Below are positions 1 through 64,000 of a stretch of 64,000 bases of DNA, piece after piece. Location of the stretch: the NCBI GenBank assembly GCA_021778895.1, contig JAJYBR010000001.1:62001-126000 (forward strand), read 5' to 3'. The notes under the pieces are model-generated. The model was not told the DNA's origin. It worked only from the letters and a program-made list of their open reading frames with translations, and did no database searches. The translations under genes were made by a program, and so were the position numbers. Source of the stretch: Actinomycetes bacterium (GTDB taxonomy: Bacteria > Actinomycetota > Acidimicrobiia > Acidimicrobiales > RAAP-2). The stretch's first letter is position 1. Every line of letters starts with the position of its first letter.

Positions 1-771
1 GAACGTGGCCTCGCGCCAGGCGTCCCAGCCGTCGTCGAAGCGCCCGCGGTAGGCATCGAGCCACCGGGTCGGCGGCTGGTGCGGGGAGTGGCACGCGCCG
101 AAGGCCAGGTACAGGAAGAAGGGCTGGTCTGGATCGACCGCGCGCAGGTCGCCCAGGTACTCGATGGCGTGGTCGGCCAGGTCGGAGCTGAGGTGGTAGT
201 CGTCGCCGGCCTGGGCCGGACGGCGCACCGGATGGCTGTCGCAGAACAGCGCCGGGTGGAACTGGTGGGTCTCACCGCCGTGGAACCCGTACCAGCGGTC
301 GAAGCCCCGCGACAGCGGCCACGACGAGCGATCCCCCGCCGCGTTGGTCTCCGATTCCGGGGTGAGGTGCCACTTGCCCACGGCCAACGTGGCGTAGCCA
401 GCCGCGGACAGCACCTCGCTCAGCATCCCGTTCTCCGGCGGGATCTGGCCGTTGTAGCCGGGGAACCCGACGGCCAGGTCGGCCACGCGGCCCAGGCCGT
501 TGCGGTGGTGGTTGCGGCCCGTGAGCAGGCAGGCGCGGGTCGGGGAGCACAGGGCCGTGGTGTGGAAGTTGGCCAGGCGCACGCCAGCGGCGGCGAGCGC
601 GTCGAAGGTCGGGGTCTCCAGGTCCGAGCCGTAGCAGCCGAGCTGCGCGAAGCCGACGTCGTCGAGGACCACCAGCACCACGTTGGGTGCTCCCGCGGGC
701 GGCCGCCGGCGCTCCGGCCACCACGGTGTGGAGTCGCGCCAGTCCCGTCCGATCCGTCCGCGAAACTCCAT
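1..771 (-). CDS. Arylsulfatase family protein (5' part only)
   Basis: Type I sulfatase of the alkaline phosphatase superfamily, hydrolysing a sulfate ester of unknown substrate. The first 257 codons lie in the window and the gene continues past base 1. The N-terminus shows the metal-binding LDD near residues 36-38 and the CSPTR motif with Cys75, the residue converted to formylglycine in this family. HxxxGxWH-type elements follow (AVGKWHLTP). No signal peptide is visible, so the enzyme looks cytoplasmic. ATG at 771 is used. It is divergent from the membrane protein at 829. Family assignment is firm; the substrate cannot be told. Confidence 0.9.
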   Translation of the reverse strand, partial: MEFRGRIGRDWRDSTPWWPERRRPPAGAPNVVLVVLDDVGFAQLGCYGSDLETPTFDALAAAGVRLANFHTTALCSPTRACLLTGRNHHRNGLGRVADLAVGFPGYNGQIPPENGMLSEVLSAAGYATLAVGKWHLTPESETNAAGDRSSWPLSRGFDRWYGFHGGETHQFHPALFCDSHPVRRPAQAGDDYHLSSDLADHAIEYLGDLRAVDPDQPFFLYLAFGACHSPHQPPTRWLDAYRGRFDDGWDAWREATF

Positions 772-828
772 GGTGCCTCCGCGCTCAGCGTAGAGCGGCC
801 GTCGGCGCGCGACGGCCTAGGTTGGGCG

Positions 829-1875
829 GTGTGGTCGACCGCCGGCCGGGGGCGCCTGGTGCGCTGGGTGCTGGGCGTGGCTCTGGGCGTCGCCGCCCTG
901 GCGACGCTGCTCGCCGGTCGCGGTGAGCTGGCCGCGGCCCGCGCGCAGCTGACCCATCCGGCGACGGGACCGGCGGCCGCGGCCGTCAGCCTCGAGGCGG
1001 CGTCCCTGGCCGCCTACGCGCTGGCCCAGCGGCGGGCGCTGGCCACGGCCGTGCGCGTGCCGCTGGCGCGCCTGGCGGTCGTCACCCTGGTCAACGACGC
1101 CTTGGCTCTGACCGTGCCCGGCGAGCCCGCGGTCTCCAGTGCCTACCGCTACGCGCAGTACCGGCGTGCCGGGGTCGATGCGCCCGTGGCCGGCTGGGCG
1201 ATCGTCACCGTGATGGTGGCCCAGGCGGTGGCGCTGTCGGCGGTGCTGGCGCTCGGCATCGTCGTGGCGCTCCTCAGCGCGGCCCATCCCCCCGCACTCG
1301 CCTCAACCCTCGTGCTGCTGGCGGTGGTGCTGGTCGCGGGCATCGGCCTCCTCCAGCGCAATCGCGCGGTCCGGATGCTGAGTGGCGCGGTGCGCGTGGC
1401 CCGCCGGGCGTTCGGGGCGCGGCGACCCCGCGCCCTCGAGCGAGTCGAGGGCGTGCTCACCCAGATGCGCGAGGTGCACCCGGGCCGAGCGGGCCAGGTC
1501 GCGGTGATCGCCTGGGCGGCGAGTGCCTGGCTGGCCGATGCGGCGTGCCTCGCCGCGGCCTTCGCCGCGGTCCACGCAACGATCCCGTGGCGGGCGCTCC
1601 TGCTCGCCTACGGCATCGCGCAGATCCTCGCGGTGCTCCCGCTCGCGCCGGGCGGCCTCGGTCTCGTCGAGGGCGGGCTGGCCGTCATCCTCGTCGCCTA
1701 CGGTGCACCCCACGCCGCGGCGGTGGCGGCCGTCCTCGCCTACCGGCTCGTCACCTACTGGGGAGCGGCGGCCGTGGGGTGGGCCGCGTTCGGTCTCCAG
1801 GCGGTGCGACGCGCGCGGGGCCCGTCCGGGACCGCATCGAGCGATCCTGGACGGGCCCCAAGGGTCACGCCGTGA
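829..1875 (+). CDS. Flippase-like integral membrane protein (lysylphosphatidylglycerol synthase TM region family)
   Basis: A 348-residue polytopic membrane protein with about eight hydrophobic segments. The PGGLGLVEGGL stretch near residue 285 matches the PGGxGxxE signature of the UPF0104/AglD/MprF-type transmembrane domain family. Some members act in lipid or polyprenyl-sugar flipping; no soluble synthase domain is attached here. GTG at 829 is preceded five bases upstream by a TAGGTT -10-like hexamer and there is no Shine-Dalgarno sequence, so it may be leaderless. The 3' end overlaps the convergent hsp20 gene by 11 bases. The transported lipid is unknown. Confidence 0.8.
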   Translation: MWSTAGRGRLVRWVLGVALGVAALATLLAGRGELAAARAQLTHPATGPAAAAVSLEAASLAAYALAQRRALATAVRVPLARLAVVTLVNDALALTVPGEPAVSSAYRYAQYRRAGVDAPVAGWAIVTVMVAQAVALSAVLALGIVVALLSAAHPPALASTLVLLAVVLVAGIGLLQRNRAVRMLSGAVRVARRAFGARRPRALERVEGVLTQMREVHPGRAGQVAVIAWAASAWLADAACLAAAFAAVHATIPWRALLLAYGIAQILAVLPLAPGGLGLVEGGLAVILVAYGAPHAAAVAAVLAYRLVTYWGAAAVGWAAFGLQAVRRARGPSGTASSDPGRAPRVTP

Positions 1876-2299
1876 TCACGTTGCGGTCGTCGCGGGACGC
1901 CACGTCGATGCGGCGCGGCTTGGCGTGCTCGGCGATGGGGATCGCGATGGTGAGCACGCCGGCCTCGTAGTCGGCTTGGATCCGCTGGGAGTCCAGGCTC
2001 GTGCCCAGGAACACCTGGCGGGTGAAGGTCCCGTAGGGCCGCTCGGAGATCAGCCGCTCGACGCCCTCGGCGGAGTCGGGGAAGGCGCGCTCAGCGTGGA
2101 CGGTCAGCACGTTGTTCTCGACGGTCACCGAGATGTCCTTGGGGTCGATCCCGGGCAGGTCCACGAAGATGAGGAACGAGTCCTCCTTGCGGTACGCGTC
2201 CATCGGCACCGCGTGAGTCCGGGTGGTGTCCGGACTGGCCCAGAACTGCTCGAGGAATCGGTCGATGTCCCGGAACGCGTCAGTACGGATGAGAGCCAT
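1865..2299 (-). CDS. Small heat-shock protein, Hsp20/alpha-crystallin family
   Basis: A 144-residue ATP-independent holdase chaperone. The alpha-crystallin domain covers about residues 40-132, with the family's GVLTIAIP motif near the C-terminus. The ATG at 2299 has a strong AGGAGGTG ribosome site. Upstream lie a CIRCE element (2360-2386) overlapping the likely promoter and a 16-bp palindrome (2334-2349), so HrcA control is expected. HrcA itself is not in the window. The C-terminal codons overlap the convergent membrane-protein gene by 11 bases. Confidence 0.95.
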   Translation of the reverse strand: MALIRTDAFRDIDRFLEQFWASPDTTRTHAVPMDAYRKEDSFLIFVDLPGIDPKDISVTVENNVLTVHAERAFPDSAEGVERLISERPYGTFTRQVFLGTSLDSQRIQADYEAGVLTIAIPIAEHAKPRRIDVASRDDRNVITA

Positions 2300-2333
2300 G
2301 TAGCACCTCCTTGCTCATGAACTGCAATAGCAG

Positions 2334-2349
2334 GCCGACACGTGTCGGC
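2334..2349. promoter_or_regulatory. Perfect 16-bp palindrome in the hsp20 leader
   Basis: GCCGACACGTGTCGGC is a perfect dyad with no spacer, between the CIRCE/-10 region and the ribosome site of hsp20. A dyad with no loop fits a dimeric protein-binding site better than an RNA hairpin. No known operator is assigned. It would lie in the first transcribed bases if the -10 is at 2356-2361. Confidence 0.45.
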
Positions 2350-2359
2350 ATCACCTATT

Positions 2360-2386
2360 TTAGCAGTCGCAAGGCGAGAGTGCTAA
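2360..2386 (-). promoter_or_regulatory. CIRCE operator (HrcA site) of hsp20
   Basis: Inverted arms TTAGCAGTC and GAGTGCTAA are separated by exactly nine bases. The known CIRCE consensus is TTAGCACTC-N9-GAGTGCTAA, so there is one mismatch. On the minus strand the arm TTAGCA could serve as -35, with TAAAAT (2356-2361) as -10 at 18 bases spacing, placing the operator over the promoter. The hsp20 start is 61 bases downstream. Confidence 0.85.
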
Positions 2387-2389
2387 CGC

Positions 2390-3781
<1,392 letters not shown>

Positions 3782-3827
3782 GGGAGTCACTTTCTCTCAG
3801 GCCCGGAACCGGCGGGCCAGGCCCATG

Positions 3828-4697
3828 CTAGGTCTGCCCGCTGGCCCCCTCGGTGGCCGACACCCGTCGCACGGGGCGCGCGTACACGTCGGGACGGCGC
3901 AGCTGGGCGACGTCGATCTGGGCTCGCCGTTCGCGCACCGCGGCCAGGTCGAGCTCGGCGCGCACGACCTGGGGTGCGTCGCCGTCGGCCTCGGCGAGGA
4001 CGGCTCCCCAGGGGTCGACGATCAGCGCGTGACCGAAGGTGGCGATGCCCTCGGCGGTGCGTCCCGCCTGGGCGGCCGCCACGACGAAGGAGTGGGTCTC
4101 GATGGCCCGGGCCCGGGTCAGCACGTGCCAGTGGGCGGCGCCGGTCACCGCGTTGAAGGCGGCCGGGATGGCCAGCACCTCGGCCCCGGCGCGCGCCAGG
4201 ACGCCGTAGAGCTCGGGGAAGCGCAGGTCGAAGCAGACCGAGAGACCCAGGCGCAGCCCGTCGAGCTCGACCAGGACGGCCTCGTCCCCCGCGACCAGCG
4301 CGTCGGACTCGCGGTGCGAGATCGCCCCGGGGACGTCGACGTCGAAGAGGTGCGTCTTGCGGTAGGTGGCGACGACGTCGCCGGTCGGGCCGAAAACCAC
4401 GCTGGTGTTGGCCGGCGTGGTGGCGGTGCGCTCCAGCAGGCTGCCCAGGTGGACGACGATGCCGTGGCGCCGCGCCAGCGCGGCGAAGCGCGCCGTCGTG
4501 GGACCCGGCACGTCCTCGGCCACGTCGGCGAACGCGGCCGGGGGCCCGAGATACGGGGTGTACTCGGGCAGCTGGACGTAGCGCGCGCCGCCGCGCGCCG
4601 CCTCCTCGACCAGGGCCAGCGCCTGGGCCACGTTGGCCTCGACGTCGGCGCCCGAGCGCAACTGGACGGCTGCGACCAGCATCTTCTCGTCGCCCAT
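3828..4697 (-). CDS. Carbon-nitrogen hydrolase (nitrilase superfamily, Nit/omega-amidase type)
   Basis: A 289-residue amidase with the Glu-Lys-Cys triad visible as E45 (LPEYTPY), K114 (YRKTHLF) and C155 (SVCFDLRFPELY). The SVCFDLRFPE context matches the Nit1/Nit2 branch, which hydrolyses deaminated glutathione or alpha-ketoglutaramate. The natural substrate here is inferred only. ATG 4697 has an ideal AGGAGG four bases upstream. It sits 22 bases after the acyl-CoA synthetase and is probably cotranscribed with it. Confidence 0.88.
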   Translation of the reverse strand: MGDEKMLVAAVQLRSGADVEANVAQALALVEEAARGGARYVQLPEYTPYLGPPAAFADVAEDVPGPTTARFAALARRHGIVVHLGSLLERTATTPANTSVVFGPTGDVVATYRKTHLFDVDVPGAISHRESDALVAGDEAVLVELDGLRLGLSVCFDLRFPELYGVLARAGAEVLAIPAAFNAVTGAAHWHVLTRARAIETHSFVVAAAQAGRTAEGIATFGHALIVDPWGAVLAEADGDAPQVVRAELDLAAVRERRAQIDVAQLRRPDVYARPVRRVSATEGASGQT

Positions 4698-4719
4698 GGT
4701 GCCTCCTCGCGGCCGCACT

Positions 4720-6327
4720 CTACTGGGGCGGCGCCGGTGGAGCGCCGGGCGCGGGGGGGACCAGCAGCGCGCGCAGCTCGTGCTTGCGCGTCTTGCCGGT
4801 CGCCGTCTTGGGCAAGGCGTCGACGACGACGACGCGCTTGGGGACCTGGAAGCCCGCCAGCTGGCCCCGCGCGCCGGCCACCACCGCGGCGGGCAGCTCG
4901 GCCGCGTCGACCGAGCCGTCGGGGACGACGACGGCGCAGACCATCTCGCCCCAGTAGTCGTCGGGGATGCCCACGATCGAGCTCTCGCGCACGCCCGGCA
5001 GGGAGGAGACGACGCGCTCGACGTCGACCGACGACACGTTCTCCCCGCCGGTCTTGATGATGTCCTTCAGCCGGTCGGTGAACCAGACCACCTGCTCGCC
5101 ATCCAGGTGGCCGACGTCGCCGGAGTGGAACCAGCCGCCCGCGAAGGCGTCGGCGTTGGCGCTCGCGTTGTTCCAGTAGCCCAGGCACACGTGGGGTCCG
5201 CGGTAGGCGATCTCGCCCTCCCCGCTCGTGGGCCGCCCGGCGGCGTCCAGGCACGTGGTCGCGACCGTGGGCACCGGGGGCCCCCACGACGTCGGGGCGC
5301 TCCAGCGGTGCTCGGGCCACTGCAGGACGGTGGCCGGCACGACCTCGGTTTGGCCCGAGCCGAGGATCACCGCCGCGTTGGCGAAGCGCTCGTCCACCGC
5401 GTCGAGCAGCGCGGTGCTCATAGGCGCCATGGCGTAGACCGCGCGGCGCACCGATCCGACGTCGCGGGGCCGCCGGTCGAACTCGGCGATGATGGCCTGC
5501 CACATCAGGGGGAGCAGCATCGCGTGGGTGGCTCGGCGCGCCTCGATCTCGTCGAGGACGCGCGCGGGGTCGAAGGGGGCGACCAGGACCACGGTGCCCC
5601 CGGTGACCAGGACCGGCAGGCACAGGGTGTTGAGCGCCGTCGTGTGGAACAGGGGGAGCGCGTTGATGAGCACCGAGGGCTCGGGTCCCCACGCGTGGCC
5701 GAGGGCCAGCGCGTTGGTCAAAGCGGCCACGAGGACGCTCAGGTGGCTCGTCAGGACACCCTTGGGGCGCGAGGTCGTCCCCGAGGTGTAGAGGCACTGG
5801 ACGGCCGCCCGGTCCTCGACCAGCACCTCGACGGGCCCCGGGGCCGGCGCGGTCGCCTGGGCCCAGGGAATCGTGGCCTCGGGCGCGTCGTTCGTCGCGA
5901 TGACCGTGTGCGCGCGCTGGCGCGCCGGGAGCTGGGCCAGCAGCGGGGCGAAGGCGTCGTCGACGACGAGGTGCTCCACCCCGGCGTCGGCCAGGATCCA
6001 CTCGATGTCCGTGGGCGCCAAGGTCACGTTGATCGGGACGGCGACGGCGCCCACGCGCGCACAGGCGAAGTAGACCGCGAGGAACTTCCACGACGTCGTC
6101 ATCAGGGTCGCCACGGGCGCGCCGACGGCGACGCCGCGGGCGACCAGGGTCGCCGCGAGCGCGTCGACGGTGGCGTCGAGCTGGGCGTAGGTGATGACCT
6201 CGTCGCGCTCGACGATGGCCGCGCGGGTGGGGAACTGGCACGCGCTGCGCGTCAGGGCGTCGGCGACGTTGGTGCGGGTGGCCAGGTTGTAGGCCAGGGG
6301 GTCGACTCCCGATAGGTCTGCGCGCAT
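4720..6327 (-). CDS. Acyl-CoA synthetase (AMP-forming, class I adenylate-forming enzyme)
   Basis: Activates a carboxylic acid to its CoA thioester via an acyl-adenylate. 535 residues. The P-loop-like YTSGTTSRPKG lies near residue 180, the A5-type GSGQTE motif near 320, the hinge DRLKDIIKTGGENVSS near 420 and the catalytic C-terminal lysine in TATGKTRK near 510. Substrate chain length cannot be read from the sequence. ATG 6327 has AGGAGG four bases upstream. It lies 32 bases downstream of the acyl-CoA dehydrogenase at 7505, consistent with consecutive steps of acyl-CoA degradation. Confidence 0.92.
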   Translation of the reverse strand: MRADLSGVDPLAYNLATRTNVADALTRSACQFPTRAAIVERDEVITYAQLDATVDALAATLVARGVAVGAPVATLMTTSWKFLAVYFACARVGAVAVPINVTLAPTDIEWILADAGVEHLVVDDAFAPLLAQLPARQRAHTVIATNDAPEATIPWAQATAPAPGPVEVLVEDRAAVQCLYTSGTTSRPKGVLTSHLSVLVAALTNALALGHAWGPEPSVLINALPLFHTTALNTLCLPVLVTGGTVVLVAPFDPARVLDEIEARRATHAMLLPLMWQAIIAEFDRRPRDVGSVRRAVYAMAPMSTALLDAVDERFANAAVILGSGQTEVVPATVLQWPEHRWSAPTSWGPPVPTVATTCLDAAGRPTSGEGEIAYRGPHVCLGYWNNASANADAFAGGWFHSGDVGHLDGEQVVWFTDRLKDIIKTGGENVSSVDVERVVSSLPGVRESSIVGIPDDYWGEMVCAVVVPDGSVDAAELPAAVVAGARGQLAGFQVPKRVVVVDALPKTATGKTRKHELRALLVPPAPGAPPAPPQ

Positions 6328-6359
6328 GCTGCCTCCTCGTGTCTCGGGGTCCCTCGGGC

Positions 6360-7505
6360 CTAGGCCGGATAGCCCTCCAGGCGGGCCAGGACCTTGAGCA
6401 TCACCTCGTCGGCGCCGGCCCCGATGGAGACCAGCCGCATGTCGCGGAAGAACCGCGCCGTCCAGTTCTCCTCCATGTACCCGAGCCCGCCGTGGAACTG
6501 CAGGCAGAGGTCCGCGACCTCGCGCGCCAGGCGGCCCGCCGTGAGCTTGGCCACCGTCGCCCCCCGGGTGACGTCGAGACCGGCCACGACGTCGTCGGCG
6601 CACTGGTGGTTGTGGCTGACCAGCAGGTCGACCTTGGCCGACAGCTCGGCCATGGTGAAGGCCACGTACTGCTTGTCGGCGAGCGGGCTGCCGAAGGTCT
6701 CGCGCGCCTCCAGGTAGGTGCGCGTGCGCTCCAGGGCGTGGCGGCACTGGGCGGCCACGGTGTAGGCGGCGGTCAGGCGCTCCGTGACGAACTGGCGCAT
6801 CTGCTGCTCGAAGCCCCGTCCGGGGGTGCCGATGGTGTTGGCGACCGGGACGCGCACCGCGTCCAGGGCCAGCTCGGCGGTGTCCGAGGAGCGGTTGCCC
6901 AGCTTGTCGAGCGTGCGCGCCACGCGAAACCCCGGCGTCGCGGTGGGCACGATGATCTGGGACAGTCCGCGGTACCCGCCCTCGCTCGACGTGCGGGCGA
7001 GCAGGCAGACCCAGTCGGCCTGCTGGCCGTTGGTGATGTAGGTCTTGGTGCCCGTGATCACCCACTCGTCGCCGTCGCGCTCGGCCCGCGTGGTGAGGGC
7101 CGCGACGTCCGAGCCGGCTCCCGGCTCGGTGACCGCGATCGCCGCCACCGCGCGGCCGGCCAGGGCCGGGGCCAGGAACTGGGCCTGGAGCTCGGGGCTC
7201 CCGAAGGTGGCCAGCGACGGGGTGGCCATGGAGTTCTGCACGCCGATGGCCATGGACACGCCGGCCGCGTGGACGCGCCCGAGCTCCTCGCAGGCCACCA
7301 GCGTGTAGTAGTGGTCGGCGCCGCCACCGCCGTAGGCCGGGTCGTACTCCAGTCCGAGCAGCCCGACCTCGGCCAGGCGGGGGAACAGCTCGTGGGCCGG
7401 GAAGGCGCCCTCGGCCTCCCACGCGTCGACCGCGGGATTGATCTCGTGGTCCACGAGGGCGCGCACCGTGGCGCGAAACGCCTCGTGCTCGGGGGTGAGC
7501 CGCAC
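6360..7505 (-). CDS. Acyl-CoA dehydrogenase
   Basis: FAD-dependent alpha,beta-dehydrogenation of an acyl-CoA. 381 residues, usual length. Signature motifs are VTEPGAGSDV (about 135) and GTKTYITNG (about 165). The catalytic base is likely the Glu in GGLGYMEE (about 350), the position used by short/medium-chain and isovaleryl-type enzymes. GTG 7505 has no ribosome site, but TACGCT ends exactly six bases upstream, so the operon mRNA is predicted to be leaderless. First gene of the leftward operon; electrons would pass to an ETF not in this window. Confidence 0.93.
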   Translation of the reverse strand: MRLTPEHEAFRATVRALVDHEINPAVDAWEAEGAFPAHELFPRLAEVGLLGLEYDPAYGGGGADHYYTLVACEELGRVHAAGVSMAIGVQNSMATPSLATFGSPELQAQFLAPALAGRAVAAIAVTEPGAGSDVAALTTRAERDGDEWVITGTKTYITNGQQADWVCLLARTSSEGGYRGLSQIIVPTATPGFRVARTLDKLGNRSSDTAELALDAVRVPVANTIGTPGRGFEQQMRQFVTERLTAAYTVAAQCRHALERTRTYLEARETFGSPLADKQYVAFTMAELSAKVDLLVSHNHQCADDVVAGLDVTRGATVAKLTAGRLAREVADLCLQFHGGLGYMEENWTARFFRDMRLVSIGAGADEVMLKVLARLEGYPA

Positions 7506-7511
7506 CTGGGC

Positions 7512-7517
7512 AGCGTA
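7512..7517 (-). promoter_or_regulatory. Leaderless promoter -10 of the acyl-CoA dehydrogenase operon
   Basis: TACGCT on the minus strand, six bases (GCCCAG) before GTG 7505. No Shine-Dalgarno is present, so transcription would begin at the start codon. Confidence 0.6.
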
Positions 7518-7594
7518 ACCCAGCCCCGGCGCCGTGCGGGTGCGACGCGCATGGCTAGCCTGCGAGCGGGGTCGACGAGACGGAGGTGACCGAG

Positions 7595-8824
7595 GTGCCG
7601 TACGGGTTCAGTGAGCAGGGCCGGCGCGTGCACGACGAGGTGCGGCGCTTCGTCGAGAACGTGATCGCCCCCAACGAGGACCTCTTCTACGCGCAGCTCG
7701 ACGAGACGGGCATCGACGGCTACCCGCCGATCCTGGAGCGCATGAAGAGCCAGGCCCTCGAGCGCGGCCTGTGGAACCTGTTCCTGCCGCACCTGCGGGC
7801 CGACAGCCCGGGCACGCCGCTGTCCAACCTCGACTACGCGCCGGTCTCCGAGATGCTGGGCCGCTACGCCTTCGCCTCCGAGGTCCTCAACTGCAACGCG
7901 CCCGACACCGGCAACATGGAGATCCTCAACGAGTACGCCAGCGCCGCGGTCAAGGAGAGGTTCCTCGAGCCGCTGCTGGCCGGCGAGATCCGCAGCGCCT
8001 TCTCGATGACCGAGCCGGACGTCGCGTCCTCGGACGCCACCAACATCGGCCTGACCATCGAGCGCGACGGCGACGAGTACGTGCTCAACGGGCGCAAGTG
8101 GTTCTCCAGCGGGGCGCGCTCGCCGCGCTGCGAGGTGCTCATCGTGATGGGCAAGACCGACCCGAGCGCCCCGCGCCATCGCCAGCAGTCGATGATCGTG
8201 GTGCCGCGGGCGGCCGCGGGCGTCGAGCTCGGCCTCGAGCCCCACGTGTTCGGCTTCGACGAGCGGGGGGGCCACCCCGAGGTGATCTACCGCAACGTGC
8301 GCGTCCCGGTCGACTACCTGCTCGGCGAGGAGGGCGACGGCTTCGCCATCGCCCAGGCGCGCCTCGGTCCGGGACGCATCCACCACTGCATGCGCACGAT
8401 CGGCGTGGCCGAGCGCGCCTTGGAGCTGATGGTCTCGCGCTCGCTCGAGCGCACGACGTTCGGCAGCTCGCTCGCCCACAAGGGGCTGATCCAGGACTGG
8501 ATCGCCGAGGCCCGCATCGAGATCGACATGGCCCGCCAGTACGTGCTGCACACCGCGGACCTGATGGACCACGTGGGCAACAAGGCCGCGGCCACCGAGA
8601 TCGCCGGCATCAAGGTCGCCGTGCCCTCCATGGCCCTCAAGGTCATCGACCGGGCCATCCAGGTCCACGGGGCCGCCGGCGTCACGCAGTTCACGCCGCT
8701 CGCGCACCTCTACGCCGGCGTGCGCACGCTGCGCATCGCCGACGGGCCCGACGAGGTGCACAAGATGACGATCGCGCGCCGCGAGATCCGCCGCTACGCC
8801 ACCGAGTTCCACATCGCGCGCTAG
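7595..8824 (+). CDS. Acyl-CoA dehydrogenase (second, divergent)
   Basis: 409 residues, longer than the neighbour at 6360 and of a different subgroup (N-terminal RRFVENVIAPNEDLFY; FSMTEPDVASSDATN in place of the GAGSD motif; C-terminal VHGAAGVTQFTPLAHLYAG). This resembles the ACAD10/11-like branch and FadE2-like proteins, an assignment based on recalled motifs. GTG 7595 is chosen over GTG 7586 because GGAGG at 7582-7586 is eight bases upstream of the former and overlaps the latter. A TAGCCT -10 is at 7556-7561. Its stop is shared with the convergent nnr gene through CTAG. Confidence 0.92.
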   Translation: MPYGFSEQGRRVHDEVRRFVENVIAPNEDLFYAQLDETGIDGYPPILERMKSQALERGLWNLFLPHLRADSPGTPLSNLDYAPVSEMLGRYAFASEVLNCNAPDTGNMEILNEYASAAVKERFLEPLLAGEIRSAFSMTEPDVASSDATNIGLTIERDGDEYVLNGRKWFSSGARSPRCEVLIVMGKTDPSAPRHRQQSMIVVPRAAAGVELGLEPHVFGFDERGGHPEVIYRNVRVPVDYLLGEEGDGFAIAQARLGPGRIHHCMRTIGVAERALELMVSRSLERTTFGSSLAHKGLIQDWIAEARIEIDMARQYVLHTADLMDHVGNKAAATEIAGIKVAVPSMALKVIDRAIQVHGAAGVTQFTPLAHLYAGVRTLRIADGPDEVHKMTIARREIRRYATEFHIAR

Positions 8825-10140
8825 GGCAGCGGCGCGGGCTCGTGCTCCGAGAGCACCGCGGCGACCGCGGCGGGGAGGTCGCCCGCGCGCGCGTAGCGCG
8901 CCAGGCGCGCTCCGGCCAGTCCGTGGACGAAGGCACCCAGGGCCGCCGCCTCGAAGGCGTCGTGCCCGCGCGCGATGCTCGCGCCGATGATCCCTGCTAA
9001 GACGTCGCCGGTGCCCGCCGTCGCCAGGGCGCTGGTGCCCGAGCGCACGACGCGGAGTCGGCCGTCGGGCGCGGCGACGAACGTCGTGGGCCCCTTGAGC
9101 ACGACGACGCAGTCGCTGGCCTCGGCCAGTGACCGGGCCGCGGACATCCGGTCCGAGCCCGCGGGCGTCCCGCGCAGCCGCTCGTACTCGCCGTCGTGGG
9201 GCGTGAGGACCCACTCCTCGGGCGGGTGGGGCAGCTCGAGGACGTCGGGGGACAGCCCGTCGGCGTCCAGCACCACCGGGACGCGCACGGGGGTGAGCAG
9301 CTCGCTCAGCCAGGCCGCCGCGTCGCGTCCGAGCCCCGGTCCGGCCACGACGGCGCGGCTGCGCCGGTCGACCTGGCCGTCGGAGCGCACGACCTCGCTG
9401 GCCAGGGCCACCGCGCCCAGGGGCTCGCGGCTGGTCAGGCGGATCATCGAGGCGCCGGCCGCCAGGGCGCCGCGCGTCACCAGGTCGGCGGCCCCGGGCA
9501 TGCGCGCCGAGCCCGCCACCACGTCGAGGGCGTGGACCCACTTGTGGTCGTCGTGGCTCCAGCGGACGAAGGCTCCCAGGTCGTCGGGCGTCACGACGCC
9601 GGCCGGGGATTCGACGTCGATGCCGACCGTCGCCACGCGCAGCTCGCCGGCGTAGGCGGCGGCGTGCCCGGTGACGTGGGCGGGCTTGAGTGCCCCCAGG
9701 GCCACCGTCAGGTCGGCGCGCAGCGGCTGGCCCAGGACGTCGCCGGTGTCGGCGTCGACGCCGGAGGGCAGGTCGACCGCGACGACCAAGGTCGTCGGGG
9801 GCACGTGGGGGGCGCGGTAGGGGCGCGAGCAGCCCAGGCCGAAGGCGGCGTCGATCACCAGGTCGTAGCCGCGCAGCGCCGGGGGCTGGCTGGCGACCTC
9901 GACGAGGTCGACCCGCGCCCCGCGCCGGCGCAGCTGGTCGGCCGCGACCCGGCCGTCGGCACCGTTCAGTCCCGGGCCCACGAGGGCGGCCACGCGGCGG
10001 CCGTAGACGACGCCGAGCAGGTCGCGGGCGGCCAGGGCCACGGCGAGACCCGCGTCGCGCACCAGGGTGTCCTGGCCGCGGCGCGCCACCGCGCGGGCAT
10101 CGGCCCGGCGCATCGTCTCGACCGTGGCGATCGGGATCAT
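8821..10140 (-). CDS. nnr: Bifunctional NAD(P)HX epimerase / ADP-dependent NAD(P)HX dehydratase
   Basis: Repairs hydrated NADH/NADPH. The N-terminal half (about 1-190) is the YjeF_N/NnrE epimerase domain and the C-terminal half (about 200-439) is the YjeF_C/NnrD dehydratase. The dehydratase half shows GPGLGRD, DADGL and the ATP-site TAGTGDVLAG. The epimerase half carries GLNGADG where the usual motif is GNNGGDG, so substrate binding may differ. ATG 10140 is the canonical N-terminus (MIPIATVE). ATG 10176 and GTG 10203 are in-frame alternatives. The good ribosome site serves a 15-codon out-of-frame leader ORF (10184) that ends in an ATGA overlap with this start. Confidence 0.88.
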   Translation of the reverse strand: MIPIATVETMRRADARAVARRGQDTLVRDAGLAVALAARDLLGVVYGRRVAALVGPGLNGADGRVAADQLRRRGARVDLVEVASQPPALRGYDLVIDAAFGLGCSRPYRAPHVPPTTLVVAVDLPSGVDADTGDVLGQPLRADLTVALGALKPAHVTGHAAAYAGELRVATVGIDVESPAGVVTPDDLGAFVRWSHDDHKWVHALDVVAGSARMPGAADLVTRGALAAGASMIRLTSREPLGAVALASEVVRSDGQVDRRSRAVVAGPGLGRDAAAWLSELLTPVRVPVVLDADGLSPDVLELPHPPEEWVLTPHDGEYERLRGTPAGSDRMSAARSLAEASDCVVVLKGPTTFVAAPDGRLRVVRSGTSALATAGTGDVLAGIIGASIARGHDAFEAAALGAFVHGLAGARLARYARAGDLPAAVAAVLSEHEPAPLP

Positions 10141-10184
10141 CGCGCCGCCCCGGCCCGCGGAGCGGGCGCACGCCATTGCGTCAT
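10137..10184 (-). CDS. 15-residue leader peptide overlapping nnr
   Basis: ATG 10184 is preceded at four bases by GGGAGG, the only good Shine-Dalgarno in this region. The frame (MTQWRAPAPRAGAAR) ends in a TGA that shares ATGA with the nnr ATG. This arrangement predicts translational coupling. It may instead be a chance frame if nnr starts at ATG 10176, 12 bases from the same ribosome site. Confidence 0.35.
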   Translation of the reverse strand: MTQWRAPAPRAGAAR

Positions 10185-10265
10185 GGGACCTCCCGGCGAC
10201 CACTGTAGGCGGGTCGCTGGTCGCGAGGGTAGGGTCGCCACGGGGGTCGCGAGCAGGAGGTGGGC

Positions 10266-11024
10266 ATGGCGCAGGGAAGCGAGGTCCTCGGGGGCGCGCC
10301 CGGGACCCTGACGTGGCTCGGACACGCGAGCGTGCTGCTGGTCACACGCAGCGGACGCCGCGTGATGTTCGACCCGTGGCTGGACAATCCGCGCAGTCCG
10401 GTGGGGATCGACCAGGTCGGTCCGCTCGACGTCATCGCGGTGACGCACGGCCACGGCGACCACATCGGCTCGGTCGTGCCGCTGGCCCGCGCCAGCGGGG
10501 CGACGATCGTGTGCGTGCACGAGATGACCGAGTACTTCGCCACCCACGGCCTCGAGCAGATGATCGGCATGAACAAGGGCGGGACGGTCGACCTGGGAGG
10601 CGTGCGCCTCACCATGGTGAGTGCCGACCACTCCTGCGGGATCTCGGCGGCCGAGGGCCAGCCCAGCGTCTACGGCGGGAGCGCGGCGGGCTTCATCGTG
10701 CACGACGAGGGTGACGGGGGCGCGCTGTACATCTCGGGGGACACCAACGTGTTCTCCGACATGGCCATCATCCGCGACCTCTACGCGCCCGAGATCGCCG
10801 TCGTGCCCATCGACGGCCACTACAACATGGGTCCGCGCGAGGCCGCCTACGCGGTCTCGCTGCTCGGGGTGCGCCGCGTGGCGCCGTACCACTACGGCAC
10901 GTTCCCGGCGCTCGCCGGGACGCCGGCCCAGGTCGCCGACGAGCTGCGCGCGCGCGGGTCCTCGGCGCGCGTGGTGCCGATGGAGCCGGGCGACACGATC
11001 TCGCTGACCGAGACGGCCCGCTAG
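10266..11024 (+). CDS. Metal-dependent hydrolase, MBL fold (UPF0173/YtkL family)
   Basis: A 252-residue metallo-beta-lactamase-fold protein with the metal ligands THGHGDH (about 60-66), further metal-site residues in SADHS (about 121), and the downstream GDTNV and HYGTFP motifs typical of UPF0173. The substrate of this family is not established. ATG 10266 has AGGAGG five bases upstream; a TAGGGT -10 lies near 10230. The stop codon is shared (CTAG) with the convergent cytochrome-like gene. Confidence 0.9.
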   Translation: MAQGSEVLGGAPGTLTWLGHASVLLVTRSGRRVMFDPWLDNPRSPVGIDQVGPLDVIAVTHGHGDHIGSVVPLARASGATIVCVHEMTEYFATHGLEQMIGMNKGGTVDLGGVRLTMVSADHSCGISAAEGQPSVYGGSAAGFIVHDEGDGGALYISGDTNVFSDMAIIRDLYAPEIAVVPIDGHYNMGPREAAYAVSLLGVRRVAPYHYGTFPALAGTPAQVADELRARGSSARVVPMEPGDTISLTETAR

Positions 11025-11674
11025 ACCAGGCGCCAGCCCGTGGCGTAGGGGATCAGCGTCAGCCCGAGCACCAGTCCGGCGGCCAGGCTGGCGCCGAGCA
11101 CCCACTGGCGCGCCGTCGCGCCGTCGACGTGACGGCGGGTGCGCGCCAGCCAGTCGCGCGGGGCGACCCGCGCGGTCTCGACCACGTGCCCGAGCACGTG
11201 GATCACCATGACGCCGAACCAGGCGACGAAGATCGCGCGGTGCAGCGTGAACAGGGCCGGGCGCCACGACACCGGGGCGCCCACGACCAGGCCGACGCCC
11301 GAGACGAAGAGCAGCACCGTCAAGATCACCACGACCGGACCGAGAATGCGCAGGAGGGGGCGGGGAGGGCCCTTGCGCCGGTAGGCGCCGTGGCCCGTGT
11401 AGTAGCGCAGCATCCGCCAGGTGGTCGACCCGATCTTGACGGCGATGGGGGGGATCAGGATCGCCCCGATGAAGACGTGCGCGGTGAGGAGTCGCTGGAC
11501 GCTCAAGATGGTCACGCCCTCGGCGGCCAGCAGCACGAAGATGACCGCCGCCAGGGAACCCGTGAGGCGGGTGTTGCCCTCGACGCCGCCGACGCGTCGG
11601 CGCACGCGAGGTCGCGCGTGCTGCGGTCCGCGTCGGGCGCTCGGGGCGATGGGAGTGGGGGACAGCGGCGCCAC
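11021..11674 (-). CDS. Cytochrome b561-like integral membrane protein
   Basis: A 217-residue protein with five or six hydrophobic segments. Histidines placed within the membrane segments (TAHVFIGA, FTLHRAIF, VIHVLGHVVE) could ligate b-type heme, as in cytochrome b561/DUF4405-type proteins. This is inferred from the pattern; no precise family is recognised. The start is uncertain: GTG 11674 is the last good start before the first hydrophobic segment, and the open frame continues upstream into the divergent gene. TAGCCT lies ten bases before that GTG. Confidence 0.65.
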   Translation of the reverse strand: MAPLSPTPIAPSARRGPQHARPRVRRRVGGVEGNTRLTGSLAAVIFVLLAAEGVTILSVQRLLTAHVFIGAILIPPIAVKIGSTTWRMLRYYTGHGAYRRKGPPRPLLRILGPVVVILTVLLFVSGVGLVVGAPVSWRPALFTLHRAIFVAWFGVMVIHVLGHVVETARVAPRDWLARTRRHVDGATARQWVLGASLAAGLVLGLTLIPYATGWRLV

Positions 11675-11771
11675 GACGCGAAAAAGGCTAGCGGGACCCT
11701 TCCGGCGAACTCGAGGCAGAGCGTAATGATTGGCTAAGGATCCCCCTTCCCCCCGGGCCGGGGCGCGTGGG

Positions 11772-11777
11772 TAAGGT
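11772..11777 (+). promoter_or_regulatory. Leaderless promoter -10 of the iminopeptidase gene
   Basis: TAAGGT, then six bases, then ATG 11784. There is no ribosome site. Confidence 0.6.
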
Positions 11778-11783
11778 CGGCCC

Positions 11784-12674
11784 ATGATCTTGGAGCCCGA
11801 CCGCGTCGGGACCGTGCCCTTCGGTCCTTTCGAGACCTGGTACCGCATCACCGGCGCCCTCGACAGCGGGCTCGCGCCGCTGATCGTCCTCCACGGCGGC
11901 CCGGGGTCCGCCCACGACTACCTCTTGTCCCTGAGCGCTCTGGCCCTCGGCGGGCGACCGGTGCTCCACTACGACCAGCTGGGCTGTGGCCACTCGACGC
12001 ACCTGCCCGATCGCGGCGCCGAGTTCTGGACCGTGGACCTGTTCCTCGACGAGCTCGACAACCTCCTCGAGCGCATCGGCATCGCCGACTACCACCTCCT
12101 GGGCCAGTCGTGGGGAGGCATGCTGGCCGGCGAGCACGCCGTGCGCCGGCCGCAGGGTCTGCGCTCCCTCGTCATCTCGAACAGCCCGGTGTCGATGGAG
12201 CTGTGGACCGCCGGCACCGACGAGCTGGTGCGCCAGATGCCCGAGGCCGAGCGCCGCGCCTTAGAGCACGCCGCCGCGGCCGACGGCGCCGCGGCCGCGG
12301 CCGCGGCCACCACGGCCTTCTACGACCGCCACGTGTGCCGGGTCGTGCCCAACCCGCCCGAGGTCCGCGCCACCGTCGCCCAGCAAGAGGCCGATCCCAC
12401 CGTGTACGAGGTGATGAATGGGCCCAACGAGTTCACCTGCGTGGGCACCCTGCGCACCTGGACGATCGTCGAGCGGCTGAGCCGGATCGCCGTCCCCACC
12501 CTGGTGATCTCGGGTCACCACGACGAGGCCACGCCCGGCGCCGTGCGCCCCTGGGCCGAGCGCGTCCCCGACGCGCGCTGGGAGGTCTTCGCCGACTCGA
12601 GCCACATGCCCTTCATCGAGGAGCCCGAGCGCTACCGTGCCGTCGTGGGCGAGTTCCTGGCCGCCCATGACTGA
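11784..12674 (+). CDS. Alpha/beta hydrolase, proline iminopeptidase-like
   Basis: 296 residues of the S33 family. It shows the oxyanion HGGPG (about 38), the nucleophile elbow GQSWGG with Ser near 110, an acid near SGHHDEA (about 247) and a catalytic His in SSHMPFIEE (about 276). Proline iminopeptidases remove N-terminal Pro; close relatives include tricorn-interacting factor F1-like and amide hydrolases, so the substrate is tentative. It is probably leaderless from ATG 11784. It overlaps the PfkB kinase start by eight bases, so the two are cotranscribed. Confidence 0.88.
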   Translation: MILEPDRVGTVPFGPFETWYRITGALDSGLAPLIVLHGGPGSAHDYLLSLSALALGGRPVLHYDQLGCGHSTHLPDRGAEFWTVDLFLDELDNLLERIGIADYHLLGQSWGGMLAGEHAVRRPQGLRSLVISNSPVSMELWTAGTDELVRQMPEAERRALEHAAAADGAAAAAAATTAFYDRHVCRVVPNPPEVRATVAQQEADPTVYEVMNGPNEFTCVGTLRTWTIVERLSRIAVPTLVISGHHDEATPGAVRPWAERVPDARWEVFADSSHMPFIEEPERYRAVVGEFLAAHD

Positions 12675-13620
12675 GCACGCCCGCCTCACCGTCCTCGACA
12701 GCGTGCTCATCGACCTGACGCTGCGCGTCGGCGCGCTGCCGGAGCGCGGCGGGGACGTCGTGAGCGCGCCGGCCCACCTGGCCACCGGCGGCGGCTTCAA
12801 CGTGCTGGTGGCGGCGCGCCGCCAGGGACTGGCCAGCCGCTACGGCGGCCACCTGGGCACGGGTCCCTTCGCCGAGCGCGCGCGGGCCGACCTCGAGGCC
12901 CTCGAGGTCGAGGTGGCGCCGAGCACTCCGGGCGGCCGGGACCTCGGCGTGTGCGTGGTGGTCGTCGAGCCCGACGGGGAGCGCACCTTCCTCACGGCGG
13001 CGGGCGCCGAGCTGGACCTGTCCCGGGCGGCCCTCGACGCGCTGGACTTCGGTGACGACGAGTACCTCTACCTGTCGGGCTACAACCTCGCCCACCCCGC
13101 GCTCGCCGCGACGATCGGACCCTGGCTCGCGACGGTGCCCGAGCACGTCTGTGTCGCACTCGATCCCGGTGCGCGCATCGGCGACGCCGACCCGGGGCTG
13201 GTGGACCGGGTCCTCGCCCGCGTCGACTGGCTGCTGGCCAGTGACGACGAGGTCTGCGCCCTGGCCGGGACGCCGTCGCTCGGTGACGCGGTCGCCACGT
13301 TGCGACCCCGCGTGCGCGCCGGCGTCGTCGTCCACGAGGGCGCGGCCGGTTGCCGCATCGCCGACGGCGGGCACCCGCGGCGCATCGCGGGCGTGGCGAC
13401 GCAGGTCGTGGACTCGAACGGGGCCGGCGACACGCACAACGGCGTCTTCCTGGCGTCCCTGGCGCACGGCGCGGACCCGGAAGCGGCCGCCTGGCGGGCC
13501 AACGTCGCCGCGGCGTGGTCGATCGCCCACCTGGGAGGGGCGAGCGCGCCCAGTGCCGCCCAGCTCGCCGAGCGCCTGGGCGAGATCGGGACGTCACCGC
13601 GTCGCGAGCCCGAGGCCTAG
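12667..13620 (+). CDS. PfkB-family carbohydrate kinase
   Basis: A 317-residue ribokinase-fold kinase. The N-terminal substrate region has the GGGFNVLVAARRQG motif, and the C-terminal signature DSNGAGDTHNGVF (about 258) holds the catalytic Asp of the anion hole. The sugar or nucleoside substrate is not evident. ATG 12667 lies within the 3' end of the hydrolase gene. It shares a CTAG stop overlap with trmO. Confidence 0.85.
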   Translation: MTEHARLTVLDSVLIDLTLRVGALPERGGDVVSAPAHLATGGGFNVLVAARRQGLASRYGGHLGTGPFAERARADLEALEVEVAPSTPGGRDLGVCVVVVEPDGERTFLTAAGAELDLSRAALDALDFGDDEYLYLSGYNLAHPALAATIGPWLATVPEHVCVALDPGARIGDADPGLVDRVLARVDWLLASDDEVCALAGTPSLGDAVATLRPRVRAGVVVHEGAAGCRIADGGHPRRIAGVATQVVDSNGAGDTHNGVFLASLAHGADPEAAAWRANVAAAWSIAHLGGASAPSAAQLAERLGEIGTSPRREPEA

Positions 13621-14069
13621 AGGCCGCCCAGCTCGTCGCTCCAGCGCGGCGCGCGCACGGGCGCGTCGGGCCGGCTCCAGCGGAACACCGGCTTGATGTC
13701 GAGCACCGGCGTCCCGTCGATCCCGTCGAGGCCCCGCACGGTGAACGAGCGCGCCTGGCACTCCTCGATGCGCACCGTGGACAGCAGCAGCCGGTTGGGA
13801 CGGTCCTTGTTGCGCTGGGCGAAGACGCCCCGGTCGGGCCAGGTGGTGTTCCCCTGGGGGTGGCGGTGCCAGGGACCCGGGGGCACGTCGTCGGCCCAGT
13901 CGGCGAGGAAGATGATCTCGGCGTGCGAGAAGTCCGCGAGGCCCTCCAGGGCCTCGTCGGGCACGTCGCGGGACAGCTCCACGGTGCTCACGACGTCCGA
14001 CCAGTCGTCGTCGATCGCCTCGGAGTGATCGTTGCGAATAAAGGCGATGGCCCGCACGGTGAACTCCAC
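13617..14069 (-). CDS. trmO: tRNA N6-threonylcarbamoyladenosine methyltransferase TrmO/TsaA family
   Basis: A 150-residue UPF0066-family protein. Members use SAM to methylate t6A37 in tRNA-Thr. The conserved core HPQGN, GVFAQRNKDRPNRL and VLDIKPVF is present. It is single-domain, lacking the C-terminal extension of the E. coli enzyme. GTG 14069 is preceded by TAGCAT at six bases with no Shine-Dalgarno, so it should be leaderless. Confidence 0.85.
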   Translation of the reverse strand: MEFTVRAIAFIRNDHSEAIDDDWSDVVSTVELSRDVPDEALEGLADFSHAEIIFLADWADDVPPGPWHRHPQGNTTWPDRGVFAQRNKDRPNRLLLSTVRIEECQARSFTVRGLDGIDGTPVLDIKPVFRWSRPDAPVRAPRWSDELGGL

Positions 14070-14075
14070 GGCGTC

Positions 14076-14081
14076 ATGCTA
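14076..14081 (-). promoter_or_regulatory. Leaderless promoter -10 of trmO
   Basis: TAGCAT on the minus strand, six bases (GACGCC) before GTG 14069. Confidence 0.6.
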
Positions 14082-14131
14082 CCCACGGCCTCGGGCGCAC
14101 CCGGGACGGGCCGCTATCGTGGTCTGCGCAC

Positions 14132-14740
14132 ATGGCCGAGCTGACCTTCACCTACGGCACCATGGCGGCCGGCAAGTCGACCCTGGCGCTCCAGCTGTGC
14201 TGGCAGCTGCGCGAGAGCCGCAACGACGTCGTGCTGTGGACCTTCGGCGACCGCACCAGCGGTCTGGTGACCAGCCGCATCGGCATCGAGGCCCAGGCCG
14301 AGGCCATCGAGCCCGGCGCCGACCTGGCGCCCTACCGGGACTCGCTGCGCGACCGCCAGGTCCGCGTCGTCGTGATCGACGAGGTCCAGTTCGCTTCCGT
14401 CGAGCAGGTCGACGCGCTGGCCCACCTGGTCGACGAGGACGGGATCGACGTGCACGCCTTCGGCCTGTCGGCCGACTTCCGCCTGGCCTTGTTCCCGGGC
14501 TCGGCGCGCCTCTTCGCGATCGCCGACTGGGCCCACGAGCTGCCCCTGACCTCGACGTGCTGGTGCGGCCGGCGGGGACGCTGCAACGCCCGCGTCGTCA
14601 ACGGCGTCGTCGTGCGCGAGGGGGACCAGCTGGTCTTCGGGGACGTGGCCCCCGGGGCCACGCACTACCAGGTCCTGTGCCGGACGCACTACTGGCGCGG
14701 GCAGCTCGGCCCGACCGGCCCCGGTGCCGCGAGGGACTAG
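14132..14740 (+). CDS. tdk: Thymidine kinase
   Basis: 202 residues, type II thymidine kinase of nucleoside salvage. It has the P-loop GTMAAGKST (residues 9-17), the DEVQF motif with catalytic Glu (about 88), and a zinc site formed by CWCGRRGRC (about 148) plus the C-terminal CRTHYW. Length is normal. ATG 14132 lies 11 bases after a TATCGT -10-like hexamer and lacks a ribosome site. Stops are shared with pfkA through CTAG. Confidence 0.95.
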   Translation: MAELTFTYGTMAAGKSTLALQLCWQLRESRNDVVLWTFGDRTSGLVTSRIGIEAQAEAIEPGADLAPYRDSLRDRQVRVVVIDEVQFASVEQVDALAHLVDEDGIDVHAFGLSADFRLALFPGSARLFAIADWAHELPLTSTCWCGRRGRCNARVVNGVVVREGDQLVFGDVAPGATHYQVLCRTHYWRGQLGPTGPGAARD

Positions 14741-15765
14741 AAGAACCTCGCGCACAGGTCGTAGAGCTCGCGCGGGACGCGGCGCTGGCCCTCGGCCACG
14801 TCGCTGAGCGGCGCCAGCTCGATGCGCCCCTCGCGCACCAGCGGGATCGTGCCCCAGCGCCCGGCGACGGCCGCCTCGTAGGCGGCGGCCCCGACCCGGG
14901 TCGCCCAGATGCGGTCGTAGGCGGTGGGACTGCCCCCGCGCTGGAGGTGCCCGAGCACCGTGGTGCGCACCTCGAAGCCGCCGTGGGCCTCGATGCGCGA
15001 GGCCACGAAGTGGCCCACGCCGCGCAGGGCCAGGCGGGTGCCGCGCACGCCCTCGACGGCCAGTTCTCCGGCCTCCTGGCCGCCCAGGCTGGCCAGGTTG
15101 ACGCCCTCGGCGACCGCGACGATCGAGAAGGCGTGGCCGCGCGCGCGGCGGCGCACCAGGTGGGCGAGGATGTCGTCCATCGTGAGGGGGAACTCGGGGA
15201 TCACGATGAGGTCGGCCCCGCCGGCCAGGCCGCCGAGCGCCGCCACCCAGCCCGTCGAGCGGCCCATGGTCTCGACCACCATGACGCGGTGGTGCGAGGC
15301 AGCCGTCGTGTACAGGCGGTCCAGGGACTCGGCCACGATCGAGATCGCCGTGTCGAAGCCGATGCAGTAGTCGGTGCCGAGCAGGTCGTTGTCGAGGGTC
15401 TTGGGCACGCCGACCACGGGAGCGCCGCGCTCGGCGAGCCAGTACGAGATCCGCTGGGTACCGTCGCCCCCGATGGCGACCACGGCGTCGAGATGCTCCC
15501 CGATCGCGGCCAGCACCCGGTCGCGCCCACCGGCGGGCCGGTCCAGGTCGTAGCGCGCCGTGCCCAGGATCGTCCCGCCGAGACCGATGATGCCCGCGAA
15601 GTCGACGTCGTGCAGCTCGCGCGGCAGGTAGGTGGCCAGTCCGGACCAGCCGTTGGCCACGCCGACCACAGTGTGGCCGTCGGCCAGGGCCATCCGGCCC
15701 ACGGCACGGATCGCCGCGTTCAGGCCCGGCGCGTCGCCTCCGGCGGTCAGGATCCCGATGCGCAT
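14737..15765 (-). CDS. pfkA: 6-phosphofructokinase
   Basis: 342 residues, the committing step of glycolysis. GGDAPGLNA (10-18) and the catalytic TLDNDL region are clear. Phosphoryl-donor residues are mixed: GGDG (Gly at E. coli position 104, as in ATP enzymes) but PKTLDND (Lys at position 124, as in PPi enzymes). That combination is known from actinobacterial ATP-dependent enzymes, so ATP is the likely donor. ATG 15765 has AAGGTGG upstream and a TACAGT -10 about 20 bases before. Confidence 0.92.
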   Translation of the reverse strand: MRIGILTAGGDAPGLNAAIRAVGRMALADGHTVVGVANGWSGLATYLPRELHDVDFAGIIGLGGTILGTARYDLDRPAGGRDRVLAAIGEHLDAVVAIGGDGTQRISYWLAERGAPVVGVPKTLDNDLLGTDYCIGFDTAISIVAESLDRLYTTAASHHRVMVVETMGRSTGWVAALGGLAGGADLIVIPEFPLTMDDILAHLVRRRARGHAFSIVAVAEGVNLASLGGQEAGELAVEGVRGTRLALRGVGHFVASRIEAHGGFEVRTTVLGHLQRGGSPTAYDRIWATRVGAAAYEAAVAGRWGTIPLVREGRIELAPLSDVAEGQRRVPRELYDLCARFF

Positions 15766-15837
15766 CGGCCACCTTTCGTCGTGCCCACTGTAGGCGTCGG
15801 GGCCCGGGCCCCCGGGGTCGTCACGAGGACGTCGCGG

Positions 15838-15870
15838 GTTCACCAGGCCGTCACGTGGGGTTCACCTGGC
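15838..15870 (+). promoter_or_regulatory. PHO box upstream of pstB
   Basis: Three contiguous 11-base direct-repeat units start at 15838, 15849 and 15860. The outer two begin GTTCACC and the middle one CGTCACG. This matches the 11-nt repeat units of the Streptomyces PhoP box. The last unit ends five bases before a TACGCT -10 (15876-15881), so PhoP would occupy the -35 region as an activator. Confidence 0.85.
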
Positions 15871-15903
15871 CCCCGTACGCTGCGCCCGGCGAGGAGGTTC
15901 GCA

Positions 15904-16740
15904 GTGGACGAGGTCACCCGGCATCACGACGCCGACGCGCACGTCGCGTCGGTGCTGCGCACGCTCGACCCGGACCGGGACCGGCCGGCCGACGTGCTGG
16001 CCGCCGAGCACCTGACCGTGGGCTTTGGCGGTCAGGGGGTGCTGCGCGACGTCACCGTGGCCCTGCCCCGCGGCACCGTCACCGCCATCATCGGGCCCAC
16101 CGGGTCGGGCAAGTCGACCTTCTTGCGCACGCTCAACCGCATGAACGACCGGGTGCGCGGGTTCGAGCGCCACGGCGACGTGCTGCTCGACGGCGAGAGC
16201 ATCTGGTCGCCCAGCCACGACCTCCTGGCGGTGCGCCGCCGGGTCGGGATGCTCTTCCAGCGGCCCAACCCGTTCCCCATGTCGATCCGCGACAACGTCG
16301 TTGCGGGCGTGCGGGCCCACGGGATCGCGCGCGGCAAGCAGCTCGACGTCGTCGCCGAGATCCGCCTGCGCGAGGTCGGGCTGTGGGACGCGGTCAAGGA
16401 CCGCCTGCACGGCTCGCCGTACCGGCTCTCGGGTGGCCAGCAGCAGCTGCTGTGCCTGGCGCGCGCCCTGGCCGTGGGCCCCGAGGTGCTCTTGCTCGAC
16501 GAGCCCACCTCGGCCCTCGACCCCATGTCGACCGAGGCCGTTGAGGCGCTGTTCAAGACGCTGACGCCCGCGCTGACGCTGCTCGTGGTGACCCACAACC
16601 TGGGCCAGGCGCGGCGGCTGTCGGACGCGACCATCCTGTTCTACGACGGCGAGCTGGCCGAGCACGGCGCCACGGCGCAGGTCTTCGAGCAGCCCCGCGA
16701 TCCGCGCACGGCGCGCTACGTGCAGGGTCTGGTCGGCTGA
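15904..16740 (+). CDS. pstB: Phosphate ABC transporter ATP-binding protein
   Basis: 278 residues. Walker A is GPTGSGKST (about 64), then the Q-loop FQRPNPFPMS, signature LSGGQQQLLCLARA, Walker B VLLLDEPTSALDP and H-loop VTHN. The Q-loop sequence QRPNPFPMS is diagnostic for PstB. An unusual 30-residue charged N-terminal extension precedes the ABC core. GTG 15904 has GAGGAGG seven to eight bases upstream. It sits first in the cluster with its own PHO box, whereas pstB is normally last. Confidence 0.95.
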   Translation: MDEVTRHHDADAHVASVLRTLDPDRDRPADVLAAEHLTVGFGGQGVLRDVTVALPRGTVTAIIGPTGSGKSTFLRTLNRMNDRVRGFERHGDVLLDGESIWSPSHDLLAVRRRVGMLFQRPNPFPMSIRDNVVAGVRAHGIARGKQLDVVAEIRLREVGLWDAVKDRLHGSPYRLSGGQQQLLCLARALAVGPEVLLLDEPTSALDPMSTEAVEALFKTLTPALTLLVVTHNLGQARRLSDATILFYDGELAEHGATAQVFEQPRDPRTARYVQGLVG

Positions 16741-16762
16741 CCTCACCGAGAAATCAACTCGG

Positions 16763-16795
16763 ACTCACCAGCCCGTCACGGGCGGTTCACCTCGC
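16763..16795 (+). promoter_or_regulatory. PHO box upstream of pstS
   Basis: Three contiguous 11-base units start at 16763, 16774 and 16785, with cores CTCACC, CGTCACG and GTTCACC. As at pstB, the last unit ends exactly five bases before a -10, here TACGGT (16801-16806). The identical geometry at both promoters strengthens the call. Confidence 0.85.
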
Positions 16796-16836
16796 TTCCC
16801 TACGGTGACCCCGTCAACGAGAGGGAGGAAACCCAC

Positions 16837-17976
16837 GTGAAGCAGTTCGGTCGTCCGCGCGGACGGACGGTAACGATCCTGGCCCTGGCGGGCTCGGTGG
16901 CCCTGGTGGGCCTGTCGAGCGCCGCGGGAGCCGGGACCCGTCCCGCGGCCAAGAAGAAGGTGTCGGCCCTCGCGGCCCTGAAGGTCGAGACGCCGCCCGC
17001 GGCCAACCTCAGCGAGACCGGCAGCACCCTGCTGTACCCGCTGTGGAACCTGTGGGCCCCCGACTACCAGGCGAAGTACAAGAAGGTCACGCTGTCCACT
17101 GCGGGCACCGGCTCGGGCACCGGCATCGCCGACGCGACGAGCGGCACCGTCAACATCGGCTCGTCGGACGCCTACCTGTCACCCTCGACGCTGGCGTCGG
17201 CCCCGTCGCTGCTCAACATCCCCCTGGCGATCTCCTACCAGGTCATCATGTACAACATCCCGGGCCTGACGGCGCACCTGAAGCTGAACGGCACGGTCCT
17301 CACGCGCATCTACCTGGGCAAGATCACCAACTGGTCCGACCCCCAGATCGCCGCGCTCAACCACGGGGTCAAGATCCCCTCGCTGCCCATCGTGGCCCTG
17401 CACCGTTCCGACGGCAGCGGTGACACGTTCCTGTTCTCCCAGTACCTGGCGCGCCAGGACGGTGCGGAGTGGGGCGTGGGCAACTACGGCACCACGGTGA
17501 ACTGGCCGGCCATCAAGAACCAGCTGGCCGAGCAGGGCAACGGCGGCATGGTCTCGGGCTGTGCGGCGACGCCGGGCTGCGTGGCCTACGTCGGCGTGTC
17601 GTTCCTGACCCAGGGTCTCGGCGACGGCCTGGGATATGCCCAGCTGCGCAACGGCAACGGCCAGTACGAGATGCCGACGTCGAAGGCCGTGGCCCTCGAG
17701 GCGGCGGGCTACACGAAGATCACGCCGGCCAACGGCACGATCTCGATGATCAACGGGCGCGTCAAGGGCGGGTACCCGATCATCAACTACGAGTACGCCA
17801 TCGTGAACGCCAAGCAGTCCTCGACCTCGACGGCCACGGCGGTGCGCTCGGTGCTCGAGTGGGCCATCAACCCCCGCTTCGGCAACAGCCACAAGTACTT
17901 GAGCCAGGTTCGCTTCCAGGCCCTGCCGCTCAAGGTCGTGCTGCAGTCGTACAAGCAGATCCAGAAGATCAAGTGA
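16837..17976 (+). CDS. pstS: Phosphate ABC transporter substrate-binding protein
   Basis: 379 residues. Sec-type signal peptide at about 1-32 with no lipobox cysteine, so it is not an obvious lipoprotein. The phosphate-contacting motifs of PstS are present: ETGSTLLYP, AGTGSGTGIADATSG and HRSDGSGDTFLF. GTG 16837 follows GGGAGG at about eight bases. Expression is expected under phosphate limitation from the PHO box at 16763-16795. It overlaps pstC by GTGA. Confidence 0.95.
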   Translation: MKQFGRPRGRTVTILALAGSVALVGLSSAAGAGTRPAAKKKVSALAALKVETPPAANLSETGSTLLYPLWNLWAPDYQAKYKKVTLSTAGTGSGTGIADATSGTVNIGSSDAYLSPSTLASAPSLLNIPLAISYQVIMYNIPGLTAHLKLNGTVLTRIYLGKITNWSDPQIAALNHGVKIPSLPIVALHRSDGSGDTFLFSQYLARQDGAEWGVGNYGTTVNWPAIKNQLAEQGNGGMVSGCAATPGCVAYVGVSFLTQGLGDGLGYAQLRNGNGQYEMPTSKAVALEAAGYTKITPANGTISMINGRVKGGYPIINYEYAIVNAKQSSTSTATAVRSVLEWAINPRFGNSHKYLSQVRFQALPLKVVLQSYKQIQKIK

Positions 17977-19040
17977 TCCAGCGCGCGCCCAGCACGGTTG
18001 GGGAGACCCGCCGGGACGACTCGTCCCGGCGGGTCCGCCGCGCCTGGGCGCGCCGGGAGGAGTCCCTCTGGCGGGTCGGCGGTCGCGTGGCGACCCTGGT
18101 CCCGGTGGGCGCTCTGGCCTTCCTCCTCGTGGTCCTCGCCGTCAAGGCGTGGCCCGCGATCAAGGTCAGCGGCTGGGGCTACCTGACCGGGTCGGCGTGG
18201 CTGCCCGGGAGCACCTACGGCGGCGTCGAGAAGGTTCACGGCGTCGCGATCCCGGTCGGCGCGCACTACGGGGCCTGGCCCCTGCTCGCGGGCACGCTGC
18301 AGACCTCGGCCATCGCGCTGATCTTCGCCGTGCCCGTGTCGATCCTGACCGCCTTCGCCCTCACCGAGGGCCTGCCCGGGCGCATCGCCCGTCCGCTCGG
18401 CTTCGTGGTCGAGGTGGTCGCGGGCATCCCGAGCGTCATCATCGGCCTGTGGGGGGTCCTGGTCCTGGGCCCCTTCCTGGCCCACGACGTCTACCCCCTG
18501 GTCGCGACGCACGTCCCCAACGTTCCCGTCCTGCGCTACTTCGGGGGATCCGTCGGCTACGGCGAGGGGCTCTTGACCTCGGGCCTGGTGCTGGGCCTGA
18601 TGATCGTGCCCATCATCGCCTCGACGACGCGCGACCTGTTCTTGCAGGTCCCCGCTCTGCCCCAAGAGGGCGCCCGGGCCCTGGGCATGACCGATGCCGA
18701 GGTGGCCCGGCGCGTGACGCTGCCGTGGGTGCGCTCCGGGGTGATCGGCGCGGCGGTGCTGGGCCTCGGCCGGGCCCTCGGCGAGACGATCGCCGTGGCC
18801 ATGGTCTCGGGCTCGGTGCTCGGCGTAGTCTCGCCGAACCTCTACGGCACCATGACGACGATCGCGGCCACCATCGTCAGCCAGCTCGACTCGGCGGCCA
18901 CCGACGGGACGGGATTCGCCGTCGCCAACCTGGCCGAGGCGGGCCTGCTGCTCGCCGCGATCTCCATCGCCGTCAACCTCGCGGCGCGCGCCATCGTGCG
19001 CCGATCGGGCGCTCTCGGGGCTCCCGTGGGACGCGCCTGA
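17973..19040 (+). CDS. pstC: Phosphate ABC transporter permease
   Basis: 355 residues with six predicted membrane helices after a basic, charged N-terminus of about 40 residues. The EAA loop of ABC permeases reads QEGARALGMTDAEVARRVTLPW (about 230-250). It partners PstA and PstB in the inner membrane. GTG 17973 overlaps the pstS stop (GTGA); the stop overlaps the pstA ATG. Confidence 0.95.
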   Translation: MIQRAPSTVGETRRDDSSRRVRRAWARREESLWRVGGRVATLVPVGALAFLLVVLAVKAWPAIKVSGWGYLTGSAWLPGSTYGGVEKVHGVAIPVGAHYGAWPLLAGTLQTSAIALIFAVPVSILTAFALTEGLPGRIARPLGFVVEVVAGIPSVIIGLWGVLVLGPFLAHDVYPLVATHVPNVPVLRYFGGSVGYGEGLLTSGLVLGLMIVPIIASTTRDLFLQVPALPQEGARALGMTDAEVARRVTLPWVRSGVIGAAVLGLGRALGETIAVAMVSGSVLGVVSPNLYGTMTTIAATIVSQLDSAATDGTGFAVANLAEAGLLLAAISIAVNLAARAIVRRSGALGAPVGRA

Positions 19041-19921
19041 TGGTCGAGATCGGCCTGGCCGGCCTCCCCTCGACGCGCTGGCGCCGAGCGCGCTCGCGCC
19101 TCTTCCACGTCCTCATGTGGGTAGCCCTGGCCTTCGTCGTCGGTCCGGCCCTCTGGCTGGTCGTGGGCGTGGTCGCCCGCGCCCTGCCGGGCTGGCGCTG
19201 GAACGTGCTGACGACGATGTCCCAGGGCACGAGCGGCGGGCTGGCCAACGCCGTCGTGGGCACCCTGGTGCTGATGGCCGGCGTCCTGGTGCTGGCCGGC
19301 ACCTCGGGCGTCCTGACCGGCATCTACCTGTCGGAGTTCGCCGAGGGGAGCCGGGGCGTGCACCTGGTGCGGGTCGCCATCGACGTCCTGGCGGGCTTTC
19401 CCTCGATCGTGCTCGGCTACGTCGGCTACGTGGCGCTGTGCGTGGGCCTGGGCTGGGGCTTCTCCCTGCTGCCGGCGCTGATGATCCTGTCGTTCATGGT
19501 CGTGCCCTACATCGCCAAGTCGACCGAGGCTGCCCTCCACCAGGTGCCCACGTCCTACCGCGAGGGCGCCGAGGCGCTCGGGATGCCCGGCGGCCACGCC
19601 CTGCGGCGCGTGGTGGTGCGCACGGCGCTGCCCGGGATCGTGACCGGGCTGTTGATCGCGCTCTCGATCGCCGGTGGCGAGACGGCGCCCCTGCTCTACA
19701 CGGCCGGCGTCACCAACAACCTGCCGACCTGGAGCCTGCTGCACCACCCCATCGCCTACCTCACCTACTACGTCTGGACCGACTGGAACCAGCCCTCCAG
19801 CGCGGCTCACGTCGTCTCCTACGACGCGAGCCTCATCCTGGTCGTGCTGGTCCTGGTGATGCTGGTCGTCGCCCGCCTGATCGTCGCGCGGACCCAGCGC
19901 CACGCCGAGTCGTCGGCGTAG
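19040..19921 (+). CDS. pstA: Phosphate ABC transporter permease
   Basis: 293 residues, six helices, with the EAA-type loop YREGAEALGMPGGHALRRVV (about 175) and the PstA-typical GGETAPLLYTA. ATG 19040 overlaps the pstC TGA. It is the last gene of the cluster; no phoU follows. Confidence 0.95.
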   Translation: MVEIGLAGLPSTRWRRARSRLFHVLMWVALAFVVGPALWLVVGVVARALPGWRWNVLTTMSQGTSGGLANAVVGTLVLMAGVLVLAGTSGVLTGIYLSEFAEGSRGVHLVRVAIDVLAGFPSIVLGYVGYVALCVGLGWGFSLLPALMILSFMVVPYIAKSTEAALHQVPTSYREGAEALGMPGGHALRRVVVRTALPGIVTGLLIALSIAGGETAPLLYTAGVTNNLPTWSLLHHPIAYLTYYVWTDWNQPSSAAHVVSYDASLILVVLVLVMLVVARLIVARTQRHAESSA

Positions 19922-19958
19922 CCTGCCGCCTTGCTACCCTCGGCGCAGGAGGTGAGCA

Positions 19959-21356
19959 ATGGCAACCGAACTGTGGCAGGAGCCGGCCGGCCGGCTGGCC
20001 AAGATGATCCGGGGGGGACTGACGACCTCGCGGGAGGTCGTCGAGGCGCACCTCGAGCGCATCGAGGCCGTCAATCCCGCGGTCAACGCGATCGTCGAGG
20101 TGCGGGCCGACGAGGTGCTCGAGGAGGCCGACCGCGCGGACGAGGCCCGGCGGGAGGGACGACCACTCGGTGCGCTGCACGGCGTCCCCTTCACCGCCAA
20201 GACCAACATCGACGTCACCGGCTACGCGACGACGCAGGGCACGACGGCGCTGGCCGGGCTCCAGGCCGACTCCGACGCCCCGGTCGTCGAGCGCATGCGC
20301 GCGGCCGGCGCGGTCCTGCTCGCGCGCACCAACATGCCCGACCTCGGCCTGCGCATCAACACCGAGTCCTCGCTCTACGGCCCCGCCCACAACCCGTGGC
20401 GCCACGGGTACACCACCGGAGGGTCCTCGGGCGGTGAGGCCGCCGCCCTGGCGACCGGCATGAGCCCCCTGGGTCTGGGCAACGACATCGGCGGCTCGCT
20501 GCGCAACCCGGCCTACGCGTGCGGCGTCTGCTCGATCAAGCCCTCGCGCGGGCGGGTGCCGATGGCCAACGCCACCGATCCGGTCGAGCGCCCGATCAAC
20601 GCCCAGCTGATGCTGGCCGAGGGCGTCTTGGCCCGACACATCGCCGACGTGCGCGCCGGCCTCTTCGCGATCATGGGCTCGCACCCTCGCGACCCGCAGG
20701 CCGTCGACGTCCCCCTGGCCGGACCGCCGCTGGCCCGACGCGTCGCGCTCGTGCCCGAGCCCGCCGGTGGCACGACCGATCCCGGGGTCGCCGCGGGCGT
20801 CCGCGCCGCGGGCCGTGCCCTGGAGGCGGCCGGCTACGAGGTCGAGGAGATCGCGCCGCCGGCGCTGGAGGAGACCTACGCCGCCTGGACCGAGCTCATG
20901 ATGACCAGCCTCGCCGTGTCGGCCCCGATGATCATGCCGCTGCTCGGCGAGGACGCGCGCCGCTTCCTCGAGATGTCGATGGTCGACTTCGCCGCGACGC
21001 CCGAGTCCCTCTTCGCCATGCACCAGCAGCGCTTCGCCGTGGCGCGCTCCTGGCGGGCCTTCATGGAGGACCACCCGCTGGTGGTGGGGCCGACGTGGAC
21101 CCAGCCACCCTTCGCGCACGGCTTCGACATCCGCGACGACGCCTCGGCCCGCGCCGTCAACCAGATGTTCCGCTTCGTCCTGCCGGCCAACCTCCTCGGC
21201 CTGCCCGCGGTCTGCGTGCCGACCGGGGTCGCCGACGGGCTGCCCGTGGGGGCCCAGATCATCGGGCCGCGCTTCCGCGACGACGTGTGCTTGGACGCGG
21301 GCGAGGCGATCGAGCGCGAGCTCGGCGTGATCACGCCCATCGACCCGCTCCCGTGA
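19959..21356 (+). CDS. Amidase (amidase signature family)
   Basis: 465 residues. The Ser-cisSer-Lys triad is visible as Lys in PFTAKTNID (about 81), cis-Ser in GGSSGGEAAA (about 157) and nucleophile Ser in GNDIGGSLRNPA (about 180). Not GatA: it lacks gatB/gatC neighbours and GatA-type context, so it is a general amidase of unknown substrate. ATG 19959 has AGGAGG six bases upstream. Its stop overlaps the GNAT start (GTGA). Confidence 0.9.
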   Translation: MATELWQEPAGRLAKMIRGGLTTSREVVEAHLERIEAVNPAVNAIVEVRADEVLEEADRADEARREGRPLGALHGVPFTAKTNIDVTGYATTQGTTALAGLQADSDAPVVERMRAAGAVLLARTNMPDLGLRINTESSLYGPAHNPWRHGYTTGGSSGGEAAALATGMSPLGLGNDIGGSLRNPAYACGVCSIKPSRGRVPMANATDPVERPINAQLMLAEGVLARHIADVRAGLFAIMGSHPRDPQAVDVPLAGPPLARRVALVPEPAGGTTDPGVAAGVRAAGRALEAAGYEVEEIAPPALEETYAAWTELMMTSLAVSAPMIMPLLGEDARRFLEMSMVDFAATPESLFAMHQQRFAVARSWRAFMEDHPLVVGPTWTQPPFAHGFDIRDDASARAVNQMFRFVLPANLLGLPAVCVPTGVADGLPVGAQIIGPRFRDDVCLDAGEAIERELGVITPIDPLP

Positions 21357-21862
21357 CCTGGAGCATCGGCCCGCTGACGCGCGAGGAGGTGCCCGAGGCG
21401 GTCGCCGTGATGCTGACAGGGTCGCTCGCTCCCGCCGACGAGCACCCCGAGGATCCCGAGCGCTACTGGGCGGCGACGCTGGCCACGCGCGAGCGCGGCG
21501 GCGAGGTGCTGGTGGCGCGTGACGCGTCGGGCGTCGTGGGCGTGGTCGAGCTGATGATCCTGCCGCACTTCCAGCACACCGGCGGATGGTGCGCCGAGCT
21601 GGAGAGCTTCTTCGTGCGCCCGGACCGCCGCTCCCAGGGCGTGGGCGCGGCGCTGCTGGCCGAGGCCGAGGAGCGCGCGGCGCGCGCGGGCTGCTACCGC
21701 ATCCAGCTGACCAGTCGCAACGTGCGCACCGACGCGCACCGCTTCTACCGGCGCCACGGCTTCGACCAGGGGAGCCAGGGCTTCAAGAAGGCGCTCACCG
21801 GCCCTTCCGGCGATGGTGATGGCTACGCTGACCGGGGAGGTGGCGATGAACAGCAACGATGA
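21353..21862 (+). CDS. GNAT-family N-acetyltransferase
   Basis: 169 residues. Acetyl-CoA binding motif A is RSQGVGAALLAEAEERA (about 91) with the preceding beta-4 strand ELESFFVRPD, then motif B HRFYRRHGF near 130. Substrate is unknown. GTG 21353 overlaps the amidase stop. Its last 17 bases overlap the start of the AhpD-like gene. Confidence 0.85.
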   Translation: MTWSIGPLTREEVPEAVAVMLTGSLAPADEHPEDPERYWAATLATRERGGEVLVARDASGVVGVVELMILPHFQHTGGWCAELESFFVRPDRRSQGVGAALLAEAEERAARAGCYRIQLTSRNVRTDAHRFYRRHGFDQGSQGFKKALTGPSGDGDGYADRGGGDEQQR

Positions 21863-22199
21863 GGTACGCGAGGAACTGCGCCAGCCGGCCTTGGAGCTGC
21901 GCCAGATGGTCCCCGACGTCCTGAAGGGCTACTCCGCGATGTCCAAGGCGGCCATGGCCGAAGGTGAGCTCTCGTCGGGCATCAAGGAGCTGCTGGCCCT
22001 GATGGTGGCGATCACCCGCCAGTGCGACGGGTGCGTGGTGTCCCACGCCCGCGGCGCGGCCCGCCAGGGCGTGACCCGCCAGCAGGTGGCCGAGGCCGTC
22101 GGCGTCGCCATCATGATGAACGGCGGGCCCGGCACCGTGTGGGGCCCCCGGGCGCTGCACTCCTTCGACCAGGCCGTCGCCGCCCTGCAGACCTCCTAG
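21846..22199 (+). CDS. Carboxymuconolactone decarboxylase / AhpD-like protein
   Basis: A 117-residue, all-helical protein with the redox motif CDGCVVSHARGA (about 59), the CxxC...H pattern of AhpD-type peroxidase partners. It more likely acts as a thiol-disulfide or peroxidase adaptor than as a decarboxylase. ATG 21846 has GGGGAGG five bases upstream. A TACGCT hexamer inside the preceding gene may give it a promoter. Confidence 0.88.
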   Translation: MNSNDEVREELRQPALELRQMVPDVLKGYSAMSKAAMAEGELSSGIKELLALMVAITRQCDGCVVSHARGAARQGVTRQQVAEAVGVAIMMNGGPGTVWGPRALHSFDQAVAALQTS

Positions 22200-22210
22200 C
22201 GCCGGCACCT

Positions 22211-22247
22211 CTCGGGGATCAGAGCCCCGGGCGGCCGGGGCGGCCGC
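22211..22247. terminator. Two tandem GC-rich hairpins between convergent genes
   Basis: The first stem pairs 22211-22217 with 22225-22231 (seven pairs, one G-T). The second pairs 22231-22236 with 22242-22247. They fill the 54-base gap between the AhpD-like gene and the P450. There is no U-tract, so terminator function is a guess. Confidence 0.35.
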
Positions 22248-22253
22248 CGCTGC

Positions 22254-23519
22254 CTAGTCCCACGCGTAGGGCAGGCGGGCGATGCCGTTGACGAAGTTGG
22301 AGACCACCCGGACCGGCTCGGCGGTCGCGTGGACCTGAGGGGACCGGGCGAGCAGGGTCTCGAGGGTCACGGCGATCTCGCGGCGGGCCAGGTGCGCCCC
22401 GAGGCAGAAGTGCGGGCCCGGGGCGCCGAAGCCGAAGTGGTCGTTGGGCCGACGTCCCACGTCGAAGACGTCGGGACGGTCGAAGGCCGCTTCGTCGCGG
22501 TTGGCCGACTGGTAGATCAGCAGGACCTTGTCGCCCGCGGAGAGCTCGACTCCCGACAGCGTGGCCGGGACCGCCAGGGTGCGGCGCATCCAGATCACCG
22601 GCGAGGCCCAGCGCACGATCTCGTCGGTGGCCGTGCCCATCAGGCCGCCGGCGTCGTCGAGCAGGCGCTGGCGCTGCTCGGGGTACTCGCTCAGGGCCAC
22701 CAGGGCGTGGGCGAGGGCGCTGCGCGTCGTCTCGTTGCCCGCGATCACCAGGAGGATGAAGAAGGACGCCAGCTCCTGGTCGCTGAGGCGCTCGGACTCG
22801 ATCGTCGCGTTCACCAGGGAACTGGTGATGTCGTCGACGGGATGGCGGCGCCGGTAGGGGCCGAGGTCCTCCATCAGGGCGCGCAGGGTGGCGCCGGCCT
22901 CCAAGAGGGCGACCACGGGATCGAGACCCTCGGGCACCACGGCCGGGTCGCCGGCCGCGATGATGACGTCCGAGCAGCGCGCGATCGTCGGGTGCTCCGA
23001 GGCGGGCACGCCCATCATGTCGGTGATGACCTCGAGGGGCAGGGGAGCGGCGATGTCGGCGACGAAGTCGCCCGATCCCCCGTCGCGGGCGCGCGCCACC
23101 AGGCGCGCCGCCCGGTCCTGGATGCTGCGCTCGATGGCGCGCACCTGGCGCGGGCTGAAGGCGGCCGACACGATGCGGCGCAGGCGCGCGTGGCGGGGGT
23201 TGTCGGTCGAGATCATGCCCGAGAAGTACTCGACCATCTCGGGGGGCAGGTCGAGCTGGGAGACGGCACCCGGGCCCGACAGGAAGACCTCGGGGTGGCG
23301 CGAGACGTGGGCCACGTCGGCGTGGCGGGTCAGAGCCCAGTAGCCGCGCCCCGGGGGGAACGTGAAGGCGGTGCTGGTGAAGGTCGGATCGCCGAAGTGG
23401 GCCACCGGCCGGTCAGCGCGCAGCAGGGCGAAGGCCGCCTCGCGCTCGCCCATCGGGCGGCGCCAGAAGGCCGCAGCGGACAGGTCGATGTCGTCGATGC
23501 CGCCCGTCCACGCCGTCAC
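22254..23519 (-). CDS. Cytochrome P450
   Basis: 421 residues. The I-helix oxygen-activation motif is AGNETTRSAL (about 245), the ExxR-type element lies in EIVRWASP (about 290), and the heme-ligating loop FGFGAPGPHFCLGAH has its Cys near 367. The overall pattern resembles actinobacterial CYP124/125/142-type sterol and lipid hydroxylases, an assignment from memory. No ferredoxin gene is adjacent; one lies at 43241. GTG 23519 is preceded at seven bases by TACGCT and has no ribosome site. Confidence 0.92.
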   Translation of the reverse strand: MTAWTGGIDDIDLSAAAFWRRPMGEREAAFALLRADRPVAHFGDPTFTSTAFTFPPGRGYWALTRHADVAHVSRHPEVFLSGPGAVSQLDLPPEMVEYFSGMISTDNPRHARLRRIVSAAFSPRQVRAIERSIQDRAARLVARARDGGSGDFVADIAAPLPLEVITDMMGVPASEHPTIARCSDVIIAAGDPAVVPEGLDPVVALLEAGATLRALMEDLGPYRRRHPVDDITSSLVNATIESERLSDQELASFFILLVIAGNETTRSALAHALVALSEYPEQRQRLLDDAGGLMGTATDEIVRWASPVIWMRRTLAVPATLSGVELSAGDKVLLIYQSANRDEAAFDRPDVFDVGRRPNDHFGFGAPGPHFCLGAHLARREIAVTLETLLARSPQVHATAEPVRVVSNFVNGIARLPYAWD

Positions 23520-23564
23520 GGTGCGCAGCGTAGCCAGCCCCGTCACGCGCCGGTCGAATCCCGG

Positions 23565-23570
23565 CAGACT
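23565..23570 (+). promoter_or_regulatory. Leaderless promoter -10 of the NifU-like gene
   Basis: CAGACT, a near match to TAnnnT, then six bases, then GTG 23577. Confidence 0.45.
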
Positions 23571-23576
23571 AGAGGG

Positions 23577-23909
23577 GTGCCCGAACTGACCGATTCCGAG
23601 CGCGAGAGCCGGCTGCGCGCCCTGCGCGACCTCATCGAGCTGATGCGCCCAGCCGTGCAGGCCGACGGCGGCGACCTGGTGCTGGTGCGCGCCGACGTCG
23701 AGTCGGGCGTCGTCGAGGTCGAGCTCCAAGGCGCTTGCTCGAGCTGTGCGATCTCCACCGACACGCTCCAGGGGGGCGTCACCCGCATCCTCCAGGACCG
23801 CCTCGCCTGGGTGACCGAGGTCGTCGGCGGGGTCGACGACAGCTTCGACCTCGAGGCGTCGATGGCCCTGGGCACCGGCGGCTACGTCCCGCGCTACCGG
23901 CCGCGCTGA
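23577..23909 (+). CDS. NifU-like C-terminal domain Fe-S carrier
   Basis: 110 residues. Matches the NifU C-terminal/NfuA domain: RPAVQADGGDLVLV, then the cluster-binding CSSC (about 53) and a GVTRILQDRL helix. Probably delivers or scaffolds an Fe-S cluster. A C-terminal tail of about 30 residues (GTGGYVPRYRPR) is not part of the domain. GTG 23577 overlaps nothing and is probably leaderless. Confidence 0.88.
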   Translation: MPELTDSERESRLRALRDLIELMRPAVQADGGDLVLVRADVESGVVEVELQGACSSCAISTDTLQGGVTRILQDRLAWVTEVVGGVDDSFDLEASMALGTGGYVPRYRPR

Positions 23910-23959
23910 CCAGGCCCGCTGCGGGCTCGGGGACTACGCTCCCCACCAAGGGAGGTGTC

Positions 23960-24217
23960 ATGGGCATTCTCGACAAGGTCAAGGGCCAGGCGGCCGCTGC
24001 GGCCAGTGCGGCGCGTGATGCGGCCCAGAAGGGCCAGACCAAGGTGGACGAGTTCCAGGCGCGGCGCGGCGCCGACCAGACCCTGCGCAAGTTGGGCCTG
24101 GCCGTCTACCTCAACCAGGCCGGTCGGGGCTCGGCGACCTACGAGCAGGACGTCACGGGACTGGTCGAGTCCCTGGCGCAGTACGAGGCCGAGCACGGGC
24201 CACTGACTGCCGAGTGA
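23960..24217 (+). CDS. Small conserved-looking hypothetical protein
   Basis: 85 residues, not recognised. It starts with an Ala/Lys-rich amphipathic helix (residues 3-35), followed by a short helical segment ending acidic. No membrane segment. ATG 23960 has GGGAGG about five bases upstream and a TACGCT -10 about 19 bases before, so it is a real expressed gene. It lies between the NifU-like and marR genes. Confidence 0.7.
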   Translation: MGILDKVKGQAAAAASAARDAAQKGQTKVDEFQARRGADQTLRKLGLAVYLNQAGRGSATYEQDVTGLVESLAQYEAEHGPLTAE

Positions 24218-24260
24218 GTGGCCCGTTGCGGTCACGCTCCGGGGGTCACGGGACTATTAT

Positions 24261-24277
24261 TTAGTTACGTGAACTAA
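24261..24277. promoter_or_regulatory. Putative MarR operator
   Basis: The 17-base TTAGTTACGTGAACTAA has 6-base inverted arms and a 5-base spacer, and is AT-rich in a GC-rich genome. It sits directly after a TATTAT -10 (24255-24260) and 15 bases before the marR start, the usual place for MarR autorepression. Confidence 0.75.
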
Positions 24278-24291
24278 CGGAGGTGCGTGGA

Positions 24292-24723
24292 GTGACGGGG
24301 ACGATCGACACGACCGACACCGCTGCGCGCCTGCGACGCGCGGTGACCCACCTGCACCGGCGCCTGCGCCAGAACTCCCTGGGCGGCATCTCGCCCGCCC
24401 AGGCCTCGGCGCTCTCGACGGTCGAGCGGCTGGGCCGGCCGTCCCTGGGCGAGCTGGCCACCGCCGAGCAGGTCCAACCGCCGACGATCACCCGGGTGGT
24501 GCACGACCTGGTCGCCCAGGGGATGCTCGACCGCCTCAGCGACCCCGACGACCGCCGCTGTGTGCGCGTCACCCTGACCGCGCGGGGCCGCCGCGAGCTG
24601 GCCACGATCCGCCAGCGCAAGAACGAGTCGCTGGCGCGCACGCTGGCCGCGCTGGCGCCGGCCGAGCAGAGCCGCGCCGCGCGCCTCGTCGACCTGCTCG
24701 AGATCATCGTGGAGCGCGTGTGA
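24292..24723 (+). CDS. MarR-family transcriptional regulator
   Basis: 143 residues with a winged helix-turn-helix (about 28-100): LSTVERLGRPSLGELATAEQ, recognition helix QPPTITRVVHDLVAQG and wing DPDDRRCVRVTLT. Probably represses itself and the MFS pump that overlaps its 3' end. GTG 24292 is preferred over GTG 24283 because ACGGAGG (24277-24283) is eight bases upstream. Confidence 0.92.
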   Translation: MTGTIDTTDTAARLRRAVTHLHRRLRQNSLGGISPAQASALSTVERLGRPSLGELATAEQVQPPTITRVVHDLVAQGMLDRLSDPDDRRCVRVTLTARGRRELATIRQRKNESLARTLAALAPAEQSRAARLVDLLEIIVERV

Positions 24724-25961
24724 GCCGGCGGGCGCCGTCGCGGACCTTCGCGGCCCTACGGGTCCGCAACTTCCGGCTCTACTTCGTGGGCCAGCTGGTG
24801 TCGGTCTCAGGGACCTGGATGCAGTCGGTGGCCCAGGGCTGGCTGCTATTGCAGCTGACCGGCTCGTCGCTGGACCTCGGGATCGCCCTGGCCCTGGGCA
24901 ACCTCCCGATGCTGGTGTTCGGCAGCTACGGCGGCCTGATCGTGGACCGCCTGGCCAAGCGGCGCATCCTGTACGCCACGCAGTCCTCGGCGGGCCTGTT
25001 GGCCCTGACGCTGGGCATCCTGGTCTCGACCGGGGACGCGACGGTCGGCTGGGTCTACGTGATGGCCGGGCTGCTCGGCATCGTCAACCTCTTCGACCTG
25101 CCGGCCCGGCAGGCCTTCGTCCAAGAGATGGTCGGCCGCGACCTGGTGGCCAACGCCGTGAGTCTCAACAGCGTGCTGATGAACGCCGGCCGCCTGATCG
25201 GCCCCTCGATCGCCGCGATCTTCATCACGGTCATCGGCACGGCGGGCTGCTTCTACGCCAACTCCATCTCCTACGTGGCCGTGCTGGTGGCCCTGGTCAT
25301 GATGGACGGCTCGGCCTTCCATCCCCTGCACACCGTGGAGCGCGAGCGCGGCCAGCTGCGCCGCGGGCTGCGCTACGTGCTCGAGACGCCCGTCTTGCGC
25401 ACGACGATCCTGGCCGTCGCGGTGGTGGGAACGTTCGCCTTCAACTTCACGGTCACCTTGCCGCTGCTCGTCCACACCACCTTCCACCAGCGCTCGGCGG
25501 TCCACTACGGCTTGCTCCTGGGGGCGATGGGCCTCGGGGCGATCTTCGGCGGGCTGGGCGTGGCGCGGCGCTCGCGGCCCACGACGGGGCTGCTCATCGG
25601 TCTGGCCACGGGCTTCGGCGTGTTCATGACGGCAGCCTCCTTGGCACCCACGCTGCTACTGGCCGAGCTGGCCATGGTGCCCACGGGCGCCTTCTCCATC
25701 GCCTTCATGTCCACGGCCAACGCCCTGCTCCAGCTCAACTCGTCCCAGTCGATGCGCGGGCGGGTCATGGCGCTCTACGGCATCGCCTTCATGGGAACGA
25801 CGCCCATCGGCGCGCCCCTGATCGGCTACGTCATCTCGGTGACCAACCCGCGCATGGGCCTGTTCGTCGGCGCCGGCCTGACCCTGGCGACGGCTGCGGG
25901 CCTGGCCTGGCGCCATCGGTCGATGTCGCGCGGGGCGGCGCTGGAGGCGGCGGTCTCCTGA
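24720..25961 (+). CDS. MFS transporter (EntS/MFS_3-like efflux protein)
   Basis: 413 residues, about twelve membrane helices. The N-terminus FRLYFVGQLVSVSGTWMQSVAQGWL is typical of the MFS_3/EntS group and the A-like loop reads GGLIVDRLAKRR (about 75). Pairing with a MarR regulator in GTGA overlap suggests export of a toxic or signalling compound that releases the repressor. The ligand is unknown. Confidence 0.9.
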   Translation: MSRRAPSRTFAALRVRNFRLYFVGQLVSVSGTWMQSVAQGWLLLQLTGSSLDLGIALALGNLPMLVFGSYGGLIVDRLAKRRILYATQSSAGLLALTLGILVSTGDATVGWVYVMAGLLGIVNLFDLPARQAFVQEMVGRDLVANAVSLNSVLMNAGRLIGPSIAAIFITVIGTAGCFYANSISYVAVLVALVMMDGSAFHPLHTVERERGQLRRGLRYVLETPVLRTTILAVAVVGTFAFNFTVTLPLLVHTTFHQRSAVHYGLLLGAMGLGAIFGGLGVARRSRPTTGLLIGLATGFGVFMTAASLAPTLLLAELAMVPTGAFSIAFMSTANALLQLNSSQSMRGRVMALYGIAFMGTTPIGAPLIGYVISVTNPRMGLFVGAGLTLATAAGLAWRHRSMSRGAALEAAVS

Positions 25962-25988
25962 CCGATGTCCGGTGTCGCGCGCCGGGGC

Positions 25989-27212
25989 CTAGGCCGAGAC
26001 GCGGGGCTCCTTGGGCAGGCCCAGCACGCGCTCGCCCACGATGTTGCGCTGGATCTCGGCGGTCCCGCCCCAGATCGTCTCGGAGCGCGAGAAGAAGAAC
26101 GAGGCCTGCAGCTCGGAGACCGGATAGTCGGCGCGCCCCCGCTGACCGGGACTGGCGCCCTCGACGAAGGTGCCGGTGAGGACCTGGGCCGACGGGCCCA
26201 GGATGTCGAGGCCCAGCTCCATGGTGTCGCGGTGGCTCTCGGACCAGAACATCTTGTTGGTCGCTCCCAGGGCCACCGTCTCGTGGGTCCCCCGCAGCGC
26301 GTCGCTGAGGGTCCGCCAGCCGTTGACCTCCATGATCTTGACCTTGGACCACGAGCGGACCAGCCGGTCGCGGATCAGGGGGTCCGACGCGCGCCCCCGC
26401 GCCTGCGCGGCGTCGCGCAGCCCCTCCCACTCGCGCGCGAAGCGGCGGTAGCCCGTGGTGGCCGACGCCCCGCGCTCGAAGGAGAGGGTGGTCATGGCCA
26501 CCTTCCAGCCGTTGTTGACGCCGCCGACGACGTTGGCGATGGGGCAGCGCGCATCGGTGAAGAAGACCTCGTTGAACTCCGCAGTCCCGTCGACCTGGGT
26601 CAGCGGGCGCACCTCGATGCCCTTCTGCTTCATCGGCACCAGGAGGTAGCTGATGCCGCCGTGGGCGGGGGCCGTCGGGTCGGTGCGCGCCAGGAGGAAG
26701 ACGTAGTCGGCGAACTGGGCCTGGGTCGTCCAGACCTTCTGCCCGTTGATCACCCACTCGTCCCCGTCGCGCACGGCCGACGTGGTTAGGCTGGCCAGGT
26801 CCGAGCCCGAGTCGGGCTCCGAGAAGCCCTGGCACCACGAGATCGTCCCGCTCAAGATGCCCGGGATGAACTCTCGCTTCTGCTCCTCGGTGCCCCACTG
26901 GAGGATCGTGGGCCCGACCAGGGTGTCTCCGAAGAAGTCGGCGCGCATGGGGGCGTTGACCCGGGCGAACTCCTCGGCCAGGACGACCTGCTCGATCAGG
27001 CTGAGGCCCCGCCCCCCGTACTGGGTGGGCCAGCCGGCACAGATCCAGCCGCCGTCGCGGAGCCGCTCGGTCCACGTGGCGGCGAAGGCCGCGCGCTCGG
27101 CGGCGTCGGTGGGCCGGTCGGGCGAGTTCCACCAGGGCGGGAGGTTGGCGCTCAGCCAGTCACGCACCGTCAGGCGGAACTCCTCGGCGTCGGCAGGGTA
27201 GGTCAGATCCAT
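25989..27212 (-). CDS. Acyl-CoA dehydrogenase (third; FadE-like)
   Basis: 407 residues. Motifs are FSEPDSGSDLASL (about 135) and GQKVWTTQAQFADYVFLLART (about 165). Ser/Asp substitutions and an Arg-rich C-terminal ETIWGGTAEIQRNIVGERVLGLP match the actinobacterial FadE cluster used in long-chain or steroid side-chain oxidation. ATG 27212 is preceded by TACAGT at exactly six bases, so it should be leaderless. It converges with the MFS gene across a 27-base gap. Confidence 0.92.
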   Translation of the reverse strand: MDLTYPADAEEFRLTVRDWLSANLPPWWNSPDRPTDAAERAAFAATWTERLRDGGWICAGWPTQYGGRGLSLIEQVVLAEEFARVNAPMRADFFGDTLVGPTILQWGTEEQKREFIPGILSGTISWCQGFSEPDSGSDLASLTTSAVRDGDEWVINGQKVWTTQAQFADYVFLLARTDPTAPAHGGISYLLVPMKQKGIEVRPLTQVDGTAEFNEVFFTDARCPIANVVGGVNNGWKVAMTTLSFERGASATTGYRRFAREWEGLRDAAQARGRASDPLIRDRLVRSWSKVKIMEVNGWRTLSDALRGTHETVALGATNKMFWSESHRDTMELGLDILGPSAQVLTGTFVEGASPGQRGRADYPVSELQASFFFSRSETIWGGTAEIQRNIVGERVLGLPKEPRVSA

Positions 27213-27218
27213 ATCCGC

Positions 27219-27224
27219 ACTGTA
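27219..27224 (-). promoter_or_regulatory. Leaderless promoter -10 of the third acyl-CoA dehydrogenase
   Basis: TACAGT on the minus strand, six bases (GCGGAT) before ATG 27212. Confidence 0.6.
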
Positions 27225-27304
27225 GCCAGGGCACCGACGCGATTGGCTGGGCCGACCGGGGTGGACCAGAATGGTCGGAACGCCCGTACAGCCCAAGGGG
27301 GTTC

Positions 27305-28675
27305 GTGTCTCGCTCCGTTTCGCAGGTCATCGCTGATACCCGGGAGTCCTGGGCGCGCTCGCGCGCCGCGGTCCTGCCCCCCGTGCGGGTCGCCCGCCCA
27401 CCGGCGCCGGGCGGCCGGCGCATCGCCTTCCTGGTGTACCGGGGCAACCCGACCTGCGGGGGTCAGGGCGTCTACACGCGCCACCTCACCCGCGAGCTGG
27501 TGTCCCTGGGCCACAGCGTCGAGGTCTTCTCGGGACCCCCGTGGCCCGAGCTCGACCCGGGGGTCGGCTTCACGCCGGTGCGCGGCCTCGACCTGTATCG
27601 CGAGCCCGACCCCTTCCGGATCCCGGCGCGACGCGAGTTCACCTCCTTCGCCGACGTCCAGGAGTTCGCCACCATGCTCGCGGGGGGCTTCGGCGAGCCG
27701 CTCGCCTTCAGCCGCCGCATCCGCCGGGTGCTGGCGGCCCGTCGGGCCGACTTCGACCTGGTCCACGACGACCAGTGCCTGGGCTGGGGCATCCGGGGCC
27801 TGGTGCGCGACGGCTGGCCGCTGCTCGAGACCATCCACCATCCCATCACCGTGGACCGCTCGATCGCCCTCGACCACGCGGAGGGCTGGTGGCGCCGCTA
27901 CACGACCCGGCGGTGGTTCGGGTTCTTGCGCATGCAGGTGCGCGTCGCCCGCGAGATGCCCGCGGTCCTGACCGTCTCGCACAACTCGCGCCGCGACATC
28001 CACGAGCAGCTCGGCGTGGCCCTCGAGCGCCTGACGGTCGTGCCGGTCGGCGTCGACCACACGGTCTTCGCGCCGCGCGCCGACGTCGCCCCCCGGCCGG
28101 GCCGCCTCATGGTCACCACCAGCTCGGACGTCCCGATGAAGGGGCTGGTGCCCCTGCTCGAGGCCGTGGCCAAGCTGCGCGCCGAGCGTGACGTCGACCT
28201 GGTGGTGGTCGGCCAGCCGCGCCCCGGCGGACGCGTCGCCCGGGCCATCACGCGCCTCGGGCTGGCCGACATCGTGACGACGATCACCGGGGTCAGCGAC
28301 GAGACGCTGGCCCGCTACTACGCCGAGGCCCAGGTGGCGATCGTGCCCAGCCTCTACGAGGGTTTCTCCCTGCCCGCGATCGAGGCGATGAGCTGCGGCG
28401 TGGCGGTCGTGGCCACGACCGGGGGAGCGCTGCCCGAGGTCGTCGGGCCCCACGGCGAGGCGGCCCTGCTCGTCGCGCCCAACGACCCCGACGCGCTGGC
28501 CGGGGCCATCGCGCGGCTGCTCGACGACGCCCCCCTGCGCGCGCAGCTCGGGGCCCGCGGGCGCCAGCGCGTCATGGAGCGCTTCACGTGGCAGGTCACC
28601 GCGCGCGGGACGGCGGCCTGCTACGACGCCATCGTGCGCCACGAGGCGCTGCCCGAGTCGATGCGGTTCGCCTGA
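27305..28675 (+). CDS. Glycosyltransferase family 4
   Basis: 456 residues, GT-B fold. The N-terminal domain has FLVYRGNPTCGGQGVYTR (acceptor-side Gly-rich loop, about 42) and LVHDDQCLGWG. The C-terminal donor-binding domain has the retaining-enzyme motif PSLYEGFSLPAIEAMSCG with its E-x7-E pair (about 350). Sugar and acceptor are unknown. GTG 27305 follows AAGGGGG at three bases, a poor spacing. It heads a three-gene operon; its stop overlaps the next ATG (TGATG). Confidence 0.88.
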   Translation: MSRSVSQVIADTRESWARSRAAVLPPVRVARPPAPGGRRIAFLVYRGNPTCGGQGVYTRHLTRELVSLGHSVEVFSGPPWPELDPGVGFTPVRGLDLYREPDPFRIPARREFTSFADVQEFATMLAGGFGEPLAFSRRIRRVLAARRADFDLVHDDQCLGWGIRGLVRDGWPLLETIHHPITVDRSIALDHAEGWWRRYTTRRWFGFLRMQVRVAREMPAVLTVSHNSRRDIHEQLGVALERLTVVPVGVDHTVFAPRADVAPRPGRLMVTTSSDVPMKGLVPLLEAVAKLRAERDVDLVVVGQPRPGGRVARAITRLGLADIVTTITGVSDETLARYYAEAQVAIVPSLYEGFSLPAIEAMSCGVAVVATTGGALPEVVGPHGEAALLVAPNDPDALAGAIARLLDDAPLRAQLGARGRQRVMERFTWQVTARGTAACYDAIVRHEALPESMRFA

Positions 28676-29391
28676 TGCTCACGGCCGACCTCGACCGGTT
28701 GGGCCTGCGGGCCGGCGACCGGGTGCTCGACCTGGGCTGCGGCTTCGGCCGCCACGCCTTCGAGGTGGCTCGGCGCGGGGGACGGGTGGTCGCCCTGGAC
28801 GCGGGAGCCGACGAGGTCCGCGGCGTCGTCGGGATCCTGGCGGCGATGGTCGCGGCGGGCGAGCTGCCCGACGAGGGCGGCCACGCGGGTGCCGTCCAGG
28901 GCGACGCGTGGCACCTGCCCTTCGCCGACGGCGCCTTCGACCGGGTGATCTGCGCCGAGGTCCTCGAGCACCTGCCCGATGACGCGGCCGCGATGGCCGA
29001 GATCGCTCGCGTCCTGCGGCCCGGCGGCACGCTGGCGGTGACGGTTCCGCGCTTCGCGCCCGAGCTGGTGAACTGGGCCCTGTCCGACGAATACCACCTG
29101 GTTCCGGGGGGTCACGTGCGGATCTACCGGCGCCGCGTCCTCGAGTCGCGCCTCGCCGCCTCGGGACTGGCCGTGGACGGCCACGGCTTCGCCCACGGCC
29201 TGCACAGCCCGTACTGGGCGCTCAAGTGCCTCGTCGGGGTGAGCAACGAGGACCACTGGCTGGTGCGCGCCTACCACCGCCTGCTGGTGTGGGACATCGA
29301 GCGGCGCCCGGCGATCACGCGCGCGGCCGAGCGCGTGCTGGCCCCGGTCATGGGCAAGTCCCTCGTCGTCTACGCGACGCGCCAGCCGTGA
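28675..29391 (+). CDS. Class I SAM-dependent methyltransferase
   Basis: 238 residues. Motif I is VLDLGCGFGRHAFE (about 18), the acidic end of beta-2 is VALDAGADE, motif II region GDAWHLPFADGAFDRVICAEVLEH and motif III RPGGTLAVTVPRF. UbiE/COQ5-like fold. The acceptor could be the product of the upstream glycosyltransferase. ATG 28675 overlaps the upstream TGA; the stop overlaps the next GTG. Confidence 0.88.
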   Translation: MLTADLDRLGLRAGDRVLDLGCGFGRHAFEVARRGGRVVALDAGADEVRGVVGILAAMVAAGELPDEGGHAGAVQGDAWHLPFADGAFDRVICAEVLEHLPDDAAAMAEIARVLRPGGTLAVTVPRFAPELVNWALSDEYHLVPGGHVRIYRRRVLESRLAASGLAVDGHGFAHGLHSPYWALKCLVGVSNEDHWLVRAYHRLLVWDIERRPAITRAAERVLAPVMGKSLVVYATRQP

Positions 29392-30476
29392 CGACCGCCC
29401 GCGTCCGCCTCGGGGGGCTGCCCGGCGTGGCGAGCGCCGACGAGCTGGACCGGACCGGCGCGTACCTGGAGGACCTCCAGCACGCCAGTGGCGAGATCCC
29501 GTGGAACCCGGGGGGCCACAGCGATCCGTGGAACCACGTGGAGGTCGCCATGGCCCTCACGGTGCTGGGCCGCGAGGACGCCGCGCGCGCCGCCTACGAC
29601 TGGCTGATCGCCCAGCAGCTGGGCGACGGCAGCTGGTTCAACTACTACCGCGACGGCGCGGTCGAGGACGCGCGCCTGGACACCAACGTGTGCGCCTACC
29701 TGGCCACCGGGCTGTGCCACTACCTGCGCGCGACCGACGACGTCGACTACGTGGCGGCCGCGTGGCCGGCCCTCGACGCGGCGTTGGCGTTCGTGCTGGC
29801 CCACCAGGACCCCGACGGGACGGTGCACTGGTCGCGCGACCCCGCGGGGCGCCTCGAGTCCTACGCGCTCTTGACCGGCTCGTCGTCGATCTACCTCTCG
29901 GTGCGCTGCGGCCTGGAGGTGGCCCGCCGCCTGGGCCACGCGCGCGGCGACTGGTCCGAGGCGGCGGGTCGCCTGGGCCACGCCGTCGCCCACCACCCCG
30001 GGGCCTTCGCGCCCAAGAACGAGTTCGCCATGGACTGGTACTACCCGGTGCTCTCGGGCGCCCTGGTCGGCGACGCGGCGCTCGAGCGCCTGGACCTGGG
30101 ATGGGAGCGCCACGTCCTGGCGGGACGAGGCGTGCGCTGCGTGTCCACCAGCGACTGGGTCACGGCCGCCGAGACGGCCGAGTGCGCCTTGGCCCTCGAC
30201 GCGGCAGGACGCCCGGAGCGCGCGGCCGAGCTGCTGGCGACGACGCGGCGGCACCGGCGGGCCGACGGCGCGTACCTGACCGGTCTCGTCTACCCGACGG
30301 AGGCGACCTTCCCCGGAGACGAGGTGAGCAGCTACACCGCGGCGGCGGTCGTGCTGGCGGTCGATGCCGTGACCGGGGGCTCAGGCGCCGCGGACCTCTT
30401 CCACCCCGAGGCGATCGTGCGCCCGGCCGACCTCCCCGAGCCCGGCTGCCGGCGCAGCGCGTCGCAGCACCCGTAG
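29388..30476 (+). CDS. Alpha/alpha-toroid protein (prenyltransferase/squalene cyclase-like repeats)
   Basis: 362 residues. Helical repeats with a QW-like motif (QQLGDGSWF, about 78) and repeated A-x-x-W/Y-L-x-x-Q patterns, the architecture shared by terpene cyclases, prenyltransferase beta subunits and some glycosidases. There is no DxDD protonation motif, so cyclase activity is doubtful and a polysaccharide-active or binding role is equally possible. GTG 29388 overlaps the methyltransferase stop. Its last 96 bases overlap the convergent methyltransferase. Confidence 0.7.
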   Translation: MTTARVRLGGLPGVASADELDRTGAYLEDLQHASGEIPWNPGGHSDPWNHVEVAMALTVLGREDAARAAYDWLIAQQLGDGSWFNYYRDGAVEDARLDTNVCAYLATGLCHYLRATDDVDYVAAAWPALDAALAFVLAHQDPDGTVHWSRDPAGRLESYALLTGSSSIYLSVRCGLEVARRLGHARGDWSEAAGRLGHAVAHHPGAFAPKNEFAMDWYYPVLSGALVGDAALERLDLGWERHVLAGRGVRCVSTSDWVTAAETAECALALDAAGRPERAAELLATTRRHRRADGAYLTGLVYPTEATFPGDEVSSYTAAAVVLAVDAVTGGSGAADLFHPEAIVRPADLPEPGCRRSASQHP

Positions 30477-31079
30477 CGAGCCGACGGCGTCCTCTTCCAC
30501 GAAGCCGGCGGCCAGCGCCGCCCCGTAGATCTCGTAGGGCGGCCGGCCGCCGTCGCGCGGGTCGGGAAAGACGTCGTGGATCAAGAGCAGACCCCCCGGC
30601 ACCAGGTGTGGCGTCCAGCCGTGGTAGTCGGCCCAGGCGACCTCGTCGCCGTGGCCCCCGTCGAGGAAGAGCAGGTCGAGGGGCTGGCCGAAGTGCGCGG
30701 CGATGGTGGCCGAGGGGCCCACCAGGCCCAGCACCACCGACTCGAGGCCGGCGTCGGCCACGGTGCGCTGCCACGTCGGCAGGGTGTTGATGCGCCCGTC
30801 GGCTCCGTCGACCAGGTCGGCCTCGAAGTGCTCCCAGCCCTCCTGCTGCTCCTCGCTGCCGTGGTGGTGGTCGAGGGAGTACAGTACCGAGCCGGTGTCG
30901 CGCGCGGCGGCGCCCAGGAACACCGCGGAGCGCCCGCACCAGGCGCCGACCTCCAGCCAGGTCCCCCCGGGCCGCTCGCGGCCCCGGCGCAGCCCGTGCG
31001 CGGTGAGGGCGCGACCCTCGGGCTCGGGGAGGAAGCCCCGCACCGAGGACGCGAAGGCTACGAGCTCGTCGCGGGTCAC
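30381..31079 (-). CDS. Class I SAM-dependent methyltransferase (Methyltransf_24/CmcI-like)
   Basis: 232 residues. WLEVGAWCGRSAVFLG (about 41) is motif I; LDLLFLDGGHGDEVAWADYHGW (about 130) matches the FIDGxHxYexvxxD signature of the CmcI/TylF-like group acting on sugars or small molecules. The fold should end near SLRVLRR; the final 22 residues lie antisense to the toroid gene. GTG 31079 overlaps the GDT1 stop, so it belongs to the pepN operon although its partners may be the convergent cluster. Confidence 0.83.
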   Translation of the reverse strand: MTRDELVAFASSVRGFLPEPEGRALTAHGLRRGRERPGGTWLEVGAWCGRSAVFLGAAARDTGSVLYSLDHHHGSEEQQEGWEHFEADLVDGADGRINTLPTWQRTVADAGLESVVLGLVGPSATIAAHFGQPLDLLFLDGGHGDEVAWADYHGWTPHLVPGGLLLIHDVFPDPRDGGRPPYEIYGAALAAGFVEEDAVGSLRVLRRAAPAAGLGEVGRAHDRLGVEEVRGA

Positions 31080-31669
31080 CCGCGCACCGCCTGGACCAGC
31101 GTCACGATCCCGAGGATGGCGAACACGGCGCCGCCGATGCGGCGGATCACCCGCGTGGGCACCCAGCGCTGGAGCAGTCGCCCGCCGAAGGCGCCCAGGT
31201 AGGCCACGACGACCAGGGCCAGGGACCCGGCGGCGAACACCGCGACAGGGTCGTGCGTGCGCGCCGTCAGGCTGGCCGCCTGGATCTGGGTCAGGTCGCC
31301 GAACTCGCCGAGGAAGATCACCCCGAAGGCGGTGCCGATCTCGCGCGCCGGGGACGCGGCCCGCTCACGGGCGGCCTCCTCCTCGCCGAGCTGCTCGACC
31401 TCCCGCTCGCGGGCGAGCAGCAGGTAGGCGGCACCGCCGAGGAACAGCAGGGCCACGATCCCGTCGCGCGCCCGGGGCGGCAGCAGCGCCAGCAGCCCGC
31501 CGGCCGTCACCGCGATGGCCATCTGGACCACAAATCCTGCGGCGGCGCCCAGGGCCACGTGGCGCGGCCGGGCCCGCGTCGACATGACGATCGTCGCGAC
31601 CATGGTCTTGTCGGGCAGCTCCAGGGCGAACATGAGGACCATGACGCCGAGGAAGGTGCCCGCGGACAC
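31076..31669 (-). CDS. GDT1/TMEM165-family cation transporter
   Basis: 197 residues with six predicted helices in two inverted repeats. Each repeat carries the family's E-x-G-D-K/R-T/S-like motif: ELPDKT in the first half (about 14) and EFGDLTQ in the second (about 115). Known members export Mn2+ or Ca2+. GTG 31669 is four bases after the pepN stop and is chosen because longer frames run back into pepN. Confidence 0.85.
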   Translation of the reverse strand: MSAGTFLGVMVLMFALELPDKTMVATIVMSTRARPRHVALGAAAGFVVQMAIAVTAGGLLALLPPRARDGIVALLFLGGAAYLLLAREREVEQLGEEEAARERAASPAREIGTAFGVIFLGEFGDLTQIQAASLTARTHDPVAVFAAGSLALVVVAYLGAFGGRLLQRWVPTRVIRRIGGAVFAILGIVTLVQAVRG

Positions 31670-31673
31670 GGCC

Positions 31674-34175
31674 TTAGAACTGCTGGCGGATCGCCTCGGC
31701 GAAGGCCTGGCCGACGCGCATGCGCTCGACCCACTGCTCCACCGAGGCGGGGTAGCCGCCCACAACCGGGTGCGCCTCGTGGAAGGCGGCCACCTCGTCG
31801 GCCAGCTCGGGGTCGCGGATGAAGGTGGTGATGCCCGCGGCCAGCCGGGCGTGGAGGCTCGGCGAGAAGCGGGCGATCGCCTCGTCCCAGCGGCTGGCGA
31901 GCAGGTGCCAGACGGCCGGACCGTTGAACTCGTTGCGCATCAGGGAGGGCAGGATGATTGGCCCGTCCTGGCTGCGAAACTCGGTGAGGCAGCGGTCCGC
32001 GGCGTCGAGGGCTGCCGCGGGGTCGTTGAAGGCCCCCAGAGCGAGCTGGTAGCGCAAGGCCTCTTGGGGCGTGGGGGCGTTGCGGTAGGCCTCGAGGAAC
32101 CGCTCGTAGTCACCGGGGCGGTCGTGATCGGCCACCAGGCGCAGGATCGGTGCCGCCAGGTCGCCACTGACCTCGCCGCGATCGAAGCGCGCGACGGCCT
32201 CGGCGCGCACCTGGGGATCGCGAGCGACCTCGCCGAGCAGCTGGACGAGGGTGCCGCGCAGCTGGGCGCGCACCGGTCCCTCGTCGGGCTGGACGTCCCA
32301 GCCCAGTCGCGCGAACACCGGGGCGGCCACCTCGGCGATCTGCGCGGCCAGGACGCCGCGCGCGGGCGCGTCGAGAGCCCGGCGGACCATGCTGGCCGCC
32401 GCGAGCACGAAGTCCCACGGGGTCGACTCGTCGATGGGCGTGAGGCCCCGGGCCAGGGTGAGGAACTCGGACCAGGTGATGACCCGGGCCAGCAGCGTGG
32501 CCGAGCTGTCACTGAGGAGGGTGGCGCGCTCGATCGCGTCCAGGCGACCGAGGTCCGCGGCCAGGGCGGCCAGCGCCTCGGGACGGTAGTGGCTGCGGTA
32601 GACGCCAGACCCTCCGGCGTTGAGCACGGTGGGCTCGGTCGACCCGAGGGCCAGCGCGTCCTCGCTCAGCAGGTGGCGTTGCACCGCGCCGCCGGCCAGG
32701 GGGCGCGTCAGGACCGGGACGACCCAGTGGTCGCCGATGGCGCCCTTGTTCGACGCACCGAGGAACGCGAAGGGCTCTTGGCGCAGCTGGTCGCCGTCCA
32801 GGCTGACCAGCGGGTGGCCGCCCTGCAGGATCCACGAGTCCATCATCGTGCGCACGGGCTCGCCCGACACCTCCTCGAGGGCGTCCCACAGGTCGCTGGT
32901 CACGGCGTTGGCGTAGCTGTGCTGGCGCAGGTAGTGGCGGATGCCGTCGCGGAAGGTCGTCTCGGTCAGGTACTGCTCGAGCATGCGCAGGACCGACGAG
33001 CCCTTCTCGTAGGTGAGCGCGTCGAACATGCCCTGGGTGTCGTCGGGCGAGAGGACCTCGTACTCGATGGCGCGCGTGTGGGCCAGCCCGTCGATCTGCA
33101 GCGCGATGTCCTTGTGGACCGCCTGCTCGGACCAGATGTGCCAGTCGGGTCGGAAGGCATCGGAGCACTTGAGCTGCATGAAGGTGGCGAAGGCCTCGTT
33201 CAGCCAGATGCCCTCCCACCACTCCATCGTCACCAGGTCGCCGAACCACATGTGGGCCAGCTCGTGGTGGACGACCTCGGCCACGCGGTAGGTCTCGGCC
33301 AGGGAGGCGGTCTGCGGGTCGACGAGGAGGGCGGTCTCGCGGAAGGTGACGCACCCCAGGTTCTCCATGGCCCCGAAGGCGAAGTCGGGGATCGCCACCA
33401 TGTCCAGCTTCTCGCCGGGGTAGGGGATGGCGAAGTAGTCGGGGAAGTAGTTCAGGGCGAAGTCGGCCGCCTCCAGGGCCAGGGGGGCCAGGTGGACCTT
33501 GCCGATCGGGGTGATCACCCGCACGGGCACGCCGCGCACGTCACGGATCGCGGTCGCCTCGAAGGGGCCCACGACGAAGGCCACGAGGTAGCTCGACATG
33601 ACCATCGTGGGGGCGAAGCTGATGCTGCGCTGGCCGTTGCCGAGGTCGACGTTGGCGGTCTCGGGCGCGTTCGAGACCGCGAGCAGGTCGCTCGGCACGG
33701 TCAGGTTGATCTGCCAGGTCGCCTTCATCGACGGCTCGTCGAAGCACGGGAAGGCGCGGCGGGCGTCGGAGTGCTCGAACTGGGTGGTCGCGATGACGTG
33801 CGTGGTGCCGGCATCGTCGGTGTAGGTGGAGCGGTAGAAGCCGGCAAGGGCGTCGCTCAGGATTCCGGTGAAGGCCAGCTCCAGGGTCGCGGGGCCCGCG
33901 GCGATCTTCTGGTCGAAGGGGAAGGTCACCGTCTCGTAGCGCTCGTCGGCCTCGTGGTTCCCGGCGTGGTAGGCGGCGCCGGCGCTGGTCACGGTGGCCG
34001 GGCTCAGCTCGAGGTCCTTGGCGTGCAGGGTGATGCTCGACACCGGCTCGACGACCTCGACGTCGATTTCGACGCGGCCCGAGAAGGTCGCGGACTCCAG
34101 GTCGGGGGTCAGGAAGATGCGGTACGCCCGTGGCAGGACGTCACGGGACAGGCGGTAAGGATTGGGCGTTCTCAT
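31674..34175 (-). CDS. pepN: Aminopeptidase N (M1 family)
   Basis: 833 residues. Substrate loop GAMENLG (about 270), zinc site HELAHMWFGD plus a downstream Glu (about 305-330), and a C-terminal ERAP1-like helical domain. Length and the PNPYRLSRDVLPRAYRI start match the actinobacterial PepN group. It is a cytosolic peptidase that trims N-terminal residues. ATG 34175 is eight bases after TAGTGT with no ribosome site. It is divergent from the PfkB kinase across only 39 bases. Confidence 0.95.
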   Translation of the reverse strand: MRTPNPYRLSRDVLPRAYRIFLTPDLESATFSGRVEIDVEVVEPVSSITLHAKDLELSPATVTSAGAAYHAGNHEADERYETVTFPFDQKIAAGPATLELAFTGILSDALAGFYRSTYTDDAGTTHVIATTQFEHSDARRAFPCFDEPSMKATWQINLTVPSDLLAVSNAPETANVDLGNGQRSISFAPTMVMSSYLVAFVVGPFEATAIRDVRGVPVRVITPIGKVHLAPLALEAADFALNYFPDYFAIPYPGEKLDMVAIPDFAFGAMENLGCVTFRETALLVDPQTASLAETYRVAEVVHHELAHMWFGDLVTMEWWEGIWLNEAFATFMQLKCSDAFRPDWHIWSEQAVHKDIALQIDGLAHTRAIEYEVLSPDDTQGMFDALTYEKGSSVLRMLEQYLTETTFRDGIRHYLRQHSYANAVTSDLWDALEEVSGEPVRTMMDSWILQGGHPLVSLDGDQLRQEPFAFLGASNKGAIGDHWVVPVLTRPLAGGAVQRHLLSEDALALGSTEPTVLNAGGSGVYRSHYRPEALAALAADLGRLDAIERATLLSDSSATLLARVITWSEFLTLARGLTPIDESTPWDFVLAAASMVRRALDAPARGVLAAQIAEVAAPVFARLGWDVQPDEGPVRAQLRGTLVQLLGEVARDPQVRAEAVARFDRGEVSGDLAAPILRLVADHDRPGDYERFLEAYRNAPTPQEALRYQLALGAFNDPAAALDAADRCLTEFRSQDGPIILPSLMRNEFNGPAVWHLLASRWDEAIARFSPSLHARLAAGITTFIRDPELADEVAAFHEAHPVVGGYPASVEQWVERMRVGQAFAEAIRQQF

Positions 34176-34183
34176 CGCTGGCC

Positions 34184-34189
34184 ACACTA
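34184..34189 (-). promoter_or_regulatory. Probable -10 of pepN
   Basis: TAGTGT on the minus strand, eight bases before ATG 34175; near-leaderless. Confidence 0.45.
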
Positions 34190-34202
34190 GGGCGAAATCC
34201 TC

Positions 34203-34208
34203 TACGCT
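34203..34208 (+). promoter_or_regulatory. Leaderless promoter -10 of the PfkB-family kinase
   Basis: TACGCT, six bases, GTG 34215. It is back-to-back with the pepN promoter. Confidence 0.6.
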
Positions 34209-34214
34209 CGCTGG

Positions 34215-35252
34215 GTGACAAATCGCCCGAGCCCGGTGTCACTGCGCGTCAAGCCGGGCCCCACGCGACTCGCGGTGACCGGAATCGGCAACGCGCTGCT
34301 CGATGTGATCAGTCGGGACCACCGCGAGGCCTACCGCGATCTGGGGCTCGTCAAGGCGGCCATGACGCTCATCGGATCCGAGGATCTGGGACGCTTCATC
34401 GAGGCGATGGGTCCCACCGTCCAGATGTCGGGCGGGTCGGTGGCCAACTCGATCGCCGGGATCGCGGCCCTGGGGGGCGCGGCCGGATTCATCGGCAAGG
34501 TCGCCGACGACGACTTCGGCGACCGCTTCGCCCACGACCTGCGCTCGCTCGGCGTCGAGCTCGATCTGGCCGTCGCCGACGCGTCCGAGGGGGCGACGGG
34601 CCGCTGCCACGTGTTCATCAGCGATGACGCCCAGCGCACCATGGCCACCTACCTGGGCGCCTCGAACCGCCTGGGCCCCGAGGACATCCGGGAGCCCCTG
34701 ATCGCGCGCTCCGAGATCACCTACGTCGAGGGGTACCTCTACGACCTGCCGCCCGCCAAGGCCGCGGTGCGCAAGGTCGTCGAGATGGCGCACCTGCACG
34801 ACTCGATGGTCGCGCTGTCCTTGTCGGACATGTTCTGCGTCGAGCGCCACCGTCACGACTTCTTGGAGCTGGTCACGAGCGACGTGGACGTCCTCTTGTG
34901 CAACGAGACCGAGATCCTCTCGCTCTTCGAGGTCTCGAGCCTGCCGCGCGCCTACGAGCTGCTCGACGAGCTCGGGCTGCTGGCCGTCGTGACCCGGGGG
35001 CCGCGCGGCGCCGACGTCGTCACGGCGACCGGGGTCGTGCCGGTCGCCGCCCACGACGTCGAGGAGGTCGTCGACCAGAACGGGGCGGGCGACCTGTTCG
35101 CCTCGGGGTTCCTCTACGGCCTGGCCCTGGGGGCCGATCCGGTCGAGGCGGCCGAGCTGGGCTCGCTGTGCGCGGGCGAGATCATCCGCCATCTGGGAGC
35201 ACGGCCCGAGGTCGACCTCGCGGCCCTGGCCGTCGACGCGGGACTCCTCTAG
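34215..35252 (+). CDS. PfkB-family kinase, adenosine kinase-like
   Basis: 345 residues. N-terminal VTGIGNALLDVI and MSGGSVANSIAGIAALGG match the adenosine/guanosine kinase-like PfkB subgroup; the C-terminal DQNGAGDLFASGFL contains the catalytic GAGD. Likely phosphorylates a nucleoside; a sugar is possible. GTG 34215 is probably leaderless. The stop is shared with ctaG by CTAG. Confidence 0.83.
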   Translation: MTNRPSPVSLRVKPGPTRLAVTGIGNALLDVISRDHREAYRDLGLVKAAMTLIGSEDLGRFIEAMGPTVQMSGGSVANSIAGIAALGGAAGFIGKVADDDFGDRFAHDLRSLGVELDLAVADASEGATGRCHVFISDDAQRTMATYLGASNRLGPEDIREPLIARSEITYVEGYLYDLPPAKAAVRKVVEMAHLHDSMVALSLSDMFCVERHRHDFLELVTSDVDVLLCNETEILSLFEVSSLPRAYELLDELGLLAVVTRGPRGADVVTATGVVPVAAHDVEEVVDQNGAGDLFASGFLYGLALGADPVEAAELGSLCAGEIIRHLGARPEVDLAALAVDAGLL

Positions 35253-36082
35253 CGGCCCTCGGCGTCCAGGCGCGCGTCGAGCTCGGCGGTCCGGCGGTCC
35301 TCCTCGCGCACCCACGCCCAGGCGATGGGCACTGCCCAGGCCAGCATCAGGGCGTCGCCGCCGATCCACATGATGGCCCCACCCAGATGCACGTTGGCCA
35401 GGATCGATGCGGGCGTCGACCCGAGGGGAGCGAGGGTCCGGTACGCCGGGAAGGGGTTGTGCGAGGACATCGCCAGGGCCAGACCGGTGAACGTGTCGAC
35501 GGGCACCGCGGCCATCACGTAGACGAGGCGCAGCCCGGGGTGCAGGTGCTGGCCGCTCTCGATGCCGAACGCGGCGCGGAAGAACAGGTATCCGGCCGCG
35601 ACGAAGGCCACGTGCTCGACCTCGTGGGCCGCCGGATGGGTGAGCACCACGTCGAAGAGCCCGGTGAGGTGGGTGAGCGGGATGAAGACGAAGTACACCG
35701 CGAAGGCGATCAGCGGGTGGGTGAGGGCGCGCCCGACCGGCGAGTCGAGCGCTCGGCGCACCGGCGCGGCGAGCGCCGCGGCCAGGTCGAGGGGCGCCGC
35801 CAGGGCCAGGAGCGGTCCGGCCACCATGATCAGTGCCAGGTGCTGGATCATGTGATCGCTGAAGTAGGACCGGTCGTAGATGCCCAGGACCGACTGGGTC
35901 GCCACGGCCAGGGTGGCCAGCGCGCCGAGGAACGCGACCAGGCGGCCCGCCGGCCAGCCCGGCACGCGGTGCTGGGCCCACGCGTAGAGGACCGCCAGGA
36001 CCACGAGCACGACCAGCACCCCGGGGACCACGTGGACCTGCGTCACGTCGCGCCACACGAAGGGCGCGAGCCGGGGGGCCAT
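35249..36082 (-). CDS. ctaG: Cytochrome c oxidase assembly factor CtaG (caa3-type)
   Basis: 277 residues, about seven membrane helices. Conserved His-rich segments of the caa3_CtaG family are seen (SDHMIQHLALIMVAGP, HEVEHVAFVAAGY). It is expected to help assemble the copper site of a heme-copper oxidase, none of which is in the window. ATG 36082 is preceded at exactly six bases by TAGGAT, mirroring the divergent gene at 36134. Confidence 0.88.
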   Translation of the reverse strand: MAPRLAPFVWRDVTQVHVVPGVLVVLVVLAVLYAWAQHRVPGWPAGRLVAFLGALATLAVATQSVLGIYDRSYFSDHMIQHLALIMVAGPLLALAAPLDLAAALAAPVRRALDSPVGRALTHPLIAFAVYFVFIPLTHLTGLFDVVLTHPAAHEVEHVAFVAAGYLFFRAAFGIESGQHLHPGLRLVYVMAAVPVDTFTGLALAMSSHNPFPAYRTLAPLGSTPASILANVHLGGAIMWIGGDALMLAWAVPIAWAWVREEDRRTAELDARLDAEGR

Positions 36083-36088
36083 CGCCTC

Positions 36089-36094
36089 ATCCTA
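36089..36094 (-). promoter_or_regulatory. Leaderless promoter -10 of ctaG
   Basis: TAGGAT on the minus strand, six bases (GAGGCG) before ATG 36082. Confidence 0.6.
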
Positions 36095-36121
36095 CGAGGA
36101 CTGCTTCGAGCGCCTCGTCGT

Positions 36122-36127
36122 TAGGAT
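36122..36127 (+). promoter_or_regulatory. Leaderless promoter -10 of the membrane protein at 36134
   Basis: TAGGAT, six bases (GACGCC), GTG 36134. It has the same hexamer and spacing as the divergent ctaG promoter. Confidence 0.6.
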
Positions 36128-36133
36128 GACGCC

Positions 36134-36508
36134 GTGCATGCCAAGTGGTGGGGCGCTCGGGCCCTCGTCCTCCACCTGTTGCTGGGAGTCTGGCTCGTCC
36201 TGTGCGCAGTGGCGGCGTGGTGGCAGGTGGGCCGCGCCGTGGCCGGAAACGCGCTGAGCTACCTCTACGCCATCGAGTGGCCGGTCATCGGTGTGCTGGG
36301 CGTCATCGGGTGGTTCGCACTGATCAACCTGGACAAGGTCTCGGCGGAGGACGAGGCGGCGCGCGCCGCCTACGAGGCGCACATGCGCGCCGAGGCGCGA
36401 TCGGCCCGCGAGCGCGAGGCCGAGGAGGACCCGAGCCTCGCGGCCTACAACGACCACCTCGAGCAGCTGGCCACGCGCACCAAGCGCCGGCTGTGGGGCC
36501 ACTCGTGA
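36134..36508 (+). CDS. Small membrane protein, function unknown
   Basis: 124 residues. Two hydrophobic helices (about 10-30 and 45-65), followed by a charged Glu/Arg/Ala-rich cytoplasmic tail predicted helical. No family recognised with confidence. It is next to ctaG and overlaps the DUF3817-like gene (GTGA), a pairing that suggests a membrane or respiratory role only by context. Confidence 0.7.
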   Translation: MHAKWWGARALVLHLLLGVWLVLCAVAAWWQVGRAVAGNALSYLYAIEWPVIGVLGVIGWFALINLDKVSAEDEAARAAYEAHMRAEARSAREREAEEDPSLAAYNDHLEQLATRTKRRLWGHS

Positions 36509-36867
36509 GCGCCGCCTTCGCGCGCTACCGGCTGATGTCCTTCGTGACCGGGACGACGCTGCTGGTGCTGACGGCGTTCCTCATCTTGCACAGCGCCGAC
36601 CTGGCCCTGTGGGAGCGCCTGCGCGTGCTGGTCACGATCCTCGGCGTGGGTCACGGCGTCGTGCTCTACCCCATCTACATGGTGATGTGCGTGCACCTGG
36701 CCCTCAAGGCGCGCCTAGGCGTGGGGCTGGTGGTGCTGATGCTGCTGGCCGGCTTCGTCCCGGGGCTGGCCTTCTACATGGAGCACCGGGTGGCCCAGCG
36801 CACGGCGAGCCGGCGTGAAGCCGACCGCGCGTCGATCACTCTGGCCCAGACGATGCCGGGAGCCTGA
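36505..36867 (+). CDS. DUF3817-like small membrane protein
   Basis: 120 residues, three hydrophobic helices. The pattern F-R-x-M-S-F-V-T-G-T-T-L-L then GVGHGVVLYPIYMV and a final GLAFYMEHRV matches the DUF3817 layout of actinobacteria. Function is not known. GTG 36505 overlaps the upstream stop. Confidence 0.75.
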   Translation: MSAAFARYRLMSFVTGTTLLVLTAFLILHSADLALWERLRVLVTILGVGHGVVLYPIYMVMCVHLALKARLGVGLVVLMLLAGFVPGLAFYMEHRVAQRTASRREADRASITLAQTMPGA

Positions 36868-36883
36868 CGGGCGAGTCCGTCAG
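36864..36883. terminator. Hairpin between convergent genes
   Basis: CTGACGG (36864-36870) pairs perfectly with CCGTCAG (36877-36883) around a six-base loop, just before the stop of the bL37-like gene on the other strand. No U-tract is present; it may act as a bidirectional terminator. Confidence 0.4.
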
Positions 36884-36884
36884 C

Positions 36885-36968
36885 TCAACCGCGACCGCAG
36901 TTCGGCTTCTTGCCGTGATTCGCCTTTTTCTTGGCGCGCAACTTCCGCTTGACGGTCCGCTTCGACAT
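36885..36968 (-). CDS. bL37-like 27-residue ribosomal protein
   Basis: A 27-residue, strongly basic ORF. Its core KKKANHGKKPNC matches the KANHGKRPN end of mycobacterial bL37, a tiny 50S protein found by cryo-EM. The N-terminal half is Lys/Arg-rich as expected. ATG 36968 follows a TAGGAT hexamer by eight bases. It is too short for standard gene callers. Family identity is inferred from the motif. Confidence 0.75.
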   Translation of the reverse strand: MSKRTVKRKLRAKKKANHGKKPNCGRG

Positions 36969-37011
36969 GGCTATCCATCCTAGTGCCTCGCGCGCGGTAC
37001 GGTCTCGGGTC

Positions 37012-37899
37012 GTGGGCTCGCGTACGCACGAAGCGCCGTCGTCGGGAGCGCTGACACTGGTCGCGACGCCCCTCGGGAACCTCGGGGACGTGAGCGACCG
37101 GGCGCGCACGACGCTCGCCACGGCCGACACCATCTACTGCGAGGACACGCGGCGCACCCGTGTCCTGCTCGCGGCCCTGGGCATCGGGGGCGGGGGCCGG
37201 CTGCGCAGCCTGCACCAGCACAACGAGGCGGCGCTGGCGGCCGGGGTCGTCGAGGAGGTGGCCGCGGGACGCCAGGTGGCCCTGGTGTGCGACGCCGGCA
37301 CGCCCACGATCTCGGATCCGGGCCGGCGCGCCGTCGGGGCGGTCGTCGACGCCGGGCTGCGGGTCACCACGGTGCCGGGCCCCAGTGCGGTCGTGGCCGC
37401 GCTGTCGGTGAGCGGGCTGGACACCGACCGCTTCGTGATGGAGGGCTTCTTGCCCCGCCGCGGGCCCGAGCGCCGCGCGCGCCTGGCGGCGTGGCGCAGC
37501 GAGCCGCGCACGATCGTCTTCTACGAGTCTCCCCAGCGCCTGCTCGCGACGCTGCGCGAGGTGCGCGAGGCGGTCGGCGACCGGCGCACGGCCATCGCCC
37601 GGGAGCTGACGAAGATCCACGAGGAGGTGGTGCGGGGGAGTGTGACCGAGGTCCTCGCGCACTGGCCCGACGGCGAGGTGCGCGGCGAGGTGGTCGTGGT
37701 GGTCGCCGGTGCCGCGGGCTCCGACCTCGCCGCATCGGCCACCCCCGACGCCGCCACCGTGCGCGCCGCTCTGGCCGCGCGCCTGGCGGCGGGGGACTCG
37801 GTGCGCGACGCCGCCGCGCGCGTGGCCGCCGAGCTCGGCGTGGGCCGGCACGACGCCTACGAGGCGGCGCTGGCGCTCCGGCCGGGCTCGCCGCCCTGA
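37012..37899 (+). CDS. rsmI: 16S rRNA 2'-O-ribose C1402 methyltransferase
   Basis: 295 residues, tetrapyrrole-methylase-like fold. Motifs are LVATPLGNLGDVSDRA (about 16), CEDTRRTRVLL, the SAM loop VSDAGTP-type (VCDAGTPTISDPG, about 98) and MEGFLPRRGPER. GTG 37012 is chosen because it starts just before the conserved block and is eight bases after TACGGT; longer starts would overlap the bL37-like gene. Confidence 0.93.
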   Translation: MGSRTHEAPSSGALTLVATPLGNLGDVSDRARTTLATADTIYCEDTRRTRVLLAALGIGGGGRLRSLHQHNEAALAAGVVEEVAAGRQVALVCDAGTPTISDPGRRAVGAVVDAGLRVTTVPGPSAVVAALSVSGLDTDRFVMEGFLPRRGPERRARLAAWRSEPRTIVFYESPQRLLATLREVREAVGDRRTAIARELTKIHEEVVRGSVTEVLAHWPDGEVRGEVVVVVAGAAGSDLAASATPDAATVRAALAARLAAGDSVRDAAARVAAELGVGRHDAYEAALALRPGSPP

Positions 37900-37904
37900 T
37901 TCGT

Positions 37905-37910
37905 TACGCT
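37905..37910 (+). promoter_or_regulatory. Leaderless promoter -10 of metG
   Basis: TACGCT, six bases (GGTCCG), GTG 37917. It starts immediately after the rsmI stop. Confidence 0.6.
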
Positions 37911-37916
37911 GGTCCG

Positions 37917-39446
37917 GTGGCGCGCTTCTACATCACCACGCCCATCTACTACGTCAACGACGCGCCGCACGTGGGCCACGCCTACACGACGGTGGTCGCC
38001 GACGCCCTGGCGCGCTGGCACCGCCTGGCCGGCGACGACGTCTTGTTCCTGACCGGCACCGACGAGCACGGCCAGAAGGTCGCCGAGGCCGCCGCACGCC
38101 ACGGGACCACCCCGCAGGACTGGACCGACCAGACCTCGACGCGCTTCCACGACGCCTGGGACGCCCTCAACGTCGACTACGACGACTTCATCCGCACCAC
38201 CGAGCTGCGCCACCTCGAGACGGTGCAGCGCTTCTTGGGCACGATCTACGAGAACGGGTACATCTACAAGGGCCTCTACCGGGGGCTGTACTGCGTGAGC
38301 TGCGAGGACTACTACACCCTCGAGGCCAGCGACCAGGGCCGCTGCCCGGTCCACGGCAAGCCCCTGACCGAGATGGAGGAGGAGAACTGGTTCTTCCGCC
38401 TCTCGGCCTTCGAGGAGCGCCTGCGCGACTACTACGACCAGCACCCCGAGTTCGTGACGCCCGAGACCAAGCGCAACGAGGCCTACGCGTTCATCGCCGG
38501 CGGGCTGAAGGACATCTCCATCACGCGCACCTCGATCGACTGGGGCATCCCGGTCCCCTGGGATCCGCCGCACGTCTTCTACGTGTGGTACGACGCGCTC
38601 ATCAACTACCTCACGGCCATCGGCTACGGCCGTGAGGACTCGGCGGTGGCGACCTGGTGGCCCGCCTCCCACCACCTGATCGGCAAGGAGATCATCCGCT
38701 TCCACTGCGTGTGGTGGCCCGCCATGTGCATGGCGGCGGGCCTCGAGCCTCCCCACCACGTCCAGGTCCACGGCTGGCTGCTGGTCGGCGGGCAGAAGCT
38801 CTCCAAGACGATGGCGGCCGAGGGAGCCGTGCGCCTGACCGACATCGCGCCGGTGACGCTGATCGAGGAGTTCGGCGTCGACCCCCTGCGCTACTACCTG
38901 CTGCGCGAGACGGCGCTCGGCAACGACGGCGAGTTCTCCTACGAGGGCATCGTCCAGCGCTACAACGTCGACCTGGCCAACAACCTGGGCAACCTGCTGG
39001 CCCGGGTGGTGCGCGTCGTGGAGACCAAGTGCGCCGGCGTGGCCCCGGCACCATCGGCCGCGGCCGAGCTGCGCGAGCAGGCGGCCGAGGCCGTCGCGCG
39101 GGCGCGCGACGCCTGGGAGCGCTTCGCGCCGCACGCCGCCTTGGAGGCCACGTGGTCGCTGATCGGGGCCACCAACGCGTTCCTCGAGCGCCACGCGCCC
39201 TGGAAGATGGAGCCGGGGGCAGCGGTCGAGGCGGTCCTCGGCGAGGCGCTCGAGGTCCTGCGCATCGTGGCGATCCTGGTGAGTCCGGCCATGCCCGGGG
39301 TCGCCGACGAGATCTGGCGGCGCCTCGGTCTGGCGGGGTCCCCCGGTGACGGGGGACTGGCGGGACTGGCGTGGGGTGGGACCCCCGGCGGCGTGCGCCT
39401 CGAGGGCGGCGCCCCGCTGTTCCCGAGGATCGTGAGCCCGTCGTGA
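37917..39446 (+). CDS. metG: Methionyl-tRNA synthetase
   Basis: 509 residues. The class I HIGH-type signature is HVGHAY (about 20), the KMSKS-type loop KLSKTM (about 298), and one zinc knuckle has Cys residues in YCVSCEDYY and GRCPVHG. It lacks the C-terminal tRNA-binding dimerisation domain found in longer forms, as in many actinobacteria. GTG 37917 is probably leaderless. Its stop overlaps tatD. Confidence 0.96.
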   Translation: MARFYITTPIYYVNDAPHVGHAYTTVVADALARWHRLAGDDVLFLTGTDEHGQKVAEAAARHGTTPQDWTDQTSTRFHDAWDALNVDYDDFIRTTELRHLETVQRFLGTIYENGYIYKGLYRGLYCVSCEDYYTLEASDQGRCPVHGKPLTEMEEENWFFRLSAFEERLRDYYDQHPEFVTPETKRNEAYAFIAGGLKDISITRTSIDWGIPVPWDPPHVFYVWYDALINYLTAIGYGREDSAVATWWPASHHLIGKEIIRFHCVWWPAMCMAAGLEPPHHVQVHGWLLVGGQKLSKTMAAEGAVRLTDIAPVTLIEEFGVDPLRYYLLRETALGNDGEFSYEGIVQRYNVDLANNLGNLLARVVRVVETKCAGVAPAPSAAAELREQAAEAVARARDAWERFAPHAALEATWSLIGATNAFLERHAPWKMEPGAAVEAVLGEALEVLRIVAILVSPAMPGVADEIWRRLGLAGSPGDGGLAGLAWGGTPGGVRLEGGAPLFPRIVSPS

Positions 39447-40225
39447 GCGCCTGGACCGATGCCCACTGCCACGTGCAGGACGCCTTCGTGGACCGCAGCG
39501 GCGCCACCACCGACGAGGTTTTGGCGCGCGCCCGCCAGGCCGGCGTGGACCGCGTGGTCGTCGTGGGCACGGACCTGAACACCTCGCGCCAGGCGCTCGC
39601 CCTGGCGGCCCGGCCCCAGCCGGTCGAGGTGTACGCCGTCATCGGCCTGCACCCGCACGACTCGGCGCAGGATCGCCAGCCGCTGCGCGACCTGGTCGCG
39701 GCCCGGCCCGTCGGCCTGGTTGGGGTGGGCGAGACGGGTCTGGACTACTACTACGAGCACGCCCCCCGCGCCACCCAGCGGCGGGCCTTCGCCGAGCAGG
39801 TGGGCTGGGCCCACGAGTTCGACCTGGCGCTGGTGATCCACGCGCGCGAGGCCGTCGACGACATCGTGGACATCCTGGCCAGCGAGGGAACACCGTCACG
39901 GACCGTCATCCACTGCTTCACCGGCACCGCCGAGGAGGCTGAGCGCTACCTGGCGGCGGGCTGCGACATCTCGGTGGCCGGCATCGTGACCTTCAAGAAT
40001 GCCGAGAGCCTGCGCGAGGCCGTCCGCCTGGTGCCGGCCGATCGCCTCCACGTCGAGACCGACAGCCCGTTCCTGGCCCCGGTGCCCTTTCGGGGCCAGG
40101 CCAACGAGCCGGCCAATGTCGCCGTGGTGGGCGCGTTCGTGGCCCAATTGCGTGGTGAGGACGTTGACCTGCTCGCCACGACCACCGCGGCCAACACCAG
40201 CCGGCTCTTTGCGCTTGAACGGTGA
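39443..40225 (+). CDS. tatD: TatD-family metal-dependent DNase
   Basis: 260 residues, TIM-barrel. Metal ligands appear in TDAHCHVQD (about 6), GETGLDYYY (about 96), VIHAREA, HCFTGT and ETDSPFLAP (about 209). GTG 39443 overlaps the metG stop. It is part of the conserved metG-tatD-x-rsmA-ispE order; x here is the PASTA-DPBB protein. Confidence 0.93.
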   Translation: MSAWTDAHCHVQDAFVDRSGATTDEVLARARQAGVDRVVVVGTDLNTSRQALALAARPQPVEVYAVIGLHPHDSAQDRQPLRDLVAARPVGLVGVGETGLDYYYEHAPRATQRRAFAEQVGWAHEFDLALVIHAREAVDDIVDILASEGTPSRTVIHCFTGTAEEAERYLAAGCDISVAGIVTFKNAESLREAVRLVPADRLHVETDSPFLAPVPFRGQANEPANVAVVGAFVAQLRGEDVDLLATTTAANTSRLFALER

Positions 40226-40242
40226 TTTCCACCAGGTAAGAT
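40215..40242 (+). promoter_or_regulatory. Sigma70-like promoter of the PASTA-DPBB gene
   Basis: TTGAAC (40215-40220), 16 bases, TAAGAT (40237-40242). It is the best -35/-10 pair in the window and overlaps the end of tatD. It predicts an untranslated leader of about 115 bases with GC-rich repeats (GGCGGCG twice); no known riboswitch is recognised in it. Confidence 0.6.
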
Positions 40243-40362
40243 AGAAAAAACGGCGGCGCGCCTTGTTCTGGCGGCGCCACGTGCCTAGCGTTGTCCAGAG
40301 CGTGGCGACGCGCTGACCAATCGGAGGGTGGGCTACTGACGTCATCGAGGGGCCGGGCGCGA

Positions 40363-41556
40363 ATGCGTTGGGCGTGGCGAATGGCGGTCGGGGCGGTGAT
40401 GTGCCTCGGGCCACTTCTGGGCGCCACCGAGTCATCGGGCGCCTCCACCTCGCACGTCTCGGTGGCCATGCCCAATGTCGTGCACTTCGACCGGGCGAGC
40501 ACCTTCGCGGCCATGGCCCGGTCCGGGCTGTACTTCCGCACCGTCGGCCCGGCCAACTGGAACGTCGCGGTGGGCGAGGTGCCCCGCGCCGGCACCCTGG
40601 TCCCGAAGGGGTCGACGGTCGTGGTCGACACGGCGGTCCAGGCGCCCCGCACCTCGGGGACGACCGTGATGCCCGACCTGCTCTACCGCCACCGCGCCCA
40701 GGTCTTCGCCGCCATGCGCCAGGCGGGCCTGTACTTCGTCACCAAGGGTCCCGCGACGTGGACCCTCGTCACCGCTCAGCACCCGCGACCCGGGACCGTG
40801 CTGCCGGTGCACGCCACGGCGACCCTGGGCGTGGCGCGCGTGGCGGCCTCGTCGTCCTCGGGCGAGACCACCGTGCCCAACGTGGTGCACGTCAGCCGGG
40901 CGCGAGCCTTCGCGGCCATGGCCCGGGCCGGGCTGTACTTCAGCGTGCGTGGCCCCACCGACTGGACGGTGGTGACGGGCCAGCTCCCGGCCGCCGGCAC
41001 GCGCGTCTCCTGGCACGGCTCGGTCGTGCTGGACGTCGCCCACGTGGTGGCGGCTCCACGCGTGCCGACCGCCGCGCACACCGTCAGTGGGTCGCTGGTG
41101 CCCGACTTGGTCGGCCTGAGCGCCCACGTGGCCGAGACGACCTCGGCGAGGGTCGGTCTGCGCCTGCGCGTGCGGGTGGCCGGCGGCGGGGCCTGGAACG
41201 TCGTCGTGGCCCAGAGCCTGCGCCCGGGGGCGCGGGTGGCCCGCGGCACCATCATGGTGGTGCGGGGCGTGCGCCGGGTCTCCCACGCCCCGGCGACCAC
41301 GACCACGGTCGCCGCGCACGCCCGCATCGGGATCGCCACGTGGTACTCGTACATCCCGGGCCAGTGCGCCACCTGGTACCTGCCCCGGGGCACGCGCATC
41401 ACGGTGGAGGACCTGGCGACCGGGCGCACCATCTCGTGCCTGGTCACCGACCGTCAGGACTACGCGCCCGGTCGCGTCGTGGACCTGTCGGAGTCCCAGT
41501 TCAGCTTGCTCGCGCCGCTGTGGCGCGGCGTGGTCGAGGTGCGCGTCACGTGGTGA
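40363..41556 (+). CDS. Secreted PASTA-repeat protein with C-terminal RlpA-like double-psi beta-barrel
   Basis: 397 residues. Signal peptide at about 1-27, four PASTA-like repeats (about 36-90, 100-160, 173-230 and 247-303), a Thr-rich linker, then a DPBB domain (about 320-397) with LPRGTRITVEDLATGR, VTDRQD and VVDLS. PASTA domains bind peptidoglycan fragments; DPBB domains occur in RlpA, expansins and the 3D domain of YabE/Sps. It sits exactly where actinobacteria carry rpfB and firmicutes yabE, so a cell-wall remodelling role is likely. ATG 40363 has GAGGGG upstream; an in-frame CTG at 40336 has a better-spaced GGAGG. Confidence 0.85.
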   Translation: MRWAWRMAVGAVMCLGPLLGATESSGASTSHVSVAMPNVVHFDRASTFAAMARSGLYFRTVGPANWNVAVGEVPRAGTLVPKGSTVVVDTAVQAPRTSGTTVMPDLLYRHRAQVFAAMRQAGLYFVTKGPATWTLVTAQHPRPGTVLPVHATATLGVARVAASSSSGETTVPNVVHVSRARAFAAMARAGLYFSVRGPTDWTVVTGQLPAAGTRVSWHGSVVLDVAHVVAAPRVPTAAHTVSGSLVPDLVGLSAHVAETTSARVGLRLRVRVAGGGAWNVVVAQSLRPGARVARGTIMVVRGVRRVSHAPATTTTVAAHARIGIATWYSYIPGQCATWYLPRGTRITVEDLATGRTISCLVTDRQDYAPGRVVDLSESQFSLLAPLWRGVVEVRVTW

Positions 41557-41562
41557 CAACCT
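41557..41562 (+). promoter_or_regulatory. Leaderless promoter -10 of rsmA
   Basis: CAACCT, six bases, GTG 41569. An AGGAGG directly abuts the GTG, too close to act as a ribosome site. Confidence 0.4.
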
Positions 41563-41568
41563 AGGAGG

Positions 41569-42384
41569 GTGACCCACACCCGCTCCGCCCTGAGCGCGCT
41601 GCTGCGCGACCACGACCTGCACCCGTCGCGGGCCCTGGGCCAGAACTTCGTGGTGGATCCCAACACGGTGCGCCGCATCGCGCGCCTGGCCCAGGTGGGT
41701 CCGGGCGACCTGGTCGTCGAGATCGGCGCCGGCCTCGGGTCCCTCACGCTGGCCCTGGTCGAGACGGGGGCCGAGGTCGTCGCCGTCGAGGTCGACCGCC
41801 ATCTCCTCGAACCGCTGCGGGCCGTGGTCGAGCCGCGCGGCGTGGTCGTCCACGCGGGCGACGCGACCGAGCTGGACTTCGGGGCGCTCACCGCGGGGCG
41901 CCCGTGCGTGGTCGTCGCGAACCTGCCCTACAACGTCGCCACCCCGCTGGTGCTGCGGCTGCTCGAGTCCCAGCCCGTGGTGCGGCGGCTCTTCGTCATG
42001 GTCCAGCGCGAGGTGGGCGAGCGCTGGGTCGCCAGCCCGGGGGACCCGGCCTACGGCGGTGTCTCCTTGCGCGTGGCCTACTTCGCCGACGCGCACCTGG
42101 CCGGGCGCGTGCCGGCCACCGTCTTCCTGCCGCGCCCGCGGGTCGAGTCGGTGCTGGTGGCCCTGGAGCGGCGCGCCGCCGTGCGGATCGACCCGGCGCG
42201 CGTGAGCGAGGCGGACCTCTTCGACGTCGTGCGCCGCGCCTTCGCGCACCGGCGCAAGATGCTGCGGCGATCCCTGGCCGACTGGTCCGACCCCGAGGTC
42301 TTCGCGCGCGCCGGCGTCGAGCCCACGGCGCGGCCCGAGGAACTCGGGCTCGAGGAGTTCGCCCGGCTAGCGTCGGCGCGGTGA
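41569..42384 (+). CDS. rsmA: 16S rRNA N6,N6-dimethyladenosine transferase (KsgA)
   Basis: 271 residues. LGQNFVVDPNTVRRI (about 24), SAM motif VVEIGAGLGSLTLAL (about 51) and catalytic VVANLPYNVATPLVLRLL (about 117, NLPY). It dimethylates two adenosines of the 16S 3' end. GTG 41569. It overlaps ispE by four bases (GTGA). Confidence 0.96.
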   Translation: MTHTRSALSALLRDHDLHPSRALGQNFVVDPNTVRRIARLAQVGPGDLVVEIGAGLGSLTLALVETGAEVVAVEVDRHLLEPLRAVVEPRGVVVHAGDATELDFGALTAGRPCVVVANLPYNVATPLVLRLLESQPVVRRLFVMVQREVGERWVASPGDPAYGGVSLRVAYFADAHLAGRVPATVFLPRPRVESVLVALERRAAVRIDPARVSEADLFDVVRRAFAHRRKMLRRSLADWSDPEVFARAGVEPTARPEELGLEEFARLASAR

Positions 42385-43118
42385 CGACCCTCGACGCACC
42401 GGCCAAGTTGACCTGGAGCCTCGAGATCCGGGCCCGCCGCGCCGACGGCTACCACGAGCTGCGCGCCGAGATGGTGACCCTGGGGCTGCGCGACAGGCTG
42501 CACCTCGACGAGGACGGCACGGGGGTGCGCTTCACCGGGCCCTACGGGGCGTCGGTCGACCGCGGTCCGGGCGAGCTGGTGGGGCGCGCCCTGGCCCTAG
42601 TCGGTCGCAGCGCCGGGGTCGAGGTCGACAAGCAGATCCCCGTCGGCGGCGGGCTCGGGGGCGGCAGCGCCGACGCCGCCGCGATCCTGCGCTGGGCCGG
42701 CGGGGTGGACGCGCACAGCGCGCTGCGCCTCGGTGCCGACGTGCCGTTCTGCCAGATGGGGGGCCGGGCCCGCGTCGAGGGGATCGGGGAGGAGCTGCAC
42801 CCGCTGGCCTGGGTCGAGCGGGACGTGACGCTGCTGGTGCCGGACTTCTCGGTGTCGACCGCGGCGTGCTACCGGGCCTTTGACGAGATGGCGGCCGGCG
42901 GCTGGCGCGCCGGCGGGCGCAACCACCTCGAAGAGCCGGCCCGCCGGGTCGAGCCGCGCCTGGCGGCGACCCTGGACTGGCTGCGGGCCCGCTACGGCGA
43001 GGTCCATCTCGCGGGGTCCGGCTCGACGCTGTACGTGGAGGGGCGCCTCGATTCCCCCGAGGTGCTGACGGGGCCGGCGGGGCCGGTGCGAGTGGTGGTG
43101 ACGGCGACGGCGCGCTAG
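42381..43118 (+). CDS. ispE: 4-diphosphocytidyl-2-C-methyl-D-erythritol kinase
   Basis: 245 residues, MEP isoprenoid pathway. APAKLTWSLEI and RRADGYHEL at the N-terminus, the GHMP ATP loop IPVGGGLGGGSADAAA (about 90) and LGADVPFC (about 118). It is clearly shorter than the usual 285-315 residues; the deletions fall before the GHMP loop and in the C-terminal GHMP domain. The core is intact, so it is probably active. Confidence 0.9.
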   Translation: MTTLDAPAKLTWSLEIRARRADGYHELRAEMVTLGLRDRLHLDEDGTGVRFTGPYGASVDRGPGELVGRALALVGRSAGVEVDKQIPVGGGLGGGSADAAAILRWAGGVDAHSALRLGADVPFCQMGGRARVEGIGEELHPLAWVERDVTLLVPDFSVSTAACYRAFDEMAAGGWRAGGRNHLEEPARRVEPRLAATLDWLRARYGEVHLAGSGSTLYVEGRLDSPEVLTGPAGPVRVVVTATAR

Positions 43119-43125
43119 CGCGCGA

Positions 43126-43227
43126 CTATTTGCCCGCCGCGCGGCGCTGGAAGCGCGTCCGCTTGAGCATCTTCTTGTGCTTCTTTTTGCGCATGCGCTT
43201 GCGGCGCTTCTTGATGAGAGATCCCAT
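43126..43227 (-). CDS. bS22-like 33-residue ribosomal protein (AURKAIP1/COX24 domain)
   Basis: 33 residues, almost entirely Lys/Arg: starts MGSLIKKRRKRMRKKKHKKM and ends FQRRAAGK. This is the pattern of the actinobacterial AURKAIP1/COX24-domain protein known as bS22 on mycobacterial 30S subunits. Too short for normal gene finding. ATG 43227; convergent with ispE at a seven-base gap. Confidence 0.85.
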   Translation of the reverse strand: MGSLIKKRRKRMRKKKHKKMLKRTRFQRRAAGK

Positions 43228-43240
43228 GGCCTGTAGAACA

Positions 43241-43513
43241 CTACTCGGTTCTGCGGCGGGGCCGCGTCGAGACCGGGGTCCCCGCGTGCCGCTCAATGCG
43301 CAAGGCGCGCCGGGGGCAGTCGCGCACGGCCCAGCGCGCGGACTCGCGCACGGCCCGTGCGGACAGGGGCGTGGGCTCGGTCACGAGGATGGGGTAGCCC
43401 CACTCGTCCAGGTGCACGAGCTCGGGGGCCAGCTCGGCGCAGTGCCCGTAGCCGTCGCACTGGATCGGGTCCACCACCAGGACGAAGGTGTCGGTGCGCG
43501 ACCTCACTGCCAT
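43241..43513 (-). CDS. Ferredoxin, 3Fe-4S-like
   Basis: 90 residues. Cys residues in VDPIQCDGYGHCAELAPE (about 19 and 25) and in DCPRRAL (about 66) match the three-cysteine ferredoxins that serve P450s and related enzymes in actinobacteria. A basic C-terminal tail follows. ATG 43513 overlaps the NuoF-like stop by ten bases, so it is the last gene of the leftward electron-transfer operon. Confidence 0.88.
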   Translation of the reverse strand: MAVRSRTDTFVLVVDPIQCDGYGHCAELAPELVHLDEWGYPILVTEPTPLSARAVRESARWAVRDCPRRALRIERHAGTPVSTRPRRRTE

Positions 43514-44775
43514 ACCAGGTCCTCCTCGGGCTCGAGTTCGGGCACCGCGACGACCGGGCGGTGCGTGCGCGCCGCGCAGGGCCGTCCCCGTCGGTGGGAG
43601 TCGAGGTGGTCGGCGAAGACGTCGAGCGCGGAGCGCACCAGGCGGACGACCCCGTCGGGGTGACGGCAGGCGCCCCGTCCCGCGATGGCGTCGGTGCGCT
43701 GCGCGAGGCGGATCAGGGCCGCGGGCGCATCGGGTCCCGAGGCCACGACCTGCTGCAGGTCGAGGGCCAGCGCTGGCAGGCCGAAGGCGCACGGTCCGCA
43801 CTGGCGGGCGCTCTCGTGGGCCATCCAGCGCGTGATGCGCAGGGTCTCGCGCAGGCCGCAGGCCTCGGCCGGCAGCACAACGACGACGCCCGCGCCGACG
43901 CTGGCCCCGAGGGGTGCCAAGGCCTCGTTGGCCAGCGGCGCGTCCAGGTGGGAGGCGGCGAGCCAGGTCCCGCCGTAGCCACCGAGGAGGACCGCCTGGG
44001 GCTCGGGGTCTGCGCCCGCGGCCCGCAGGGCCGCGCGCAGCGGCGTGCCCAGGGCCAGTTCGACGACCGTGGGGCGGGCCACCGCGCCGGTGATCGACAC
44101 CAGCGCGCTGCCGGGGCTGGCCTCGGTGCCCAGTGCGCGGAACCACGCCGCGCCGTAGCGGGCGATCAGGGCGACGTGCGCGCAGGTCTCGGCGTTGTCG
44201 ACGAGCGCCGGGGCGCCCCCGATGCGCAGGATGCTCGGCCGGTGCGGCCGGTACTGGGGCAGTGCCTGGTGGTCGTTCAGCCAGTGCACCAGGGCCGACT
44301 CCTCGCCGGCCACGTAGCGCCACGGCGGGGTGAACAGCTCCAGGGTGAGGCCGCGGTCCTCGCGGTCGCGCTCGCGCAGCGCGGCGCGCACCCCGCGCAC
44401 GGTCGACTGCTCGTCGCGGGCGACGGCGATCGAGACGCGCGTCGCACCGATCGCCCGGGCCAACGCGGTCGCGCCGTCGAGGACCAGGTGCGGGTTGGTC
44501 GCCAGCAGGGTGCGGTCCTTGTGGGCGGCCGGCTCGCCCTCCATGGCGTTGACGACCAGGACCTTGGTGTGGCCGCGCTGGGCGCGCACCACGGCCGCCT
44601 TGCGCGCGGTGGGGAACGCGGCCCCCCCGCGCCCGGTGAGCCCGGCCGCCTCGATCTCGTCGAGCAGCCCGGTGCGCGCGGTCCCAGCGCCGTAGCGGGC
44701 GCGGTGCTCGACCAGGCTGGCCGGGGGTCCCCCCACGCCAGTGAGGAGGCGCGGCAACGACCGTGCGTCACCCAC
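43504..44775 (-). CDS. NuoF-like flavoprotein (NADH:quinone oxidoreductase F-type, SLBB and 4Fe-4S region)
   Basis: 423 residues. The FMN/NADH domain has GLTGRGGAAFPTARK (about 45), NAMEGEPAAHKDR and PWRYVAGEESALVHW (about 150). The SLBB-like middle is followed by the iron-sulfur region SARQCGPC and GACRHPDG. Not part of a complex I operon, so probably a stand-alone NAD(P)H-ferredoxin or membrane reductase module. GTG 44775 overlaps the upstream gene by eight bases. Confidence 0.88.
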   Translation of the reverse strand: MGDARSLPRLLTGVGGPPASLVEHRARYGAGTARTGLLDEIEAAGLTGRGGAAFPTARKAAVVRAQRGHTKVLVVNAMEGEPAAHKDRTLLATNPHLVLDGATALARAIGATRVSIAVARDEQSTVRGVRAALRERDREDRGLTLELFTPPWRYVAGEESALVHWLNDHQALPQYRPHRPSILRIGGAPALVDNAETCAHVALIARYGAAWFRALGTEASPGSALVSITGAVARPTVVELALGTPLRAALRAAGADPEPQAVLLGGYGGTWLAASHLDAPLANEALAPLGASVGAGVVVVLPAEACGLRETLRITRWMAHESARQCGPCAFGLPALALDLQQVVASGPDAPAALIRLAQRTDAIAGRGACRHPDGVVRLVRSALDVFADHLDSHRRGRPCAARTHRPVVAVPELEPEEDLVWQ

Positions 44776-45403
44776 GGGTCCGGCTCCCGCTCTCGACGCG
44801 GGGTGCGTCCTCGGGCCGCCGGAGCCCCCGCCGACGCGGGGGGGACAGGGCGGTGCGACCGGCGGCGCGGTCGGGGCGAGCGGTCACGCGCCACAGGGCC
44901 GCGCCGGCGACCGACGCCAGGCTGGCCACGACAACGGCCAGGCCCACGCCGTGGCGTGCGTCGGTCCCGGCGCTGACCGCGTGAATCAGGGCAGCCGGGT
45001 AGCACAGCCAGCCGAGCCAGTGGATCGCGCGCCACGCGCTGTACGAGAGGCGGGCCTGGAGCAGGCTGGACAACCACACCGCGCCGAGGAGGTCCAGCGC
45101 CAGCGCCCCCAGTCCCACGGCGACGCGCCGGTAGGGGGAGGTCAGCGGGACGACGATCGAGAGCGGCCCCGTGGCCACGAAGCTGTCCGCGACGGTCGTG
45201 ACCACGTGGATCGCGAGGAAGGTCACCGTGATCGCCGAGACCGCGCGGTGGACCTGGGCCAGCTCGAAGCGGCCGACGCGCTCCCCCCCGGCCCGGTTGG
45301 CCACCAGGACCCCCAGGCAGACCATCCCGGTGAGGAGGGCCAGGGTGACCAGGCCGGTCGCCCGCGTCGTGTACCACAGGTAGGGCGAGGTCAGCCCGAT
45401 CAC
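44768..45403 (-). CDS. Ferric-reductase-like heme b transmembrane protein
   Basis: 211 residues, about six helices. Paired histidines on two helices (VHRAVSAITVTFLAIH and IHWLGWLCYPAALIH, each pair about 14 apart) fit bis-heme ligation, as in ferric reductase/MsrQ-like domains. There is no FAD/NAD domain of its own; the NuoF-like neighbour may supply it. GTG 45403 overlaps the ApbE stop. Confidence 0.83.
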   Translation of the reverse strand: MIGLTSPYLWYTTRATGLVTLALLTGMVCLGVLVANRAGGERVGRFELAQVHRAVSAITVTFLAIHVVTTVADSFVATGPLSIVVPLTSPYRRVAVGLGALALDLLGAVWLSSLLQARLSYSAWRAIHWLGWLCYPAALIHAVSAGTDARHGVGLAVVVASLASVAGAALWRVTARPDRAAGRTALSPPRRRGLRRPEDAPRVESGSRTRG

Positions 45404-46296
45404 GCCGCCTCCTCGGCGGGCCAGCCTGCGACGAGCTCGACCTGGCCCGCGGTGCCGACCAGGCGCGCGGCCCACCCGGCAGTGTCGAGGCGGGCGGGGG
45501 CGTCGGCGCCCCACACCAGGGCGGCGGTGGCGAAGGCGTTGGCCTGCCAGCACGTCGGCGCGGCGACGGTGGCACTGGCGTAGGGACCCGCGACCGGGGC
45601 ACCGGTGCGCGGGTCGATGATGTGGTGGGCGCGGCCCGTCTCGAGGCGCCAGGCGCGCCGCGCGATCGACGAGGTGGCGATGCCCCCGCCGTGGGCGAAG
45701 ACGCGCGGCGCGGCGGCCGGCGTCGTCACGCCGTCGTCGACGCCCACGACCCAGGGGCCGGTCGGGCCCGGTCCGCGAATGGCGACGTCGCCCCCGATCT
45801 CGACGAGGGCGCCGCCCCCCGGGGCCAGCTCGTCGACCACGGCGTCGCAGGTCAGGGCCTTGGCCGTGGCGCCGAGGTCGAGCCGGCAGCCGGGGGCGAG
45901 CCGCACGGTGTGGCGCTCGCGGTCCAGCGTCACCGCACCGGGTCCGGCGGCCATGACCGCCGGCCCGGCGGCCCGGGGCGTGCGGGAGGCCACGACGTCG
46001 AAGTCGGCGTCGTAGCCCAGGGTCACGAGGGCCGGCTCGACGGTGGGGTCACAGGCGTCGTCGGTCGCCGCGGCGGCCGCCAGGGCGACCGCGACGGCCC
46101 GCTCGAACACCGGAGACACCGCGACGTCCACGTTCGGGCTCTCGTTGAGCCGGCTGATCTCGCTTCGCGGATCGAAGCGGTTGCACGCGGCGTCCACGGC
46201 CGTGAGCCAGCGCCACAGCACGCGCTCGGCCTCGGGGCCGCGGGCCGGGTCCTCGACCTCGAGGGTCCCCGTGAGGCCCCACACCGCGAAGCGCAT
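45400..46296 (-). CDS. FAD:protein FMN transferase (ApbE family)
   Basis: 298 residues. CNRFDPRSEISRLN (about 39), LDLGATAKALTCD (about 165), VEIGGDVAIRG and IIDPRTGAPV match ApbE; the family attaches FMN covalently to Thr in an S/T-G-A-T-type motif. No FMN_bind-domain protein is seen in the operon. ATG 46296 is two bases after the stop of the small Thr-rich gene. Confidence 0.9.
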   Translation of the reverse strand: MRFAVWGLTGTLEVEDPARGPEAERVLWRWLTAVDAACNRFDPRSEISRLNESPNVDVAVSPVFERAVAVALAAAAATDDACDPTVEPALVTLGYDADFDVVASRTPRAAGPAVMAAGPGAVTLDRERHTVRLAPGCRLDLGATAKALTCDAVVDELAPGGGALVEIGGDVAIRGPGPTGPWVVGVDDGVTTPAAAPRVFAHGGGIATSSIARRAWRLETGRAHHIIDPRTGAPVAGPYASATVAAPTCWQANAFATAALVWGADAPARLDTAGWAARLVGTAGQVELVAGWPAEEAA

Positions 46297-46298
46297 GC

Positions 46299-46598
46299 TC
46301 AGTAGCACACCGTCGAGCCCGACGGCGTGGTGTAGCACGTGGTCGTGGTGGTCACCGGCGCCGTGGTCGGGGGGCGATAGGTCCCGGTGCTCGCGGGCGG
46401 CGTGGTGGTGGGGGCCGACGGCGTCGTCGTGGTGGTCGAGGGCACGGTCGCGGGGGCGATGACGGGTGCGGTGGCGGCGGCGTAGCCGACGAAGGCGGCG
46501 CTGGCCACGCCGGATCCCAACAGGATCGCCTGGGCGACGCGGCGCGCGCGGGTCTGGCGCCGGTCGCGTTCGCGCGGGGAGTGGGCTTCGTGTCGCAT
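46299..46598 (-). CDS. Small membrane-anchored Thr/Pro-rich protein
   Basis: 99 residues. A basic N-terminus, one hydrophobic helix (about 25-45) and an extracellular Thr/Pro/Ser-rich tail ending in a segment with two Cys flanking PSGSTV. No family recognised. First gene of the ApbE operon, the position often held by the flavin-carrying protein. ATG 46598 is chosen over a longer frame; there is no clear ribosome site. Confidence 0.65.
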   Translation of the reverse strand: MRHEAHSPRERDRRQTRARRVAQAILLGSGVASAAFVGYAAATAPVIAPATVPSTTTTTPSAPTTTPPASTGTYRPPTTAPVTTTTTCYTTPSGSTVCY

Positions 46599-46646
46599 GG
46601 CTAGGCCAACTGTGCCAGGTGGCACTAAGGGAGGCCTGGAGCTCGG

Positions 46647-48023
46647 CTAAGAACTCTCCGAGAATCCCTCGAGCCCCCCGACGTCGATCACCGTGGGCAG
46701 GCGCAAGGTGAAGCGCGCGCCACCGAGGTCGGGGTCGCGGTCGACCATGACGGTCCCGCCGAACTCCTCGATCACCTGGGCCACGATGGACAGGCCGAGG
46801 CCCGAGCCGGGCAGGGCGCGCGCCGAGCGCGAGCGCCAGAAGCGGTCGAACACGTAGGGGCGGTCCGCCTCGTCGACCCCGGGCCCCGAGTCGGCGATCG
46901 TGACCACGCCGTCGGCCGAGGCGACGGTGATGCGTCCGGAGGGGGGAGCGAACTTGACGGCGTTGGTGAGCAGGTTGCTGATCGCGCGCACCAGCCGGTC
47001 GCGGCGTCCCAGCACCCACGAGACGCTCGAGGTGGACTCGACGGTCACGTCCTTGATCCGGGCGTAGGTGCGGGCGGTGTCGACGCACTCGTCGACGACC
47101 TCGTCGAGGCGCAGGGGCACGACGGCGCCCTCGGAGCGCTCCCCGCGCGACAGCTCGCCGAGGTCGCGCACCAGCGAGGCGAGCTCGTCGACCTGGGTGA
47201 CGATGTCGACCGAGAGTTGGTCGAGGTCGTCGGTGCCCAGGTCGCCGGCGCGGCGCAGCACCTGGGCGTTGGTGCGCAGGCTGGTCAGGGGCGTGCGCAG
47301 CTCGTGGCTGGCGTCGGCGACCAGTTGGCGCTGCAGGGACTGGCTCCGCTCGACCGAGTCCATGAGGCGGTTGAAGGCGCGTCGCAGACGTCCGAGCTCG
47401 TCGTTGGCACCCTCGTCGAGGCGCCGGCTGACGTCGGTCGTCTGGGCGACGGTCTCGACCTCGCTGGTCACGTTCTCCAGGGGGTGGAGCGCCGCGCGCG
47501 CGATGGCCAGGCCGAGGCCGAGCGCGATCGCGAGGCCCCCGGCCACGACCAGCACCAGGGTCCACACCAGGTGGCGCAGCTCACCGACCTGGCCGGCGAT
47601 GTTGACCACGAACAGCTCGGCCGAGGTGGACTTGACCTGGCACAGGCCGGTCGCGCAGTCGACGACCGAGTTGGCCGGCAGGGGCACGATGAGCTCGCGG
47701 TAGGGCTGGCCCCCGAAGCTCACGGTGCGCAGCATCTGGTGGCCGTGGCCCTGGGCGATGGCCCGGATCGGGGCGTCGATGGGCACGTTCGAGCTGGGAA
47801 CCGTGTTGCCGTTGGCCAGCACCAGCTCGAAGTAGGCCCCGGTGATTAGGTTCTCGTCGCCCACGGGGTGGCTGGAGGGCGACTGCGAGGCCTGCACCAA
47901 GGACAGGTCCACCGCGTGCATGATGGCGTTGCGGGTGGTCCAGAACGACGCCAGGCTGCCCAGCACCACCGCGACGGCCGCCACGCCCAGCGTCGCGGTG
48001 ATGACGCGGAGGCGGAAGGTCAC
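46647..48023 (-). CDS. Sensor histidine kinase (HAMP, MprB-like)
   Basis: 458 residues. Two membrane helices (about 5-28 and 150-172) bracket an extracytoplasmic sensor domain of about 120 residues that contains a Cys pair. HAMP follows, then the H-box DASHELRTPLTSLRTN (about 240), N-box NLLTNAVKFAPP, and ATP-site DSGPGVDE and GSGLGLSIV. GTG 48023 overlaps the regulator stop (GTGA). The stimulus is unknown. Confidence 0.93.
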   Translation of the reverse strand: MTFRLRVITATLGVAAVAVVLGSLASFWTTRNAIMHAVDLSLVQASQSPSSHPVGDENLITGAYFELVLANGNTVPSSNVPIDAPIRAIAQGHGHQMLRTVSFGGQPYRELIVPLPANSVVDCATGLCQVKSTSAELFVVNIAGQVGELRHLVWTLVLVVAGGLAIALGLGLAIARAALHPLENVTSEVETVAQTTDVSRRLDEGANDELGRLRRAFNRLMDSVERSQSLQRQLVADASHELRTPLTSLRTNAQVLRRAGDLGTDDLDQLSVDIVTQVDELASLVRDLGELSRGERSEGAVVPLRLDEVVDECVDTARTYARIKDVTVESTSSVSWVLGRRDRLVRAISNLLTNAVKFAPPSGRITVASADGVVTIADSGPGVDEADRPYVFDRFWRSRSARALPGSGLGLSIVAQVIEEFGGTVMVDRDPDLGGARFTLRLPTVIDVGGLEGFSESS

Positions 48024-48715
48024 GAGGGGCGAAGTACGTAGCCCACGCCGCGGATCGTCTGGATCAGGCGGGGCTCGCCCCCCTCCTCAAGCTTGCGGCG
48101 CAGGTAGCCGATGTAGACGGCCAGGGAGTTGGTACCCGAGTCGAAGGTGTAGCCCCACACCAGGTCCAGGATCTGGTCGCGCGTCAGCACCTGGCGGGGA
48201 TGGCGCATGAACAGCTCCAGGAGGTCGAACTCGATCTTGGTCAGCAGGATGGTTCGCTCGCCGCGGGCCACCTCCCGGGTCAGGGGGTTCAACGTCAAGT
48301 CCTCGAAGCGCACCGCGGCCTCGTCGCCCTCGGCCAGGCTGTGTCGGCGCAGGAGGGCGCGCAGGCGGGCCAGGAGCTCGGCCAGGTCGAAGGGCTTGAC
48401 CAGGTAGTCGTCGGCCCCCACGTCCAGGCCGGCCACGCGGTCGTTGACCGCGTCGCGGGCCGTGAGCATCAGGATCGGCGTCGGATCGCCGGCGCGACGA
48501 ATGCGTCGGCACACCTCGAGCCCGTCGACGTCGGGCAGCTGCAGGTCCAAGACGATGACGTCGGGGGCGCGCAGCTGGACCGCGCGCAGCGCCGAGGAGC
48601 CGTCCTCGAACAGCTCGACGTCGTAGTCCTCCATGCGTAGGGCGCGTCCCAGGGCCGTGCGAATGGCCGCGTCGTCATCGACGATCGCCACGTACGGATT
48701 CGGAACTGGTCCCAC
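48020..48715 (-). CDS. OmpR-family response regulator (MprA-like)
   Basis: 231 residues. The receiver has the acidic pocket VDDD, phospho-Asp in VIVLDLQLPDVDG, Thr in MLTARD and Lys in DYLVKPFD; the C-terminal winged helix binds DNA (LTKIEFDLLELFMRHPRQVLTR, VYIGYLRRKLE). GTG 48715 has GGAGGAGG four bases upstream. It is cotranscribed with the kinase. Confidence 0.94.
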   Translation of the reverse strand: MGPVPNPYVAIVDDDAAIRTALGRALRMEDYDVELFEDGSSALRAVQLRAPDVIVLDLQLPDVDGLEVCRRIRRAGDPTPILMLTARDAVNDRVAGLDVGADDYLVKPFDLAELLARLRALLRRHSLAEGDEAAVRFEDLTLNPLTREVARGERTILLTKIEFDLLELFMRHPRQVLTRDQILDLVWGYTFDSGTNSLAVYIGYLRRKLEEGGEPRLIQTIRGVGYVLRPS

Positions 48716-48815
48716 GCCACCTCCTCCGGCACCGAGCACCCTCTAGTGTGGTGGTCCGGTATAAGCGGTCACCGGGGATTGGCTAATAATCGCCGAAGAC
48801 CGGTTCGTACTGTAG

Positions 48816-48888
48816 TGGCGGGTAGTTCAATTGGCAGAACAGCGGACTTTGGATCCGAAGGTTGGAGGTTCGAGCCCTCCCCCGCCAG
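48816..48888 (+). tRNA. tRNA-Gln (anticodon TTG)
   Basis: Acceptor TGGCGGG (48816-48822) pairs with CCCGCCA (48881-48887); the T1-A72 pair is typical of tRNA-Gln. D-arm GTTC/GAAC, anticodon loop CTTTGGA with TTG at 34-36, and T-arm GGAGG-TTCGAGC-CCTCC are all present. The outermost anticodon-stem pair is G-A. CCA is not encoded. A TAATAAT element (48784-48790) upstream may be its -10. Confidence 0.95.
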
Positions 48889-48904
48889 CACCACGGCCCC
48901 GACG

Positions 48905-49798
48905 TCAGCGGGCCGTCCAGAGGTCCGCCAGGATCTCGGCGAGTGCTACCGGGGCATCGCCCTGCACCGAGTGGCCCGAGTCCGGGACCGGGATGACGCG
49001 GGCGTGGGGGAGGAGGCGGCGGAAGCGCGCCTCGTCGTCGTCGTCGACCACCGATCCCGGTCCGAGGGCGCGCACCAGGGTCACGGGCATCGAAAGGCGG
49101 GAGAGCCGCTCCCAGAGGTCGCCGGCGTCCGGGGCCACCAGGCGGGCGCGGGGATGGCGCTGGTGGCGCCACACCCACGTCCCGTCGGGCCGCTGCATGG
49201 CGTTGTGGAGGACTCCCCGGCGCAGCGAGCTCTCCGAGCGCGTCGGGTTGTGCTCGACGGTGCGCGCCAGGATCTCGTCGAAGCTGGCGAACGTTTCGGG
49301 CCCGTTCACGAAGTCCGTGACGTGGCGGGACTTGTCGGGCGTGACTCCCGGCGTGATGTCGATCAGCGTGAGCGAGGCCACCAGATCGGGCCGCCGGTCG
49401 CTGACGGCGATCGCCACCAGGCCCCCGAGCGACATCCCCACGAGGTGCCGGCCCGCCGGGGCCAGGGCCTCCCAGGCCGCGATCACGTCGCTCGCGTAGT
49501 CCTCGACGGCGACCGGGCCGAAGGGGCTGGTGTCGGAGTGCCCGTGGCCGGGCAGGTCGAGCGCGAGGAGGGGGCGCCGCACCGCCAGGGCCACGGTGTC
49601 GAAGGTGTGGGCGTTCTGGCCCACGCCGTGCAGGAGGATCGCCTCGGGCGTGCCGGCGCCGAACAGCAGGCCGCTCACTTGGCGCAGGCCGTCGACGGCC
49701 ACGAAGCACCGTTGCACCGGCGGCACCGGGCCGCTCAGGCCCCACTCGTCGAGGTTCTCCTGGAAGTAGGCGAACTCGTCGTACTCGCCCGGGTTCAC
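48905..49798 (-). CDS. Alpha/beta hydrolase
   Basis: 297 residues. Oxyanion HGVGQN (about 56), nucleophile elbow GMSLGG (Ser about 122), and catalytic His in PDSGHSVQGD (about 275). Substrate unknown. GTG 49798 is preceded at exactly six bases by TACGAT and has no ribosome site, so it should be leaderless. It converges with the tRNA-Gln gene. Confidence 0.88.
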   Translation of the reverse strand: MNPGEYDEFAYFQENLDEWGLSGPVPPVQRCFVAVDGLRQVSGLLFGAGTPEAILLHGVGQNAHTFDTVALAVRRPLLALDLPGHGHSDTSPFGPVAVEDYASDVIAAWEALAPAGRHLVGMSLGGLVAIAVSDRRPDLVASLTLIDITPGVTPDKSRHVTDFVNGPETFASFDEILARTVEHNPTRSESSLRRGVLHNAMQRPDGTWVWRHQRHPRARLVAPDAGDLWERLSRLSMPVTLVRALGPGSVVDDDDEARFRRLLPHARVIPVPDSGHSVQGDAPVALAEILADLWTAR

Positions 49799-49804
49799 GC
49801 AGGC

Positions 49805-49810
49805 ATCGTA
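49805..49810 (-). promoter_or_regulatory. Leaderless promoter -10 of the alpha/beta hydrolase
   Basis: TACGAT on the minus strand, six bases (GCCTGC) before GTG 49798. It lies just before the thioredoxin stop. Confidence 0.6.
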
Positions 49811-49814
49811 GACG

Positions 49815-50207
49815 CTAGGCCTGGACCCCTTCGGCCTCGTTCTGGGCGGCCTGCTGCTTGGCCACCTCGGCGTGCACCTCGGCCATGTCGAGGGCCATCA
49901 CCTTGGTGATGAGCTCCTCGAGCGAGCGCTCGGGCAGGGCTCCGGCCTCGGAGTACAGCACGACCTGCTCGCGGATGATCATCAGGGTGGGGATGGAGAA
50001 GATGTTGAAGGCCCCGGCCAGCTGCTGCTGGGCCTCGGTGTCGACCTTGGCGAAGACGATGTCGGGGTGCGCCTCGGAGGACTTCTCGTAGATCGGGGCG
50101 AACATCCGGCACGGCGCGCACCACGCGGCCCAGAAGTCGATGAGCACCACGTCGTTGGATGACACGACCTGGTCGAAGGTCTCTGCGGTCAGCTGTACGG
50201 TCGCCAT
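49815..50207 (-). CDS. Thioredoxin
   Basis: 130 residues. Active site WAAWCAPCRMF (about 26-36) and the cis-Pro segment FSIPTLMII (about 70). A Gln/Ala/Glu-rich C-terminal extension of about 25 residues is unusual and predicted helical. ATG 50207 has GAGGAGG five bases upstream. The promoter carries an inverted repeat (50240-50255), so it is probably regulated rather than constitutive. Confidence 0.93.
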   Translation of the reverse strand: MATVQLTAETFDQVVSSNDVVLIDFWAAWCAPCRMFAPIYEKSSEAHPDIVFAKVDTEAQQQLAGAFNIFSIPTLMIIREQVVLYSEAGALPERSLEELITKVMALDMAEVHAEVAKQQAAQNEAEGVQA

Positions 50208-50236
50208 CGGGTTCCTCCTCGCGGCTCGGTGGCGCC

Positions 50237-50255
50237 AGTATACCCCCCTGGGTAT
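50237..50255 (-). promoter_or_regulatory. Thioredoxin promoter with CsoR-like inverted repeat
   Basis: A TATACT -10 (50237-50242) overlaps the inverted repeat ATACCC-CCCT-GGGTAT (50240-50255). The G-rich centre with flanking ATAC/GTAT resembles operators of CsoR-family repressors (copper or persulfide sensors). No csoR-like gene is in the window. Confidence 0.55.
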
Positions 50256-50304
50256 GAGATGTGACGGCGCGCTGGTCCGGCACCGCGCGTGCTAGGAGTG
50301 ATGG

Positions 50305-51369
50305 GTGGAGCGAATGACGGCGGCAGTGGTCCTGGCAGCGGGTGCCGGGACGCGGATGCGCTCGGCCCGGCCCAAGCCACTCCAGCAGGTGTGCGGGCGC
50401 CCGCTGACCGCCTACGTCCTCGAGGCGCTGGCCCTCCCGGAGATCTCGGCCACGGTGGTCGTCGTCGGCCATCAGGCCGCCTGGGTCGAGAAGGACCTCT
50501 CGGCCGAGCTCGCGGCGCGCCGCGCGGTCATCTTCACCCACCAGGCCGAGCAGCTGGGCACCGGGCACGCGGTGGCGGTGGCCCGTCCGGTCCTGAGCGA
50601 GGTGGTCGGTGACGACGGGGACGTCCTGATCGTCCCGGGGGACACGCCGCTGCTCGAGGGCCCCACGATTCGCTCGCTGCTGGCCGCGCACGCCGCCTCG
50701 GCGGCCGCCCTGACCCTCCTGACCGTGGAGCTCGACGATCCCCACGGGTACGGCCGGGTCGAGCGGGCCCGCGACGGCCAGCCCGCGCGCATCGTCGAAG
50801 AGGCCGACGCCACCGAGGCCCAGCGCGCCATCGGCGAGGTCAACTCGGGCGTCATGGTCGTGCGGGCCGGCGTGCTGTGGCCGGCGCTGCGACGGATCGA
50901 CCGGGCCAATGCCCAAGGGGAGTACTACCTCACCGACCTGGTCGCCGTGCTCCACGACGGCGGGCACGAGACGGCCGCCGTGCTGCTCCAAGACGCCGAG
51001 CAGGTGGCCGGGGTGAACGACCGCAGCCAGCTGGCGGCAGCCGAGGCCGTGGTGCGCCGGCGCATCGTCGAGGGCTGGCTGATCCGGGGCGTCGACATCT
51101 GGGACCCGGCGACGACCCACGTGGACGCCACCGTGCTGCTCGAGCCCGACGCCGCGATCCTGCCCGGCACGGTGCTGCGGGGCCGCACGCGCGTGGGCGC
51201 GGGCGCCCGCGTCGGCCCCCACGCCTACCTGCGCGACGTCGTGGTGGGCGCCCGGGCCCGCGTGGGGACCGTCGAGGCGCGCAACGTCCGCATCGCTCCG
51301 GGTGCGCGGGTCGCCTCCTTCCAGGTCCTCGAGCCGGGATCGACCGTCGAGGCCGACGGGCCGGCCTGA
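50305..51369 (+). CDS. glmU: GlmU-type UDP-GlcNAc pyrophosphorylase, short form lacking the acetyltransferase site
   Basis: 354 residues, against about 450-480 for full GlmU. The uridyltransferase domain (1-230) is complete: LAAGAGTRMRSARPKPLQ, HQAEQLGTGHA, VPGDTPLL and GEVNSGVMV. A left-handed beta-helix begins at about 250 but stops after a few turns. The later coils, which hold the acetyl-CoA site and catalytic His/Lys/Asn in E. coli GlmU, are absent and do not appear downstream. GlcN-1-P acetylation must come from elsewhere. GTG 50305 or ATG 50314. Confidence 0.88.
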   Translation: MERMTAAVVLAAGAGTRMRSARPKPLQQVCGRPLTAYVLEALALPEISATVVVVGHQAAWVEKDLSAELAARRAVIFTHQAEQLGTGHAVAVARPVLSEVVGDDGDVLIVPGDTPLLEGPTIRSLLAAHAASAAALTLLTVELDDPHGYGRVERARDGQPARIVEEADATEAQRAIGEVNSGVMVVRAGVLWPALRRIDRANAQGEYYLTDLVAVLHDGGHETAAVLLQDAEQVAGVNDRSQLAAAEAVVRRRIVEGWLIRGVDIWDPATTHVDATVLLEPDAAILPGTVLRGRTRVGAGARVGPHAYLRDVVVGARARVGTVEARNVRIAPGARVASFQVLEPGSTVEADGPA

Positions 51370-51396
51370 CCCTCGGGCACCCCGCGCCGGCCGGGG

Positions 51397-51402
51397 TACG
51401 CT
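51397..51402 (+). promoter_or_regulatory. Leaderless promoter -10 of prs
   Basis: TACGCT, six bases (ACGACG), GTG 51409. Confidence 0.6.
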
Positions 51403-51408
51403 ACGACG

Positions 51409-52383
51409 GTGGAGTCCCTCGCCAAGAGGCGCCTGGTCATCGTGTCCGGGCGCGCGCACCCGGCCCTGGCGCGCGACATCGCCGACCGCCTCGGCGTCGA
51501 GCTGAGCGAGGCCAACGTCCGCGAGTTCGCCAACGGCGAGATCCACTGCCGCTACGACGAGTCCATCCGTGGCGCCCACGTCTTCATCGTCCAGACCCAC
51601 GCCTCGCCGGTGAACGACGCGGTGATGGAGCAGCTGATCATGATCGACGCGGCCAAGCGCGCCTCGGCCAAGAGCATCACCGCGGTTGCGCCCAACTACG
51701 GCTACGCGCGCCAGGACCGCAAGAGCACCGGTCGCGAGCCGATCACCGCCAAGCTCATCGCCAACATGCTCCAGACCGCGGGGGCCGACCGGGTGCTGTC
51801 GGTGGACTTCCACTCCGGGCAGATCCAGGGGTTCTTCGACATCCCGGTCGACCATCTGGTGGCCGCCCCGGTGCTCGAGTCCTACCTGCAGGCCCACGCC
51901 GACCCGCACAGCATCGTCGTGGTCGCTCCCGACGCCGGGCGCGTCAAGGTGGCTGAGCGCTACGCCCAGCACCTGGGCTGTGACCTGGCGCTGGTGCACA
52001 AGACCCGGCCTCGCGGCATGGCCAACGTCGCCGAGGCGCGCCACATCGTGGGATCGGTGCGCGGGCGCCACTGCGTGGTGATCGACGACATGATCGACAC
52101 TGCGGGCACCATCGTGGCCGCGTGCGACCTGCTGAAGGCCCACGGCGCCGAGGAGATCTGGGTCATGGCCACCCACGCCGTCTTCTCGCCCCCGGCCGCC
52201 GAGCGGCTCTTCAATGCCCCGGTCAGCCGGGTGATCGTCACCGACACCCTCCCGCTGCGGTCCGAGCAACGCTTCGAGAAGCTCGAGGTGCTCTCGATCG
52301 CCACGATCATCGGCAACGCCATCGCGGCGATCTTCGAGGAGTCCTCGGTCTCGTCGATCTTCGGCGGCGAGAACCAGGTCTGA
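51409..52383 (+). CDS. prs: Ribose-phosphate pyrophosphokinase
   Basis: 324 residues. Makes PRPP from ribose-5-phosphate and ATP. The flexible catalytic loop is ARQDRKSTGREPITAK (about 101), the PRPP-binding VVIDDMIDTAGTI near 223, and SVDFHSGQIQGFFDIPVD near 130. Class I enzyme of normal length. GTG 51409 is probably leaderless. Adjacent to glmU in the standard order. Confidence 0.97.
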   Translation: MESLAKRRLVIVSGRAHPALARDIADRLGVELSEANVREFANGEIHCRYDESIRGAHVFIVQTHASPVNDAVMEQLIMIDAAKRASAKSITAVAPNYGYARQDRKSTGREPITAKLIANMLQTAGADRVLSVDFHSGQIQGFFDIPVDHLVAAPVLESYLQAHADPHSIVVVAPDAGRVKVAERYAQHLGCDLALVHKTRPRGMANVAEARHIVGSVRGRHCVVIDDMIDTAGTIVAACDLLKAHGAEEIWVMATHAVFSPPAAERLFNAPVSRVIVTDTLPLRSEQRFEKLEVLSIATIIGNAIAAIFEESSVSSIFGGENQV

Positions 52384-52426
52384 GTTTCCCCCCGGGCCGC
52401 TAGCCGGTAGACTTGCCAGTCTGTGT

Positions 52427-52447
52427 GCGGCTGCTGGCGGCAGCCGC
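52427..52447 (+). ncRNA. Leader hairpin of rplY
   Basis: GCGGCTGC (52427-52434) pairs perfectly with GCAGCCGC (52440-52447) around a five-base loop. It lies in the leader of the bL25 gene, about nine bases before its GGGAG ribosome site, and downstream of a TAGACT -10. It could mediate autoregulation by bL25 or simply protect the mRNA. Confidence 0.45.
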
Positions 52448-52465
52448 TCAAGTGAGGGAGTCCAG

Positions 52466-53047
52466 ATGTCGCGGGTCACATTGCAGGCGTCCACTGACCG
52501 GGAAGCGGGGTCGCGCGCGTCCCGTCGGCTGCGCCGCGCGGGCGCCATCCCCGGCGTCGTCTACGGACCCGGGGTCGCGCCGATCGCCGTGGCCGTCGAT
52601 GCGCGGGCCTTTCGCCAGGCCGTGTCGGGCGAGCGCGGCTTGAACTCCCTGATCGAGCTCAGTGCCGAGGGCCAGTCCTTCGTCGTCATGGCCCGCGAGG
52701 TCCAGCGCCATCCCGTGCGCGGCACCGTGGCCCACATCGACTTCCAGGTTGTGGACCCCGACGCTCCCGTCGTCGTCGAGGTACCCGTGCACCTGGTCGG
52801 CGACGCCGTCGAGGTGCGCCACGCCGACTGGGAGGTCGACCAGCAGGTCTTCGCCGTCGAGCTGCGCACCCAGCCCGAGCGCATCCCCACCCACGTCGAA
52901 GTGGACGTGTCCGCCCTGCACGCCGGCGGATCGATCCGGCTGAGCGACGTGGTCCTGCCCGCGGGCGTGACCGCGATCGGCGATCCGAACGCCACGGTGG
53001 TGGCCACGCACGCCGGACGGGTGACCAAGACCGGCGCACCGGCGTAA
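52466..53047 (+). CDS. rplY: 50S ribosomal protein bL25, CTC family
   Basis: 193 residues. The N-terminal 5S rRNA-binding domain (about 1-95; RRLRRAGAIPGVVYG) is followed by the C-terminal TL5/CTC beta domain. ATG 52466 has GGGAG five bases upstream and a hairpin leader. It lies in the prs-rplY-pth order common in actinobacteria. Confidence 0.95.
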   Translation: MSRVTLQASTDREAGSRASRRLRRAGAIPGVVYGPGVAPIAVAVDARAFRQAVSGERGLNSLIELSAEGQSFVVMAREVQRHPVRGTVAHIDFQVVDPDAPVVVEVPVHLVGDAVEVRHADWEVDQQVFAVELRTQPERIPTHVEVDVSALHAGGSIRLSDVVLPAGVTAIGDPNATVVATHAGRVTKTGAPA

Positions 53048-53051
53048 CGTC

Positions 53052-53666
53052 GTGGCGCCCCTGCGCGCCAGCGGCGAGCGGCGCGGTGCCGCGAGCACGT
53101 GGCTCGTGGTCGGCCTGGCCAATCCGGGATCCGAGTACGAGGGAACGCGCCACAACGTGGGCGGCGACGCCGTGCGCGTGCTCGCCGAGCGTTGGGACGT
53201 GCGCCTGCGGCGTGAGCGGCGTCTGCTGGCCGAGATCGGGACGACCTCGACCGAGGGCGGCCTGGTCACGCTGGCGGTCCCCACGACGTACATGAACGAG
53301 TCCGGAGCCTCGGTCGCACCCCTGGTGCGTCGGGCGTCGCTCACGGACCTGAACCGCCTGGTCATCGTGCACGACGAGCTGGACCTCGAGCCGGGCCGTT
53401 TGCGCCTGAAGGTCGACGGCGGGCTGGCGGGGCACCACGGCCTGGAATCGGTCGCCCGGGCGCTCGGGTCGACGACATTCACGCGCCTGCGCATCGGCAT
53501 CGGCAAGCCACCGCGCAAGGAGGCGGGTGCCGACTACGTGCTGGCCCGTCTGAGTGGCGGGCGCCAGCGCTCCCGTGACGAGGACGTGGCACGCGCCGCC
53601 GACATCCTGGAGATCCTGGTGACCCAAGGCGTGGACGAGGCCCAGCGCCAGGTGACGGCGCGGTGA
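53052..53666 (+). CDS. pth: Peptidyl-tRNA hydrolase
   Basis: 204 residues. Catalytic residues are N24 (GLANPGSEYE), H34 (GTRHN), N82 (YMNESG) and D108 (VHDELDLE). The position equivalent to E. coli Asn114, normally GHNGL, reads GHHGL with His129, an unusual change in a residue that orders the catalytic water. A 15-residue N-terminal extension precedes the first strand. GTG 53052; it overlaps mfd by GTGA. Confidence 0.92.
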   Translation: MAPLRASGERRGAASTWLVVGLANPGSEYEGTRHNVGGDAVRVLAERWDVRLRRERRLLAEIGTTSTEGGLVTLAVPTTYMNESGASVAPLVRRASLTDLNRLVIVHDELDLEPGRLRLKVDGGLAGHHGLESVARALGSTTFTRLRIGIGKPPRKEAGADYVLARLSGGRQRSRDEDVARAADILEILVTQGVDEAQRQVTAR

Positions 53667-56600
53667 GCGCCGGCGCCGGGCTGCGGCGCGTCCTGGAGCG
53701 CCTGGCCCCGCCGCTGCGTGCGGCGGCCGCGCGCGGCACGGTGGCCCCGTCGACCTTCGCGACGCCCGCCGTGGTGGCCGCGATGGCCCTCGAGGGTCCC
53801 GTCGCCGTCATGGTGGCGACCTCTCAGGACGCCCAGCTGGTCGCCGACGGGGTGGCGGCGTGGCTGGACGATCCCGCGGCCGTCGTCTTGGTCAGTGCCT
53901 GGGACATCCATCCTCTCGAGCGCGTGTCGCCCGACGCGGCGGTCATGGCCGAGCGCACGCATCTGCGGGCCGCCCTGGCGGCCGGTGCGGGCCCGCGCGT
54001 CGTCGTGGGAGCGGCGCGCGCCCTGGTGCAGATCGTCCCGCCCGAGCCCGCCGAGCTCCAGCCGGTGCGGCGCGGCGAGGCGATCGACCGCGACGCGCTG
54101 CTCGAGCGGCTGATCGGGTGGGGCTACCGGCGCGAGCCCCAGGTCGAGCACCGCGGCGAGCTGGCGGTGCGCGGCGGGATCGTCGACCTGTGGTCGCCCG
54201 ACCACGATCAGCCGGTCCGCCTCGACCTGTTCGGCGACGAGGTCGACCGGCTGACGGTCTTCGACGTGGGCAGCCAGCGCTCCGCGGGAGACCGCGAGCT
54301 CGTGCTGCTGGCACCGGCGCGCGAGTGGCGCCCCGGGGCCGCGGGTCGCGAGCGCGCCCGGGCCGCGGCGGCCGCCCAGCCCTGGGCTGCCCCGGTGCTG
54401 GAGCGGATCGGCGCGGGTGAGCTCTTCGACGGCATGGAGGGGTGGCTGCCCCTCGTCGCCGAGTCGCGGCGCACGCTACTCGACGAGCTGGGCTCCTACG
54501 CGGTCGTCGTCGTCGAACCCGAGCGCGTGGCCCGGCGCCTCGACGACGTGCTCGAAGAGGAGAGCGAGCTGGCTGCGGTGGTGGCGGCCACGTGGCAGTC
54601 GCCGGATCCCGTGCCCCTGCTCCACGAGGGACGGGCGGCCCTGGAGTCGCGCGACGTCGTCAGCCTGGCGGCCGATCCGGCCCTGGCCGAGCCCTGGCTG
54701 ACCCCGCCTCCCGTCGTCCAGGGCGACCCGGGGCGCATCGCCGCCCACGTGCGCGCGTGGCCGCGCGCCCGCCGCGGCGTCGTCCTGACCAGCAACCCGT
54801 CCGCCGTCGAGCGCATGGCCGGCCAGCTGCGCGAGGAGGGGCTGAGCGTCACCACGGACCCGGCGGCCATCCTCGACACGCGCCTCAGCGTCGCCGTCAG
54901 CCACCTGCCGGCGGGATTCTCGGCCCTGGGGGCCGACGTCGTCGTGTGGAGCGAGTCCGACCTGACCGGACGGCGCAGCGCGCACCGGGCCGCGCGCACG
55001 CGGGCCCGGGCCGTCGAAGGGTTCTTCGACGACTTCGCCGTCGGCGGGTACGTCGTCCACCGCCACCACGGCATCGCGAGGTTCGCCGGCACGACGACGC
55101 GCGCCATCTCGGGCACGGTGCGCGACTACCTGGTCCTGGAGTTCAAGGACGGGCGCAGCTACTGGCCCGCCGACCAGATGGAGGTCCTGACGCCCTACAC
55201 GGGCGGCGACGCCCCCAGCCTGTCGCGCCTGGGCGGCGTCGACTGGCAGCGCACCCGGGCTCGCGCCCGCGCGGCGGCCTACCTGGTGGCCCAGGACCTC
55301 GTCGACCTGTACCGCCAGCGGTCCACGGCGACCGGGCACGCCTTCGGCGCCGACACCGCCTGGCAGCACGAGATGGAGGACCTCTTCGCCTTCGACCTCA
55401 CCACCGACCAGGCGGCCGCGGTCGAGGCCGTCAAGGCCGACATGGAGGCGCCGCGCCCGATGGACCGGCTGGTCTGCGCCGACGTGGGCTTCGGCAAGAC
55501 CGAGATCGCCGTGCGGGCGATCTTCAAGGCCGTCCAGGACGGCCGCCAGGCCGCCATCCTCGTGCCGACGACGCTGCTGGCGAGCCAGCACCTGGCCACG
55601 CTGAGCGAGCGCTTCGCCGGCTTCCCCGTCCGCGTGGCGCTGCTCAGCCGGTTCGTCGACGACGCCGCCACGCGCGAGACGCTGCGGGCGCTGGCCGAGG
55701 GGACCGTCGACGTCGTCGTGGGCACGCACCGCTTGCTCGGCGAGGACGTGCGCTTCCGCGAGCTCGGGCTGCTCGTGGTCGACGAGGAGCAGCGCTTCGG
55801 CGTGGCCGACAAGGAGGCCATCAAGCGACGGTGGGTGGGCATCGACGTGCTCACGCTCTCGGCCAGCCCCATCCCGCGGACGCTGGAGATGGCCCTGTCG
55901 GGCATCCGCGACCTGTCCATGGTGACGACCCCGCCCGCCGACCGGCGTCCGATCCTGACCCACGTGGGGCCCTACGACGAGGCGGCCGTGGTCGAGGCGG
56001 TGCGCCGCGAGCTGCTGCGCGAGGGCCAGGTCTTCTTCGTCCACAACCGGGTCGCCGACATCGAGCTGGTGGCCCAGCGCATGGGCCGTCTGGTGCCCGA
56101 CGCGCGGGTGGCGATCGCCCACGGGCAGATGGACGAGGGCACGCTCGAGCGCGTGATGATCGACTTCTGGGAGCGGCGCACCGACCTCCTGGTGTGCACG
56201 ACCATCGTGGAGTCGGGCATCGACCTGCCTTCGGTCAACACCCTGATCGTGGATCGGGCCGAGCGCTTGGGCCTCGGCCAGCTGCACCAGCTGCGCGGCC
56301 GGGTCGGCCGCTCGGGCCAGCGCGCCTACGCCTACCTGTTCCACGCCGACGACCACGCGCTGTCGGAGGCCGCCTACGAGCGCTTGCGCACGATCGGGGA
56401 CAACACGGCGCTCGGCAGCGGCTTCAAGATCGCCATGCGGGACCTGGAGATCCGGGGCGCGGGCAACCTGCTCGGGCACGACCAGTCGGGCCCGGTCGCC
56501 GCCGTGGGCTACGACCTGTACGTCCAGCTGGTCGCCGAGGCCGTGGCCGAGGCCAAGGGCATCGTGCCCGCCGAGGTGGCGACCGTGAGCCTGGACGTCC

Positions 56601-57046
56601 CCGGTGAGGCCCACCTGCCGGTGGGCTACGTGGAAGGCGACGACGCCCGTCTCGAGGCGTACCGGCGCCTCGCGGCGATCGAGGACGCCGCCGCGCTGGC
56701 CGACCTGCGCGACGAGTGGGTCGACCGCTACGGACCGCTGCCCCCGCCCGCGCTGGGCCTCATCGAGCTCGCGGCGCTGCGACTGGCGTGCCTGGCGGCG
56801 GGCATCACCACACTCAGCGCCCGGCCGCGCCCCGGGCGGCGCGACCGCGTGGCGGTGCATCTGGGCCCCGTGACGATTCCCTACAGCGTCCAGGTCCGCC
56901 TGCGGCGGCGCTACGGATCGCGCAGCTACGACGAGGTCGCGCGCGAGGTGCGCGTCGAGCTGGCGACCCGCGAGGTGTCCGCGGCGCGGCTGCGTGACCT
57001 GGTCCTCGAGGTGGCCGGCCCCCGGGAGCCCGGTACGCCTGGGTAG
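53663..57046 (+). CDS. mfd: Transcription-repair coupling factor
   Basis: 1127 residues. UvrB-like domains 1-2 (about 1-330), RNA polymerase interaction domain (YVVHRHHGIARFAG, about 463), and helicase core with Walker A CADVGFGKTE (about 610), DEEQ (VVDEEQRFG, about 705) and motif VI QLRGRVGRSGQRAYAYL (about 875). The TRCF C-terminal domain lies at about 980-1080. It removes RNA polymerase stalled at DNA lesions and recruits UvrA. GTG 53663 overlaps the pth stop. Confidence 0.97.
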   Translation: MSAGAGLRRVLERLAPPLRAAAARGTVAPSTFATPAVVAAMALEGPVAVMVATSQDAQLVADGVAAWLDDPAAVVLVSAWDIHPLERVSPDAAVMAERTHLRAALAAGAGPRVVVGAARALVQIVPPEPAELQPVRRGEAIDRDALLERLIGWGYRREPQVEHRGELAVRGGIVDLWSPDHDQPVRLDLFGDEVDRLTVFDVGSQRSAGDRELVLLAPAREWRPGAAGRERARAAAAAQPWAAPVLERIGAGELFDGMEGWLPLVAESRRTLLDELGSYAVVVVEPERVARRLDDVLEEESELAAVVAATWQSPDPVPLLHEGRAALESRDVVSLAADPALAEPWLTPPPVVQGDPGRIAAHVRAWPRARRGVVLTSNPSAVERMAGQLREEGLSVTTDPAAILDTRLSVAVSHLPAGFSALGADVVVWSESDLTGRRSAHRAARTRARAVEGFFDDFAVGGYVVHRHHGIARFAGTTTRAISGTVRDYLVLEFKDGRSYWPADQMEVLTPYTGGDAPSLSRLGGVDWQRTRARARAAAYLVAQDLVDLYRQRSTATGHAFGADTAWQHEMEDLFAFDLTTDQAAAVEAVKADMEAPRPMDRLVCADVGFGKTEIAVRAIFKAVQDGRQAAILVPTTLLASQHLATLSERFAGFPVRVALLSRFVDDAATRETLRALAEGTVDVVVGTHRLLGEDVRFRELGLLVVDEEQRFGVADKEAIKRRWVGIDVLTLSASPIPRTLEMALSGIRDLSMVTTPPADRRPILTHVGPYDEAAVVEAVRRELLREGQVFFVHNRVADIELVAQRMGRLVPDARVAIAHGQMDEGTLERVMIDFWERRTDLLVCTTIVESGIDLPSVNTLIVDRAERLGLGQLHQLRGRVGRSGQRAYAYLFHADDHALSEAAYERLRTIGDNTALGSGFKIAMRDLEIRGAGNLLGHDQSGPVAAVGYDLYVQLVAEAVAEAKGIVPAEVATVSLDVPGEAHLPVGYVEGDDARLEAYRRLAAIEDAAALADLRDEWVDRYGPLPPPALGLIELAALRLACLAAGITTLSARPRPGRRDRVAVHLGPVTIPYSVQVRLRRRYGSRSYDEVAREVRVELATREVSAARLRDLVLEVAGPREPGTPG

Positions 57047-57049
57047 GCT
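57044..57049 (+). promoter_or_regulatory. Leaderless promoter -10 of the PPIase-like gene
   Basis: TAGGCT, six bases (GGGCCG), GTG 57056. It overlaps the mfd stop. Confidence 0.6.
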
Positions 57050-57055
57050 GGGCCG

Positions 57056-58134
57056 GTGCGCCGCGTCATCACCGCCCTCATCGCCGCCCTGGTCCTCGCC
57101 GTGCTGGTGGGCCGCTTCAGCGCCTCGACCGGGCTTCGCGTCAACGGCCAGGTCGCCTCGGCCGCCCAGGTGCGCGGCGAACTGACGGCCATCGCCAACT
57201 CGACGGCCCTGCAGTGCTACCTGACGGCGATCGACCCGGCCAGCTACGGCGCGGGCGCCGGCACCTCGACGATGGCGGCCAGTGGCGCCGCCGCGTGGTC
57301 CAACCTGCGCATCCAGGCCATGGCGATCGACCAGTACGTGGGCACCAGCCTCCACTACCACCCGGGAGCCGAACTCGCCAAGGCCACCGCGTCCCTGGAG
57401 TCCGAGATGACCCAGGCCGCCGCCGCCGACTCCTTCAGCTGCCCGGGCAGCGCGAGCACCGCCCTGGCCGCGATGACGCCCGCCATGCGCTCCCTCGAGG
57501 TGAGCGCCCAGGCCGACTCGCTCTACCTGGTGAGTCGCCTGAACTCGACGATCCCCCTGACGACGTCGTCGTTGCACGCCTACTTCACGCACCACCACTC
57601 GCAGTACGTGACGATCTGCGTCAGCGTGGCGCTGGTGCCGGTGGCGAAGGTCTCGGCCTTCGCCAAGGCCCAGGCGGCCGGCGCCTCGGTGGCGACCCTG
57701 GCCAAGCGCTTCTCCCTCGACCCTTCCGGGGCCCGCGGGGGCTCCTACGGGTGCTACGGGCCGTCTTCCCCGTACTACGCCAGTGTGCGCGCGGACGTCT
57801 CGGGTCACCCCGTGGGCCACTTCCCGACGACGCCGGCCAGCACCACCCAGAACGGCGTCACCTACGCGCTCTACGTGGCGGCGACCTCGGAGAAGCCGGC
57901 CACCTTCGCCGCGTCGGCGGCCCGGGTGATGGCCGACGTGCGCAGCCTGAACGCCGTGGGGGCTGACCAGGTGCGCAGCCGGGTGGTGGATCAGGCCACG
58001 GTGGCCGTGGATCCGGCGCTCGGCCAGTGGGTCCTCGGCTCGAGCGGGCTGGCGGTGAGCGCCCCGAGCGTGCCGGCCGCCTCGGCCGTCACGGGCGCGT
58101 CGGTGCTCTCCGCGCCCAGTGCCCTGACCTATCG

Positions 58135-58138
<4 letters not shown>
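57056..58138 (+). CDS. Secreted parvulin/SurA-like protein
   Basis: 360 residues. A membrane anchor or uncleaved signal (about 3-24), a helical N-terminal region, then a parvulin-like segment (about 190-290): FAKAQAAGASVATLAKRFSLD, GGSYGCYG and GHPVGHFPTTP. That is the layout of a SurA/PpiC chaperone, but several conserved parvulin residues are absent. A Ser/Ala/Val-rich tail ends the protein. It sits between mfd and mazG, where mycobacteria carry a lipoprotein gene nearby. No lipobox is seen. Confidence 0.72.
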
Positions 58139-61181
<3,043 letters not shown>

Positions 61182-61185
<4 letters not shown>

Positions 61186-62606
61186 CCGACCGGCCGGCGG
61201 TGCCGGCGGAGGATCGGCGGGCCGTGGAGGCGCGGCTGGGGCGCCCGGCGCTGGCCTGGTTCCAGGTGGTCGTGCGGCGCGCGACGGGCGAGCCGGTGGT
61301 CATCGAGAACGCGCCCCACCTGGACGACGGGACGCCCCTGCCCACGCTGTACTGGCTGGTGGACCCTCCCTTGGTCGAGGCCGTCAGCCGCGTCGAGGCG
61401 GCCGGCGGCGTCCATCGCTTCGAGGACCTGGTGGCGGCGAGCGACCTGGCCGCGGCCCACCAGCGCTACGCCGCGCGTCGGAACGCGCGGGTGCGCCGCG
61501 ACGACGCTCCGCGGCCCAGCGGTGGCGTGGGCGGCACGCGCACCGGCGTCAAGTGCCTCCACGCGCACCTGGCCAACTACCTGGCCGGCGACGACGACCC
61601 GGTCGGGGCGCTGGTCGCCGAGGAGGTCGGAGCGACGGGGCTGCGGCGCCGGACGGTCGCTGGTGAGCCGGTGGCCGTCGTCGACTGCGGGAGCAACTCG
61701 ACGCGTCTGCTGGTGACCGATGGCGCGGGGAGGGCGCTGGTGCGCGACATGCGCATCACTCGTCTCGCGGCCGGAGTCGACGCCGCGGGGCGCCTGGCCG
61801 CCGATGCCTTGGCGCGCACCATGCGCGTGCTGGGCGAGTACCGCGAGCGCTTCGTCGCCGCCGGGGCGACCCAGGGGCTGGTCGTGGCGACTTCGGCCGT
61901 GCGCGACGCCAGCAACGCGGCCCAGTTCGTCGAGGAGGCGGCGCGTGCCACGGGTCTCACCGTGCAAGTGCTCAGCGGCGCTGAAGAGGCCGGCTTCTCC
62001 TACCGCGGGGCCGTCGACGGCCTCGAGCCGGGCGGCCTGCCCCCCCTCGTGGTCGACGTCGGCGGCGGATCGACCGAGCTGGCGATGACCTGGGAGGGGG
62101 TGTTCCACTGGGCGTCGCTGCAGCTCGGCTGCGTGCGCGTCACCGAGCGGGTCTCGGGCCCGGGCGTGTGGGACGAGGCGACCCGTCGCGCCGCGCGCCG
62201 CCTGGTCGACGACACGCTGCGCGCCGGGCTCACCGACCCGGCGTGGCAGGCGGCCGTCGGGCACGTCCAAGTCGTGGGACTGGCCGGGACCGCGGCCACG
62301 CTCGCCCAGCTGCAGGCGGGCCAGCGCGACTACCGGCGCGAGGATGTGCACCACCAGCGGGTGGGCACCGCGGACGTGGCCACCTGGCGGGATCGCCTGG
62401 GTGCCGAGACCCCCGCGGAGCGGCTGGCGCACGCGGGGATGGCGCCGGGGCGCGAGGACGTCCTGGTCGCTGGGCTGGTCGTCTTGCACGCGATCCTGGA
62501 GCGTTTCGGGGCACCGGACCTGCTCACCTCGGAGGACGACATCCTCGATGGCGTCGCGGCGTGGCTGCGCTCGGGAGCGAGCACCCGGCCAGACCTGGCA
62601 CCATAG
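61182..62606 (+). CDS. DUF501 domain fused to exopolyphosphatase/GppA
   Basis: 474 residues in one frame. DUF501 (about 1-150; TLYWLVDPPLVEAVSRVEA and the Cys/His segment VKCLHAHLANYLAGDD) is joined directly to a Ppx/GppA phosphatase (about 165-470; VVDCGSNSTRLLV, ATSAVRDASN, SGAEEAGFSYRGA, VVDVGGGSTEL). The two are normally adjacent separate genes. The enzyme would hydrolyse polyphosphate or pppGpp. GTG 61182 overlaps the upstream stop. Confidence 0.9.
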
Positions 62607-62623
62607 GCGGGGGAGGTGACCTC

Positions 62624-63244
62624 GTGATCAGCCGCGCCACCAGCTCGACGATGACGCTCTACGGGTCGCGGGTCATGCTGCGCCCCCTCAACGACGCGGA
62701 CTGGGAGGCCTGGCACGAAGTCCGCGTGCGGTGCCGGGACTGGTTGGTGAAGTGGGAGCCGCGCTCGGCCCACGCCAGCTACGCGGCCGAGGACCGGCGC
62801 AGCTTCGCCAGCCGCTGCGCCATCCGCGAGCGCGAACGGCACCTGGGGACCGGCTACGGGTTCGGGATCTTCTTCGACGGTCGCTTCGTGGGTGAGCTGA
62901 CGCTGTCGGGGATCCAGCGCGGGCCCATGCAGATGGGGTTCATCGGCTACTGGATCGACGAGGCCGTCGCCGGCCAGGGCCTCATGCCCGAGTCGGTCGT
63001 GGTGGCCATCCAGTTCGCGCTCGAGACGCTGCGCCTGCACCGCATCGAGATCAACATCATCCCCCGCAACCGCGCGTCGCGCCGGGTGGTCGAGAAGCTG
63101 GACCTGCGCTGCGAGGGCGTGGCTGAGCGCTACCTCGAGATCGATGGGGCGTGGGAGGACCACGCTCGTTACGCGATGACCTCGGAGGAGTGGGCCGACC
63201 GCGCGCCCCAGCTGGTGGCCGACTGGCTCCTGCCGCGCGCCTAG
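62624..63244 (+). CDS. GNAT acetyltransferase, RimJ/RimL type
   Basis: 206 residues. LYGSRVMLRPLNDADWEAW at the start, then FVGELTLSGI, the acetyl-CoA segment VAGQGLMPESVVVAIQFAL (about 112) and NIIPRNRASRRVVEKLDL (about 143) are typical of ribosomal-protein Ala/Ser N-acetyltransferases. GTG 62624 has GGGGGAGG seven bases upstream. Stops are shared with the GT2 gene through CTAG. Confidence 0.9.
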   Translation: MISRATSSTMTLYGSRVMLRPLNDADWEAWHEVRVRCRDWLVKWEPRSAHASYAAEDRRSFASRCAIRERERHLGTGYGFGIFFDGRFVGELTLSGIQRGPMQMGFIGYWIDEAVAGQGLMPESVVVAIQFALETLRLHRIEINIIPRNRASRRVVEKLDLRCEGVAERYLEIDGAWEDHARYAMTSEEWADRAPQLVADWLLPRA

Positions 63245-64000
63245 TCCAGGGCTGCGACCTCGCGGCCCACGAGCTCGGTCAGGCCGATGGCGCCCAGGGT
63301 GCCGCCGACGTCCGCGGCCAGGGCCGCAGCGGCCGGGGCGTCGTGGCGGCCCACCACGACGAGCTCGTCGGGGGCCCCGTGGGCGATCACGGCGCCCTGG
63401 GCCCCGTGGTGGCGCAGGATCGCGCCGAGCGACGCCGGCGCCGGGGCCGTGACGACGACGCCGGGCAGTTGGTACGCGGTGCTGCGCAGCCGTCGCAGGT
63501 CGGCGAGCATGGCCAGGGGGGCGCGCGACAGCCGCACCGTCGACCCGCCGACGTCGCGCCAGGTGACCGGGTACGCGACGACGCGCAGCCCCAGGCGCGC
63601 GGCCAGGTGGAGGTACTCGGCGTCGTAGGCGAAGCCGTCGATGGTGCCGAGGAGCGCGAGCAGCCGGGCCGGGCCCCGCCGCAGCGCCTTGGCCCCGCAC
63701 TGGGTGTCGGCCAGGCGCACGCCGGTGTAGTGGCGCACCAGGAGGTGGAAGGCCCACCCGGCCCAGGTGCGCGCCCGGCTGGCGTAGCGGATGGTGCCGG
63801 CAGCGGCGCGCGACCCCGCCACCACGTCGGCGTGGTCCAGCCCGGCCACCAGCGCGGGGTAGTGCTCGGGGTCGATGGCCATGTCGGCGTCGACGACGAG
63901 GAGGCGCGCGCCGCGCGCCCGCGCGATGCCCGTGGCGACCGCAGCGCCCTTGCCGCGGTTGTGCGGATGGCGCACGACGACGGGGTCGAGCGCGCCGTAG
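63241..64000 (-). CDS. Glycosyltransferase family 2, polyprenyl-phosphate sugar transferase-like (3' part)
   Basis: The last 253 codons; the start lies beyond base 64000. HNRGKGAAVATGIARARG followed by VVDADMAIDPEHYPAL is the donor site with its DxD-like DAD, and ADTQCGAKALRRG matches the dolichyl-phosphate glucosyl/mannosyltransferase group (ALG5/DPM1-like). A C-terminal extension of about 80 residues is not part of the core. It probably loads a sugar on a lipid carrier. Confidence 0.85.
   Translation of the reverse strand, partial: YGALDPVVVRHPHNRGKGAAVATGIARARGARLLVVDADMAIDPEHYPALVAGLDHADVVAGSRAAAGTIRYASRARTWAGWAFHLLVRHYTGVRLADTQCGAKALRRGPARLLALLGTIDGFAYDAEYLHLAARLGLRVVAYPVTWRDVGGSTVRLSRAPLAMLADLRRLRSTAYQLPGVVVTAPAPASLGAILRHHGAQGAVIAHGAPDELVVVGRHDAPAAAALAADVGGTLGAIGLTELVGREVAALD

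Follow-up and report, generated by a model that had tools for sequence, protein, structure and literature searches.

The gene that stands at the rpfB/yabE position in this genome, from a little-studied group of actinobacteria, here called x, is most likely the slot's own gene with its stalk exchanged and not an unrelated stand-in for RpfB or YabE. It lies within the window (the whole analysed stretch of 64,000 nt) and encodes PASTA-like repeats followed by a C-terminal double-psi beta-barrel (DPBB). The PASTA stalk on the barrel of this slot is new, domain displacement at the slot and the DUF348-G5-DPBB architecture being already known; our searches of the open-licence literature listed no PASTA-DPBB protein at this slot, and other papers could contain one. 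The domains, the slot, the barrel residues, a PASTA subtype shared with a kinase-like protein and a conserved promoter-like pair were computed directly. As a whole, we favour, with somewhat more confidence than doubt, an explanation in which x is a DPBB-form slot gene that carries a PASTA stalk, is secreted, acts on glycan and is tied to a pseudokinase through its repeat subtype.

The genome around the window comprises 1.81 Mb in 16 contigs and is 94% complete. Pfam searches bore out the order rsmI-metG-tatD-x-rsmA-ispE, and with it the earlier note's assignment of x to the metG-tatD-x-rsmA-ispE setting of rpfB and yabE; x has the arrangement tatD-x-ksgA(rsmA)-ispE by which the RpfB/YabE slot is recognized. 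A search with x found matches in 44 of the 198 genomes of the class, and rsmA adjoins x in all 30 loci fetched in this way. The distance test of -50 to 700 nt was passed by 79 of the 80 named genome loci, the eightieth having a 62-nt overlap. Of the 27 genus loci, 23 have a 4-nt overlap between x and rsmA, which suggests that the two genes are translationally coupled. An Rfam search for a known riboswitch 5' of x (positions 36000-44000, E ≤ 1) returned just a weak Guanidine-II match (21.1 bits vs 32), which sits within rsmA on the opposite strand, and this candidate was rejected.

Table 1. Features of the x locus, in window coordinates
Feature	Position	Strand	Basis
tatD, 5' neighbour of x	39440..40225	+	PF01026, E 1.5e-73
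Promoter-like pair: TTGTTC (40263-40268), 17-nt spacer, TAGCGT (40286-40291)	40263..40291	+	Conservation in the genus
GGAGGG (40323-40328), resembling a Shine-Dalgarno sequence, then CTG (40336-40338) in frame with x as its probable start	40323..40338	+	Spacer alignment
Gene x: signal-like N-terminus, four PASTA repeats, DPBB	40363..41556	+	ATG start of the earlier note; Pfam, AlphaFold2
Putative signal peptide region, residues 1-29	40363..40449	+	Arginines then hydrophobic stretch; low-confidence model helices 2-13 and 16-19
PASTA repeat 1	40450..40653	+	AlphaFold2 model, blastp between repeats, iterated profile
PASTA repeat 2	40654..40860	+	AlphaFold2 model, blastp between repeats, iterated profile
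PASTA repeat 3	40858..41058	+	Model, blastp, profile; 101 bits by subtype profile (repeat 3 is one of its seeds)
PASTA repeat 4, nearest the general Pfam model	41083..41280	+	PF03793, 23.5 bits; blastp, profile
DPBB domain, residues 318-397	41314..41553	+	Pfam, AlphaFold2, barrel alignment, Foldseek, VIA
DPBB residues T326 (41338-41340), Cys 335, Cys 359, T337, D363 (41449-41451), D374 (41482-41484)		+	
rsmA (ksgA), start 12 nt past x in this genome	41569..42384	+	PF00398, E 1e-44
ispE, 3' neighbour	42378..43118	+	GHMP kinase domains (Pfam)

Over its full length, x matched the Pfam PASTA family with an E value of 4e-17; four stretches appeared at E ≤ 1 and a single one, the best (residues 246-297, repeat 4), at E ≤ 0.01. 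Comparison of the repeats by blastp reported five of the six pairs, with 34.8-54.8% identity, the pair 1-4 being absent. An AlphaFold2 model built on 24 genus rows contains four PASTA-like units and the barrel (mean pLDDT 83.6); the individual domains are well modelled, and with a pTM of 0.29 their arrangement is not fixed. The model matched the PASTA domains of M. tuberculosis PknB in Foldseek (E 2.9e-12) and a PASTA of S. aureus PBP1 in VIA (Z 11.1), so that family search and predicted fold agree on the four PASTA-like repeats described in the earlier note. For the barrel, DPBB_1 scored 26.1 bits in x alone, under the cut-off of 28.8, and 29.1 bits, above it, when the genome search scored x together with its neighbours. 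Foldseek aligned the barrel with PA4485 (4avr; E 3.0e-6, TM 0.73 by target) and VIA with 4avr over 78 residues at 1.6 A (Z 13.1), after PA4485 the top-ranking structures included expansins (Z 10.6-11.7), and a loosenin also matched. The comparison with RlpA and expansins that had been proposed for x thus confirmed an RlpA-like DPBB. Expansins consist of a DPBB plus a C-terminal D2 domain; x ends with the barrel, and no expansin-type D2 was found by Pfam or in the model. The Pfam scan of x (E ≤ 1) gave PASTA and DPBB_1 only, and neither DUF348, G5, Rpf (PF06737), 3D (PF06725) nor SPOR was among its matches. The NCBIfam rlpA subfamily model has a cut-off of 82.15 bits, and x scored 14.3.

The content of the tatD-rsmA interval was surveyed across the class, as the earlier note had proposed, and proved to be Rpf, DPBB or an empty slot, depending on the lineage. 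Used as anchor, rsmA gave a match in 97 of the 100 genomes of the family and in 185 of the 198 of the class. From the family 90 loci were compared and from the class 120, genome G047 being in both; the class loci were hand-chosen, with nearly all of genus g40 (reduced genomes) left out. A barrel occupies the slot in all 27 genus loci. Among the 63 other family loci, it was found in 36 by profile and in 11 more by tblastn; 14 were empty and 2 unassigned. The 120 class loci held DUF348/G5-DPBB (17), DUF348/G5-Rpf (10), Rpf without DUF348/G5 (11, one of which, L149, is cut by the contig start), DPBB without DUF348/G5 (4, one from a family genome), a divergent DPBB of family f2 (14), no gene (55) or a content that the profiles left unassigned (9, at least two of which, L152 and L177, show a barrel or DUF348 and Rpf by other searches). 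Pfam concurs for 9 of 10 class representatives, the f2 representative giving no Pfam match. In other classes of the phylum, DUF348 and/or G5 precedes the barrel in 22 of 22 loci, which are the best matches of a barrel search and two of which are cut by contig ends; rsmA is in the locus in 21 of them. Together, the 17 class loci and the 22 loci of other classes show that DUF348-G5-DPBB is a third form of the protein at this slot, and a widespread one. The same architecture has been noted before in P. acnes PPA2239, in the accessible text of PMC3224659 and PMC3848858.

Other arrangements were also observed at the slot. Rpf without DUF348-G5 lies beside rsmA in members of the same order and class (L130, L131, L145, L161, L163, L168, L170, L176, L178 and L191). 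In genus g106, 11 of 12 loci have an empty slot, the tatD and rsmA matches being 0-105 nt apart (L103, L105, L110, L111, L116, L118, L119, L121-L123 and L126), and the remaining one, L120, is cut by the contig end. Finally, one locus titled Candidatus Saccharibacteria (L320) carries the whole rsmI-metG-tatD-x-rsmA-ispE order with a genus-like PASTA-DPBB x; its contig has most likely been mislabelled or mis-binned.

Across these loci, the slot barrel is constant at the C-terminus and the N-terminus varies between DUF348-G5, a linker only and PASTA. As DUF348/G5-DPBB is present at this slot both within the class and beyond it, the barrel was probably there already and the stalk was exchanged, and the DUF348-G5-DPBB_1 form is the most likely source of x. 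The earlier note had read the locus as a PASTA-DPBB protein instead of rpfB/yabE; the slot and the domains stand, and the displacement of the locus's own gene probably does not, in view of the 17 of 120 and 22 of 22 loci with DUF348/G5-DPBB. That an unrelated PASTA-DPBB gene displaced rpfB/yabE would fit the lack of DUF348, G5 and Rpf in x. However, the slot holds the same sort of barrel on DUF348-G5 within the class as well as in other classes, and a PASTA-less barrel occupies it in the rest of the family. On these two grounds we rejected such a displacement, which we hold to be very improbable.

No DUF348 or G5 was detected in the family members with custom profiles, bar one false G5 match in a genus protein (L059). 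Of the 25 complete x proteins of the genus, 19 have PASTA by an iterated profile, with 1-4 repeats, and Pfam found it in 18 of 24; the stalk is not essential, since 6 of the 25 complete proteins are without PASTA. In an RsmA tree of 48 rows (27 from the genus and 21 hand-chosen others), the genus forms one clade (99/92), and the six PASTA-less members together with one truncated locus also form one clade (97/93). With this topology, the history of PASTA needs two changes, one gain and one loss. An ancestral DUF348-G5-DPBB protein would thus have lost its DUF348-G5 stalk on the path to the family, and PASTA repeats, now 1-4 in number, would have been gained at the base of the genus.

We then considered which wall enzymes accompany x. 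Rpf (PF06737) was not found in the genome, 94% complete, at E ≤ 10, and so the canonical RpfB elsewhere that the earlier note named as a refutation did not turn up. Likewise, no SLT was found at E ≤ 0.1, no DUF348 at E ≤ 0.001, and no DPBB_1 besides x at E ≤ 1. Being the sole member found in the genome of the three enzyme families tested (Rpf, SLT and DPBB_1), x is likelier to have a wall role. However, a replacement of Rpf does not extend to a general rule. The idea that Rpf and the slot barrel exclude each other was rejected as a rule, since an Rpf match lies elsewhere in 15 of the 17 class genomes whose slot holds DUF348/G5-DPBB, and one is also present in 2 of 10 genomes of x's own genus.

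An alignment of the genus (24 rows, two truncated loci and the aberrant L057 being excluded from the 27) has 22 invariant columns, all within the barrel. A wider barrel alignment has 98 rows, of which 27 are from the genus, 37 from the rest of the family, 20 from the rest of the class outside families f1 and f2, and 14 from family f2. Cys 335 is present in 94 and Cys 359 in all of the 98 barrels. D374 occurs in every row of the genus, the rest of the family and the rest of the class (27/27, 37/37 and 20/20) and D363, spaced 11 residues from it, in 27/27, 36/37 and 19/20. At the position of the RlpA active-site His, which we take to be H131 of P. aeruginosa RlpA, the genus has T in 21 rows (T337 in x), A in 2, V in 2, S in 1 and H in 1; H is found in 18 of the 20 class rows and S in 36 of the 37 other-family rows. 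The earlier remark that the residues needed by RlpA are not obviously conserved therefore applies to the His and fails for the Asp, with D363 and D374 in all 27 genus rows.

A profile of 23 barrels matched PA4485 with an E value of 9.4e-16, both Asp being kept. Its match to the expansin YoaJ was weak (domain i-E 0.25, sequence E 0.0098), and in that weak alignment D363 falls on D71 and D374 on D82, with residues counted from the printed range. According to the accessible text of PMC4499186, D151 and D162 of YuiC correspond to D297 and D308 of MltA, with the same spacing of 11. The functional Asp, D308 in MltA and D82 in expansin, stands at the place of D374, D363 being its partner. In P. aeruginosa RlpA, the catalytic Asp is D168, as given in the accessible part of PMC9712689, and we infer that it is placed at D374. 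A Thr orients the key Asp in YuiC/MltA and in expansin proteins (excerpts of PMC4499186 and PMC5072189); T326, invariant in the 24 genus rows, would by analogy be its match. With the Asp pair kept and the RlpA His replaced, the x barrel may cleave or loosen glycan, as judged from these residues.

It could also be that the barrel does not cut, and binds or loosens glycan in the manner of expansins, with PASTA setting the binding site. We regard this as quite possible and lean against it. The loss of the RlpA-type His and the expansins among the best structures after PA4485 would be consistent with it, as would E. coli RlpA, which has a Ser at the Asp position, has no transglycosylase activity and is a structural divisome protein (accessible part of PMC9712689). 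The f2 barrel, moreover, has lost both Asp (14 of 14 rows) and persists, so that some relatives can hardly be catalytic. D374 and D363 argue against a non-cutting barrel, as every genus row keeps them at the site of the catalytic Asp of MltA and YuiC. However, expansin Asp82 corresponds to the residue that is catalytic in MltA-type enzymes and is needed for expansin function (accessible text of PMC5072189), so the presence of the Asp alone is not decisive. The f2 loci with a short divergent barrel are L133, L137, L139, L140, L142, L143, L146-L148, L156, L159, L162, L165 and L173, and by its residues the f2 slot barrel is probably a non-catalytic descendant.

The PASTA repeats of x have close relatives in the same genome, which encodes two PASTA kinase-like proteins. 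The canonical one has HRD, DFG and four PASTA; the second has HGG for HRD and DVA for DFG (L367:1613-3442, minus strand, on contig 8, beyond the window). The last repeat of this pseudokinase is the nearest to x repeats 1-3 among the two proteins (33-35% identity, E 7e-10 to 3e-9), the best match of the canonical kinase having an E value of 4.5e-5. A subtype profile, whose seeds (five x repeats and two kinase-like repeats) come from the genus only and favour it, gave best matches of at least 59.6 bits in 27 of 27 genus genomes, and matches of at most 35 bits in 5 of 73 other family genomes. A strong match beyond the x locus is present in 26 of the 27 genus genomes, G278 having none; 25 of these matches lie in open frames of 599-788 aa, and that of G282 in a frame of 133 aa. 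In nine subtype-bearing proteins that we read (the one of this genome and eight picked non-randomly from x-query matches), the subtype is the last repeat of a kinase-like protein and the HRD Asp is absent from all nine, L366 retaining DFG. A PASTA tree separates 51 x repeats and 9 pseudokinase last repeats from 23 other PASTA with an SH-aLRT of 99.5; its repeats were gathered with an x-started profile, which favours recovery of this group, its inner forks are weak with 71 columns for 83 rows, and one outside protein (L369) begins unlike a kinase.

The PASTA domains of M. tuberculosis PknB bind muropeptides, according to the accessible text of PMC3145798. A private PASTA subtype, having no further strong match in the genus genomes, might pair a secreted wall enzyme with a membrane sensor, both reading one peptidoglycan feature, such that a resuscitation/growth locus would feed a non-catalytic kinase signal; we put this forward tentatively, as rather unlikely. 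A related view makes signalling the very function of x, which would compete for, or supply, the ligand of the PASTA pseudokinase of the same subtype. The second strong subtype match in 26 of 27 genomes, PASTA in 19 of 25 complete x proteins and the missing HRD Asp in the nine proteins read would all suit this view. We consider it rather unlikely, as the six members without PASTA in x retain the other match, and a common repeat is no proof of a common ligand.

The spacer between tatD and x was compared in the 22 genus loci whose sequence includes tatD. A TAGC[GC]T box is present in 21 of the 22 spacers, as TAGCCT in two and otherwise as TAGCGT; in 20 of them it is inside the first 150 nt, against a mean of 1.5 and a maximum of 6 in shuffled sequence. 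A TTG hexamer stands 15-20 nt 5' of the box in 18 spacers, the distance being 17 nt in 17 of them and 18 nt in the other. A simple consensus scan called no promoter at 40263-40291. Further downstream, the genus spacers have a purine-rich stretch between the promoter-like pair and a CTG at 40336, which is the sole codon column reading CTG in all 22 aligned spacers and which is in frame with x and open to its stop in 22 of 22; L057 and L061 have ATG or TTG two codons 5' of it. From this conservation, the CTG at 40336 is likely to be the start of x, rather than the ATG at 40363. Overlap with the conserved -10-like box led us to reject a TTG at 40291 as the start. The conserved promoter-like pair and the 22 invariant columns of the 24 genus rows, all in the barrel, also speak against a decaying gene with no selected function; the empty slot of genus g106 and of many class genomes would fit such decay, which we find hardly credible for x.

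The favoured explanation, that of a slot barrel given a PASTA stalk, can be drawn together as follows. The gene would be expressed from its own promoter, as one unit with rsmA and ispE. The protein is presumably secreted, and its PASTA stalk, binding muropeptide or uncrosslinked strands, would anchor it to peptidoglycan that the pseudokinase may also sense. The barrel would then act on the glycan strand via D374, with D363 and T326, by a lytic transglycosylase cut or an expansin-like loosening. In the published example of this slot, the end domain was swapped between phyla on a constant stalk (accessible text of PMC1084345). Here, both modules change within one class, with Rpf or DPBB on DUF348-G5, either of them without DUF348-G5, and a PASTA stalk on DPBB. 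This suggests that what selection maintains is not a particular domain but the place beside rsmA and ispE, together with the job of acting on the glycan strand. Moreover, the shared PASTA subtype offers a concrete test of PASTA recognition, in a genome without detected Rpf or SLT.

Several known systems can be compared with x. RpfB is a wall-remodelling 'wake-up' factor. Protein x resembles it in slot, in gene order and in having an N-terminal stalk with a C-terminal domain of a glycan-acting type; it differs in lacking Rpf, DUF348 and G5, and in having DPBB and PASTA instead. The actinobacterial RpfB has the architecture DUF348-G5-Rpf in the order tatD-rpfB-ksgA-ispE, with PMC6009663, as far as its accessible text goes, as the source for M. 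tuberculosis. In Firmicutes, YabE/SpsB combine DUF348-G5 with a Sps/3D domain, a case described as 'non-orthologous domain displacement' in the accessible part of PMC1084345. With these, x shares the slot, a barrel of the wider MltA/expansin kind and the Asp-Asp spacing found in YuiC and MltA; however, its barrel scores with DPBB_1 and not with 3D, and it is the stalk that was swapped in x, not the end domain. P. acnes PPA2239 has the same kind of barrel at its C-terminus, on a DUF348-G5 stalk, and the accessible text of PMC3224659 and PMC3848858 does not tie it to the rpfB slot. P. aeruginosa RlpA shares DPBB_1 and the catalytic Asp with x, which differs from it in having no SPOR domain and in the replacement of the RlpA His. 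Finally, unlike the PASTA Ser/Thr kinases (PknB/StkP), x has no kinase domain and begins with a signal-like N-terminus instead of a membrane kinase; it shares with them the PASTA stalk, whose subtype is that of the last repeat of the genus pseudokinase.
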